IMG/VR virus record: IMGVR_UViG_3300034374_004221
Coordinates: 1-39,396 of that record
Direction: 5' to 3' (one strand)
DNA: 39,396 nt
Origin: a virus
This document shows, piece by piece, positions 1 to 39,396 of the stretch. The translations under genes were made by a program, and so were the position numbers. The notes beneath the pieces were generated by a model. That model was not told the DNA's origin. It did no database searches and worked only from the letters and a program-made list of their open reading frames with translations. The first letter of the stretch is position 1, and each line of letters starts with the position of its first letter.

Positions 1-1
1 T

Positions 2-907
2 TCTGTTCCTATTGATAAGAGCCCTTGGATTCCTCTTCGTATGTTCCGTGTGGCTCACGAAGCCTATGGACGTGGTTACTGCGAAGAACTACTCGGTGAC
101 CTGAAGAGCCTTGAGTACCTCAGCAAAGCAATCGTTGAAGGCAGTGCAGCAGCAGCCAAGATCATCTTCCTCTGCAATCCAAACGGCACGACTCGTCCTG
201 ACGCTCTTGCTCGGGCTGCCAATGGATCAATTGTGGCAGGCAACCCAAATGACGTGGCTCCTCTGCAGATGCAGAAGCAAGCAGATCTCACGGTTGCTCT
301 CAACACCATTGCACGGATCGAGCAGCGCCTGAGCTTTGCGTTCCTTCTTAACAGTGCCATTCAAGCTGGTGCTTCTGGTCGTGACCGTGTGACGGCTGAA
401 GAGATCCGTATGGTGGCTCAGGAACTGGAAGCAGGTCTTGGCGGTATTTACTCGATCCTTTCAATTGAGTTACAACTGCCTCTTGTGAACCGCAAGATGG
501 CGATGATGGAGCGGCAAGGTCGTCTCCCTCGTCTTCCTAAGGATGTTGTCAAACCTCAGATCACTACCGGTCTTGACGCCCTCGGTCGTGGTAACGACAA
601 AGCCAAACTCATTGAGTTTCTACAGACCTTGGCCGGAACTCTGGGACCGGAAGCTATGGCAAAGTTTGTTAATAGCCGAGAGCTTATTACTCGTCTTGCT
701 GCTTCTGACGGTCTTGATACGTACAAACTCATCAAGAGTGAGGAAGATCTTATGGCAGAAGAACAACAACAAGCTATGATGATGCAGCAACAAATGGCCG
801 CGCAAGATCCTAACAACGATCCTGCTAAACAGGCCGCACTAGTTAAAGCTGAAAATGACTCAATCCGGACAGCCCAAGAAGCCACTGGCGGTGGAGCCGG
901 TTTCTGA
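2..907 (+). CDS. Portal (head-tail connector) protein, C-terminal part
   Basis: The frame is open from base 2, so this is the 3' part (about 301 codons) of a gene that starts before the window. The portal is the dodecameric ring at the capsid vertex through which DNA is packaged and ejected. The visible part is mostly helical and ends in a Gln/Met-rich stretch (EEQQQAMMMQQQMAAQ) and a Gly-rich tail, as is usual for T7 gp8-type portals. Its place directly before scaffold and capsid genes supports the call. The 3' end overlaps the next gene by about 50 bases. The N-terminal half is not visible, so the family call leans on synteny as well as on the C-terminal character. Confidence 0.85.
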   Translation, partial: SVPIDKSPWIPLRMFRVAHEAYGRGYCEELLGDLKSLEYLSKAIVEGSAAAAKIIFLCNPNGTTRPDALARAANGSIVAGNPNDVAPLQMQKQADLTVALNTIARIEQRLSFAFLLNSAIQAGASGRDRVTAEEIRMVAQELEAGLGGIYSILSIELQLPLVNRKMAMMERQGRLPRLPKDVVKPQITTGLDALGRGNDKAKLIEFLQTLAGTLGPEAMAKFVNSRELITRLAASDGLDTYKLIKSEEDLMAEEQQQAMMMQQQMAAQDPNNDPAKQAALVKAENDSIRTAQEATGGGAGF

Positions 908-1070
908 AGTAAAGGAAGTTCCTAAAAAGGAAGCTCCTAAATCCAAAATGGATTTGCTCATTGAAGAACTGAAGGCTAAAAAGCCTGAGGTTTACGAACA
1001 GTACGTTGCTGCTGCTAAGGCAAAGCGTCCTGTTTGGGTTTATCCTGATCTGACCGTTCGTATTGGTTGA
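855..1070 (+). CDS. Small Lys/Glu-rich protein between portal and scaffold
   Basis: A 71-residue protein starting at ATG inside the portal 3' end in another frame, and ending three bases before the scaffold ATG. The first 30 residues are rich in Lys, Pro, Glu and Val (VSEVKEVPKKEAPKSK). The rest is predicted helical and ends YPDLTVRIG. I recognise no domain. The tight packing between two assembly genes and the translational overlap suggest a minor structural or assembly factor, but that is inference. Confidence 0.7.
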   Translation: MTQSGQPKKPLAVEPVSEVKEVPKKEAPKSKMDLLIEELKAKKPEVYEQYVAAAKAKRPVWVYPDLTVRIG

Positions 1071-1072
1071 TC

Positions 1073-1699
1073 ATGGAAGTCATCGCTGAGGGCGTACTGT
1101 CTCAGGAAACTGGACCGTACAGCGAGCAAGACCTTCAAGCTCTTCAAGAAGCTGAGCAACAAGAGCAACAGCAAGCTCAAGACGAACTGATCGGTGGCAA
1201 ATTCAAAAGCCCTGATGACCTTCTGAAGGCTTATCAAGAGCTTGAGAAGAAGCTTGGTAATCGTTCTGGTTACGACGAAGCTCAAGATGAACAGGACGTA
1301 GAAGAACAGGATCAAGAACCTGTTGTTCTGTCTCAAGAAGAAGAGTCCACCATTATGGACAGTATTGGTGGTCAAGAAGCTTTTGAATCTGTTCAAAGCT
1401 GGGCTCGGGAAAACCTCGATGGTGCTGAGCTAGAGGCTTACAACCGCGAAGTAAATAGCGGTGATTACTACCGAGCTCGTAACGCACTGCAGTCTTTGTA
1501 CTATGCGTTCCAGGAAAACTCTGGCTACGAGCCTGATCTGATTGGTGGGAAACTCTCTGGTAACAGCAGTGATGTGTTCCGTTCAAGCCAAGAAGTAATG
1601 GCTGCCATGAACGATCCTCGCTATTTGCAAGACCCTGCTTATACCCAAGACATCCAAGATAAACTGCTTCGCAGCGACGTTCTTGGTCCTAGGGGTTAA
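1073..1699 (+). CDS. Scaffolding / capsid assembly protein (T7 gp9-like)
   Basis: About 208 residues from the ATG at 1073, two bases after the preceding stop codon; an in-frame TTG at 1067 would overlap that stop. The protein is very acidic and Gln-rich (EAEQQEQQQAQDE; DEQDVEEQDQEP), with a motif like GGKFKSPDDLLKAYQELEKK near residues 40-60 that is common in podovirus scaffolds. Scaffolds line the inside of the procapsid and leave before DNA packaging. Position between portal and capsid genes fits. Sequence conservation is low in this family, so the call rests on composition plus synteny. Confidence 0.85.
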   Translation: MEVIAEGVLSQETGPYSEQDLQALQEAEQQEQQQAQDELIGGKFKSPDDLLKAYQELEKKLGNRSGYDEAQDEQDVEEQDQEPVVLSQEEESTIMDSIGGQEAFESVQSWARENLDGAELEAYNREVNSGDYYRARNALQSLYYAFQENSGYEPDLIGGKLSGNSSDVFRSSQEVMAAMNDPRYLQDPAYTQDIQDKLLRSDVLGPRG

Positions 1700-1722
1700 T
1701 ATTTGAATAGCGAACGTAAACA

Positions 1723-1746
1723 TTGTTGCCGCCGAGGCGATAACAA
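1723..1746 (+). promoter_or_regulatory. Hairpin in the leader of the capsid gene
   Basis: In the 93-base gap before the capsid gene, TTGTTG...TAACAA arms enclose a CGCC/GGCG inner stem. No T-run follows, so it does not look like a terminator. The capsid ATG lacks an obvious Shine-Dalgarno sequence (leader ends CTACTAACTAACG). The hairpin could be an RNA processing or stability element for the most highly expressed gene. Confidence 0.35.
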
Positions 1747-1792
1747 CAGTGCGAAGCGAGCGCAGTTAAACATTCCTACCTACTAACTAACG

Positions 1793-3205
1793 ATGCCCGA
1801 CTTTGCATCTCTTAGCCGGTTAGGTGGACTTAATGGCGTTCAATATAACGCTGGTTCCGCCTCCGGTAACTACGAGCGTGAAAACGCTAACTTCCTGAAA
1901 ATCTTCTCTGGCGAAGTTCTGACCACGTTCAACCGTGAGACGATCTTCAAAGATCTGACCATGAAGCGCAGCATCTCTTCTGGTAAGAGTGCTTCGTTCC
2001 CGATCACGGGTCGCTTCACTAGCCGCTACCACCGTCCTGGTGACTTCATCACCGGCCAAGGTAACAAAGGCATGATCGGCGAAAAGATCATCACCATCGA
2101 TGACCTGCTGATCGCTGATGCTTCCATCTACGACCTGGATGAAGCAAAACTTCATTGGGACGTGCGGAGCATCTACTCCACCGAACTGGGCCGCGCCCTG
2201 GCTCGTGCTTATGACCAGCGTCTGGCTCGCACCCTTCTGGCTGCTTCTGAGTCTGACGGTCGCGTTAAGGATTGGGAAGCCCGCAACTTCCAAATCGCTG
2301 GCGGTACTTTCGTCTCCGCTGCTTCCAACGTTGTCACCCTGAGCGCTAACTTCGCTACCGCTGAGCTCGGCTCTTGGGCTGTTGGTGAAGTTGTTTACGG
2401 TGAAGATTCCGGTGCTTACGGTGTGATCACCACTGCTCCTACCAACGGTGCAGCAACCTTCGGCATCAACCCCCTGGGTTCGATTGGTACTGGTTCTTCG
2501 GCCACCTTCACTGTTGGCGAGCGCCTGTTCACTCTGAACAAAATGCCTGGTGGTACCTCCTTCTCTGGTATCGACCTGAACGCTGCAGCTGACCGTAACG
2601 CTCGTGGCGATCTGATCGTTGAGAACCTGTTCAAAGCTTGCCAAGCTCTGGACGAGAAGGATGCTCCTAAGGAAGGCCGTACTTGCGTTCTGAGCCCTGG
2701 TGCTTACTACGACGTTCTGAACAGCGACCGTGCCATCAACACTGACTTCAACGGTGGCGGCGGTTCTAACGGCACCATCGGTGGCAACAAAGTTGCTTCT
2801 GTGGCTGGCTTCCGTCTGCTGACCAGCAACCACCTGGGTGTTAACAGCTATACCTCTGGTCAGTCCTACGTTGGTCTGAGCAACCAGTCTGCTGTTACCC
2901 GTGGTGAGCGTCCTAACTACGTCAATGGCCGCGACGGCTCTGATGGTCAGGCTGCTGCTGGTACCTATGACTACTACCAGGATGAGCAGGGTAACACCTC
3001 CTCCATCGCCAACTGCTTCGGCCTCTGCTTCACCAAAGAAGCTGTGGGTACTGTGTCTCTGAAGGACGTCTCGATGCAGATGACTGGTTCTGAGTACAAA
3101 GCAATGACTCAGAGCACCATGATGGTTGCTAGCTATGCCGTGGGTCACGGTGTGCTGCGTCCTGAGTGCTGCGTCAGCCTGCTGCACGACGGCAACCCCT
3201 ATTGA
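1793..3205 (+). CDS. Major capsid protein (T7 gp10-like)
   Basis: 470 residues. The N-terminal part (GNYERENANFLKIFSGEVLTTF, split here as GNYERENANF and LKIFSGEVLTTF) and KRSISSGKSASFPITG at about residues 58-73 are the typical start of T7-like capsid proteins with an HK97 fold. The protein is longer than T7 gp10A (345 residues). Much of the excess is a Gly/Thr-rich beta segment at about residues 168-250 containing WAVGEVVYGEDSGAYGVITT and FTVGERLFTL, which looks like an inserted surface domain. Codon use is strongly biased to C-ending codons, as expected for a highly expressed gene. A strong terminator follows 31 bases after the stop. Confidence 0.96.
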   Translation: MPDFASLSRLGGLNGVQYNAGSASGNYERENANFLKIFSGEVLTTFNRETIFKDLTMKRSISSGKSASFPITGRFTSRYHRPGDFITGQGNKGMIGEKIITIDDLLIADASIYDLDEAKLHWDVRSIYSTELGRALARAYDQRLARTLLAASESDGRVKDWEARNFQIAGGTFVSAASNVVTLSANFATAELGSWAVGEVVYGEDSGAYGVITTAPTNGAATFGINPLGSIGTGSSATFTVGERLFTLNKMPGGTSFSGIDLNAAADRNARGDLIVENLFKACQALDEKDAPKEGRTCVLSPGAYYDVLNSDRAINTDFNGGGGSNGTIGGNKVASVAGFRLLTSNHLGVNSYTSGQSYVGLSNQSAVTRGERPNYVNGRDGSDGQAAAGTYDYYQDEQGNTSSIANCFGLCFTKEAVGTVSLKDVSMQMTGSEYKAMTQSTMMVASYAVGHGVLRPECCVSLLHDGNPY

Positions 3206-3236
3206 TAAATAGGTTCTAGTTAATTACCAATACAAT

Positions 3237-3265
3237 GGGGGAAGCAGAAATGTTTCCCCCTTTTT
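3237..3265 (+). terminator. Intrinsic terminator after the capsid gene
   Basis: Arms GGGGGAAGCA (3237-3246) and TGTTTCCCCC (3251-3260) form a 10-bp stem with one G-T pair, closed by a GAAA tetraloop, followed by TTTTT at 3261-3265. This matches the T7 layout, in which a terminator after gene 10 separates capsid from tail expression. Confidence 0.92.
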
Positions 3266-3274
3266 ATTGCGATA

Positions 3275-3913
3275 ATGGCAACCAGTAAACTCAGTGCAGT
3301 TAACACGCTTCTTGCCATTATTGGCGAAGCCCCGATCAACTCTCTTAATCCACCACTAACTGGTGACGCTAGTCTTGCTGAGCGCACCTTGGATGAAGTC
3401 AGCCGTGAGGTCCAAGGAGCAGGCTGGTCTTGGAACACGATGCTTTATGATTCCATTCCTCTGGACGCTTCTACAGGTCAATCCCAACTTCCTGGGAACA
3501 CCTTGGCTGTTCGGTTTAACCCGCTTACCTATCCTTCACAAAGGTTTGTTCTTCGCGGTCTTAGGCTTTTTGATCGCGTTAAGAATACATACGATCTGAG
3601 AAGCAGCATTGGTGTAGCAACGACTGGTAACACCAGTGATCTTGTTGCTGAGATTATTGAAGAACTTCCTTGGGACAGCATTCCAGAAACTGGCCGTCGT
3701 TACATAATGATTCGTGCGGCACGGATGTTTGCAAATCGTGCTGTGACCTCTGCCAGTATTGAAAGCTATACAGCTGAGGATGAGCAAAACGCTTTGCAAA
3801 CGTTGAAGCGTACTGAAGACATGGCTCAGAACTATAACTTTATTAGCGGCCCTGACGATATGTACGGCGGTCGTGTGATTACTAATTTTGGTCCTGACAT
3901 CCTGAGCCGCTAA
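3275..3913 (+). CDS. Tail tubular protein A (T7 gp11-like)
   Basis: 212 residues starting at ATG ten bases after the terminator T-run. The N-terminus (KLSAVNTLLAIIGEAPINSL) is the hallmark of tail tubular protein A. The middle (VQGAGWSWNTM) and the end (ENALQTLKRTEDMAQNYNF) also fit this family. The protein forms the adaptor ring between portal and nozzle. The stop codon overlaps the start of tail tube B (TAATG), indicating coupled translation. Confidence 0.95.
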   Translation: MATSKLSAVNTLLAIIGEAPINSLNPPLTGDASLAERTLDEVSREVQGAGWSWNTMLYDSIPLDASTGQSQLPGNTLAVRFNPLTYPSQRFVLRGLRLFDRVKNTYDLRSSIGVATTGNTSDLVAEIIEELPWDSIPETGRRYIMIRAARMFANRAVTSASIESYTAEDEQNALQTLKRTEDMAQNYNFISGPDDMYGGRVITNFGPDILSR

Positions 3914-6900
3914 TGTCTAGAGAACTTTTTAGCCAAATCATTGGACCACTTAACAAAGGTGTAAACCAACAAGCAGATAGCTTTGTTCTTCCTGGTTTTG
4001 CCAAAGTCCTAGACAACGGCGTTTGTGACCTTGTGGAAGGTCTTAAAAAGCGTCTGGGTTCTGTGCCGGTTAAACGAGTTGATACGTTGACTCAGAACGC
4101 TGGTGGACAGACTCTGACTGCACCCATCAAATGGAACGAAGCTTGGGTTTATGTTTACAACCGAAGCAGTACAGAACGTTTCATTTTGATTGCAGCAGAC
4201 GACAGTAGGACTGTTTCTCGTACTGGAAACATAACAAATGGATCTGCAGTGGTAGCTTCTGTAAGCTCCATGACAGATTTGTTTGTTGGAGCTGGAGTAA
4301 CAGGTACAGGTATTCCTGCTAATACCACCATTGTTGATATTGATACTGCTGGCTCTCGCATCACTCTTAGCAAAAACGCAACTGCTACGACAACTGGAGT
4401 CACGTTAACGGTTGAATCTAATTTCACCTTTGTGACTGGCGTATCAAACGTTGAGCCTATTAGTGGCCTTCTTCCTGAGGTGGTTCCTGTTGAGCAGTCT
4501 TTTTCAAACATTACCTCCGCCAATCTTGAGTACCTACGTGGATCTGGCAGGGCTCGTGATCGGTTTAGGGCTACGTCATTCCAAGATTATGTCTTTATTA
4601 CAAACGTTCAAAAGGAAGTTAGTTACGACGCTACAGAAACGCTAACTCGTTACAACATCAGTAACATTAGTAGCAACTTCAGACCTACTCGTGCTCAGGT
4701 CTGGGTCAAGCTAGTTGACTATGACACTGAGTATGCCGTTCATATCACCCTTGATAACGGCGATGAGATTAGTGGCCACTACCTAACGCCGTCTCTTACT
4801 AACGCTGCAGGGGACGCAAACGTTGTTAGTTCTGCTGACATTGCAGAAAGACTTGTCAGCTTTACCAACACCATTACAGGTTCAACATCTATTGGTAGCT
4901 CTACTATCACTAGTGTTACAGCTACAGACATTGTTCAAGTTCATGGCGGAGAGCGTATTACTGGTACTGGTATCCCTGCTAACACTTTTATTGGTACTGT
5001 CGATACAGTTGCACTGACCTTTACTCTGGTCAACGAGGCTGGTACAGCTGTTAACGCAACTGCTAACGGCTCTACCACGCTGACCATTGGTCACGGTCTT
5101 GATCAAGTTGACGTGCACAATGAGCTGAACTTTGAGGTTGAAGACTCTCAAATTCTGATTACTTGCGCTAACGCCAACAGGTTTATCCAAAGCATCGTCG
5201 CGTCTGATGCTCGGGGTAACACCTTGATGGCTGGTTTCTCCAATCAGGTGACCAGCATCGTTGAGCTTCCTCCGTTCTCTTGGGAGGGTTATACAGTCCT
5301 TGTAGCTCCCGATGGTTCTTCAGATCAAAGCTCGTACTACCTAACCTTTAACGCTGAGAACACTACAACTAACGGTGACTTTGCTCGAGGTGTGTGGGAG
5401 GAATCTGCTGGTTGGGGAACTAGAGGTCAGTACGATGACAACACAATGCCTCATGCGTTTGTTTACTACCGAAACGCAAGCGGTCTTGTGCGATTTACTT
5501 TCCAACCTTTTAGCGGCACTACTTATACTGACAGCACTGTTTCTATCGATATTCCTGGTTGGACTAATCGCCTTGCTGGTGATGAAGATGAGCTACCAGG
5601 ACCTTCGTTTGTAACTAACAGAATCAACGACATTGTGTTCTTTAAGAACCGTCTTGGATTCGTTAGTGGTGAAAACGTCATCCTGAGTGAAGCAGGTGCC
5701 TATTACAACTTCTGGCAGCAGTCAGCTCTACAGGTTGTAGATAGCGATCCTATTGACCTCACAGCTGTCAGTAACGACGTTGCTGTGTTGAACTATGCGT
5801 TGCAGCAGCAGGACGAACTTGTACTGTTCTCAAACGAGAACCAGTTCCGTCTGTACTCTGGTGACAACGTTACGTTCTCTCCTGAGACAGCCTCTGTAGG
5901 CCGTATTAGCTCCATCAGTATGGAGCCCTATGTAAAGCCTGAGCAAGTGGGTCCACAGGTTCTGTTCCCTGTTAAAGAAGGAGACTTCACTGGTTTTCAT
6001 ACCTTCATTACTACTGACCGAACTGTTGGTATCAACCTGGGACAAACAGCAGTCATCACAGAAACTGTTCCTAAATACATCCCTAAGAACATTGACTCGT
6101 TGGCTGTCAGCCGTACAGACCAGTATTTGGTAGCTCTCAGTCGTGACGACTCCGATGCTTTGTATGTGTATCAGTTCTTCTGGGAGGCTTCTGGAGGCTC
6201 TCTGACCAACAGACAGAACGCTTGGCATCGTTGGACGTTCCCTAATAAGAGCATTCACTGGTGTGACTTTGTGGAGGGCACTCTCTACAAGCTGACTAGT
6301 TACAACAACGCTGGTACGACTGAGTACTACCTTGAAGGTCTTAACGCTTCTAGACCTCCTCAATCCAGTAACGATCTGTTCCTGTTGGACCGTCAGCTTT
6401 CTAGCTCCATTACGACTGACCTGGGTGCTGTAACGTTCAGCTACAACGCTGCAACAAATAAGACCACAGTTAATTTGCCTTACCGTACTGTTAACACAAG
6501 TCAGTTTGCCGTAATCAAGGTTGATTCGTCTGATGCAGCAGAATCTCAGAAGCGCTGGATCGTGGCTAATAGTGTTCCGGCTGGTGTTACTAGTTTCGTT
6601 TGCGATAGCCTTGGGGATTTTTCAAGCAGCTCTTGGGTCTTTGGTGAGCAATTTACGTTTACCTATCGACCGCCTCAGCTCATGCCTTACAGCAGAACAG
6701 CGACCGAAAACACTTTTATTGGCAATCGTACTGGTCGTCTGCAGCTGCGATATCTTGATGTTTATTACAGCGATGCAAGATACTTCACTGTTGAAGTGAC
6801 ACCTAAGCATCGAGATCTAGTTACCTATGAGTTTGACCGTCGAGATCCTCTTAACGGAAACATCGTTATCAGCCAAGAAGAGCCATTTGAAGAGGCTAAA

Positions 6901-7032
6901 TTCAGAGCCTATATTCAAAGCAAGAACGACCAAGTTACAGTGGAGCTAGTGAACGACAGCATCGACCAGGCTAAGTTCATTGCCCTTGAGTGGACTGGTC
7001 TGTATTTTGACGTTGCGAGGAAGTACGGCTAA
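3913..7032 (+). CDS. Tail tubular protein B / nozzle (T7 gp12-like)
   Basis: 1039 residues. The N-terminus (IIGPLNKGVNQQADSFVLPG) is typical of gp12-like nozzle proteins, and later segments such as FKNRLGFVSGENVILSEAG and HRWTFPNKSIHWCDF support this. T7 gp12 has 794 residues. The extra length includes two related beta modules at about residues 105-170 and 319-395, both carrying the phrase TGTGIPANT followed by a Val/Asp strand. They may be duplicated decoration domains on the nozzle surface. The gene is head-to-tail overlapped with neighbours at both ends. Confidence 0.95.
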   Translation: MSRELFSQIIGPLNKGVNQQADSFVLPGFAKVLDNGVCDLVEGLKKRLGSVPVKRVDTLTQNAGGQTLTAPIKWNEAWVYVYNRSSTERFILIAADDSRTVSRTGNITNGSAVVASVSSMTDLFVGAGVTGTGIPANTTIVDIDTAGSRITLSKNATATTTGVTLTVESNFTFVTGVSNVEPISGLLPEVVPVEQSFSNITSANLEYLRGSGRARDRFRATSFQDYVFITNVQKEVSYDATETLTRYNISNISSNFRPTRAQVWVKLVDYDTEYAVHITLDNGDEISGHYLTPSLTNAAGDANVVSSADIAERLVSFTNTITGSTSIGSSTITSVTATDIVQVHGGERITGTGIPANTFIGTVDTVALTFTLVNEAGTAVNATANGSTTLTIGHGLDQVDVHNELNFEVEDSQILITCANANRFIQSIVASDARGNTLMAGFSNQVTSIVELPPFSWEGYTVLVAPDGSSDQSSYYLTFNAENTTTNGDFARGVWEESAGWGTRGQYDDNTMPHAFVYYRNASGLVRFTFQPFSGTTYTDSTVSIDIPGWTNRLAGDEDELPGPSFVTNRINDIVFFKNRLGFVSGENVILSEAGAYYNFWQQSALQVVDSDPIDLTAVSNDVAVLNYALQQQDELVLFSNENQFRLYSGDNVTFSPETASVGRISSISMEPYVKPEQVGPQVLFPVKEGDFTGFHTFITTDRTVGINLGQTAVITETVPKYIPKNIDSLAVSRTDQYLVALSRDDSDALYVYQFFWEASGGSLTNRQNAWHRWTFPNKSIHWCDFVEGTLYKLTSYNNAGTTEYYLEGLNASRPPQSSNDLFLLDRQLSSSITTDLGAVTFSYNAATNKTTVNLPYRTVNTSQFAVIKVDSSDAAESQKRWIVANSVPAGVTSFVCDSLGDFSSSSWVFGEQFTFTYRPPQLMPYSRTATENTFIGNRTGRLQLRYLDVYYSDARYFTVEVTPKHRDLVTYEFDRRDPLNGNIVISQEEPFEEAKFRAYIQSKNDQVTVELVNDSIDQAKFIALEWTGLYFDVARKYG

Positions 7033-7898
7033 TGGCTGAAACAGTAAAGCCTAAATCAAGCATCTTTGATCTGCCTTCAATTCTTAGTATTGCTCAATTT
7101 GGTCTCGGCACTTTGGGAGCCGTTGCTTCCTATAAATATCAAAAGCTAGAAACCGAACGGGCTAACGCTGCTGCTCAGGCAGAGTTTTGGACTCGTTACG
7201 CAGACCAAAGCGCTCAGAACTACCGTAACTACGAGCTACAACTTAACTCTTGGTATCGGGAGTCTGACTACGTTGAACGACGTAGACAATACGAAGAGCA
7301 GCTCGCAGCGCAACAAGCCGCCTATAAAGGCGCTGTAACCACTGCTGCTACTAAAAACTTTGAGCGGCAGTTAGCGGACCTTGAAGGTCGCTTCTATGAA
7401 GAGGAAGCAAAGGAAACTATTGAACTGGAAAACATTCGAGCTCAAACTGTTGCAGCAGCTGCTAAGAAAGCTGCTGGTGGGCAGGTCGGTCGTTCTGTGA
7501 TTGGTCTTCAAAACCAGTACAACCAACAGTATCTTGCTAACCTCAGCAACCGTCAGATTACTCGTGGTTACAGGATTGCAGACAAAGTGAGAGCTGGTGA
7601 GGCACTTAACGTTGCTCGTGAAAACACTAGTAATCAGGTTCAGTTCTATACGCCTCAACCTATTGCTGATCCTGTCAAACCGATGGCACCTCTGCCTATC
7701 CAAGCTGTTCCACCTACAGCAGCTGGCGGTCCTAGTGTTTCCAACCTTGCAGTTCAAATTGGAACCCTTGGTTTGGATTCTTATTTGAACTACAGAGCTA
7801 TGCAGCCCCCAACTCCTAAAACTGTTGCAGGGCAATCCCAGTATTCTGGAACTAAACCAGCAGCAACTGAACCTACTACTCCTGAGGAGTCCCCCTAA
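7032..7898 (+). CDS. Internal virion / core protein (T7 gp14-like)
   Basis: 288 residues. After a short polar start there is a hydrophobic segment (LSIAQFGLGTLGAVASYKY, about residues 18-36), then a long Ala/Gln/Glu-rich helical region (about 40-200) that is probably coiled coil, then a Pro-rich tail. T7 gp14 is a small ejection protein with a membrane-inserting segment that forms the outer-membrane pore. Its place directly after the nozzle gene and before the two large core proteins matches T7. Assignment is by position, size and topology rather than a single motif. Confidence 0.8.
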   Translation: MAETVKPKSSIFDLPSILSIAQFGLGTLGAVASYKYQKLETERANAAAQAEFWTRYADQSAQNYRNYELQLNSWYRESDYVERRRQYEEQLAAQQAAYKGAVTTAATKNFERQLADLEGRFYEEEAKETIELENIRAQTVAAAAKKAAGGQVGRSVIGLQNQYNQQYLANLSNRQITRGYRIADKVRAGEALNVARENTSNQVQFYTPQPIADPVKPMAPLPIQAVPPTAAGGPSVSNLAVQIGTLGLDSYLNYRAMQPPTPKTVAGQSQYSGTKPAATEPTTPEESP

Positions 7899-10630
7899 TG
7901 ACTAGCAGCTTTGGTATTACGCCTCAACGCCAGATTCGAGATCTGGTAGCTCAACCAGAAAAACCTGCTGCTCTTCCAGCTCCTGCTCAACCAAGTGCTA
8001 TTCCTCAACAAGTAGGAGGTCAGTTGATGTATGCCGCTAGTTATCAGCGGGATACTGCAGCAGAACAAGGCATTAGAAACATTGAAAACTTCTTAGCTGA
8101 TAACGGAGTTTTTGATCGTGGTTCAAAGGCTCTTTTTGAAAACTACAAAGCAGAAAAGAAGCAACAAGCAGAGCGTATCTTTGCTTCTGAAGCGGCAGCT
8201 TATAGAGATTCTCTTGCTAACGCTAATGAAACTGAACAACTTAAGAAGAAAGGAGACTTTGAAACTGCTCGTCAAAACCAGCTAAGCAACCCTTGGGTTA
8301 ACTTCTTCTATTACGACACCAAAGGAACTCTTGGTGGTAAGGATATTGCTGTAAACCTTGCTGCTTGGGGTAAGCAATCTGCAGAGCGTCTTGCAGAGCT
8401 TCCTGAGGATCAAAGAGCTGCTGCAATGGCAGAAAAGGTCCAAAGCCTTTCTGCGCCTTATGCAGACGTTCCTGAGGCTTTTAAAGCAGCCAAGATTGAT
8501 CCAATTGTCAGTGCTACTCTTCGTGATCTTAAACAAGATGTAACTAATAAAGCTTATGAACGTAGAGCAGCTACAGATCAACAAACAGCTATTGATAAGC
8601 TATACGGCGGTGCCAAGCTTGGTGCTGCTCTTATCAAAGGTTCTTTTGGTTCTAAGCCAGGACTAGTACTTGGTCAACAGGCTCTTCAACAGGGTTACGA
8701 CGATGCTCGTGCTTATTACGTTGATGTTCGTGGTTACTCCGAGAAAGAGTTTAATGAGTTGATGTTTAAAGAAGCTGGTCGTTTCTTTATCGATTTAGAT
8801 GGCAATCAATATAACGACATTGGTGAAGCCTACGGTTTTACAAATATTGCAAACTCTTTTGCTGCTATTAAAACCAAAGACGGTCAAGAACTTCTAAAAC
8901 TTCGTAACAGCAAAGGACAGACGTTCCGAGAGCTGCTTGAGATTGGTGCTCAACAGGCTGTCAAACGCTCTGAGACCTTTGCAGCTGCTGAAGATCGCGC
9001 TGACAGCAGGGCTAGAAGGGAGCTTACTGAAAACCTCAAAACTGAATCTCAACGGTTTTATCAAGAAAACCCTGAGCCTACTGATGAGCAAGTAATGGCT
9101 CAAAGACAGCGTTTAAAAGCCCTTGGACGGCAAATGAGTCTGCCTGTCGGTATGTCTTATGCCGATTACGACAAAGCTATTGATGACACTTATACGTTCC
9201 GTACTGAGGATTTGACGGGGGAGCAGGAGGCTCTACTTAAAAACGAGATTGCTGATGAGATTGCTCAAGGTAGAACTGAGCTTTCTGGTGAGCTTCGTAG
9301 CCGTCTTGAGGGTACCAAACTGATTGGATACGCCATCACAGAGTTTGGTAAAGCCCGTCGTAACGCTGGTGATGCTGGGTATAAAAGCGCTACTACAAGC
9401 ATTCTGAAAAACCTGACAGCTAGCCTTAAGGGTTCTTTTGAGCAAGATCCTGCTGTCAAGATGATGGCAAAGGAAAAGGGTGAAGTCGTCACTCAGAAAA
9501 AGCGTTACCTTAATCAAGCCATTCTTGAAGCTAAGCAGCGTCTTACTGCAGAAGGAACTATTTACATCCGTTCTGAATTGAACAAAGCCCAAGCTCGTGG
9601 TGAGGATATTTCAAACCCTGCTGTTCAGCTTCAAATTTTAGAAAGAGCTAAACAGAACTTCTTCTCTCGTCCTGAGTACAACGATGTTGATACTTATTAC
9701 AACATCAGTGAGCCTGGCAAGATCGGCGTAAAGGTCACTACTGGACCAAAACTGGGATCCTCTAAACAGGATTCTGATGGCCGTTGGCAGATCAACATCA
9801 ACGATACTGACAACCGTGCTGCTTGGGCTGCTGTAGCTCAATCAACGTTTGCTAATAACCCCAAAGCTGCTCGTCAATATCTTGATAACAATTTTGTGTT
9901 TAACAGCACTGAGATGGGTGAAATCAACGCAGTGTTGTCTACTGGAGATTTGACCAAATTAAGTGATTCTGCTCGTCGCAGTCTTATCAACGTCCAACGT
10001 GGTTTTGGTAACAAAATTACTCTTGGAGAAATTGTCCAGAAGCAAGCCAGCAGGTTCTATGACGGAAACGTGCCGCCTACGTTCCGTGAAAACGCTCTCA
10101 AACTTCAAGGAGCTCTTCGAGTAGCTGACGGTGGAGGAGGTACTAAGCCTGTGGATAGCAGCATTATTATTACTAACTGGCACCACAGCCATTCAGATAA
10201 CCGTGCTGTTGACTTTGTGTTGCAGCGTCAAAACGGTCAAATCTCTAACCCAGTTCCTGCTCCTGTTACTGGAACCATTGTTTCTGCTGGTTATGAAAAA
10301 GGTGGGTTTGGTAACAGTGTAGTTATCCAAGCCGCTTCTGACGGCCCTGGATACCGTAAAGGTGATCTAGTGCGTCTTTCCCACCTAGCAGACATTTACT
10401 ACACCTCTGGACAGCGGATCACCCGAGGGATGCCTATTGGTAAGAGCGGAAACGATCAACCAATGGATTCCAACCCTCGTTATTCCAGTACTGGTAGCGG
10501 CGATCCAGGTCACGTTCACATCCAGTTGTACCGCTCTAAAGGTGCGACTCAGCAATATCAATACGGTCAAGAACTTCAAAACGATTTTGTCCGCCGTGCT
10601 TATTTGCCTCTATTTCGGTCTAACCGATAA
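7898..10630 (+). CDS. Internal core protein with C-terminal M23 peptidase domain (gp15 position)
   Basis: 910 residues. The first about 740 residues are mostly helical, polar and without a recognised domain, as in T7 gp15-type core proteins. The last about 150 residues carry a LytM/M23 peptidase-like domain: His765 and Asp772 (HSDNRAVDF), a glycine-rich beta core (PVTGTIVSAG), RLSHLADI, and the HxH pair His872/His874 (GHVHIQ). These would be the zinc ligands and catalytic residues for cutting peptidoglycan cross-links during DNA ejection. T7 carries its muralytic activity in gp16 as a transglycosylase, so here it sits in another core protein and uses different chemistry. Confidence 0.88.
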   Translation: MTSSFGITPQRQIRDLVAQPEKPAALPAPAQPSAIPQQVGGQLMYAASYQRDTAAEQGIRNIENFLADNGVFDRGSKALFENYKAEKKQQAERIFASEAAAYRDSLANANETEQLKKKGDFETARQNQLSNPWVNFFYYDTKGTLGGKDIAVNLAAWGKQSAERLAELPEDQRAAAMAEKVQSLSAPYADVPEAFKAAKIDPIVSATLRDLKQDVTNKAYERRAATDQQTAIDKLYGGAKLGAALIKGSFGSKPGLVLGQQALQQGYDDARAYYVDVRGYSEKEFNELMFKEAGRFFIDLDGNQYNDIGEAYGFTNIANSFAAIKTKDGQELLKLRNSKGQTFRELLEIGAQQAVKRSETFAAAEDRADSRARRELTENLKTESQRFYQENPEPTDEQVMAQRQRLKALGRQMSLPVGMSYADYDKAIDDTYTFRTEDLTGEQEALLKNEIADEIAQGRTELSGELRSRLEGTKLIGYAITEFGKARRNAGDAGYKSATTSILKNLTASLKGSFEQDPAVKMMAKEKGEVVTQKKRYLNQAILEAKQRLTAEGTIYIRSELNKAQARGEDISNPAVQLQILERAKQNFFSRPEYNDVDTYYNISEPGKIGVKVTTGPKLGSSKQDSDGRWQININDTDNRAAWAAVAQSTFANNPKAARQYLDNNFVFNSTEMGEINAVLSTGDLTKLSDSARRSLINVQRGFGNKITLGEIVQKQASRFYDGNVPPTFRENALKLQGALRVADGGGGTKPVDSSIIITNWHHSHSDNRAVDFVLQRQNGQISNPVPAPVTGTIVSAGYEKGGFGNSVVIQAASDGPGYRKGDLVRLSHLADIYYTSGQRITRGMPIGKSGNDQPMDSNPRYSSTGSGDPGHVHIQLYRSKGATQQYQYGQELQNDFVRRAYLPLFRSNR

Positions 10631-10656
10631 CAATTTCTAGTTATATCCATTATTTT

Positions 10657-10686
10657 GGAGGAAGCGCCCTTAGTAGCTCTTCCTTC
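10657..10686 (+). promoter_or_regulatory. Hairpin that pairs the only strong ribosome-binding sequence of the next gene
   Basis: GGAGGAAG (10657-10664) can pair over 8 bp with CTTCCTTC (10679-10686), two bases before the ATG at 10689. The GGAGG lies 27 bases from the start codon, too far for direct use, so the hairpin may either hide it or bring it near the start. The gap of 58 bases is the only one among the core protein genes. Confidence 0.4.
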
Positions 10687-10688
10687 AA

Positions 10689-13600
10689 ATGCCTTATATC
10701 CCCACTCGTAGCGGTCAGTCTGTCTTCATTAAAGATCCCCAAGAGGCTCAGCAGCGGTATCAACAAGAGTGGGGTCAAGCCTCACCAGCTCCTGTCAAAG
10801 CTCAACCAGCTCCTGCTGCTGCTCCTGCTGCCAAGCCGAAACCTAAACGTGGTTTTGATCTCAAAGAGTTTTTAAAGAGCAGCCCTGCAGGCCTTTATTA
10901 CGAAGGTATGAAGCGCCTTGGGGAAACCATCGGGAAAATCCCTGTACCTTTTGGTGGCGGCCAAACCATTGGACAAGAAGCTCCTCGTGTAGTTGCTGAC
11001 ATTCCTCGTCAAGTAGTTAACGCTCCTATTGCTGCAGCTGAGCAGCTCGGTGCTGTTACCCAAGGGGCTGCTCCTGCGGGTCTCTTAGGCGGTCCTATGA
11101 CCACCGGCTCTCTAGAAGCTGATAAGCAACGAGAAGTCCAAAAGGCAAAGAACGCTGAAGCAGCTATTGATGCCTTACAGAAAACTGGACGTGATGTTCA
11201 AGGCTTTAGCTATGGCATCAAACCTCAAACTCCTATTGTCGGTAGCTTGTTCAGTGAAGACAGTGAGTTTGTAAAGAAGAACATCAAACCAAAGACTGCT
11301 ATTGGTCAGCTTGCCTCTAGCGTTGGCGCTGCTATTGCTTTTGATGCTGGCGTTAACAAACTGACAAAAGCAACTGCTCTTGCTGGTAAAACAGTTCAAA
11401 CTGCAGACAAACTGGTTGATATTTGGAAGAACAAAGACCTGGCAGCTGGTGCTCGGGTCATGGCTACCTATTTAATTAAAGACGTGCTGCCTGAAAGCGT
11501 TCAGGATGCAATGTTCTTTATGCCTCAACCTCCTGCTGCTCTTGCAAAGCAGTTGGATGAGATTCAAAAGCTTCAAACTCCTGAAGAACGTATCCGTGCT
11601 GCAGAAGTTCTTCGGGCTACAACTCCTGAAGAGTTTAACTACGCTTTTGAGCAGTTTAAAAACGTTAGCCAAGGCATTGCGTTTACCACTGGTCTCCGTA
11701 GTACGTTCATGCTGGCTAATAAGTTTCTAAGCAAAGCTACTAGTAACGTTCCTGCTGCTCAAGCTCTTGAAGAGGCTACTCAAGAAGCGCTTCCTGTTCT
11801 GCGTCAAGAAGTTGAGGCTGATGGTCTTGTAAAAGCTAATGAGATTATTCAAGACAAACTAGGTGCAGTTACTAGTGAGCTCTACAAGAAGATTGATGAA
11901 AACGTAGGAAAAGTCGCTTTTGGTGCTCGTGCTGGTGCTGAAGCTTATCTTCAAAAACAACAAGATCTTGTTCCTGATCTCCAACGTCTTCAAGATGAGC
12001 TGAAAGCTGTACCTGATGTTGGACAAGATCGTATTGCTACTCAAGCTGAAATCGATTCGTTGCAATCAGTTCTTGGTGTCAAAACTCCTGAACAGATCGT
12101 TAAAAAGCAGCAAATGCTTGAAGAGCGCTTGATAGCTTATGAAACTGCTGCAGCAGCGGATCCTGACTGGATTAATAAGTCCACTGGTACTGGCCGTAAG
12201 CGTACTAAAAACAGCACTAAGGTTCGGATGGCTGCTCAAGCTGCAGAGCGTCTCCAACAGCTCCAACTGCTTCAAACCAAACTGCAACAGCTAGATAACG
12301 TTGAGCTTGATCGTGCTGCAAAACTAAGCGCTCTTGAAGCAAAAGTTGCTGAAAGTAAAACGGCGTTTACTGGATTCAGTACAGCTCTAAACGACGCTCG
12401 TATTCTTGTTGACAAACTGGATGAGTTGAACGCTGAGCGTATTGGTTATCTACAGAATTACAACAACATTCTGTTTAAAGAGAATCGTATTAACGAGATC
12501 AATACGGACTACAGCTTGAACGATGCGTTTGGTTTGGCTTATGGAGAGCTCAAAGACATCCTGAACGCTGCTGAAGCTGCGGTAGCTAGCGACAACATCA
12601 ATCCTGACTTTGCTCGGATGTTTGTTCAGCGTGTTGATGAAATTCACAACAAAGTCATCGACAACGGTGGTCTAGCTCCTGTTGTTCCTCGCGTCCCTGA
12701 GGGCGTTGAAGTGCCTCCTCAAGCTGTTGAAGAAGTCACTCAGGTAGCTCCTAAAGCTCCTGCACCGGTTGCAAACGAGGTTCCTGTTACCAAAACTGAT
12801 GCTGGTGAAATTGTCGTTGACACTGACACCCTTGGTGCTGAACGTGTAATGAACGAAAGCAGGGCTGGTAGTTCTGCAGTTCGTAGTGGTGAGGAAGTCA
12901 TTGAAGAGACTCGTCGTGACCTTGGTATTTATCAAGACCCCACTGACACGATTGAACAGCTTGAGTGGTTTACTCGTGCAAAGGATAACGTAGCCAAAGA
13001 GTGGGATCGGGTCTTCAAGAAAACTGGTTCTGAAGAGGCTGCTAACAAAGCTGCTACTGCACTGCGTAACACCAACGCTGTTAAGTACACCTCAGACTTT
13101 GAAAACGCAGCAGCTCTCAAAGCTGTGTTTAATACCGCTGATCGCAGCTTCATCCTTCCTCAGCAGTATGCAAAGTCCATGAGGACTCTTGCTTCGTTCC
13201 TTGGGGGTAACAACCAGCTGCGTCAAATCTCGTTCTTCTTGGAAGCTGCTGAGTTTGGTAAGGATATTCAAAACAACCTCAACAAGATTCAAGTACCAGT
13301 AGCAGCACTTGATGAAAACGCTACAGCAGTACTTGCTTCTAGCCGTGATCTTCGGAAGATCCTTAGAAACGAAGAAGTACCAGGGATTGATCGCATCACT
13401 GCTCTTGATAACTTCCGGCTTAACTTTGAAACCTTTGTAGCCAACGCAAAAGCTCTTAACGAGCTGATGTACGGCGTTGGTAACGCTCTCAGGCAGTTTT
13501 CAAAAGGCGCTCGTCTTGATTTCTCTCGTACTGATCCAAAGGTTCTGTTTAGCCGTTTAAATCAAGAACTAGCAAGCTTTGGTAGCAACGATGATTTTGC

Positions 13601-16262
13601 TTCCTTGCTAGCTGATAAGAGCAAAGCAGCTAAAGCAGATCTTGAAGAGAAGTACGGAGAACTGTTTAACAAACTTCGTAAAGGTGAAGATCTCACTGAA
13701 GAGGAACTTCAAGGTCTTGATAACTTTGTTGAAAAGGTCTACGAAGCTCAAGGTGATTTTGAAAAGCTTGATGCTCTTGAAGTAACTGCTGATGCAGTTC
13801 TTGCTCGACTGCAGGTTGGTTCTCCCCTTAGTAACCCAGCAACTGTGTTCTCGATTCCTATCCAAGGAATCCCTGAAACAGCTCTTGAACTTACTGGTCA
13901 AGCAGTTGGAGGCACGATTACTGGCCGTATGGCTAAGTGGCTTGGTCAAACTGAGTTTGCTAAGGAAACCCTTGAAGAAGCCAGCTTGGCTGCAGATACG
14001 CTGCTTCAAACCCGTCACGTCATTGGTGAAGCTTTAGAAGCCACCTATAACCGTTTTGTGTACGGCAAAGCGATTACTGACCCAGCTCAAGTGGCTGATG
14101 CAGCTTATGAACTGCGTCGTGCTGGCGGTTTGAGGCGTGAAGAAGCTATCTCTCAGGATCTTGCTCAAACTCGTATCAATCTTCCGTTCTTTAACTACGT
14201 TATGGAACGAGCAGAGGGTGATGACAAAATCTTTGACACCCTCAATAAAGCACGAGTCTTTACCAAGGTGTTTCATGATTACTTCATGCCTGGTGAAGCT
14301 TGGGATAAGCGGAGCTGGTTTGGTAAGTACATCATGGGTGCTACCACAACAGGTCTTCGTGGACTTGGCGTTGGTAAACAGAGCTATTACCCAGGTGGCG
14401 AGAACGTAAACCTCACGCTGTTTAACCAGCTCTCAGCTGCTGCTGATGAGATGTCAACCTCACTCTTTGCTAACGCTCACGTCAGAGCTTTGGTAATTAA
14501 AGATGTTGATAACAAAATTGCTGAAGGTTTGATTGAACAAGCAGACCGTGCTTCGGCAATCTCAGAAGGTCTTAATAAAGAGATGTCGAATATGTATCAG
14601 CCAGTTCGAGCTGGTTTTGATCAAAACGTCATTGGTTACTCAATCAACGAGGAACGTATTCTTAACTTGACCAGAGCTGTAAACCTGACAGAAGAACTGT
14701 CTGGTCCTTTGGCTAACGTTGCTGATTCTGTAAACGCCCTTAGAAACAGCAAGAACCCAGCTTTGGCAGCGTTTGGGCGTGATGTGTTCCCGTTCCTTAC
14801 CTCGCCTTTAAACGGCATCAAACGGGCTGCCATGATCGCTTATGGCGGTGAAATGGTTCAAGCCTCTGTTGACGCAGTACGTCTTGGAGCTAAAAGCCTT
14901 CCTGATGAAGTTACTAAATTCTTGCCACCTAAAGTTCGCCAAAACATTGTTGATTTTGAAAGTAAGTATCTAAGCAGCGATCCTAAAGTTCGTATTCGAG
15001 CTCAAGGTGCTTTGGCTCTTTCGGCTGGTGTCAACGCTCTTGCTTGGTTCCTTGTTCGAGACGGAAACCAAGACATCACTGCAGGTCTTGAAAACACCTA
15101 TAGGGAAACTGAAGGGGCACGGGATCCTTACACCTGGAAAATTGGTGGAATGATGCTTCCTTACCGGTATCTACCTGTTATCGGTAACACCATTGCGTTC
15201 CAAGCCAACATTCGAGATCTTCAAGAGTTTGCTCCAGGTCGAGACACTTCAGGTGCTTTTGCTTTAACCGTGGCAGCTCTTGCTAACACCATTCTTGAAA
15301 CACCTGCAATTGCTGGTTTTGATCGCGTTGTAAAGGCTCTAACTACCGCAGGTACTGGTGATGTATCTCGGATGCAAAAACTGATCTCCGATTCTGTAGC
15401 CAAGGTTGGTGATCCTTATCTCAATCTTCGTAAGGTTGCTGCTCAAGGTATTGATCCTCGTAAACCTGCAAGCCCAATCACTAGGTTTGCTCGTAAAGGT
15501 TTCTATGAACGAGGAAAGCTAGGCGAAAAAGGCATCAACATGGCTGACATTGGTAACACCATTGTTGATTCAGCTTTTGGAAGCTTTGGTATTGCTGCTG
15601 AGTACAGCCCTGTTGGTTTTATTGCTGACGCCGTAGCTAGCGCAATTAACCAAGATCCTGAGTTCCGCTCTGATTCGCGTAAAGCCCTTTGGTACGGCAA
15701 ACCAGGAGCCACAGTCAACGCTAACCACGCTGGTAAGTGGTATCCCATTCAAGCTGCTCTTGGTCGCTACTGGTTGTTCCCGGACAAACTAGAAGACGAT
15801 CCTGTGGCTAAGGAGATGGTTTACAACTTAGTTCCGCCTCCCAGAACTACTTTGTTTAACTCCGATGGGGTTGGTATTAACGCTTCAACTTTGAATCAAT
15901 TTAATCATTTTCTTAATTCTGAGTTTGAATTTTATGACCCTACTTTTGATAAAACCTATAAAGGTGTTTACGGGTATTTAAAAGATCTTGTAACTAGCAA
16001 GAGCTACACCCAGTATCCTTCTGTTGATTCTCCGTTCCGTATGGGTGGTAGCTTGCCTCCTGCTTACGGTCTTGTTCAAGATCCTAATTGGGACCGTGAA
16101 CAGAATATGCGACGAGTGATTCTTAAAGGAGAGGTTGATAGACTCATAAGTATTGCCAAGGAGCAATTCTTAATGGGCGATCTTCCTGATCAACGCTACA
16201 AAGCTCCCGCAGAAATGAAACAACTTGTTATTCAAAACCGCCTTGCAGGAGGCACCCGCTAA
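10689..16262 (+). CDS. Large internal core / ejection protein (T7 gp16-like position)
   Basis: 1857 residues, the largest protein here (T7 gp16 has 1318). Residues 25-60 are Ala/Pro/Lys-rich (APVKAQPAPAAAPAAKPKPK). Most of the rest is helical with long Gln/Leu/Glu coiled-coil stretches around 420-580. Several hydrophobic segments in the last third (for example ALSAGVNALAWFLV) could insert into membrane. I see no lysozyme or transglycosylase signature. Position between the gp15-like protein and the tail fibre fits the gp16 core protein that helps pull DNA into the cell. The stop overlaps the tail fibre start (TAATG). Confidence 0.82.
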   Translation: MPYIPTRSGQSVFIKDPQEAQQRYQQEWGQASPAPVKAQPAPAAAPAAKPKPKRGFDLKEFLKSSPAGLYYEGMKRLGETIGKIPVPFGGGQTIGQEAPRVVADIPRQVVNAPIAAAEQLGAVTQGAAPAGLLGGPMTTGSLEADKQREVQKAKNAEAAIDALQKTGRDVQGFSYGIKPQTPIVGSLFSEDSEFVKKNIKPKTAIGQLASSVGAAIAFDAGVNKLTKATALAGKTVQTADKLVDIWKNKDLAAGARVMATYLIKDVLPESVQDAMFFMPQPPAALAKQLDEIQKLQTPEERIRAAEVLRATTPEEFNYAFEQFKNVSQGIAFTTGLRSTFMLANKFLSKATSNVPAAQALEEATQEALPVLRQEVEADGLVKANEIIQDKLGAVTSELYKKIDENVGKVAFGARAGAEAYLQKQQDLVPDLQRLQDELKAVPDVGQDRIATQAEIDSLQSVLGVKTPEQIVKKQQMLEERLIAYETAAAADPDWINKSTGTGRKRTKNSTKVRMAAQAAERLQQLQLLQTKLQQLDNVELDRAAKLSALEAKVAESKTAFTGFSTALNDARILVDKLDELNAERIGYLQNYNNILFKENRINEINTDYSLNDAFGLAYGELKDILNAAEAAVASDNINPDFARMFVQRVDEIHNKVIDNGGLAPVVPRVPEGVEVPPQAVEEVTQVAPKAPAPVANEVPVTKTDAGEIVVDTDTLGAERVMNESRAGSSAVRSGEEVIEETRRDLGIYQDPTDTIEQLEWFTRAKDNVAKEWDRVFKKTGSEEAANKAATALRNTNAVKYTSDFENAAALKAVFNTADRSFILPQQYAKSMRTLASFLGGNNQLRQISFFLEAAEFGKDIQNNLNKIQVPVAALDENATAVLASSRDLRKILRNEEVPGIDRITALDNFRLNFETFVANAKALNELMYGVGNALRQFSKGARLDFSRTDPKVLFSRLNQELASFGSNDDFASLLADKSKAAKADLEEKYGELFNKLRKGEDLTEEELQGLDNFVEKVYEAQGDFEKLDALEVTADAVLARLQVGSPLSNPATVFSIPIQGIPETALELTGQAVGGTITGRMAKWLGQTEFAKETLEEASLAADTLLQTRHVIGEALEATYNRFVYGKAITDPAQVADAAYELRRAGGLRREEAISQDLAQTRINLPFFNYVMERAEGDDKIFDTLNKARVFTKVFHDYFMPGEAWDKRSWFGKYIMGATTTGLRGLGVGKQSYYPGGENVNLTLFNQLSAAADEMSTSLFANAHVRALVIKDVDNKIAEGLIEQADRASAISEGLNKEMSNMYQPVRAGFDQNVIGYSINEERILNLTRAVNLTEELSGPLANVADSVNALRNSKNPALAAFGRDVFPFLTSPLNGIKRAAMIAYGGEMVQASVDAVRLGAKSLPDEVTKFLPPKVRQNIVDFESKYLSSDPKVRIRAQGALALSAGVNALAWFLVRDGNQDITAGLENTYRETEGARDPYTWKIGGMMLPYRYLPVIGNTIAFQANIRDLQEFAPGRDTSGAFALTVAALANTILETPAIAGFDRVVKALTTAGTGDVSRMQKLISDSVAKVGDPYLNLRKVAAQGIDPRKPASPITRFARKGFYERGKLGEKGINMADIGNTIVDSAFGSFGIAAEYSPVGFIADAVASAINQDPEFRSDSRKALWYGKPGATVNANHAGKWYPIQAALGRYWLFPDKLEDDPVAKEMVYNLVPPPRTTLFNSDGVGINASTLNQFNHFLNSEFEFYDPTFDKTYKGVYGYLKDLVTSKSYTQYPSVDSPFRMGGSLPPAYGLVQDPNWDREQNMRRVILKGEVDRLISIAKEQFLMGDLPDQRYKAPAEMKQLVIQNRLAGGTR

Positions 16263-19200
16263 TGGCTTTTGCATCTGTTACTTACACCAGTGCATCTGGT
16301 ACGACCTTTGCTCTGACGAATAGTGATGGCAACGCCATTGAGTATCTTCGTCAAAGTGATATCTCTGTAACCGTCAACGGTACGCTTCAAACGCTTACCA
16401 CTGACTACACGTTCAACGCTGCTGGGACCGCAATTGTCCTTAACAGTGCAGTAAGCGGTGCAACGGTTGTTCTAAGCCGTGCTACCAGCATCACAGACGC
16501 CACGGTGAGCTTCACTGCTGGCTCTACGCTGACTGCTCAAGACCTTAACAACTCTGACAAACAAAACCGTTTTGCTCTACAAGAGTTCTCAGACCTTTAC
16601 GGTGGCTTGATCACAGGTACTGGAGACCTTGAGGCTCTTGGTGGTTTTATTGGTAGTACTGAGACTTGGGTCTCTGATAACGCTCACGCAGCCACTACCG
16701 GAGCTATTGAAGCTCGTGTAGACAGCAAAATTGACGATGTTTTGACCGGTAACGTTGTTGCTGGTAACGCAATCACAATCACCGACGACAGCCCTGCTAG
16801 CGGTCAAATCACGATTGCTGTTACTGACGGTGCTATCGACACTGCAGAGCTGGCTAACAACGCAGTAACCACTGCCAAGATCACTGACAGCAACGTTACT
16901 ACTGCCAAAATCAACGACTCAGCAGTAACCACTGCAAAAATCAATGATGCAGCTGTAACCACTGCAAAACTGGCTAACGATTCTGTTACCTCTGACAAGA
17001 TCGCAGACGGCACCATTATTGCTGGTGATATTGCTAATAACGCAGTCACTACTGCAAAGATTGCCGACAGTAACGTCACCACAACTAAGATTGCTAACGG
17101 TGCAGTAACTAACGCCAAAGTAAACGCTTCTGCTGCGATTGCTGGCACAAAGATCGACCCAGACTTTGGCAGTCAGACGGTTGAAACTACCGGCGTTTTT
17201 AGTGCCGCTGGTGGTGCGCAAGCTACCCCGTCGATCACCTTTACTGGTGACCTAAATACTGGCATTTATTCCCCCGGCGCAGATCAACTAGCCATCTCGA
17301 CTAATAGCACTGGGCGGCTGTTTATTGATGCGAGTGGGAGGGTTGGCGTTGGCATTGCAAATCCTGGGCGTAGTTTTGTTGTTGATGGCGTCGATGACAC
17401 CATTGTTGCTGCCTTCCAATCAACAGCGACAGGATGTGGTTTTGGTCTAAAAGACGGAACTACTACGGCAGACAATACAGTCACACTTCGTGCAATTGGA
17501 AATGACTTGGTTGCGAATGCAGGAGGCACCGAACGCCTCCGCATCACGTCAACCGGCGAACTTCAATTCAAAGGCAACGGAACAAACGGTTCTCCTGGTT
17601 CACCTGCAGTAAGTTTTAACGGCTCTGCACCGTCCAACAGCCTTGTTATTATCTCGACAGGCAGGTTGGGTCTGGGGACTAGTGCTCCAAGCGCTGGATT
17701 AACAGTGGGGCTTGGTTCAACTTCAGTACCGGCGGCTGGTTCTTCAGGATCGTCTGGACCAGCAGCATTATTCGGTAATAGCGTAGGTTTGCAAACCTAT
17801 GGTCTAGCAGTAGGCGCTACAACTGCTGGACTTGGTTACATCCAAGCGCAAAGAGCTGATGGAACTGCAACAACATATAACCTGACTATTCAGCCGAACG
17901 GAGGCAACGTCGGAATTGGCACTACGAGTCCTGACGCTTTGCTGGATGTAGAGAATTCATCGGGCGCATCTGAAATTCAAATCAAGTCCCTTAATGCATC
18001 AGACTGTACACTTGCTTTTGGCGATAATGCAGATACAGATGTAGGTCGGATTAGATATGCGCATAGTGCTAATGCAATGTTGTTTTTTACGGGAGCAAAT
18101 GAGCGATGCAGAATCGACAGCTCCGGCAGGTTGTTGGTGGGCACGTCTTCTGACACAAGTGCGGCAAAGTTCATTGTGCAGGGTTTGTCCAGCGATAGCA
18201 CTGCGCAGGGTCTCATCGACATCAGACGCGGCACACGACCAACTGCTGCCGACACCGAGATTGGCAGTATTCGTTTTAAGTCGGGGGCTACCGATACCCG
18301 CTACGCACAAATTAGTTGTTTCAGCGATGGTGCAAGTTCTAGTGATCTTGACATCCCAGGCCGCCTCGTATTTTCTACGACGGCGGACGGAGCGTCTGCA
18401 GCGACGGAGCGGATGCGTATCACGTCCAGCGGGCAAATACAGGCAAACGGCTTAGGTACTGCCGCCGCCCCAATCCTTAGTTTTACCACTGACAATAACA
18501 CCGGTATTTATTCTCCTGGCGCAGACCAAGTAGCCATCTCGACTAATGGTCAGGGGCGGTTGTTTGTTGATGCGAGTGGGGATGTCCGTGTTGAAAAAAC
18601 TGCTGCAGCTCAAACCGCTCTTTTTAGTGTAAAAAGCATTGGAGGTGGTGGAACAACTGCCAAGTACGCTCTTGATTGTGGATCTGGAACTGTAACCGGC
18701 GATCTTCTCGCTACCGCAAATGCCGATGTTCTTGGGACCGGCGGATTAGTCCTTCAGACCACTACATCTCATCCGATTGTTTTTAGAACCAATAGCAGTG
18801 GCAATGAAATTGGTGGCAACGAACGCCTCCGCATCACATCGGACGGGAAGGTGGGTCTGGGGACTAGTAGCCCTGCAGCTGACTTACATTTAAGTAAAAC
18901 AACAGGACCAGTATTTCGAATCGGTGCATCTGCAAGTGGTGGCAATAATGCCTCTACTGGGCGTATTGAGTTTTATGGGGGATCATCGGCTGGAGATGGA
19001 CCTGGAATTAAAGCGGTAATTGATACTGAATCGACAACAGTAACTAACCGAGATTTTAATCTGCTATTTAAGACTTCAACAAACGTAGGCTCTGGGGAAC
19101 CATTGGAGCGATTGCGTATTAACGCAAATGGCAGGGTAGGGATTGGCACGACGTCGCCTGGCAGCGCACTGGAAATCGATGCAGCCGCCGCGACATCTCC

Positions 19201-20092
19201 GTTCATTGCCAAGATTAACACCGCAGAGGCTGCCCGTATCGACAGCTCCGGCAGGTTGTTAGTTGGTACGTCTACTGCGCTTAGCGGCAGTGTCTATGCA
19301 AACTTTAACAGTAGCAATGCTCTTCTGCAGGTAGTCGGCAACAGCAGCGGGAATCCCCGTGGCGCAACGTTTGCACTTGGAAGAAGTCAAGCTGCTTCTG
19401 GCATTATCGCCAATGATTTTATTGGTGGCGTTATCTTTAGTGATAACGCTTCTGCTGAGTTTGCTCACATTTTCTGTTTTGCAGATGCCGCAGCTGGTAC
19501 GGGCGATCATCCGTCAAGACTAGTGTTCTCCACTACTGCCGACGGAGCGAACAGCCCGACGGAGCGGATGAGGATTGACAGTACGGGACGCTCTACTTAT
19601 AACGGCACCGGGAGTATTGTTATCAGCGCAGAAACTAGCTCTTCTGCTGGCACGACCAATCTTCTATATAAAGGTAGGCACAGTTCCACCGGCCTTGGGT
19701 CTGGTACAGATTGCTTTGTTGTTTACTCAAACGGCAACGTCGTCAACACCAACAACTCCTACGGCGCTCTCTCTGACATCAAGCTGAAGGAGAACATCGT
19801 TGATGCAAGCTCCCAATGGGATGACCTGAAGGCTCTCCAAGTTCGTAATTACAACCTTAAGGAAGGTCAGACCCACACCCAAATCGGTCTTGTCGCCCAA
19901 GAAGTTGAACTCGTCTCCCCTGGTCTTGTCAGCGAATCTCCTGATCGCGACGAAGACGGCAACGACCTCGGCACCGTCACCAAGAGCGTCAACTATTCGG
20001 TGCTCTACATGAAGGCAGTCAAGGCGCTACAGGAAGCAATGGAGCGCATCGAAACCCTTGAGCAGCGTCTAAATGATGCTGGCATTGCCTAG
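16262..20092 (+). CDS. Tail fibre with T7-type N-terminus and self-cleaving S74 chaperone
   Basis: 1276 residues. Residues 1-120 match the T7 gp17 N-terminal domain that docks on the tail (TYTSASGTTFALTN; LTAQDLNNSDKQNRFALQEF). Residues about 196-290 are tandem NAVTTAKI-type repeats, probably a triple beta shaft. About 310-1140 hold repeated beta modules (TGIYSPGADQ, RLRITS-G, RIDSSGRLLVGTS). The C-terminus is an intramolecular chaperone of peptidase family S74: LSDIKLKENI has Ser1171 and Lys1176 in the catalytic spacing, followed by GLVAQEVE and a final coiled coil. Autocleavage before Ser1171 would release about 106 residues after trimer folding. This is the host-recognition protein. Confidence 0.94.
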   Translation: MAFASVTYTSASGTTFALTNSDGNAIEYLRQSDISVTVNGTLQTLTTDYTFNAAGTAIVLNSAVSGATVVLSRATSITDATVSFTAGSTLTAQDLNNSDKQNRFALQEFSDLYGGLITGTGDLEALGGFIGSTETWVSDNAHAATTGAIEARVDSKIDDVLTGNVVAGNAITITDDSPASGQITIAVTDGAIDTAELANNAVTTAKITDSNVTTAKINDSAVTTAKINDAAVTTAKLANDSVTSDKIADGTIIAGDIANNAVTTAKIADSNVTTTKIANGAVTNAKVNASAAIAGTKIDPDFGSQTVETTGVFSAAGGAQATPSITFTGDLNTGIYSPGADQLAISTNSTGRLFIDASGRVGVGIANPGRSFVVDGVDDTIVAAFQSTATGCGFGLKDGTTTADNTVTLRAIGNDLVANAGGTERLRITSTGELQFKGNGTNGSPGSPAVSFNGSAPSNSLVIISTGRLGLGTSAPSAGLTVGLGSTSVPAAGSSGSSGPAALFGNSVGLQTYGLAVGATTAGLGYIQAQRADGTATTYNLTIQPNGGNVGIGTTSPDALLDVENSSGASEIQIKSLNASDCTLAFGDNADTDVGRIRYAHSANAMLFFTGANERCRIDSSGRLLVGTSSDTSAAKFIVQGLSSDSTAQGLIDIRRGTRPTAADTEIGSIRFKSGATDTRYAQISCFSDGASSSDLDIPGRLVFSTTADGASAATERMRITSSGQIQANGLGTAAAPILSFTTDNNTGIYSPGADQVAISTNGQGRLFVDASGDVRVEKTAAAQTALFSVKSIGGGGTTAKYALDCGSGTVTGDLLATANADVLGTGGLVLQTTTSHPIVFRTNSSGNEIGGNERLRITSDGKVGLGTSSPAADLHLSKTTGPVFRIGASASGGNNASTGRIEFYGGSSAGDGPGIKAVIDTESTTVTNRDFNLLFKTSTNVGSGEPLERLRINANGRVGIGTTSPGSALEIDAAAATSPFIAKINTAEAARIDSSGRLLVGTSTALSGSVYANFNSSNALLQVVGNSSGNPRGATFALGRSQAASGIIANDFIGGVIFSDNASAEFAHIFCFADAAAGTGDHPSRLVFSTTADGANSPTERMRIDSTGRSTYNGTGSIVISAETSSSAGTTNLLYKGRHSSTGLGSGTDCFVVYSNGNVVNTNNSYGALSDIKLKENIVDASSQWDDLKALQVRNYNLKEGQTHTQIGLVAQEVELVSPGLVSESPDRDEDGNDLGTVTKSVNYSVLYMKAVKALQEAMERIETLEQRLNDAGIA
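16858..17125 (+). repeat. Tandem in-frame repeats in the tail fibre shaft
   Basis: About eight imperfect units of roughly 30 bases encode (N/D)(N/S)AVTTAKI(N/A)D-like decapeptides. Units such as GCAGTAACCACTGCAAAAAT recur closely. Such a tract can expand or contract by slippage and change fibre length. Confidence 0.8.
17259..18582 (+). repeat. Dispersed long direct repeats in the tail fibre gene
   Basis: An imperfect direct repeat of about 80 bases occurs at 17259-17340 and again at about 18501-18582, encoding TGIYSPGADQ-AIST...RLF-DASG. Shorter copies recur outside it: GAACGCCTCCGCATCAC near 17530 and 18821, and ATCGACAGCTCCGGCAGG near 18113 and 19238. They are substrates for homologous domain swapping. 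Confidence 0.75.
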
Positions 20093-20112
20093 TAGTTCTA
20101 CTCACTAGGCGG

Positions 20113-20145
20113 GCAACCGGCCATTTCCAATTGGTTGCAAACCTT
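20113..20145 (+). terminator. Weak hairpin after the tail fibre gene
   Basis: GCAACC (20113-20118) and GGTTGC (20133-20138) form a 6-bp stem with a 14-base loop, followed by AAACCTTTT. The stem is short and the T-run is interrupted, so this may be only a partial terminator. Confidence 0.4.
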
Positions 20146-20174
20146 TTAAACTAATTCAGAAACAAGTTTCACCT

Positions 20175-20504
20175 ATGACTACTCCCGGAATTGACTTTCC
20201 TTTTACTACTTGGAAAGTTGCCAGTATGGAGCGCAACGTTTCGGACGGCGCAGTTTTTACTGTTCATTACACCGTGACTCGCTATAAGGATGGTGAGCAA
20301 GCTGGTGCTTATGGTTCTGTTGGACTGGAAGCTCCTGATCCTGCTTCGATGATTCCGTATCCCGATCTCGACGAAAACACTGTAATTGGTTGGGTCAAAG
20401 AAAAGCTTGGTGGTGACGAAAAGGTCACTGAAATTGACGCAGCTCTTGACGCACAGATTGACGAGAAGCTTGCACCTACTAAAGCCTCTGGAGTGCCGTG
20501 GTAA
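20175..20504 (+). CDS. Conserved-looking phage protein of unknown function
   Basis: 109 residues. The N-terminal half alternates beta-strand-like segments (WKVASMERNVSDGAVFTVHYTV, here WKVASMERNV then DGAVFTVHYTV). The C-terminal half has acidic helices and ends GVPW. Similar small proteins with a WKV...R...DG.V...HY pattern follow tail fibre genes in other podoviruses as far as I recall, but I cannot name a function. The 3' end overlaps the start of the next small gene by seven bases. Confidence 0.75.
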   Translation: MTTPGIDFPFTTWKVASMERNVSDGAVFTVHYTVTRYKDGEQAGAYGSVGLEAPDPASMIPYPDLDENTVIGWVKEKLGGDEKVTEIDAALDAQIDEKLAPTKASGVPW

Positions 20505-20626
20505 GAAAGACTCTTAACGGTAAGCCCGTCAAACTACCCCCTAAGCCGAAGCAGACTACCCAAGGGTCTAGCAAGAACAGCAAGCCTAAACGGGGTCAGA
20601 AGGCTTATCGAGGTCAGGGTCGCTGA
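20498..20626 (+). CDS. Very basic 42-residue protein
   Basis: A GTG at 20498 overlaps the previous stop codon (GTGGTAA) and opens a frame to TGA at 20624-20626. The product is 42 residues with many Lys, Arg, Pro, Gly and Gln (VKLPPKPKQ, KPKRGQKAYRGQGR) and no hydrophobic core. Composition suggests nucleic acid binding or disorder. The last 41 bases overlap the opposing - strand gene. It is short, so the call relies on the start/stop overlap and on absence of another + strand gene. Confidence 0.5.
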   Translation: MVRKTLNGKPVKLPPKPKQTTQGSSKNSKPKRGQKAYRGQGR

Positions 20627-20846
20627 ACGCTGGGTTGGAGATTTCGATATACCAACCCTTCTCTCCAAAAACGCCATTTTCCTTAATTTCTATTTGCGGC
20701 TGAGGGTATAACTCTTCAGTCGTTTCTTTGTATTTGCGTATTTCTTCATTTAAATTTGCAGTTGTTTTTGCGGTTCTCCACTCATCAATAATCCAATTAA
20801 GAAAGTATTCAATAAGCTGGGTAAAGAACAGTTTTAAAGGTCCCAT
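20586..20846 (-). CDS. Small membrane-anchored protein on the opposite strand
   Basis: 86 residues read leftward. Residues 1-22 are hydrophobic and aromatic (PLKLFFTQLIEYFLNWII), giving one likely membrane segment. A charged helix follows, then a beta-like end (GWYIEISNPAF). A good Shine-Dalgarno sequence, GGAGG, lies 8 bases before the ATG on the - strand. Bases 20627-20844 have no + strand candidate. Its ATG overlaps the ATG of the next + strand gene inside CATG, so the two genes diverge from the same four bases. The gene is more AT-rich than its neighbours. It may be a late acquisition; role unknown, with a lysis accessory or superinfection factor as possibilities. Confidence 0.6.
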   Translation of the reverse strand: MGPLKLFFTQLIEYFLNWIIDEWRTAKTTANLNEEIRKYKETTEELYPQPQIEIKENGVFGEKGWYIEISNPAFSDPDLDKPSDPV

Positions 20847-20970
20847 GCCGTTCGCCTCCGAACAACAGCGTAAGTACCTCTACGCTAAGAAACCAGAAGT
20901 AGCTCAGCAACTTGCCAAACACAACAGCTCAAAAGATGGCAAGATGAAAAAAGGTTATAAAACTAAGTAA
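20845..20970 (+). CDS. 41-residue basic phage protein of the MPF-SE-QR-YLYAK type
   Basis: Starts at ATG 20845 with AAAGG a few bases upstream. The sequence MPFASEQQRKYLYAKKPEVA matches a widespread small phage protein pattern (MPFKSE.QRRYL.AK.PEIA) that I recognise but for which I know no proven function. The end is Lys-rich. Reading from further upstream would run through the divergent - strand gene and is less likely. Confidence 0.75.
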   Translation: MPFASEQQRKYLYAKKPEVAQQLAKHNSSKDGKMKKGYKTK

Positions 20971-20974
20971 ACCA

Positions 20975-21463
20975 ATGCCCATCAAACGCGGAGGCCAAAC
21001 TCGTAGTAACGCGGGTCGCTACGCTCCTGAAGGCCAAGGAGCTACTCAACGAGGTGGACGTACTAGGACTCCTAGTGGTCGCTCTCGTCCCACTCAAACG
21101 GCTCGGCTTCCTCGGGCCAATATGCCGGGTACTGTGACCCCTTCAGGAGCTGCTAGAAGCCCTCAGGGTTCCGGTTTGAGCATCCTTAGTGATGTGATGA
21201 ACGTCATGAGTTCTTTGCGTCGTTTCGGCCCTGCAGCAGCTGCTTATGAGGTTTCTAAACCTCGCCCTACGGCTGGTGGTACTTTGACTGAAGCTCGGAA
21301 GCGTGGTGACTATAAACCTCAACAAGGTCCTAAAAATCCTCAAGAGGGTATGACTCGTGCTCAGTCTTTTGACCAAGCGTTTTCTAAAGCTCGGGGTGCT
21401 GGCGAAAAGTCATTTACTTGGCGTGGTCGGACCTACAACACCAAAATGAAAGGAGAACGCTAA
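20975..21463 (+). CDS. Basic Gly/Arg-rich phage protein with conserved C-terminal motif
   Basis: 162 residues. Residues 1-60 are a disordered Gly/Arg/Thr/Pro-rich region. The C-terminus (SFDQAFSKARGAGEKSFTWR followed by GRTYNTKMK) fits a motif seen at the end of small proteins in many podoviruses (F.KAF..AR.AG..TF.W.G..Y.T). Function unknown; a virion or assembly role is plausible given the location. The stop overlaps the next ATG (TAATG). Confidence 0.75.
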   Translation: MPIKRGGQTRSNAGRYAPEGQGATQRGGRTRTPSGRSRPTQTARLPRANMPGTVTPSGAARSPQGSGLSILSDVMNVMSSLRRFGPAAAAYEVSKPRPTAGGTLTEARKRGDYKPQQGPKNPQEGMTRAQSFDQAFSKARGAGEKSFTWRGRTYNTKMKGER

Positions 21464-21564
21464 TGGCTGACAAGAAGAAAGGACCCTGCTGGAAGGGTTA
21501 CGAAATGGTTGGTATGAAGAAGAAAGGCGGTAAACCCGTTCCCAATTGCGTTCCCAAGAAATGA
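21463..21564 (+). CDS. 33-residue Lys-rich protein with two cysteines
   Basis: ATG 21463 overlaps the preceding stop, and the TGA at 21562-21564 overlaps the next ATG. The product reads MADKKKGPCWKGYEMVGMKK and ends GGKPVPNCVPKK. The pattern PCWKGYE.VGMKKK...VPNCVP is shared with small proteins of other marine or freshwater phages as I recall. Two spaced Cys could form a disulfide or half a metal site. No function is known to me. Confidence 0.75.
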   Translation: MADKKKGPCWKGYEMVGMKKKGGKPVPNCVPKK

Positions 21565-21770
21565 AAAGCAAAAGCGGCTACGGAATGAAGAAGGACAAAG
21601 GCACCAAAATTGCTGGTAGTCCTAGTTTTGAGATCCGTCCAATTGAAATAGATCCTCCTCAGGAACCTGATGCAGTATCTAAACGAGCTTGGGAAAGGTT
21701 TACTCAAACTCCTGCGGGTGCTCGTTTAAAAGAGCGGGCTAGAAAAGTAGGCCAAAAATACAAAATCTAA
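21561..21770 (+). CDS. Small basic protein of unknown function
   Basis: 69 residues from the ATG in ATGA at 21561. The first half is Lys/Gly-rich and then Pro/Glu-rich (RPIEIDPPQEPD). The second half is a basic amphipathic helix (RAWERFTQTPAGARLKERAR). It is translationally coupled to both neighbours by overlapping start and stop codons. No domain recognised. Confidence 0.7.
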   Translation: MKSKSGYGMKKDKGTKIAGSPSFEIRPIEIDPPQEPDAVSKRAWERFTQTPAGARLKERARKVGQKYKI

Positions 21771-22018
21771 TGGACCCAGCATTCGTCCTTTCCCTAGTTC
21801 TTGGTGCTGCTTCTGTGGGAGGCGGTATCTTTGCTTGGTCTACTCGCAAGCTAGGAGATCTTGACCACCGTATTGACACTGTTGAAATTACTGTGCATCG
21901 AGATTTTGTTCGAAAGGACGACCTGATGCCGATGATTGACAGGATTGATCAGCAGGTTCAGCATATTGATGCAAAGCTCGATCGGATCCTGATCAATGGA
22001 CGAAATTTCCCTTCGTGA
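21770..22018 (+). CDS. Membrane-anchored coiled-coil protein, possible lysis factor
   Basis: 82 residues. One membrane segment near the N-terminus (FVLSLVLGAASVGGGIFAW, about residues 5-23), followed by an acidic/basic heptad-like helix (DLDHRIDTVEITVH; IDRIDQQVQHIDAKLDRIL). This topology is common in phage lysis-cassette proteins (holin-associated or spanin-like) and the next gene is a putative lysin. There is no lipobox. Exact role is inference from topology and context. Confidence 0.65.
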   Translation: MDPAFVLSLVLGAASVGGGIFAWSTRKLGDLDHRIDTVEITVHRDFVRKDDLMPMIDRIDQQVQHIDAKLDRILINGRNFPS

Positions 22019-22688
22019 CGTAGCTAAGTACTACAACAACCAGGATCACCAAAACTTTGCTCTTGATTTCTTGCAGGATCATATTCCTGAAGGGATCTTG
22101 GCAAAGTTTTCTGATCTTTGGCGGTCAGGACCTAAAAATACTCTTCCTAATAATCAACACGGAGTACTTCTCAAAGTCCCGTATGAATATCAACTTGATA
22201 ACGCAAGTGGTACTGGCTGGCGTGAGTGCTTTAGCTCTAGCTGCGCCATGGTAGCTAGGTACTACGGCAAAGTAAAGAACGACGACGAATACAACCGGAT
22301 TAGAAAGCGCTACGGAGACTCAACAAACAGCCAAGCTCAGCTTGACACCCTTGAGTACCTTGGACTACGCGCTAAATTCATTCAGAACGGCTCCCCAGAG
22401 CTCCTCAGACGCGAGTTAGACGCGGGTAGGCCTGTTGTAGTCGGTTGGCTACACAAAGGCCCTGTAGGGGCTCCTAGCGGGGGCGGACACTACTCTGTTG
22501 TTATTGGGTATCAAACCGGTGCTTGGATACATCACGACCCTAATGGTGAAGCCGATATGGTCCGTGGAGGCTATACCAATCACAGCAAAGGTAAAGAGGT
22601 GGTTTATAGCCAGAAAAATTGGAACAAAAGGTGGGAAGTAGAAGGTCCAGGTTCTGGGTGGGCTATTTTGATTGAGAACCCGTCCTAA
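21996..22688 (+). CDS. C39-like cysteine peptidase, putative endolysin
   Basis: 230 residues, overlapping the previous gene by 23 bases. The catalytic pattern of papain-like C39 peptidases is visible: Gln66 before the core (YEYQLDN), Cys78 in WRECFSSSCAM, His165 in GGGHYSVVIGY and Asp181 in HHDPNGEAD. The N-terminal 55 residues may be a wall-binding or regulatory part. No signal peptide is seen, so export would need a holin, and membrane proteins flank the gene. T7 uses an amidase for lysis, so this would be a different lysin. Acting on peptide cross-links of peptidoglycan is inferred. Confidence 0.75.
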   Translation: MDEISLRDVAKYYNNQDHQNFALDFLQDHIPEGILAKFSDLWRSGPKNTLPNNQHGVLLKVPYEYQLDNASGTGWRECFSSSCAMVARYYGKVKNDDEYNRIRKRYGDSTNSQAQLDTLEYLGLRAKFIQNGSPELLRRELDAGRPVVVGWLHKGPVGAPSGGGHYSVVIGYQTGAWIHHDPNGEADMVRGGYTNHSKGKEVVYSQKNWNKRWEVEGPGSGWAILIENPS

Positions 22689-22693
22689 TTTCC

Positions 22694-22858
22694 ATGGACT
22701 TTACTGATCCCGCTGTGCAAGCAGCATTGTGGTCACTAGCTTTTGTTCTGTCTGAACTGGTTGGTGCATCCAAACTTAAAGAAAACAGCCTCGTACAATT
22801 GGGGTTGAAGGCGTTCCGTGTTTTGTATGGCAGCTTCTCCAAAAAAGTCTCTAAATAA
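22694..22858 (+). CDS. Holin-like small membrane protein
   Basis: 54 residues from ATG 22694. A hydrophobic helix (VQAALWSLAFVLSELVGA, about 8-25) is followed by a short amphipathic basic end (LKENSLVQLGLKAFRVLYGS, then FSKKVSK). The pattern SE-hydrophobic-K-NS--Q---K is seen in small holin-like proteins of many tailed phages. It lies directly after the putative lysin and overlaps the small terminase start, matching the T7 arrangement of holin next to terminase. Confidence 0.65.
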   Translation: MDFTDPAVQAALWSLAFVLSELVGASKLKENSLVQLGLKAFRVLYGSFSKKVSK

Positions 22859-23099
22859 GACAGAAGGTCTCGCATCAGAAGACGATCTGTATTCGCTACA
22901 CCGTTTGGTGGCTACGAAACTGATTGATCAACTGAATCGTGATGACGTAAAAGCTTCTGACCTTGCTAACGCTATTAAGTTCCTCAAGGATCAAGGTATT
23001 ACTGCCCTTAACGGTGGTGACGTTAGCGCTATCTCCGAGATGATTTCTGCACTCCCAGAGGTAGATATCAAAAAGGTTAGAAGCTATATTGGTGCATAG
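22827..23099 (+). CDS. terS: Small terminase subunit (T7 gp18-like)
   Basis: 90 residues from ATG 22827 (a GTG nine bases upstream is possible). Basic start, then helical with SEDDLYSLHRLVATKLIDQL and VKASDLANAIKFLKDQGI, and a short C-terminal tail (VDIKKVRSYIGA). This matches small DNA maturase subunits of T7-like phages, which bind concatemer DNA and regulate the ATPase. The large subunit lies 550 bases downstream. A terminator follows directly. Confidence 0.82.
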   Translation: MAASPKKSLNKTEGLASEDDLYSLHRLVATKLIDQLNRDDVKASDLANAIKFLKDQGITALNGGDVSAISEMISALPEVDIKKVRSYIGA

Positions 23100-23129
23100 G
23101 GACACAAACCCTATATGTACCAACCAAGG

Positions 23130-23175
23130 CCCCCAGTATGGTGATTCACTCGCCATCTGGGGGTTTTGTGTATTT
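23130..23175 (+). terminator. Intrinsic terminator between small terminase and HNH gene
   Basis: CCCCCAG (23130-23136) pairs with CTGGGGG (23157-23163). Inside, ATGG (23138-23141) pairs with CCAT (23153-23156) with one bulged T. TTTTGTGTATTT follows. The ATG at 23138 lies inside the stem, which argues that it is not the start of the next gene. Confidence 0.82.
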
Positions 23176-23191
23176 AACGCCAGATGCAGCT

Positions 23192-23512
23192 ATGGCTAAC
23201 CTCCAAGCGCTACAGCGACGAGAAGCAGTCAAGCAGTGGAGACAATCAATCAAAGATGCGTTCGGTTGTAAATGTGCCTACTGCGGCACTAAAAGTGAAA
23301 AGCTGACTCTTGATCACATCCACCCCAAAACCAAAGGGGGAGAGGATCTAGCCACTAACATTGTTCCCGCTTGCAGCCGTTGTAACCACGAAAAAGGAAG
23401 TAATAACTGGAGAATGTGGTTTAAAAGCCGTCCTGACTATTGTGAGGAGCGTGAGTTTGTCATCGAACAATGGATGAATTGCCTCCTATGCCCAATCTCA
23501 ATCTCTCCTTAG
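23192..23512 (+). CDS. HNH endonuclease located between the terminase genes
   Basis: About 106 residues from the ATG at 23192, chosen because the earlier in-frame ATG (23138) is buried in the terminator. The HNH core is clear: CAYCGTKSEKLTLDHIHPKT, then NIVPACSRCNHEKGS. Two CxxC pairs bind structural zinc, DHI gives the catalytic His, and Asn/His follow. HNH proteins beside terminases assist packaging or concatemer cleavage in some phages. It could also be a free-standing homing endonuclease. The 3' end overlaps the next gene by 43 bases. Confidence 0.85.
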   Translation: MANLQALQRREAVKQWRQSIKDAFGCKCAYCGTKSEKLTLDHIHPKTKGGEDLATNIVPACSRCNHEKGSNNWRMWFKSRPDYCEEREFVIEQWMNCLLCPISISP

Positions 23513-23670
23513 AGCAATCCCTAAGGGTAGAGAGGATACGGCGAGAGATTCCAAACGCCTCTAGGGAAGACCTGGAGAAAATGACGCTTGAGTTAACAAG
23601 AATGAATTTGATCCTGCAGAATAACCTGAGCCAAGTATTTAAATGGGCTCACGATGCCAAGGCCGAATAA
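23470..23670 (+). CDS. nblA: NblA-like phycobilisome degradation protein
   Basis: 66 residues (a second in-frame ATG at 23488 would give 60, the usual NblA length). LNLSLEQSLRVERIRREIPN, then SREDLEKMTLELTRMNLILQ and NNLSQVFKW, follows the NblA pattern: L-LEQ near the start, a helix, SRE, a second helix with L..L/M, then N, then L..(L/F)K. In cyanobacteria NblA is a small helix-turn-helix dimer that links phycobilisomes to the ClpC protease so that the antenna is degraded. Phage copies are known from Microcystis, Planktothrix and some marine cyanophages. Here it is wedged between HNH and large terminase genes and overlaps both, so it would be transcribed with late genes. The call rests on pattern by eye. 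Confidence 0.8.
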   Translation: MDELPPMPNLNLSLEQSLRVERIRREIPNASREDLEKMTLELTRMNLILQNNLSQVFKWAHDAKAE

Positions 23671-25408
23671 ACAAACAGAAAAGCTTATCCAGGAAGCTGT
23701 AGAAAGTTTTCCTGTTTTTGCTACTCACCTTTGGCACTACCTTCGTCTACCAAGCCCCACACCGGTTCAGTATCAACTTGCTGACTACCTGCAGAACGGT
23801 CCTGACAGGCGGATCATCATGGCGTACAGGGGCTGCGGTAAAAGCTTCCTGACAGCTGGTTACGTCCTGTGGAGGCTACGGAGAAACCCAGACACTAAGG
23901 TGCTGGTGATCTCTGCAGCTCAAGACCGTGCAGATGCGTTCAGTGTGTTTTGCCATGACCTGCTTCGGAACTGGTTCATGGTCAAAGATCTATTTCCAAG
24001 CGATACCCAGCGGTTTAGCAAGGTTGCGTTTGATGTCTACGGTGCAAAACCAGACCAAAGCCCCAGCGTCCGATCAAGCGGTATCTTCGGTCAAATCACT
24101 GGAAGCCGTGCTGATCTCATCGTTGCTGATGACGTTGAAACACCCCAGTCCTGTGAAACCCAACTGATCCGAGACAAGCTACGGGAGTCGATTAAAGAGT
24201 TTGACTCGGTGATCAAGCCTGGTGGTGAGATCGTGTTCCTTGGAACCCCTCACACCCAAGACAGTATTTACGCAAAGCTTGAGCTAGCTGGTTACTCCTG
24301 CCGGATCTGGCCTGCTTTATACCCCACTGCAAAGAAGCTTAAGAACTACTACGGAGACCGCTTAGCACCCAAGATCCTTACAGATCTAGAAGAAGACAAA
24401 AGCCTTGCTGGACATCCTGTAGACCCTAAACGTTTTGATTGGGAAGAACTAGAAGCTCGACAGCTTTCTATTGGACGTTCAACGTTCAACCTCCAGTTCC
24501 TCCTCGACATCTCCCTAAGCGACGAGGAGCGATTTCCCCTCAAGCTCAAAGACCTTTGTGTGTTCCGCCTAAACCGCGAGAAAGGCCCAGATAAGGTCGT
24601 GTGGATGGCTAACGGCGATAAAGCCCTAGACCTTCCTTCTGTTGGTCTTCACGGCGATCTGTTCTACAAGCCTGCCCAGATTGGCTCTGAGTTTCTGGAT
24701 TACACCGGGGTTGTCATGAGTGTTGACCCCTCTGGACGCGGCTCTGACGAGCTCGGTTACGCAGTAGTCGCCTACTTGAACGGTAACCTCTTCCTTCTCG
24801 CTAGCGGTGGACTTCGAGGCGGTTACAGCGAACCGAATCTGAAAAAGCTGTCTCTTATCGCTAAAGAGTTCAAGGTCAAACAAATATTGGTCGAAAGCAA
24901 CCTCGGCCTCGGGATGTTCTCGGAGCTTCTCAAACGCTACCTTGGCGTGATTTACCCCTGCTCTATTGAAGAGGTCCGACACACAAAACAAAAGGAAGTC
25001 AGGATTATTGACACCCTTGAGCCTGTCCTTAATCAACACCGGTTGATGGTTGACACGGACGTAGTCACTCAAGACCTTGCCTCCACTGAGTGCTATCCAA
25101 GCGAAACTCGTTCCCAATACCAGCTCTTCTTCCAGCTCACCCGTATTACTAAGGAGAAGAACAGTATCCGGCATGACGACCGCTTAGACGCTTTGGCAAT
25201 GGCTGTGCAGTACTTTACGGAGTCCATGGCTCAAACGGAAAAGCAAGCTATGGACGCTCGTTTGGCTGAACAGTGGGAACTGGAACGAAAGTTTATCCAA
25301 GGCGATGGTGGCCTCTCTATTGATGCCATTGGATACGCAACAAGCCTTGAAGACCTTCAAAAAGCCTCTATGGCATCCATAGGCGGTTGTAACTGGCTCG
25401 ATTCGTAA
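23654..25408 (+). CDS. terL: Large terminase subunit (T7 gp19-like)
   Basis: 584 residues. ATPase domain: Walker A AYRGCGKS at residues 57-64 and Walker B LIVADD at 155-160, followed by the coupling region EIVFLGTPHTQDSIY. Nuclease domain of the RNase H fold: SVDPSGRGSDELG with Asp358, and HDDRLDALAMA with Asp512. It is the packaging motor and concatemer nuclease. Length matches T7 gp19 (586). It overlaps nblA by 17 bases. A 546-base stretch with no + strand gene follows. Confidence 0.97.
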   Translation: MPRPNKQTEKLIQEAVESFPVFATHLWHYLRLPSPTPVQYQLADYLQNGPDRRIIMAYRGCGKSFLTAGYVLWRLRRNPDTKVLVISAAQDRADAFSVFCHDLLRNWFMVKDLFPSDTQRFSKVAFDVYGAKPDQSPSVRSSGIFGQITGSRADLIVADDVETPQSCETQLIRDKLRESIKEFDSVIKPGGEIVFLGTPHTQDSIYAKLELAGYSCRIWPALYPTAKKLKNYYGDRLAPKILTDLEEDKSLAGHPVDPKRFDWEELEARQLSIGRSTFNLQFLLDISLSDEERFPLKLKDLCVFRLNREKGPDKVVWMANGDKALDLPSVGLHGDLFYKPAQIGSEFLDYTGVVMSVDPSGRGSDELGYAVVAYLNGNLFLLASGGLRGGYSEPNLKKLSLIAKEFKVKQILVESNLGLGMFSELLKRYLGVIYPCSIEEVRHTKQKEVRIIDTLEPVLNQHRLMVDTDVVTQDLASTECYPSETRSQYQLFFQLTRITKEKNSIRHDDRLDALAMAVQYFTESMAQTEKQAMDARLAEQWELERKFIQGDGGLSIDAIGYATSLEDLQKASMASIGGCNWLDS

Positions 25409-25432
25409 GTCCACTCAGAATCGCCTAGAAGG

Positions 25433-25454
25433 CCCCTGAAAAACCTTTTAGGGG
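25433..25454. terminator. Inverted repeat between convergent terL and the - strand gene
   Basis: CCCCTGAAA and TTTTAGGGG arms pair over 9 bp around an AACC loop. It lies between two genes that converge. No clean T-run follows on the + strand. Read leftward, the stem itself holds TTTTT. It may act as a weak bidirectional terminator. The surrounding 100 bases repeat AGGGGCC / GGGCCTCT words. Confidence 0.4.
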
Positions 25455-25507
25455 TCAGAGTACCTAAAAGGGATTAGAGGGGCCTTCCTGGGGCTTCTAG
25501 GGGCCTC

Positions 25508-25675
25508 TCAGGACATTAAAGGCTCACCAGAGTTCCACATTGTTTTGAGATACGCCTCTAGGAACTCCTCGGGGTGTTGTTCCTTGGTTGCTGCTTCAAT
25601 CACCAAGTTCCAATACACCTTGCGGTCAAGCTCTAGGTGGATCTGAAATTTCTCTCTGTTTGGTCCAATCCACAC
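25508..25675 (-). CDS. 55-residue protein, possible ribbon-helix-helix DNA-binding regulator
   Basis: Read on the - strand from GTG (25675-25673) to TGA (25510-25508). The sequence has a short strand (KFQIHLELD), a helix (RKVYWNLVIEAATKEQ) and a second helix (PEEFLEAYLKTMW), the order expected for a ribbon-helix-helix repressor. The strand and helix lengths also fit. The start is uncertain: no clear Shine-Dalgarno sequence, and the frame stays open ten codons further upstream without ATG. The first of three iterons ends seven bases upstream of the GTG, which suggests the protein may bind its own leader. It is the only - strand gene here outside 20.6 and 29.7-30.4 kb. Confidence 0.55.
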   Translation of the reverse strand: MWIGPNREKFQIHLELDRKVYWNLVIEAATKEQHPEEFLEAYLKTMWNSGEPLMS

Positions 25676-25682
25676 GGTGGGT

Positions 25683-25787
25683 CTTACGCCAAGAACAGCC
25701 AGAGGTTAACCACCCCTCTAAGTGCTTACGTCAAGAACAGCCACCTCTAAAACTGGACCCCTCAACGACTTACGCTCTTGACAGCCG
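25683..25787. repeat. Three iterons, 42-44 bp apart
   Basis: On the + strand the copies start at 25683 (CTTACGCCAAGAACAGCCA), 25725 (CTTACGTCAAGAACAGCCA) and 25769 (CTTACGCTCTTGACAGCCG). Ends CTTACG and CAGCC are invariant. The 7-base middle is TCAAGAA-like in two and inverted (CTCTTGA) in the third. Spacing is about four helical turns. Between units ACCCCTC or similar also recurs. No CRISPR: only three degenerate units and no distinct spacers. Likely protein-binding sites, either operator or replication iterons. Confidence 0.75.
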
Positions 25788-25796
25788 TGCTTAGAG

Positions 25797-25945
25797 TGTA
25801 TTTAAAAGTATTTAAAGAGCTCTTTTAAAAAGGGTCTTTTACTGTTGTCTTATTGATAACGTTTGTTATCGTTTTAAGAGAAGGTTTAAAAAGGGTTTTA
25901 AAGAGGTTCTTCTGCTGCTATCTTTAAGTGCCTCTTTAAAAGCCT
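25797..25945. promoter_or_regulatory. AT-rich control region before thyX, left copy of the inverted element
   Basis: About 150 bases made of repeated TTTAAA words (eight copies). It contains the palindrome AAAGAGCTCTTT (25814-25825), the 19-mer TTTTAAAAAGGGTCTTTTA (25823-25841) whose exact reverse complement lies at 30448-30466, TTGTCT (25845-25850), and the dyad GATAAC-gttt-GTTATC (25855-25870). Iterons plus adjacent AT-rich DNA is the layout of an iteron origin. It is equally compatible with a divergent promoter region for thyX and the - strand regulator. I cannot point to a clean -35/-10 pair. Confidence 0.6.
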
Positions 25946-25954
25946 CTAAAAACC

Positions 25955-26593
25955 ATGAGTACTGTTGAACTAGTTACGGTTACTCCAAAGGCAGAAGAAC
26001 TCATTGTTTACATGGCTAGGGTTAGTAATCCTAGTAATCAAGAAAGTAATAACAACAACGAACGTTTAATTAACTACCTAATTACCCATAAACACTGGTC
26101 TCCTTTTGAGATGTGTCATATGGTCCTGGAGATCAACACCACAAGATCTATTGCTGCACAAATCCTGAGACACAGATCGTTCTCGTTTCAAGAGTTCTCT
26201 CAGCGATATGCAGATGTCAAAGAACTTGGATATCCCTATGTTCCTCACCTCAGAAGACAAGACCTGAAAAACAGACAAAACTCTATTGATGATCTCAACT
26301 CTGAAAAGACTCAGCTGTACTACAGAAGGATTAAACAGCTGTTTGAAGAATCAACAGACCTGTATCGAGAAATGGTTTCTAACGGTATAGCTAAAGAAAC
26401 AGCTAGAGACATCCTTCCCCTAGCTACTCCAACCAAAATGTATATGGCTGGTTCTATCCGTAGTTGGATTCACTACATCGATCTAAGGTCTCAAAACGGG
26501 ACTCAGATGGAACACATGGTTATTGCTCAACAAGCAAAAGAGATCTTTTGTAAAGAATTACCTACTATTGGTAAAGCTCTTACTTGGCTGTAG
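25955..26593 (+). CDS. thyX: Flavin-dependent thymidylate synthase ThyX
   Basis: 212 residues. The ThyX signature RHRxxSxxxxSxR is present as RHRSFSFQEFSQR at residues 72-84, preceded by HKHWSPFEM. The C-terminal part (LPLATPTKMYMAGSIRSWIH) is also family-typical. ThyX makes dTMP from dUMP using FAD, NADPH and methylene-tetrahydrofolate, raising dTTP for phage DNA. Many cyanobacteria and cyanophages use ThyX rather than ThyA. The gene follows an AT-rich control region and lacks a Shine-Dalgarno sequence. It stands apart from the other nucleotide genes at 36-39 kb, so it may be expressed earlier. Confidence 0.97.
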   Translation: MSTVELVTVTPKAEELIVYMARVSNPSNQESNNNNERLINYLITHKHWSPFEMCHMVLEINTTRSIAAQILRHRSFSFQEFSQRYADVKELGYPYVPHLRRQDLKNRQNSIDDLNSEKTQLYYRRIKQLFEESTDLYREMVSNGIAKETARDILPLATPTKMYMAGSIRSWIHYIDLRSQNGTQMEHMVIAQQAKEIFCKELPTIGKALTWL

Positions 26594-26595
26594 CC

Positions 26596-26811
26596 GTGGC
26601 TAGAAACTACCGTAAGGAATACGACAACTACCACTCATCGCCAGAACAGCGGGAGAACCGTAGTAGCCGTAATAAGGCTCGTAGGAAGCTCGCTAAGGCT
26701 GGTTACAACCTCAAAGGCAAGGACGTAGACCATAAGGACGGTAATCCCAAAAACAACGGGCGTAAGAACCTTCGGGTTGTGTCTAAAGAGTATAACCGGT
26801 CTAAGAAATAA
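26596..26811 (+). CDS. Small HNH-type protein
   Basis: 71 residues from GTG 26596, two bases after the thyX stop. Strongly basic. The C-terminal half (DVDHKDGNPKNNGRKNLRVV, then SKEYNRSKK) fits the HNH signature DH.DGN..NN...NL..........N found in small phage HNH nucleases. There is no zinc-binding CxxC, unlike the HNH at 23.2 kb. It may be a homing endonuclease or a degraded one. It is cotranscribed with thyX and followed 70 bases later by a strong terminator. Confidence 0.7.
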   Translation: MARNYRKEYDNYHSSPEQRENRSSRNKARRKLAKAGYNLKGKDVDHKDGNPKNNGRKNLRVVSKEYNRSKK

Positions 26812-26880
26812 TCCCGAGCGGTGTTAAAAAGTTCTAAAAGGTTTTAGCAATACTAAATGTTCCCGATAGGGAGAGTTTTA

Positions 26881-26912
26881 GAGGGTCCTAAGGGGTCCTC
26901 TTTTTTATTTTT
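26881..26912 (+). terminator. Intrinsic terminator of the thyX transcript
   Basis: GAGGGTCC (26881-26888) pairs with GGGTCCTC region (26893-26900) over 8 bp including two G-T pairs, with loop TAAG. TTTTTTATTTTT follows. It ends the thyX-HNH unit and opens a 617-base stretch without a gene. Confidence 0.9.
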
Positions 26913-26957
26913 GAAAGGGGTGAAAGGTTTTTGCTTCAGATTTTTGAGCACTAGTTA

Positions 26958-27005
26958 GCGTTAACGCCCCGGCCCGTTACCCCCTGGGGGGCCTTTAATC
27001 CGCCT
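26958..27005. promoter_or_regulatory. Palindrome and GC-rich inverted repeat
   Basis: GCGTTAACGC is a perfect 10-bp palindrome at 26958-26967. GGCCC (26971-26975) and GGGCC (26989-26993) form a further inverted repeat around CCCCCTGGGG, followed by TTTAAT. The second could be a terminator reserve or a protein site. No gene is visible here. Confidence 0.35.
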
Positions 27006-27020
27006 TGATAATGATTCTCA
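27006..27020. promoter_or_regulatory. Fur-box-like dyad upstream of the small-gene operon
   Basis: TGATAATGATTCTCA matches the 7-1-7 Fur/Zur-type consensus TGATAATnATTATCA at all but one of its 14 defined positions. On the opposite strand it starts TGAGAAT, the same half-site as the three dyads at 29.1-29.2 kb. It lies 408 bases before the first gene of the operon. Binding by host Fur or Zur is inferred from pattern only. Confidence 0.55.
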
Positions 27021-27121
27021 GTCGCAATAAATGGCTGTCCGAGGGGTCTTAAGGCGAAATCGTTATGAGTTTGGGGAAGTTTTGAGGGATTGATAAGTGC
27101 AGCTAATAGGTGGCGACAAAT

Positions 27122-27148
27122 GATAAGCAAAAGTTATCGGTATATATT
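27122..27148. promoter_or_regulatory. GATAA/TTATC dyad next to TATATATT
   Basis: GATAA (27122-27126) and TTATC (27134-27138) flank GCAAAAG, and TATATATT starts at 27141. A possible -10 (TATATT, 27143-27148) lacks a matching -35. The dyad resembles GATAAC-gttt-GTTATC before thyX. The 280 bases from here to 27428 contain the perfect palindrome TAGAGGCCTCTA (27191-27202) and a weak promoter candidate TTTACA (27311) -17 bp- TGTTAC (27334). I see no gene there. Confidence 0.35.
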
Positions 27149-27428
27149 CACGCGCTCGAGGCCGCAACTAACTAGGAACTAGGACGCTCTTAGAGGCCTC
27201 TAGGAGGCCCTAGAAGACCCTTTAAAACCCTTCAACACCCTTTGACACCTAAACAACCTCACAAGGCCCTCACAGCGGCTTACAGAGCTTTCTACTGATC
27301 CTGAGAACTCTTTACAAAACTTTAGTAAACAACTGTTACTGAACTCCTGGGCTGGGTCCGTCTCAGGATCTACCTTGGCTCTCGTCAGGCATCTTGCTTG
27401 GCTTTTTCCTTTTCCTTTCTTTAATCCA

Positions 27429-27626
27429 ATGAGAAACATCCGATTCAAGCTCGAGAACCATTTCGGAATGACTCGGGCTTATCCGTTGAGTCAGGAAGCA
27501 ATCTTGCTTTGCAGGCTCTCTAAAACTAAGACGCTGCTACCGGGTGATATTGGCACCATTGCAGCTCTTGGCTATCAAGCTGTGAACCAGTACGGCATCA
27601 AGATCGATCCTGCGGAGTTGTACTAA
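27429..27626 (+). CDS. Small protein of unknown function, first gene of operon
   Basis: 65 residues from ATG 27429. It begins MRNIRFKLENHFGMTRAYPL, then a helix EAILLCRLSKTKTLL and GDIGTIAALGYQAVNQYGI. Mixed alpha/beta with no recognised motif. It opens a run of seven genes that overlap or nearly touch. The stop overlaps the next ATG (TAATG). The leader region upstream is long and carries dyads, so regulation is likely at this point. Confidence 0.65.
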   Translation: MRNIRFKLENHFGMTRAYPLSQEAILLCRLSKTKTLLPGDIGTIAALGYQAVNQYGIKIDPAELY

Positions 27627-27739
27627 TGCTGTTACTTATCGCCCTTTTGTCCTGTGTTCTAGCAGTAAGCTCAACCAACCTATGGCTGTGTGTTCTGTTC
27701 GCTGCTGTCTCTGCTGTTTGCTTTCTCTCTAATCAATGA
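27626..27739 (+). CDS. 37-residue membrane peptide
   Basis: ATG 27626 lies in the TAATG overlap with the previous gene and TGA 27737-27739 overlaps the next ATG. The product is almost wholly hydrophobic: MLLLIALLSCVLAVSSTNLW followed by LCVLFAAVSAVCFLSNQ. Two short membrane segments, or one signal-like segment plus one, with a Cys in a near-lipobox setting (LLSC). Function unknown; host membrane targeting is plausible for an early phage peptide. Confidence 0.65.
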   Translation: MLLLIALLSCVLAVSSTNLWLCVLFAAVSAVCFLSNQ

Positions 27740-27948
27740 AACTCACACAACTACAAAAGGAACTAATCAGAAGCTACTCAAGGGCTGACATTAGATCACC
27801 TCAACAAATGCTTGCGTTGTTGTTAGCTGAGGGTTTCCGGTTTCTTTACTTTGACAAAGAAACAATAGAGCCCGTAGGAGTTACAGCAAAGGAAGCTGTA
27901 GACCTAATCCTTAACGAGTTAAAAACTGACCTTTTGAAAGATGATTAA
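27736..27948 (+). CDS. Small helical protein of unknown function
   Basis: 70 residues from the ATG in ATGA. Helical, beginning MKLTQLQKELIRSYSRADIR, then PQQMLALLLAEGFRFLYFD and an acidic helix TAKEAVDLILNELKTDLLKDD split after LNEL. No domain recognised. The 3' end overlaps the next start by eight bases. Soluble, probably a small interaction protein. Confidence 0.65.
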   Translation: MKLTQLQKELIRSYSRADIRSPQQMLALLLAEGFRFLYFDKETIEPVGVTAKEAVDLILNELKTDLLKDD

Positions 27949-28069
27949 CCCTCACAACGACTCTGCTTTTTATGCTTACGCTGATTGGGCTCTAGCTCAA
28001 GAGATTGCGTGGGATGAGGCACAACAGGAACTAGAAGAACTCGAAACTCTACAGGATGACGAACAATGA
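27941..28069 (+). CDS. 42-residue acidic peptide
   Basis: ATG 27941 overlaps the previous stop region and TGA at 28067-28069 overlaps the next ATG. It reads MINPHNDSAFYAYADWALAQ, then an acidic helix EIAWDEAQQELEELETLQDD EQ. Strong negative charge is common among phage anti-host peptides, but no function can be assigned. The exact ATGA coupling on its 3' side supports it being translated. Confidence 0.6.
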   Translation: MINPHNDSAFYAYADWALAQEIAWDEAQQELEELETLQDDEQ

Positions 28070-28260
28070 GCACCCACGAAATTAAAGCAAGCGACCTCAC
28101 TTGGGCTGAGATTAACTTTGAGAGTCCTAAAGAGGCTTTCAAATTCGCTGACAAACTAGAGCAAAAGCTCAAAGATCCAAACCTAACTGAAGAGCAAAGA
28201 AAGCAGTTAGATGACTGTTTAGATGACCTGTTCTCTACTCTCTTTGACGGAGCTTTCTAA
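28066..28260 (+). CDS. Small acidic protein of unknown function
   Basis: 64 residues from ATG in ATGA. Helical: SDLTWAEINFESPKEAFKFA, then DKLEQKLKDPNLTEEQRKQL and an acidic end DDCLDDLFSTLFDGAF. No family recognised. It ends two bases before the next ATG, so it is cotranslated with the cysteine-rich protein that follows. Confidence 0.65.
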   Translation: MSTHEIKASDLTWAEINFESPKEAFKFADKLEQKLKDPNLTEEQRKQLDDCLDDLFSTLFDGAF

Positions 28261-28262
28261 TC

Positions 28263-28958
28263 ATGACAACCTTCCATCTCACCACAAAGAGCTCTAATAA
28301 GAAACTAGGCGGCTTGCCTGCTTCTACCACCAGTGCAGACTCTTGCCCTTTGACTTGTGGCCTCTATCACGTTTGCTATGCAAAGAAGGGGCCTCAGTCT
28401 TGGCATTGGGCAAAAGTTAACAAAGGGACTAGAGGAACAGACTGGCCTAGCTTTCTCTCTCAAATAGAGAAACTAAAGTCTGGCTCTCTATTCCGTCACA
28501 ACGTATCAGGTGACCTTCCAACAATCAACGGAGGCCTTCTAGATGTAGTGAAACTAGACCAACTGCAGTGTGCAACGACAAACACAAACGTAAGTCTTTA
28601 CACCTACACTCATTGGCACACTGACAAAACGTTCGGTAAAACTAACGTTGATTCAATCAAGCGATTCTCACAACCTGGCTTTGTTATTAATATTTCAACC
28701 GAAACAATAGAAGATGCAGCCTTTTATAAATCAACGGGTTGTGATGTAGTTATAACAAATACAACTGTTTTTGACTTTGCAGTGAGAGCGATTAAAGACA
28801 ACAAACAACCCTTACAAATAGTTTCGACTGAAGATCTTACAGAGCCTGTAAAGGTCATTCCTTGCCCTGAACAATATACAGAGAGCGCAACTTGTAAGAC
28901 TTGCAAGCTGTGTTCAAGATATAACCGAGACTATATCATTGCGTTTAAAGAGCATTGA
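28263..28958 (+). CDS. Conserved phage/plasmid-type protein with N- and C-terminal cysteine clusters
   Basis: 231 residues. The N-terminal part (SNKKLGGLPASTTSADSCPL, then TCGLYHVCYAK) and C-terminal part (CPEQYTESATCKTCKLCSRY) hold Cys clusters that bracket an alpha/beta body. I recognise the overall pattern from hypothetical proteins of phages and plasmids (I believe DUF7227-like) but know no demonstrated activity. Seven or more conserved-looking Cys suggest bound zinc or an iron-sulfur cluster. That it lies between Fur-box-like dyads at 27.0 and 29.1 kb makes a metal link attractive but unproven. Confidence 0.75.
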   Translation: MTTFHLTTKSSNKKLGGLPASTTSADSCPLTCGLYHVCYAKKGPQSWHWAKVNKGTRGTDWPSFLSQIEKLKSGSLFRHNVSGDLPTINGGLLDVVKLDQLQCATTNTNVSLYTYTHWHTDKTFGKTNVDSIKRFSQPGFVINISTETIEDAAFYKSTGCDVVITNTTVFDFAVRAIKDNKQPLQIVSTEDLTEPVKVIPCPEQYTESATCKTCKLCSRYNRDYIIAFKEH

Positions 28959-29038
28959 TGAAAGAGCTCTACATTTCCGTAGGACTATTCTTTCTCCCAA
29001 TAGTTGTAACGCTTCTGGGTTTATTAAGAGCCCAATAG
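28958..29038 (+). CDS. 26-residue single-pass membrane peptide
   Basis: ATG 28958 overlaps the previous stop (TGATG) and TAG ends it at 29038. The product is MKELYISVGLFFLPIVVTLL followed by GLLRAQ: one membrane helix with charged ends. It is the last gene before a strong terminator 12 bases downstream. Its coupling and clean topology argue for a real micropeptide. Confidence 0.55.
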   Translation: MKELYISVGLFFLPIVVTLLGLLRAQ

Positions 29039-29050
29039 ATATACCTAACA

Positions 29051-29083
29051 GGCTCCCATCTTGGGGGCCTTTTAATTGTATTT
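29051..29083 (+). terminator. Intrinsic terminator of the small-gene operon
   Basis: GGCTCCCA (29051-29058) pairs with TGGGGGCC (29062-29069) over 8 bp with one T-G pair and a TCT loop. TTTTAATTGTATTT follows. Confidence 0.85.
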
Positions 29084-29089
29084 AGTTAT

Positions 29090-29204
29090 TGAGAATGAGT
29101 TGCAATATCAGTAGGGCTAACCCGGAATGAGTATGAGTTAGGTCTTATTGCAAACGATTCTCAATAGCAATAAGACTGGGTTCGGTTATTGAGAATGCGA
29201 CTCA
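29090..29204. promoter_or_regulatory. Cluster of three Fur-box-like dyads
   Basis: Three 15-bp sites share the half-site TGAGAAT: TGAGAATGAGTTGCA (29090-29104), TGCAAACGATTCTCA (29149-29163, opposite orientation) and TGAGAATGCGACTCA (29190-29204). Each is flanked by TAT on the left and ATA on the right, so the extended site is TAT-15 bp-ATA. The middle site is also framed by exact 10-bp arms GTCTTATTGC (29142-29151) and GCAATAAGAC (29167-29176). Together with the site at 27006 they resemble Fur-type operators (TGAGAATnATTCTCA). They lie in the 261-base gap before the gene at 29300. A phage-encoded repressor is the alternative binder. Confidence 0.6.
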
Positions 29205-29299
29205 ATAGCAGAAAGGGGACTACTATCACGCCACGGGGCACAAAGCAGTAGTCCCAGGTATTTCCACTTAGATTGCCTTTTAGAGACTTGTCTTCAAAG

Positions 29300-29701
29300 A
29301 TGCTAGTCCCAGCCAACGCCAAGGAGAAGTTCTACGCACCGCTTAAACAAGTGGCTGCTCAGTATGTACCGCTTCTGATGGCTCGAATGAAGGTGCTACA
29401 AGGTCGAGCCAATCACGCGCTTGAGTTCTTGGAGTGTGAGGAGTCAGATGAGGAACAGGAATTGGTGTGGATGGATGAGCCAGAGCGAATTGTTGCAGTG
29501 GCTGAGGCACAGTCCGTACTACACAAATCAGTGTTAGAAGCAGGGATGTGCCAGTCGTTAGTCGGTGCATTTGCTGATCTCTTAGAAGAGGACTACCAAA
29601 AGATCAAAGAAAGCCGCTGTTTCTTCATGAACGAAGAAGGAGATTTTGAATCTCTTTACGAGGATGATGAGTCCAACGACTTTCCTTGGTCTAAAGGTTA
29701 A
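29300..29701 (+). CDS. Acidic helical protein of unknown function
   Basis: 133 residues from ATG 29300; an in-frame TTG at 29273 would add nine residues. Helices (LKQVAAQYVPLLMARMKVLQ; VAEAQSVLHKSVLEAGMCQS) alternate with acidic stretches (ECEESDEEQE) and it ends in an acidic tail with FPWSKG. No domain recognised. It stands alone behind the Fur-box-like cluster and its stop codon shares TTAA with the stop of the converging - strand gene. It is thus the gene most directly placed to be controlled by those dyads. Confidence 0.7.
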   Translation: MLVPANAKEKFYAPLKQVAAQYVPLLMARMKVLQGRANHALEFLECEESDEEQELVWMDEPERIVAVAEAQSVLHKSVLEAGMCQSLVGAFADLLEEDYQKIKESRCFFMNEEGDFESLYEDDESNDFPWSKG

Positions 29702-30000
29702 CCATCAACCGTAGCAGGAGAGGGGTCTACAAGCCTCTGTAAGACCTCTTGAACACCGAACTGGTGGGTATACCCCAAGATCACGTCAAACACGGCTTGT
29801 AGGCGCTCTGGGGCGTCAATGAGAGAGTCTTTAAACCTCTCGTTCTCCCAATACGCACAAGCACAAGCTTTGATGATCTCATCACGAAGAGCTTTGTCGC
29901 ACATTGCGTCTAGTTCTTCGTCTGTGTATTTAGTTGCTGTTCCAGTGTCTGATGACACCAGCGATGATGAAACTGTTGGTGATGCAGTAGAAAAGTTCAA
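29698..30000 (-). CDS. Third gene of - strand operon, unknown function
   Basis: 100 residues, probably from TTG at 30000 that overlaps the previous stop; the first in-frame ATG is at codon 33. A Ser/Thr-rich start is followed by YTDEELDAMCDKALRDEIIK, ACACAYWENERFKDSLID and a helix VFDVILGYTHQFGVQEVLQR. Two Cys in ACACA. Mixed helical protein without recognised domain. It converges on the + strand gene at 29300-29701 and the stops share four bases. Confidence 0.6.
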   Translation of the reverse strand: MNFSTASPTVSSSLVSSDTGTATKYTDEELDAMCDKALRDEIIKACACAYWENERFKDSLIDAPERLQAVFDVILGYTHQFGVQEVLQRLVDPSPATVDG

Positions 30001-30200
30001 GAAGCTTCAGTTCCCTCCAGCTCATTAAGGATCTCAAGTGCTTCCGGGAATAGGTCGTACACCGCTTCCATGTAGCCTTCCCAGTAGTCACGATCTCGCT
30101 CACAAAGAGGCTGTTTGAGTTGTTGCCTTGGGTATTCAAGCAACTCAAGAATATCAGCCATTGTGTAGCCAATTACACCATCATCAAGATGAATAGGCAT
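29997..30200 (-). CDS. Second gene of - strand operon, unknown function
   Basis: 67 residues from ATG at 30200-30198, which overlaps the stop of the upstream gene (TGATG); a GTG one codon earlier is possible. Sequence MPIHLDDGVIGYTMADILEL, then LEYPRQQLKQPLCERDRDYW and an acidic helix EGYMEAVYDLFPEALEILNE. No recognised domain. Tight coupling to both neighbours supports it as a true gene. Confidence 0.65.
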   Translation of the reverse strand: MPIHLDDGVIGYTMADILELLEYPRQQLKQPLCERDRDYWEGYMEAVYDLFPEALEILNELEGTEAS

Positions 30201-30373
30201 CACTTCTCATCCCACAGAGAAGGATCGTAGTAATCATCTTTTGTAGCTTCTTCTTTATCTTCGTCTTCTAATTCAACTCTTTCAACTAACCCTTCAGCTT
30301 CAAGCTTTTTAAGTGCTTGTTCAACTAGTTCAATATCTTCATTGAGATACTGACTAAGTTCTTCGGAAGTCAT
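30200..30373 (-). CDS. First gene of - strand operon, small winged-helix-like acidic protein
   Basis: 57 residues from ATG (30373-30371) to TGA (30202-30200). The first 33 residues (TSEELSQYLNEDIELVEQAL, then KKLEAEGLVERVEL) read like a helix-turn-helix plus wing of the kind found in small DNA-binding proteins. The second half is a strongly acidic tail (EDEDKEEATKDDYYDPSLW). No Shine-Dalgarno sequence is apparent. It is nearest to the divergent control region at 30374-30609 and may be a regulator, but the acidic tail could equally mean a DNA mimic or anti-host factor. Confidence 0.6.
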   Translation of the reverse strand: MTSEELSQYLNEDIELVEQALKKLEAEGLVERVELEDEDKEEATKDDYYDPSLWDEK

Positions 30374-30572
30374 TGTTAGTGCTTTTTAAGATGGCGATAA
30401 AGAAACTCTTTTAAAACGGTTTAAAACAGTCTTAAAAAGGGAGACAATAAAAGACCCTTTTTAAAACCTCTTTAAAAGAGCTCTTTAAAAGGTAATGAGA
30501 GAGGTCTCTTTTGTCTACCCCTTAAGAGGTCACTTAAAAAGCTGTCACACCTCTCTGATTGGACGTAAGCAC
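30374..30572. promoter_or_regulatory. Divergent control region, right copy of the inverted element
   Basis: AT-rich region between the - strand operon and the replication operon. It contains AGACAA (30442-30447), the 19-mer TAAAAGACCCTTTTTAAAA (30448-30466), the palindrome AAAGAGCTCTTT (30475-30486), and, further right, GCTGTC (30541-30546) with GACGTAAGCAC (30562-30572). The same words in the same order occur on the - strand at 25850-25683 going leftward. Many TTTAAAA words recur. It likely holds the promoters of both operons, but no convincing -35/-10 pair is visible. Confidence 0.6.
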
Positions 30573-30609
30573 CGCAGGTACTTTCTGTGAGTCCTTTCGC
30601 GTCATCGAG

Positions 30610-31170
30610 ATGCAAGTCCAAGGAACACTGACTGGGTGGATCCCTGACTTCTACGACACTCCTACCTACAACGGGGAGCCCTGTGATTTCCGTTTGAAGG
30701 TCCTTGTGCAAGAGGCTGATGAGCTGCTGGAAGAGCTCAGCGAGGAGTACGACAAAGCCTGTGCTTGGTGGCGTGATGCCACGGGGCGTAAGAGCTTCTA
30801 CGATGCTCCGTTTGAAGCCAACGAAGATGGCTCAGTGGTGGTGAAGATGACCGCCAAGCTGTCTTACGAGGAGTTTCCACTGCCGGTGGTGGATAGCGAG
30901 CTGCAACCCATTGCTCGTGATTTGAAGCTGCGTGAAGGCTCTGAAGTGCTCGTAGCCATCAAGCCTACGTTCATCCCTCGTAAAGCGCCTAAGGGAGGCC
31001 TCAGGCTGTGTCCTAAGGGCATTCAGGTGTTGAAAGCTGTGACTATCACAGGCACTGACCGTGGTGATTTTGACATCACGAAAGCTTTTTCAAAGCAATC
31101 TGGCTTCAAACAAAGCAAGCCAAATCTGCAAGAACTTGCTACTGTGTCTGGCGAAGATCCTGACTTTTGA
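30610..31170 (+). CDS. Single-stranded DNA-binding protein (T7 gp2.5-like)
   Basis: About 186 residues from ATG 30610; an in-frame TTG at 30559 would add 17 residues but overlaps the control region. It has an OB-fold-like beta-rich core with aromatic residues (LTGWIPDFYDTPTYNG; ACAWWRDATGRKSFYDAPF). The acidic C-terminus ends in GEDPDF, with the terminal Phe used by gp2.5 to contact polymerase and helicase. It binds exposed ssDNA and aids annealing. It opens the replication operon and is followed at once by endonuclease I. Confidence 0.85.
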   Translation: MQVQGTLTGWIPDFYDTPTYNGEPCDFRLKVLVQEADELLEELSEEYDKACAWWRDATGRKSFYDAPFEANEDGSVVVKMTAKLSYEEFPLPVVDSELQPIARDLKLREGSEVLVAIKPTFIPRKAPKGGLRLCPKGIQVLKAVTITGTDRGDFDITKAFSKQSGFKQSKPNLQELATVSGEDPDF

Positions 31171-31174
31171 GTAA

Positions 31175-31570
31175 GTGGCCCGACGATTCCACAAGTACGG
31201 CAAACGCCAAGCTGACGGTTTTCGTTCGGGCTTTGAAAGTCGTGTAGCAGAGGATCTCACGGAGAACGGGGTGTATTGGGAGTATGAGCAACGCAAGTAC
31301 AACCTTGTGATTCCCAGGAGTTACACCCCTGACTTCGTATTGGGCAACGGTGTTGTCCTTGAGGTCAAAGGCTATTTCGATGCAGAAGATCGGAGGCTCA
31401 TCAAGCTGTTCAAAGAGCAGCACAGTGATGTGGACATCCGAATGGTTCTGCAAAAACCGCATCAAAAGCTCAGTAAAGGCGGGAAAAGCTCCTACGCCGA
31501 CTGGTGCGACAAGTACAATGTCCCCTGGTGTGAGGGACCTTCTCTACCTCGTGATTGGACTCTGTTATAG
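31175..31570 (+). CDS. Endonuclease I / Holliday junction resolvase (T7 gp3-like)
   Basis: 131 residues from GTG 31175, four bases after the previous stop. Active site of the PD-(D/E)XK type: Glu21 (SGFESRVAEDL), Asp53 (YTPDFVL), Glu63 and Lys65 (VLEVKGYF), in T7 gp3 spacing. The enzyme resolves branched replication intermediates and degrades host DNA for nucleotides. Position beside the ssDNA-binding protein matches T7. Its last codons overlap a possible promoter for the next gene. Confidence 0.93.
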   Translation: MARRFHKYGKRQADGFRSGFESRVAEDLTENGVYWEYEQRKYNLVIPRSYTPDFVLGNGVVLEVKGYFDAEDRRLIKLFKEQHSDVDIRMVLQKPHQKLSKGGKSSYADWCDKYNVPWCEGPSLPRDWTLL

Positions 31571-31571
31571 T
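31563..31571 (+). promoter_or_regulatory. Extended -10 promoter candidate
   Basis: TGTTATAGT matches the extended -10 consensus TGnTATAAT with one mismatch. No good -35 lies 16-18 bases upstream, which extended -10 promoters can do without. It would start transcription near 31578, just before the terminator-like hairpin and the primase gene. Confidence 0.4.
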
Positions 31572-31599
31572 CTGATCGGACATAGAGAAAGGACCCAGG

Positions 31600-31632
31600 C
31601 CTCCAGGGGAGTAAACCCTTGGAGGTCTTTTT
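31600..31632 (+). terminator. Terminator hairpin that contains the ribosome-binding site of the primase gene
   Basis: CCTCCAGGGG (31600-31609) pairs with CCCTTGGAGG (31616-31625) over 10 bp with one G-T pair around AGTAAA, followed by TCTTTTT (31626-31632). The ATG of the next gene starts at 31633. The GGAGG at 31621-31625, in good Shine-Dalgarno position, is the 3' arm of the stem. When folded, transcription should stop and translation be blocked; when a ribosome or factor opens it, both proceed. Confidence 0.75.
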
Positions 31633-33264
31633 ATGTCTCGCGTTGTCGGCAGATCAAACTGCCCACGGTGTGGATCACGCGACAACGTTGCTGTCTACGA
31701 CGATGGGGGACAGCACTGCTTCACCCCTGGTTGTCGTTACCACCTTTCTCCTTCCTCATCGTTTCCGATGTCTGTCCCTGTCCAAACTGAGTCCCATGAA
31801 ATCGACCCGATCATTGGTTCCTATGAAGCCATCCCAAGTCGGGGGATCTCGGAGACTGATTGCAAGTTCTTTGGGTACTTCAAGGGTACCTATGGCGACA
31901 GTAAGGCTTACTTCTGGCCCATCTACGACAAAGACCGTCGTCTCACTGGTTACAAGATTCGTAAACCAAACAAGAGTTTTATCCAACACGGCTCCAATCC
32001 TGACCATACGTTTCTCGGGCAAGAGAAGTGGAACGGTGGCAAGCTGCTGGTTATCTTTGAGGGCGAATACGATTGCCTCAGCTACGCAGCAGTACGAAAG
32101 AGCTGGCCGTGTGTATCGCTACCGAATGGCGCTGACTCTGCGGAAAAATCCATTCGGAGTAATCTCGATTGGCTTTTGAAGTTTGAAGAGATCATCCTGT
32201 GTTTTGACAACGATGATCACGGACAGAAAGCCGTTAAGAAAGCCGTACAGCTCCTGCCTCCACGGGTAGGAAAGATCGGCAAGATTGAAAAGTACAAAGA
32301 TGCCAACGAGGCTCTTGTAGCTGGCGACAGCAAAGCCATCATGCAGATGGTGTGGACAGCTGCTGAGTACGAGCCAGACGGGATCATCAGCGGTACCAAG
32401 CTGCTTGAGATGGTCTTAGAAGACCCCAAGATTGAGAGCGCTCAATATCCCTACAAGTTCCTAAACGACAAACTTCACGGCCTTCGTCGAGGGGAGCTCG
32501 TTACTATCACGGCAGGTTCTGGGATCGGGAAAAGTACCTTTGTATCAGAAATTGCGTATGACTTGCTCACTAATCAAAACGAAACAGTGGGCTACGTCGC
32601 TCTTGAAGAAAACATCCGACGCACTGCACGGCGGTTTGTCGGTATGGAGCTCAATTATCCAATCCACATTGACCGGGGTCATTTTACCGATGGACAAATC
32701 GAAACCGCTTTTGAAAAGACTCTTGGAACGGGCAGGCTATACCTGTACGACCATTTTGGCTCTCTCGACCCTACCGTTCTCCTTAACCGTATACGTCATT
32801 TGGTTACTGGTTGCGGCTGCAACTGGATCGTATTTGATCACCTATCGATTCTTGTCTCAGGTCTGGACCAAGGTGATGAAAGAAGAGCCATCGATCAAAC
32901 GATGACAAAACTCCGAAGCTTTGTTGAAGAAACAGGCTGCGGGATGCTTTTGGTGTCACACTTACGCCGACCTACAGGCGACAAAGGCCATGAGAACGGA
33001 GCCCAAACTTCACTCAGTCAACTTCGCGGCAGCGCTGCTATCGGCCAACTTAGTGATATCTGTATTGGGCTTGAGCGCAATCAGCAATCTCAGGGAGACT
33101 CAAACGGAACTATTGTCCGTGTGCTCAAAAACCGATTCACTGGCTGGTGTGGTGTATCGGGATCGGTGAAATACAGCGAAAGTACAGGCAGAATGTTGGA
33201 GTTTAAAGAGAGCGGTGTGAAAAGTTCCGCTGAGTTTGATGATTCTTTTGAAACCGACTTTTGA
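31633..33264 (+). CDS. Bifunctional primase-helicase (T7 gp4-like)
   Basis: 543 residues. N-terminal zinc ribbon Cys10, Cys13, Cys29, Cys34. TOPRIM primase core with Glu143 (VIFEGEYD) and Asp192/Asp194 (LCFDNDDHG). Hexameric RecA-type helicase with Walker A GSGIGKST (295-302), catalytic region YVALEENIRRT, Walker B IVFDH with Asp402, then LLVSHLRRP. It unwinds DNA and lays primers for the phage polymerase. Close in length to T7 gp4A (566). The ribosome-binding site is inside a terminator-like hairpin. Confidence 0.97.
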   Translation: MSRVVGRSNCPRCGSRDNVAVYDDGGQHCFTPGCRYHLSPSSSFPMSVPVQTESHEIDPIIGSYEAIPSRGISETDCKFFGYFKGTYGDSKAYFWPIYDKDRRLTGYKIRKPNKSFIQHGSNPDHTFLGQEKWNGGKLLVIFEGEYDCLSYAAVRKSWPCVSLPNGADSAEKSIRSNLDWLLKFEEIILCFDNDDHGQKAVKKAVQLLPPRVGKIGKIEKYKDANEALVAGDSKAIMQMVWTAAEYEPDGIISGTKLLEMVLEDPKIESAQYPYKFLNDKLHGLRRGELVTITAGSGIGKSTFVSEIAYDLLTNQNETVGYVALEENIRRTARRFVGMELNYPIHIDRGHFTDGQIETAFEKTLGTGRLYLYDHFGSLDPTVLLNRIRHLVTGCGCNWIVFDHLSILVSGLDQGDERRAIDQTMTKLRSFVEETGCGMLLVSHLRRPTGDKGHENGAQTSLSQLRGSAAIGQLSDICIGLERNQQSQGDSNGTIVRVLKNRFTGWCGVSGSVKYSESTGRMLEFKESGVKSSAEFDDSFETDF

Positions 33265-33280
33265 TGTCCACGTTTCGGAG

Positions 33281-33541
33281 ATGAACTCGCTTAAGGTTAC
33301 GGCTCTTGCTGTGACCGAAAAGGCGAAGAGGTATCTCCAGTCCTTTTTCAAGTCCAATGACAGCTGCCATCAACTTTCCTACGAAAGGCTCGAAGACTTC
33401 TTCGACTTCTGCTACAGCAGGCGACTTGAGCTCTTTATCGACGATAACGTTCGATGTGGAGACCAATGCCCTCAATGTGAGGGACGTCACTACGATTCAC
33501 TGCTGTGCAATCCACACGGGGAACCAGACGCAGCTGCTTAA
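33281..33541 (+). CDS. Possible overlapping small gene across the helicase-polymerase junction
   Basis: From ATG 33281, 86 residues in a frame different from the polymerase. It fills the 92-base gap after the helicase and overlaps the first part of the polymerase reading frame. The product has a plausible helix (LKVTALAVTEKAKRYLQSFF) and a zinc-finger-like Cys set (CGDQCPQCEGRHYDSLLC: spacing 3, 2, 8). If the polymerase starts later (TTG 33426), the overlap shrinks to 116 bases. Coding status is uncertain. Confidence 0.4.
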   Translation: MNSLKVTALAVTEKAKRYLQSFFKSNDSCHQLSYERLEDFFDFCYSRRLELFIDDNVRCGDQCPQCEGRHYDSLLCNPHGEPDAAA

Positions 33542-35195
33542 AGACCCGAAAAAGTGGCTGGAGATCCTTGAAAACGCAGAGGTCCTAGTCGGGCACAACA
33601 TTATTCAGTACGACATCCCTGCGATCCAGCAGGTGTACCCAAAGTTCAAGCCAAAGGGAAAGATCATTGACACGTTGATCCTGTGTCGAATGCTGTATCC
33701 CAACATCTTGGATAACGACTTCAAAAAGAAGTGGGAGGGTATGCCGATCCAGATGTACGGACGACACAGCCTTGAGGCTTACGGTTACCGCCTTGGACAC
33801 AGCAAGAAACACGCAGATCTAACTGACTTCAGCAAGCTGACTGACGAGCTAGCTGAGCGGTGTGTCTGCGATACGGAACTAAATGTTAAGCTTTGGCACA
33901 GGTTGCAACCTAAGGCCAACAGCATCCCTTGTGCCGTTGACCTTGAGATGAGATTTGCAAGTCTCGTCGCCCTGCAGGAAAGATCTGGCTTTGCTTTCAA
34001 CGTTCAAGGGGCGTTGGAACTTGAATGCGAGATCAATGGACAACTGAATACTCTCAACGAGCGCTTGAGACAACGGTTCCCGTTCGTTGACGGAGGGCTC
34101 TTCACCCCAAGGCGTAAAGACTCTTCCAGAGGATATGTGGAAGGGGCGACTATGTGCCGTCTCAAAGAGTTGAATCCCAACTCCCGAGACCACATTGCTT
34201 GGGTGTTACAGAACCATCTGGGGTGGAAGCCAGATGAGTTCACCGAATCGGGGAAACCCAAGGTGGATGAAACGGTTCTGTCGAAGATCCCTGGAGCTGA
34301 GGATTTCGTTGAGATCCTTACGCTGCAAAAACGTTTGGGTCAACTCAGCACAGGCAATAACGCCTGGTTGAAACTCGTCGAGCGTGACAACAGGATTCAC
34401 GGCAGTGTGATTACTGTTGGCTGCGCAACGGCCCGCTGTGCCCACGTCAGCCCCAATATGGCCCAGGTTCCTGCTGTCAGGTCAGTCCTGGGACCGGAGT
34501 GCCGAGCTCTGTTTGGACCTGGCCGCCTCGGGGGAGGTAGAAGCACCAAACAGGTTGGCGTGGACCTCAGCGGTATCGAAGCTCGCTGTTTAGCTCACTA
34601 TTTGTGGCCTCTTGATGGAGCAGCGTTTGCTAATGAAGTATTGAACGGTGACATCCACACGGCGAATCAGAAGGCCGCAGGACTCTCATCACGAGACCAA
34701 GCCAAGACCTTCTTCTACGCTCTGATGTATGGAGCCGGAGCTGAAAAGCTTGGACTTATTACTGGTCAAGATGGCAAGAAGCTGAAGCGTAAGTACTTCC
34801 GCAATATGCCTGCTCTTGCAAAGCTGACTGAAGCGGTGACGAATAAAGCAGAATCTGAAGGATTTGTTAAGGCTTTAGATGGTAGACGGATACAAATCCG
34901 GTCCTCACATAGCTCACTTAACTTCCTTCTTCAAAGCGCAGGGGCCATAATCAGCAAGCTTTGGTACATCACCTGTTTCGATGAACTTACGAAAGCAGGT
35001 CTTGTCTACGGCACTGATTGGTCATTCCTGGCTCACGTCCATGACGAGATTCAATTCGCAGCCCTCGAACAACACGCAGAGCGAGTCGGAGAACTTGCAG
35101 TTAGATCTGCTGCCTTGGCAGGAACAGCACTTGGATTCCGTGTTGAAGTCGGTGCGGAGTACAAAGTTGGGGACAACTGGGCAGAGTGCCACTAA
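33357..35195 (+). CDS. DNA polymerase, family A (T7 gp5-like)
   Basis: 612 residues from ATG 33357. Proofreading exonuclease: Exo I with Asp33/Glu35 (TFDVETNAL), Exo II (VGHNIIQYDIPA), Exo III (CVCDTELNVKLW). Polymerase: motif A Asp403 (VGVDLSGIEARCL), motif B (RDQAKTFFYALMYG, 446-459), motif C Asp563/Glu564 (HVHDEIQF). T7 gp5 has 704 residues, so part of the thumb or the thioredoxin-binding insert may be reduced. The 30 residues before Exo I are Ser/Thr-rich and unlike a polymerase start. A TTG at 33426 with AGCAGG upstream is a possible true start. Confidence 0.97.
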   Translation: MTAAINFPTKGSKTSSTSATAGDLSSLSTITFDVETNALNVRDVTTIHCCAIHTGNQTQLLKDPKKWLEILENAEVLVGHNIIQYDIPAIQQVYPKFKPKGKIIDTLILCRMLYPNILDNDFKKKWEGMPIQMYGRHSLEAYGYRLGHSKKHADLTDFSKLTDELAERCVCDTELNVKLWHRLQPKANSIPCAVDLEMRFASLVALQERSGFAFNVQGALELECEINGQLNTLNERLRQRFPFVDGGLFTPRRKDSSRGYVEGATMCRLKELNPNSRDHIAWVLQNHLGWKPDEFTESGKPKVDETVLSKIPGAEDFVEILTLQKRLGQLSTGNNAWLKLVERDNRIHGSVITVGCATARCAHVSPNMAQVPAVRSVLGPECRALFGPGRLGGGRSTKQVGVDLSGIEARCLAHYLWPLDGAAFANEVLNGDIHTANQKAAGLSSRDQAKTFFYALMYGAGAEKLGLITGQDGKKLKRKYFRNMPALAKLTEAVTNKAESEGFVKALDGRRIQIRSSHSSLNFLLQSAGAIISKLWYITCFDELTKAGLVYGTDWSFLAHVHDEIQFAALEQHAERVGELAVRSAALAGTALGFRVEVGAEYKVGDNWAECH

Positions 35196-35562
35196 GACTT
35201 GCAAGATCTGCAAGCAAACAAAACCCCTAGAGCTGTTTGGTCGTAACGGTACTTGGCGTCGCCCTGAGTGCTTGTCGTGTGCCTGTAAGCATCACAGTGC
35301 GTATTACAAGATACGAAAGAAACACAAGACGCCACCACTAGGTACACCGTGCGAATGCTGCGGTGACACCGAACAAAAGTTGCATTGGGATCATTGCCAT
35401 GAGACTCATGAGCATCGAGGTTGGCTTTGTAATAATTGCAACACTGGCATTGGAAAACTTGGGGACGATATTGAAGGCGTCATAAAAGCGCTGGATTACT
35501 TGGGAAGGGTCAATAAGCTGAAGGCCCATCCAGGAGGTGACGATGACTTGGCTACTGCTTGA
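35167..35562 (+). CDS. Recombination endonuclease VII-like protein
   Basis: About 131 residues; TTG 35167 with GGAG eight bases upstream is my best start. The frame stays open further upstream only because it lies under the polymerase. Zinc and catalytic motifs of the T4 endonuclease VII family: CKICKQTKPLELF, then CECCGDTEQKLHWDHCHE, RGWLCNNCNTGIGKLGDD. His-Me finger nuclease that cleaves Holliday junctions and mismatched DNA. It overlaps the polymerase end and the exonuclease start. Confidence 0.9.
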   Translation: MGTTGQSATKTCKICKQTKPLELFGRNGTWRRPECLSCACKHHSAYYKIRKKHKTPPLGTPCECCGDTEQKLHWDHCHETHEHRGWLCNNCNTGIGKLGDDIEGVIKALDYLGRVNKLKAHPGGDDDLATA

Positions 35563-36322
35563 CGCAGATATGCTGCTGTTTCAAGCAGTCGTTAGTGCTG
35601 AGGTTGAAATTGAATGGTGTCCTGACATCATTACTACTCACTTGCCCGTTAGAGAAGCAAAGATGCTTTTCAGGGAGTTGGTGGAAACCAAGGTCAAGCA
35701 ATCAAAGGCTGACAACTTCACACTTTGTTGGACTGCCGATCAAAACTTCCGAAAGGAAGTAGAACCTACCTACAAAGCAAACCGCCAAAAGATGGACCGA
35801 AGAAAGCCTGTTGGCTATCTACCGGTTCGTCGTTGGGCGGAAGCTTCGTACCCTTCTGAGTGCTGGCACAAGCTGGAAGCTGACGATGTTCTTGGCATCT
35901 TGGCTACTCGCAATCAGCACAAAACAATCATCTGGTCTGGAGACAAGGATCTAAAACAGATCCCTGGGTTACATCTGGACAACGATGGCAACACCTACCT
36001 TGTTTCTCAACTTGACGCTGATGTCTATTTCTATCGTCAGACTCTTACCGGTGATTCCACTGACGGCTATCCTGGTTGCCCTGGGGTTGGCCCGAAAACA
36101 GCAGAAAAGCTCATCCCTTCGGAGGGGTTTACAGAGACCGCCGCATGGCGAACTGTAGTTGAGCAGTACAAGAAGAAAGGTTTTGGTGCTGATTACGCAC
36201 TAACCCAAGCACGTCTCGCCCGCATCCTTCGAGAAACTGAGTACACCTTTGATGAGATTCAACTATGGACCCCACCAACGATCCAATACGACCCCACCAC
36301 TACGCCTTCGACGAAGGAGTAA
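35543..36322 (+). CDS. 5'-3' exonuclease (T7 gp6-like, FEN family)
   Basis: 259 residues from ATG 35543, chosen because a perfect AGGAGG (35532-35537) sits five bases upstream; an in-frame GTG at 35537 is less likely. Metal-binding motifs: LLLDADMLLFQA at the start, LEADDVLG, IIWSGDKDLKQIPG, and the helix-hairpin-helix GDSTDGYPGCPGVGPKTAEK. It removes RNA primers and degrades host DNA to mononucleotides. The end overlaps the next gene by 58 bases. Confidence 0.93.
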   Translation: MTWLLLDADMLLFQAVVSAEVEIEWCPDIITTHLPVREAKMLFRELVETKVKQSKADNFTLCWTADQNFRKEVEPTYKANRQKMDRRKPVGYLPVRRWAEASYPSECWHKLEADDVLGILATRNQHKTIIWSGDKDLKQIPGLHLDNDGNTYLVSQLDADVYFYRQTLTGDSTDGYPGCPGVGPKTAEKLIPSEGFTETAAWRTVVEQYKKKGFGADYALTQARLARILRETEYTFDEIQLWTPPTIQYDPTTTPSTKE

Positions 36323-36594
36323 TCGAATGCATTGATTACATCGAAAGTCACGCCTTTGACTTTGTTGAGGGGAACGTAATTAAATACGTCACTCGGTACC
36401 AACACAAGAACGGTACTGAAGATCTCAAGAAAGCCCGATGGTATCTCGACCGACTGATCAAACGATCAGAAGATTGGGACCTCGAACACTCCAAACGATT
36501 CAACCTCTACAAAGAAGTCCTTGACGATGCTGACTACGAACTCCGAATTGGTACGGAGCTGGATGCAAAAAGCGGACCAACTAATCAGTCCTGA
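36265..36594 (+). CDS. DUF3310 family protein
   Basis: 109 residues. The core (HHYAFDEGVIECIDYIESHA, FVEGNVIKYVTRYQHKNGTE, DLKKARWYLDRLI) is the classical DUF3310 pattern found in very many phages, with a conserved His-Tyr start, GN.IKY..R...K.G and DL.KA..YL. Biochemical role is unproven; it usually sits among nucleotide and replication genes, as here. Overlaps both neighbours. Confidence 0.92.
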   Translation: MDPTNDPIRPHHYAFDEGVIECIDYIESHAFDFVEGNVIKYVTRYQHKNGTEDLKKARWYLDRLIKRSEDWDLEHSKRFNLYKEVLDDADYELRIGTELDAKSGPTNQS

Positions 36595-36868
36595 TGACGA
36601 GCAACGCGAACAGCAGCTCACTTACGTCGAGGAAGAGTTCTACGAGCTCATGTACGCCTATCGGAATGAAAGCCGTGCGCAGGTTCTTAAAGAAGCCGCC
36701 GACCTCCTATGGGTCACGTACGGTCTACTTCATACTCTCGGCGTGGATCCTGATGATGTTTTTGAGCGAGTGTATCTTTCCAACTGGTCTAAGTTCCCGT
36801 TCACCAAAGTTGACGGAAAAGTACAGAAAGGACCAAACTACAAACCCGTCGATCTCTCAGACTTATGA
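36563..36868 (+). CDS. MazG-like nucleotide pyrophosphohydrolase
   Basis: 101 residues from ATG 36563, with GGAG six bases upstream. The all-alpha NTP-pyrophosphatase motif is visible: Glu23-25 and Glu28 (YVEEEFYEL), then Glu44 and Asp47 (LKEAADLLW), then VYLSNWSKF. These bind Mg and hydrolyse NTPs or dNTPs to monophosphates. In cyanophages such enzymes are linked to nucleotide recycling or ppGpp-related signalling, without firm proof. A longer frame from 36521 would overlap DUF3310 further. Confidence 0.87.
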   Translation: MQKADQLISPDDEQREQQLTYVEEEFYELMYAYRNESRAQVLKEAADLLWVTYGLLHTLGVDPDDVFERVYLSNWSKFPFTKVDGKVQKGPNYKPVDLSDL

Positions 36869-37170
36869 AGCCTTACGATGAAATGCTGAAACAGATTCCT
36901 CAAGAAGCTTGGCAGTACGTCGAAGCTGAATACGAGGAAACTGAAGATGGCGAAGGGATGATCCAGTTCTTTTGGGACGATGAAAAACATCCCGAACTCA
37001 AACCACTGTCTCAGCTTGATCAAGAACAGTGGAACGATTTTGTAATCACCTCATTCAACCGCTCACTGGACCTGGCACATGAAATCGAAGCAACAATTGA
37101 ACTCGGCAATCGCAATGACGGGTCGAGTGGAGAGCTGGCTGGAGAATCCGACTCGCAGGTACCCGATTAG
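36865..37170 (+). CDS. Acidic protein of unknown function
   Basis: 101 residues from the ATG in ATGA at 36865. Strongly acidic with Trp/Tyr (MLKQIPQEAWQYVEAEYEET; MIQFFWDDEKHPELKPLSQL). The C-terminal tail (DGSSGELAGESDSQVPD) lies within the overlap with the RNR gene. No domain recognised. Conserved position between MazG-like and RNR genes could mean a role in nucleotide metabolism, but that is only context. Confidence 0.65.
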   Translation: MKPYDEMLKQIPQEAWQYVEAEYEETEDGEGMIQFFWDDEKHPELKPLSQLDQEQWNDFVITSFNRSLDLAHEIEATIELGNRNDGSSGELAGESDSQVPD

Positions 37171-38473
37171 CTGCACGGTGTTTGTCGTCGAAGATACGAT
37201 GGACGAGCATCCTGATGGTTTGGAGGGTAGCTGGATCTTTGCGAGTAAAGCTCTTCGGTATGGTGCAGGCGTTGCTATTCACCTTTCTAAGCTTCGTCCA
37301 AAAGGTACCAAGAACAGCCACGGAATGGTATCTTCAGGCCCTTGTGGGTTCATGGAGATCTACTCCAAGTTCAACGAGATTCTTCGCAGAGGCGGAACGT
37401 ACAGGAACGGTGCAATCGTTGCTCATTGCGACGCAGATCACCCTGACATTCTTGAGTTTGTTAATTACGACCGAGCTCGTATTCCTTGGCTCAAGCGCTG
37501 TGTCAATGTTGATCCTGACATCATCAACTACCCCGACAAGCTGAAAGCAATCATGGACGCCGCCCGCAAGGGTGATGTGTGGATTGTTAAGAAGCAGTAC
37601 GACAAGAACGGAGAGCGGATCTACTCCAACGTTTGTCAGGAGATCCTGCTGAAGAGCCGGGACACCTGCTTGCTCAGTCACATCAACCTCGGGATCACTA
37701 AGATCGGAAACATCCCCACTGCTTTTAAAGAAGGCATGGAGTTTCTTTGTGAGCTTTACGAAAAGACTGGGATCGATGAGTCTGGAATTTACAGCCGCAA
37801 AGATAACCAAGTTGGTCTTGGTGTTCTTGGACTGGCTAATCTTCTCGCCATTGAAGGGGTGACGTATAGGGAGTTTGTTACTGCCCTTCGTAATCGCAAC
37901 CACGGCATCGCCACCGTAGGTACCAAAGCTGGTCAGATTGCTCAAGCTCTTTGGCTGGGCTTCATGGAAGCCACCAAGGTAGCTGCTGACCACAAGATGT
38001 CCCGAGCGTTCACTGTGGCCCCTACAGCCTCTTGTGCGTACCGCTACGTGGACCGTGAAGGGTTTACTACAGCCCCTGAGATTGCACCTCCGATTAGCCG
38101 AAAGGTAGATCGTGATAGTAGTACTCTTGGCGTCCAGAGCTATGAGTTCCACCCCAAATCTGAGACTGCAGAAGAGGTTGGTTGGGACACATTCTTTGAG
38201 CTGAATTGTGAGTGGCAGCGGCTCATGGATAGCACGGGAATGGCTCACGCAATTTCTATGAATTGGTGGTCCGATATGACAACAATGGACCGCAAATTTA
38301 TGTCACGATGGTTGAACTCCCCCTTGAAGAGTTTGTATTACTCTCTTCAAGTAATGTCCGATACGCAGGACAAAACTGACGCCTACGCTGCTATTAGCGA
38401 CGTAGATGTTGATGCCTATCTTGCGGGCATTCTTGATGGGGATTCGGCACCTGATTGTAATTGCGCAGAATGA
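37115..38473 (+). CDS. nrdA: Ribonucleotide reductase class I, catalytic alpha subunit (short cyanophage type)
   Basis: 452 residues from ATG 37115 (an ATG at 37079 would add 12 residues inside the overlap; neither has a clear Shine-Dalgarno). The chemistry is visible: redox cysteines Cys20 (YPISCTVF) and Cys185 (DTCLLSHINLG), catalytic Asn172, Cys174 and Glu176 (SNVCQEI), C-terminal Cys448-x-Cys450 (DCNCAE) for re-reduction, and paired Tyr408-Tyr409 (LKSLYYSLQ) of the class I radical path. Much shorter than cellular NrdA (over 700) with no N-terminal ATP-cone. Enzymes of this type in cyanopodoviruses were long called class II; the YY pair and the beta subunit next door argue for class I. Makes dNDP/dNTP precursors. 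Confidence 0.92.
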   Translation: MTGRVESWLENPTRRYPISCTVFVVEDTMDEHPDGLEGSWIFASKALRYGAGVAIHLSKLRPKGTKNSHGMVSSGPCGFMEIYSKFNEILRRGGTYRNGAIVAHCDADHPDILEFVNYDRARIPWLKRCVNVDPDIINYPDKLKAIMDAARKGDVWIVKKQYDKNGERIYSNVCQEILLKSRDTCLLSHINLGITKIGNIPTAFKEGMEFLCELYEKTGIDESGIYSRKDNQVGLGVLGLANLLAIEGVTYREFVTALRNRNHGIATVGTKAGQIAQALWLGFMEATKVAADHKMSRAFTVAPTASCAYRYVDREGFTTAPEIAPPISRKVDRDSSTLGVQSYEFHPKSETAEEVGWDTFFELNCEWQRLMDSTGMAHAISMNWWSDMTTMDRKFMSRWLNSPLKSLYYSLQVMSDTQDKTDAYAAISDVDVDAYLAGILDGDSAPDCNCAE

Positions 38474-39183
38474 ACCCGTATCAGAAATTGCTTGCTCGTA
38501 AGCGGACTTGGACCCCAGTTCAAACGACCGCCGGTAAATTGAAAGAAGGGGCGGAGGAGGCAATCTTCCGTGCCTTGGCACTTCGACAACTGGAGCTGCC
38601 TGTCGGTGAGTTCATCAACGACGCTTTACAGTCCGAGGTGCCGGAAACGGCTCGTGAACTTCTACTCACCAACATCAAAGACGAGGAGAACCATGACCTT
38701 GCACTGGGATACGCAGCAAGTGCGGTCGGCACAGATAGCCAAGCAGAAGCGGAAGCAGCTCGCCTCCGAAAAGCTTGGGAAGATCATCCGGACCACACCG
38801 TACTCAAAGCACTGGTGGCTGAGCGAAGCATATTCTTTGTTATCCTCCCCTTCTTCCGGTTCAACGGTGACGCTGGACTGAGAACCATCTCTGCGGACAT
38901 CAGCCGTGATGAACAAGTACACGTCGCTACCAATAGCTTGGTATGTCGTGAGCTTGGCCTCACTGTTTCTCCTAGTTTGGATCGCCTCCGCAAGGCAACC
39001 ATTAATTGGGTGATGCAGCCCCTGGGCAAGTCAGACGACAAGTACCTGGATAGGCAGTTCTGGCTCGACCAGAGCGACAGCTTGATGTACGCAGGTAAAG
39101 CGGAAGGACTCATCGAAACTCAAAGAGCCAGGATGCCTGCGTTCTTCGAGATGTCGAACAGCGATCTCCCAAGTTACGCTTGA
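38470..39183 (+). CDS. nrdB: Ribonucleotide reductase class I, beta subunit, ferritin-like, lacking the radical tyrosine
   Basis: 237 residues from the ATG in ATGA overlapping the alpha stop; a TTG nine bases upstream is in frame. Four-helix ferritin-like pattern of di-metal sites: Glu42 (RQLELP), Glu72-x-x-His75 (KDEENHDLAL), Glu118 (VAERSIFF) and Glu148-x-x-His151 (RDEQVHVA). In E. coli NrdB the radical Tyr122 is four residues after the first His ligand; here that position is Leu79. The protein is shorter than E. coli NrdB (376). Such divergent beta subunits were overlooked in P-SSP7-type phages. Radical chemistry without Tyr is inferred. Confidence 0.85.
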   Translation: MNPYQKLLARKRTWTPVQTTAGKLKEGAEEAIFRALALRQLELPVGEFINDALQSEVPETARELLLTNIKDEENHDLALGYAASAVGTDSQAEAEAARLRKAWEDHPDHTVLKALVAERSIFFVILPFFRFNGDAGLRTISADISRDEQVHVATNSLVCRELGLTVSPSLDRLRKATINWVMQPLGKSDDKYLDRQFWLDQSDSLMYAGKAEGLIETQRARMPAFFEMSNSDLPSYA

Positions 39184-39203
39184 GATAAGACCGAAGGGCT
39201 GCT

Positions 39204-39396
39204 ATGTTTCGCCACGATTCTAAATTCGTAGATCCTACGTTCTACGTTGATCCTTTTTCTGAGGAGTTTATTGGGGTCGAGTGCTGCCTACGTTGGTGTC
39301 AAATCTTTGGTACGTGTCGTGCTGAAGAGGAAGCCAGAGCAGCAAACGCTGAAGCAGAAGCAGCCCAACGTCTTTACGAACAGGAATCAGCTAGAG
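39204..39396 (+). CDS. Small protein, 3' end beyond the window
   Basis: An ATG at 39204, 20 bases after the beta subunit stop, opens a frame of 64 codons that is still open at the end. It begins MFRHDSKFVDPTFYVDPFSE, then EFIGVECCLRWCQIFGTCR with four Cys, then a helix EEEARAANAEAEAAQRLYEQ. The Cys cluster and coiled coil are not a pattern I recognise. By position it lies between the replication operon and the portal gene. Confidence 0.65.
   Translation, partial: MFRHDSKFVDPTFYVDPFSEEFIGVECCLRWCQIFGTCRAEEEARAANAEAEAAQRLYEQESAR

Follow-up and report, generated by a model that had tools for sequence, protein, structure and literature searches.

The replication origins of T7-type phages are primed by a phage RNA polymerase. 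In the iteron arrays of replicons and partition sites (for example TubR/tubC), a single oligomerising protein binds short direct repeats that follow one another in tandem. In Syn5 the phage RNA polymerase recognises the promoter ATTGGGCACCCGTAA (PMC3950665), and in phi29 the p6 protein, with a monomer spacing of 12 bp and end-proximal sites, has a dual role in replication initiation and the early-late switch (PMC10899789). The Prochlorococcus podovirus P-RSP2 is an isolated outlier among marine cyanopodoviruses (PMC4646655, PMC9860041). Cyanopodoviruses without an RNA polymerase must time their early, replication and late genes, and start replication, otherwise than T7 does.

Here we describe a pair of control regions in a relative of P-RSP2. 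The 39,396 bases analysed, hereafter the window, come from a T7-like cyanophage and form a linear contig that falls slightly short of the whole genome. Its terL has 74% nucleotide identity to that of P-RSP2 (HQ332139), and its late genes are collinear with those of P-RSP2; this terminase kinship and late gene order, together with a DNA polymerase but no RNA polymerase, place it in a P-RSP2-like cyanopodovirus clade. A contig 99.96% identical to the window (G005) identifies the missing piece as the 5' part of the portal gene and small genes, and a relative of 43,353 bases (G001) matches the window all round a circle; both G001 and another relative, G003, look circular. Using the Syn5 and P-SSP7 polymerases as queries, we searched the window, G001, G003 and P-RSP2 for a single-subunit RNA polymerase gene and found none; the two query enzymes detect each other at 1e-130 or better, and DNA polymerase was readily detected in the same test. 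Because the gene is absent, transcription presumably proceeds through the host enzyme.

Two inverted copies of one element

A sequence-only reading of the window had reported that two outward-facing inverted copies of one composite element flank what it called an accessory region. The left copy lies between terL and thyX.

25676-25954, minus strand: left control region, which separates thyX from a divergent 55-aa minus-strand ORF, assigned from sequence
25802-25954, minus strand: left iteron array, with TTAA cores at 25802, 25812, 25825, 25874, 25886, 25898, 25924 and 25936, spaced near multiples of 12
25850-25845, minus strand: AGACAA word (GACAACAGTAAAAGACC); relatives carry variants of GACARCARAAGACC
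25841-25823, minus strand: left copy of the 19-mer TAAAAGACCCTTTTTAAAA, an exact match
25825-25814, palindromic: AAAGAGCTCTTT, within a second exact inverted 19-mer (25811-25829)
25790-25795, minus strand: -10-like hexamer TCTAAG, in register with the array and without a -35 hexamer; putative promoter element
25769-25785, minus strand: GCTGTCAAGAGCGTAAG, first of three left copies, with GCTGTC at 25785-25780
25725-25741, minus strand: GCTGTTCTTGACGTAAG, second left copy
25683-25699, minus strand: GCTGTTCTTGGCGTAAG, third left copy, 7 bp ahead of the small ORF's GTG
25508-25675, minus strand: 55-aa ORF that follows the left element, variable between lineages, with a weak ribbon-helix-helix-like pattern
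25955-26593, plus strand: thyX, FAD-dependent thymidylate synthase (Pfam PF02511, E 4e-48)
26584-26811, plus strand: HNH nuclease-like ORF (PF13392), which follows thyX throughout the clade

The right copy precedes the replication operon.

30374-30609, plus strand: right control region, the divergent gap between m57 and the SSB gene
30386-30490, plus strand: right iteron array, with TTAA cores at 30386, 30411, 30421, 30432, 30461, 30472 and 30485
30442, plus strand: start of the AGACAA word
30448-30466, plus strand: right copy of TAAAAGACCCTTTTTAAAA, an exact match
30475-30486, palindromic: AAAGAGCTCTTT, within the partner of the second exact inverted 19-mer (30471-30489)
30541-30572, plus strand: GCTGTC followed by GACGTAAGCAC (30562-30572); in relatives 17-19 bp separate GCTGTC from CGTA(A/T)G
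29698-30373, minus strand: cluster of m100, m68 and m57, facing away from the replication operon, with m100 and m68 conserved
30610-31170, plus strand (ATG at 30610): SSB-position gene, first of the replication operon, assigned by position

The reported words, their order, their inverted orientation and the outward direction of both copies were all confirmed, with the 19-mer exact over a distance of about 4.6 kb and occurring only at these two sites in the window. The best local alignment of the reverse-complemented left region with the right one scored 34, against a mean of 11.1 and a maximum of 17 in dinucleotide shuffles, and the longest exact inverted match was 19 against a shuffle maximum of 15. 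The hexamers AGACAA and GCTGTC are by themselves common (21 and 33 occurrences on both strands of the window). The left GACGTAAGCAC, at 25732-25722, is part of the second of three GCTGTYnnnnnCGTAAG copies, which end at 25769, 25725 and 25683. Spacing differs between the copies, as only the right one has an 11-12-bp unit between the 19-mer and the palindrome; this extra unit is a clue that both elements are repeat arrays.

Of the flanking genes, the 55-aa ORF has a strand-helix-helix sequence pattern, ribbon-helix-helix-like, in about nine relatives, and no profile confirmed this identity; many relatives lack the ORF. The SSB assignment follows from the gene's place, which as in Syn5 is ahead of endonuclease, primase-helicase and polymerase, and the gene had no Pfam match above cut-off. 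The minus-strand regulator proposed earlier is doubtful, as the 57-aa ORF m57 hits winged-helix models only with sub-threshold scores and is not conserved in its N-terminal half. A structured RNA in the SSB leader was rejected (four weak pairs, covariation term -0.14, no Rfam match at cut-off).

Arrays of 12-bp units that evolve together

We recovered 71 left (terL-thyX) and 33 right gaps, the window included. In relatives each gap holds an array of TTAA-cored units (consensus CCTCTTTAAAAG), some 100-160 bp of repeats of about 12 bp. Spectra peaked at 12.1 bp in 25 left and 12.0 bp in 14 right regions, with a power of 3.6 and 3.8 against shuffle maxima of 1.7 and 2.4, and showed nothing at 10.5 or 11 bp; distances between TTTAA words cluster at 11-13, 24-25, 35-37 and 47, with almost none in between. 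The units mostly point one way, CTTTAA outnumbering TTAAAG by 104 to 47 on the left (read on the minus strand) and by 47 to 18 on the right (read on the plus strand). With direct repeats in tandem, at a constant period and polarity, they have the repeat structure of iteron arrays. Downstream of both comes a CACTYTAA-like stretch, then GCTGTC and CGTA(A/T)G, with GCTGT-CGTAAG repeated two or three times on the left, where in most lineages the stretch supplies an outward -10-like TCTAAG or TATAAC.

The arrays occur only at these two places in the genome, and so do not belong to a motif standing before many other operons. In the window, G001, G002 and G003 the two gaps are the two densest TTTAAR places, by a narrow margin in G003 (5 and 5 against 4); the test is uninformative for the pair in the A+T-rich P-RSP2 and in the fragment G004. 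Scanning 2.9 million viral contigs for the three-unit pattern CTCTTTAA-N3-6-CTCTTTAA-N3-6-TTTAA returned 28 stretches, 23 of which adjoin one or both of the clade's terL and thyX genes and invariably run antisense to them; viral matches in L126/L141, L134, L136 and L137 come without any clade marker genes. The 83 bacterial stretches with the pattern include none titled cyanobacterial, which speaks against a host factor using the array vocabulary. The cyanobacterial Pho box has a period of 11 bp, and as a host candidate it was rejected on both this period, against 12 bp here, and the lack of cyanobacterial titles. Our limited search of the open-access literature found no description of such arrays in cyanophages.

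The vocabulary of the two regions is lineage-specific: it drifts between lineages, but together within a genome. With one genome for each of eight lineages, the summed within-genome left-right score was 264 against a permutation mean of 186, and 12 of 40,320 permutations reached it. No comparable excess appeared when, as a control, the region after HNH was substituted for the left or the right one (7-44% of permutations reached the score). Some excess was also seen with the left region in the opposite orientation (88 permutations), as expected because the words are partly palindromic, and in L043 and L063 the non-inverted orientation outscored the inverted one. From these comparisons we conclude that the two copies evolve in concert and hence probably bind one common protein.

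Gene order and genome ends

All 12 contigs spanning both gaps have the order terL, left region, thyX, HNH, ..., p142, (m100), right region, SSB. Neither the inversion nor the loss of the segment that had been suggested as a check was found among them. Since thyX, HNH, p142, m100 and m68 are conserved in the clade, "accessory region" is not a fair label for what lies between the copies. The segment also holds a probable genome end.

26929-27165, plus strand: probable terminal-repeat region, with the conserved block TTTTTGAGCACTAGTTA..CCCCCTGGGGGG on its left side and 27165 as a base where contigs stop

The block follows HNH in nearly all relatives that reach that point and partly in P-RSP2. Eight contigs terminate 186-242 bp past it, two of them at the identical base 27165; such clustering has a scan probability of 0.00015 under uniform ends, in a test made post hoc on a set that includes near-identical contigs. 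Syn5 carries a 237-bp terminal repeat at the matching end of its genome, some 0.25-0.5 kb past thyX, and that of P-SSP7 measures 206 bp (PMC3350473). The ends of the linear genome thus most likely lie between the two elements, near 26.95-27.17 kb, which would put the elements near opposite ends of the virion DNA.

Possible roles of the paired arrays

We favour, at a probability of about 0.5, the reading that these are paired control regions of one regulon, operator or iteron arrays that serve the same DNA-binding factor, probably one encoded by the phage. It builds on the arrays and their period, their restriction to two sites, their inverted polarity in most lineages, their concerted evolution and the lack of a phage RNA polymerase. 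Shared control had been proposed before, alongside a pair of origins and the ends of an inserted module; the same architecture, concerted evolution and uniqueness of the two places speak for the shared control. One sequence-specific protein, probably of the phage, would oligomerise on both arrays and recruit or block host RNA polymerase. Its targets, switched together at the early-to-middle transition, would be thyX and a short leftward transcript on one side and the m-gene cluster and replication operon on the other. An array that directly precedes a -10-like hexamer, with no -35 present, fits an activator, and repression is equally possible.

Several observations count against a regulon. Downstream of the left element 10 of 31 sequences have no ORF of at least 30 aa, units repeated every 12 bp rotate around the helix, an uncommon arrangement for the sites of classical activators, and there is no convincing -10 after the right array and no -35 in either region. 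The one sigma-70 promoter in 25380-30700 with both hexamers at 16-18 bp lies at 27120-27148, outside both regions. No binding protein was found among the proteins scanned or modelled. The structure models of the conserved early proteins p142 and pA71 matched no DNA-binding fold: p142 has two long helices and one clear match, a 129-residue protein of 40% identity that fits the P-RSP2 homologue, and pA71 is a confident small alpha/beta fold without a match. The m68 and m100 proteins are acidic, which we counted against a binder role. A co-evolving pair of 12-bp arrays, unique in the genome, is nevertheless a concrete, testable candidate for the switch and a bait for its protein.

The arrays may instead be replication origins, a possible but on balance unlikely reading in which an initiator would bind the iterons and melt the A+T-rich repeats at two origins near the ends of the linear genome. 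The iterons are 60% A+T, lie beside the replication operon and thyX, and stand about 3.2 kb from the probable left end and 1.2 kb from the probable right end; the left outward unit is often non-coding, and the phage RNA polymerase that primes T7-type origins is missing from the clade. Against this, GC skew has no clear switch at either site, both copies occupy divergent promoter-like gaps with downstream words shared at and after the likely transcription start, and no initiator gene is recognisable. The two functions might also be united: a T7-like lineage without an RNA polymerase of its own could employ two sequence-specific nucleoprotein arrays of 12-bp register, placed near the genome ends and occupied by a phage protein, as both origins and transcription switch, a combination that we think rather improbable.

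We judge it improbable, too, that the arrays nucleate a genome-organising nucleoprotein filament doing both jobs like phi29 p6, although their period of 12.0-12.1 bp agrees with the 12-bp p6 spacing; p6 recognises bendability, not sequence (PMC10899789), whereas these arrays keep strict words, phi29 replication is protein-primed, and no p6-like protein was found among the proteins scanned, a subset of small ORFs. That they are simple repeats without function, held similar by gene conversion or slippage, is highly improbable: some relatives, such as L050, do show slippage-like expansions, but the repeat period, the location, the polarity and the flanking words persist across widely diverged relatives, and the left and right arrays differ in detail, which makes simple conversion insufficient. 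Promoters of a phage single-subunit RNA polymerase are very unlikely, for although CGTAAGCA coincides with the 3' portion of the Syn5 promoter and its transcript start, and CGTAAG(CA) is shared with the Syn5 sites, the 5' half of that promoter is missing here, as is the polymerase gene from the four genomes searched. It is almost certain that these are not the ends at which an inserted module recombined or inverted, as the exact inverted 19-mers might suggest, given the constant gene order and conserved genes between them, the probable genome ends inside the segment, and repeats that differ beyond 19 bp and in unit number.

Compared with known systems, the arrays resemble the iterons of replicons and partition sites in their tandem short direct repeats, but form two dispersed inverted arrays in a lytic T7-like phage. 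With T7 and Syn5 promoters they share a CGTAAG word ahead of the replication genes, and Syn5 has such a promoter just after terL; Syn5 differs in having an RNA polymerase, the full promoter and a terL-thyX gap without arrays. The phi29 p6 complex has the same 12-bp register and nucleation sites near both genome ends, where the arrays probably also lie, yet reads bendability rather than words, on a protein-primed genome. P-RSP2 has the late gene order of the window, p142, HNH, the terminal block and no RNA polymerase, and TTAA words 12, 12 and 18 bp apart after its terL recall the arrays described here; unlike in the window, at 34% G+C they do not stand out against the A+T background.

Conserved sequence and a candidate promoter near the probable genome end

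The following elements lie in the probable terminal-repeat region (26929-27165):
26929-26996, non-coding block, TTTTGCTTCRGATTTTTGAGCMCTAGTTA followed by a CCCCCTGGGGGG-like sequence
27120-27148, sigma-70-like promoter, ATGATA-17-TATATT

The block is strikingly conserved in nearly all relatives; the likely explanation is that it forms the terminal repeat's edge or serves as a packaging site. The genome probably ends shortly after the sigma-70-like promoter, at 27165. This promoter-like site, the only one of its kind found in 25380-30700, is a candidate early promoter.

The terL/thyX and SSB-position control regions

The left gap, between terL and thyX, contains an inverted repeat, GATAACGTTTGTTATC (25854-25870), found again in altered forms in two relatives (L022 and L091); it may be a separate thyX operator. 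The adjoining interval between terL and the left array (25508-25675, and the equivalent place in relatives) is a hot spot for unrelated small leftward ORFs, about nine of which share a strand-helix-helix pattern with YWxLV, a possible, unconfirmed likeness to ribbon-helix-helix proteins. In the right gap, the leader of the SSB-position gene (CGTAAGCACCGCAGGTACCTTCTGTGGGTCC, 30562-30609) is conserved as far as distant relatives, and no RNA structure was supported within it.

Record ends and a possibly composite contig

The P-RSP2 record (HQ332139) has about 515 bp present at both ends (1-520 and 41740-42257); the two copies differ slightly, at their extreme ends, and the duplication is probably an assembly overlap, not a terminal repeat. 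The 125.8-kb contig IMGVR_UViG_3300042503_000838 includes a single copy of this 40-kb phage type, adjoining mostly unrelated sequence that carries a second, different DNA polymerase; the contig is possibly a chimaera.

Fur/Zur-box-like palindromes

Palindromes resembling Fur/Zur boxes (TTGATAATGATTCTCA, TATTGAGAATGnnnTGCAATA) occur at 27004-27029 and 29085-29216, upstream of the first early genes and also three times upstream of the conserved early gene p142. Similar words are present in P-RSP2 and several relatives, and the terminal repeat of the cyanophage Syn5 holds two words resembling them.
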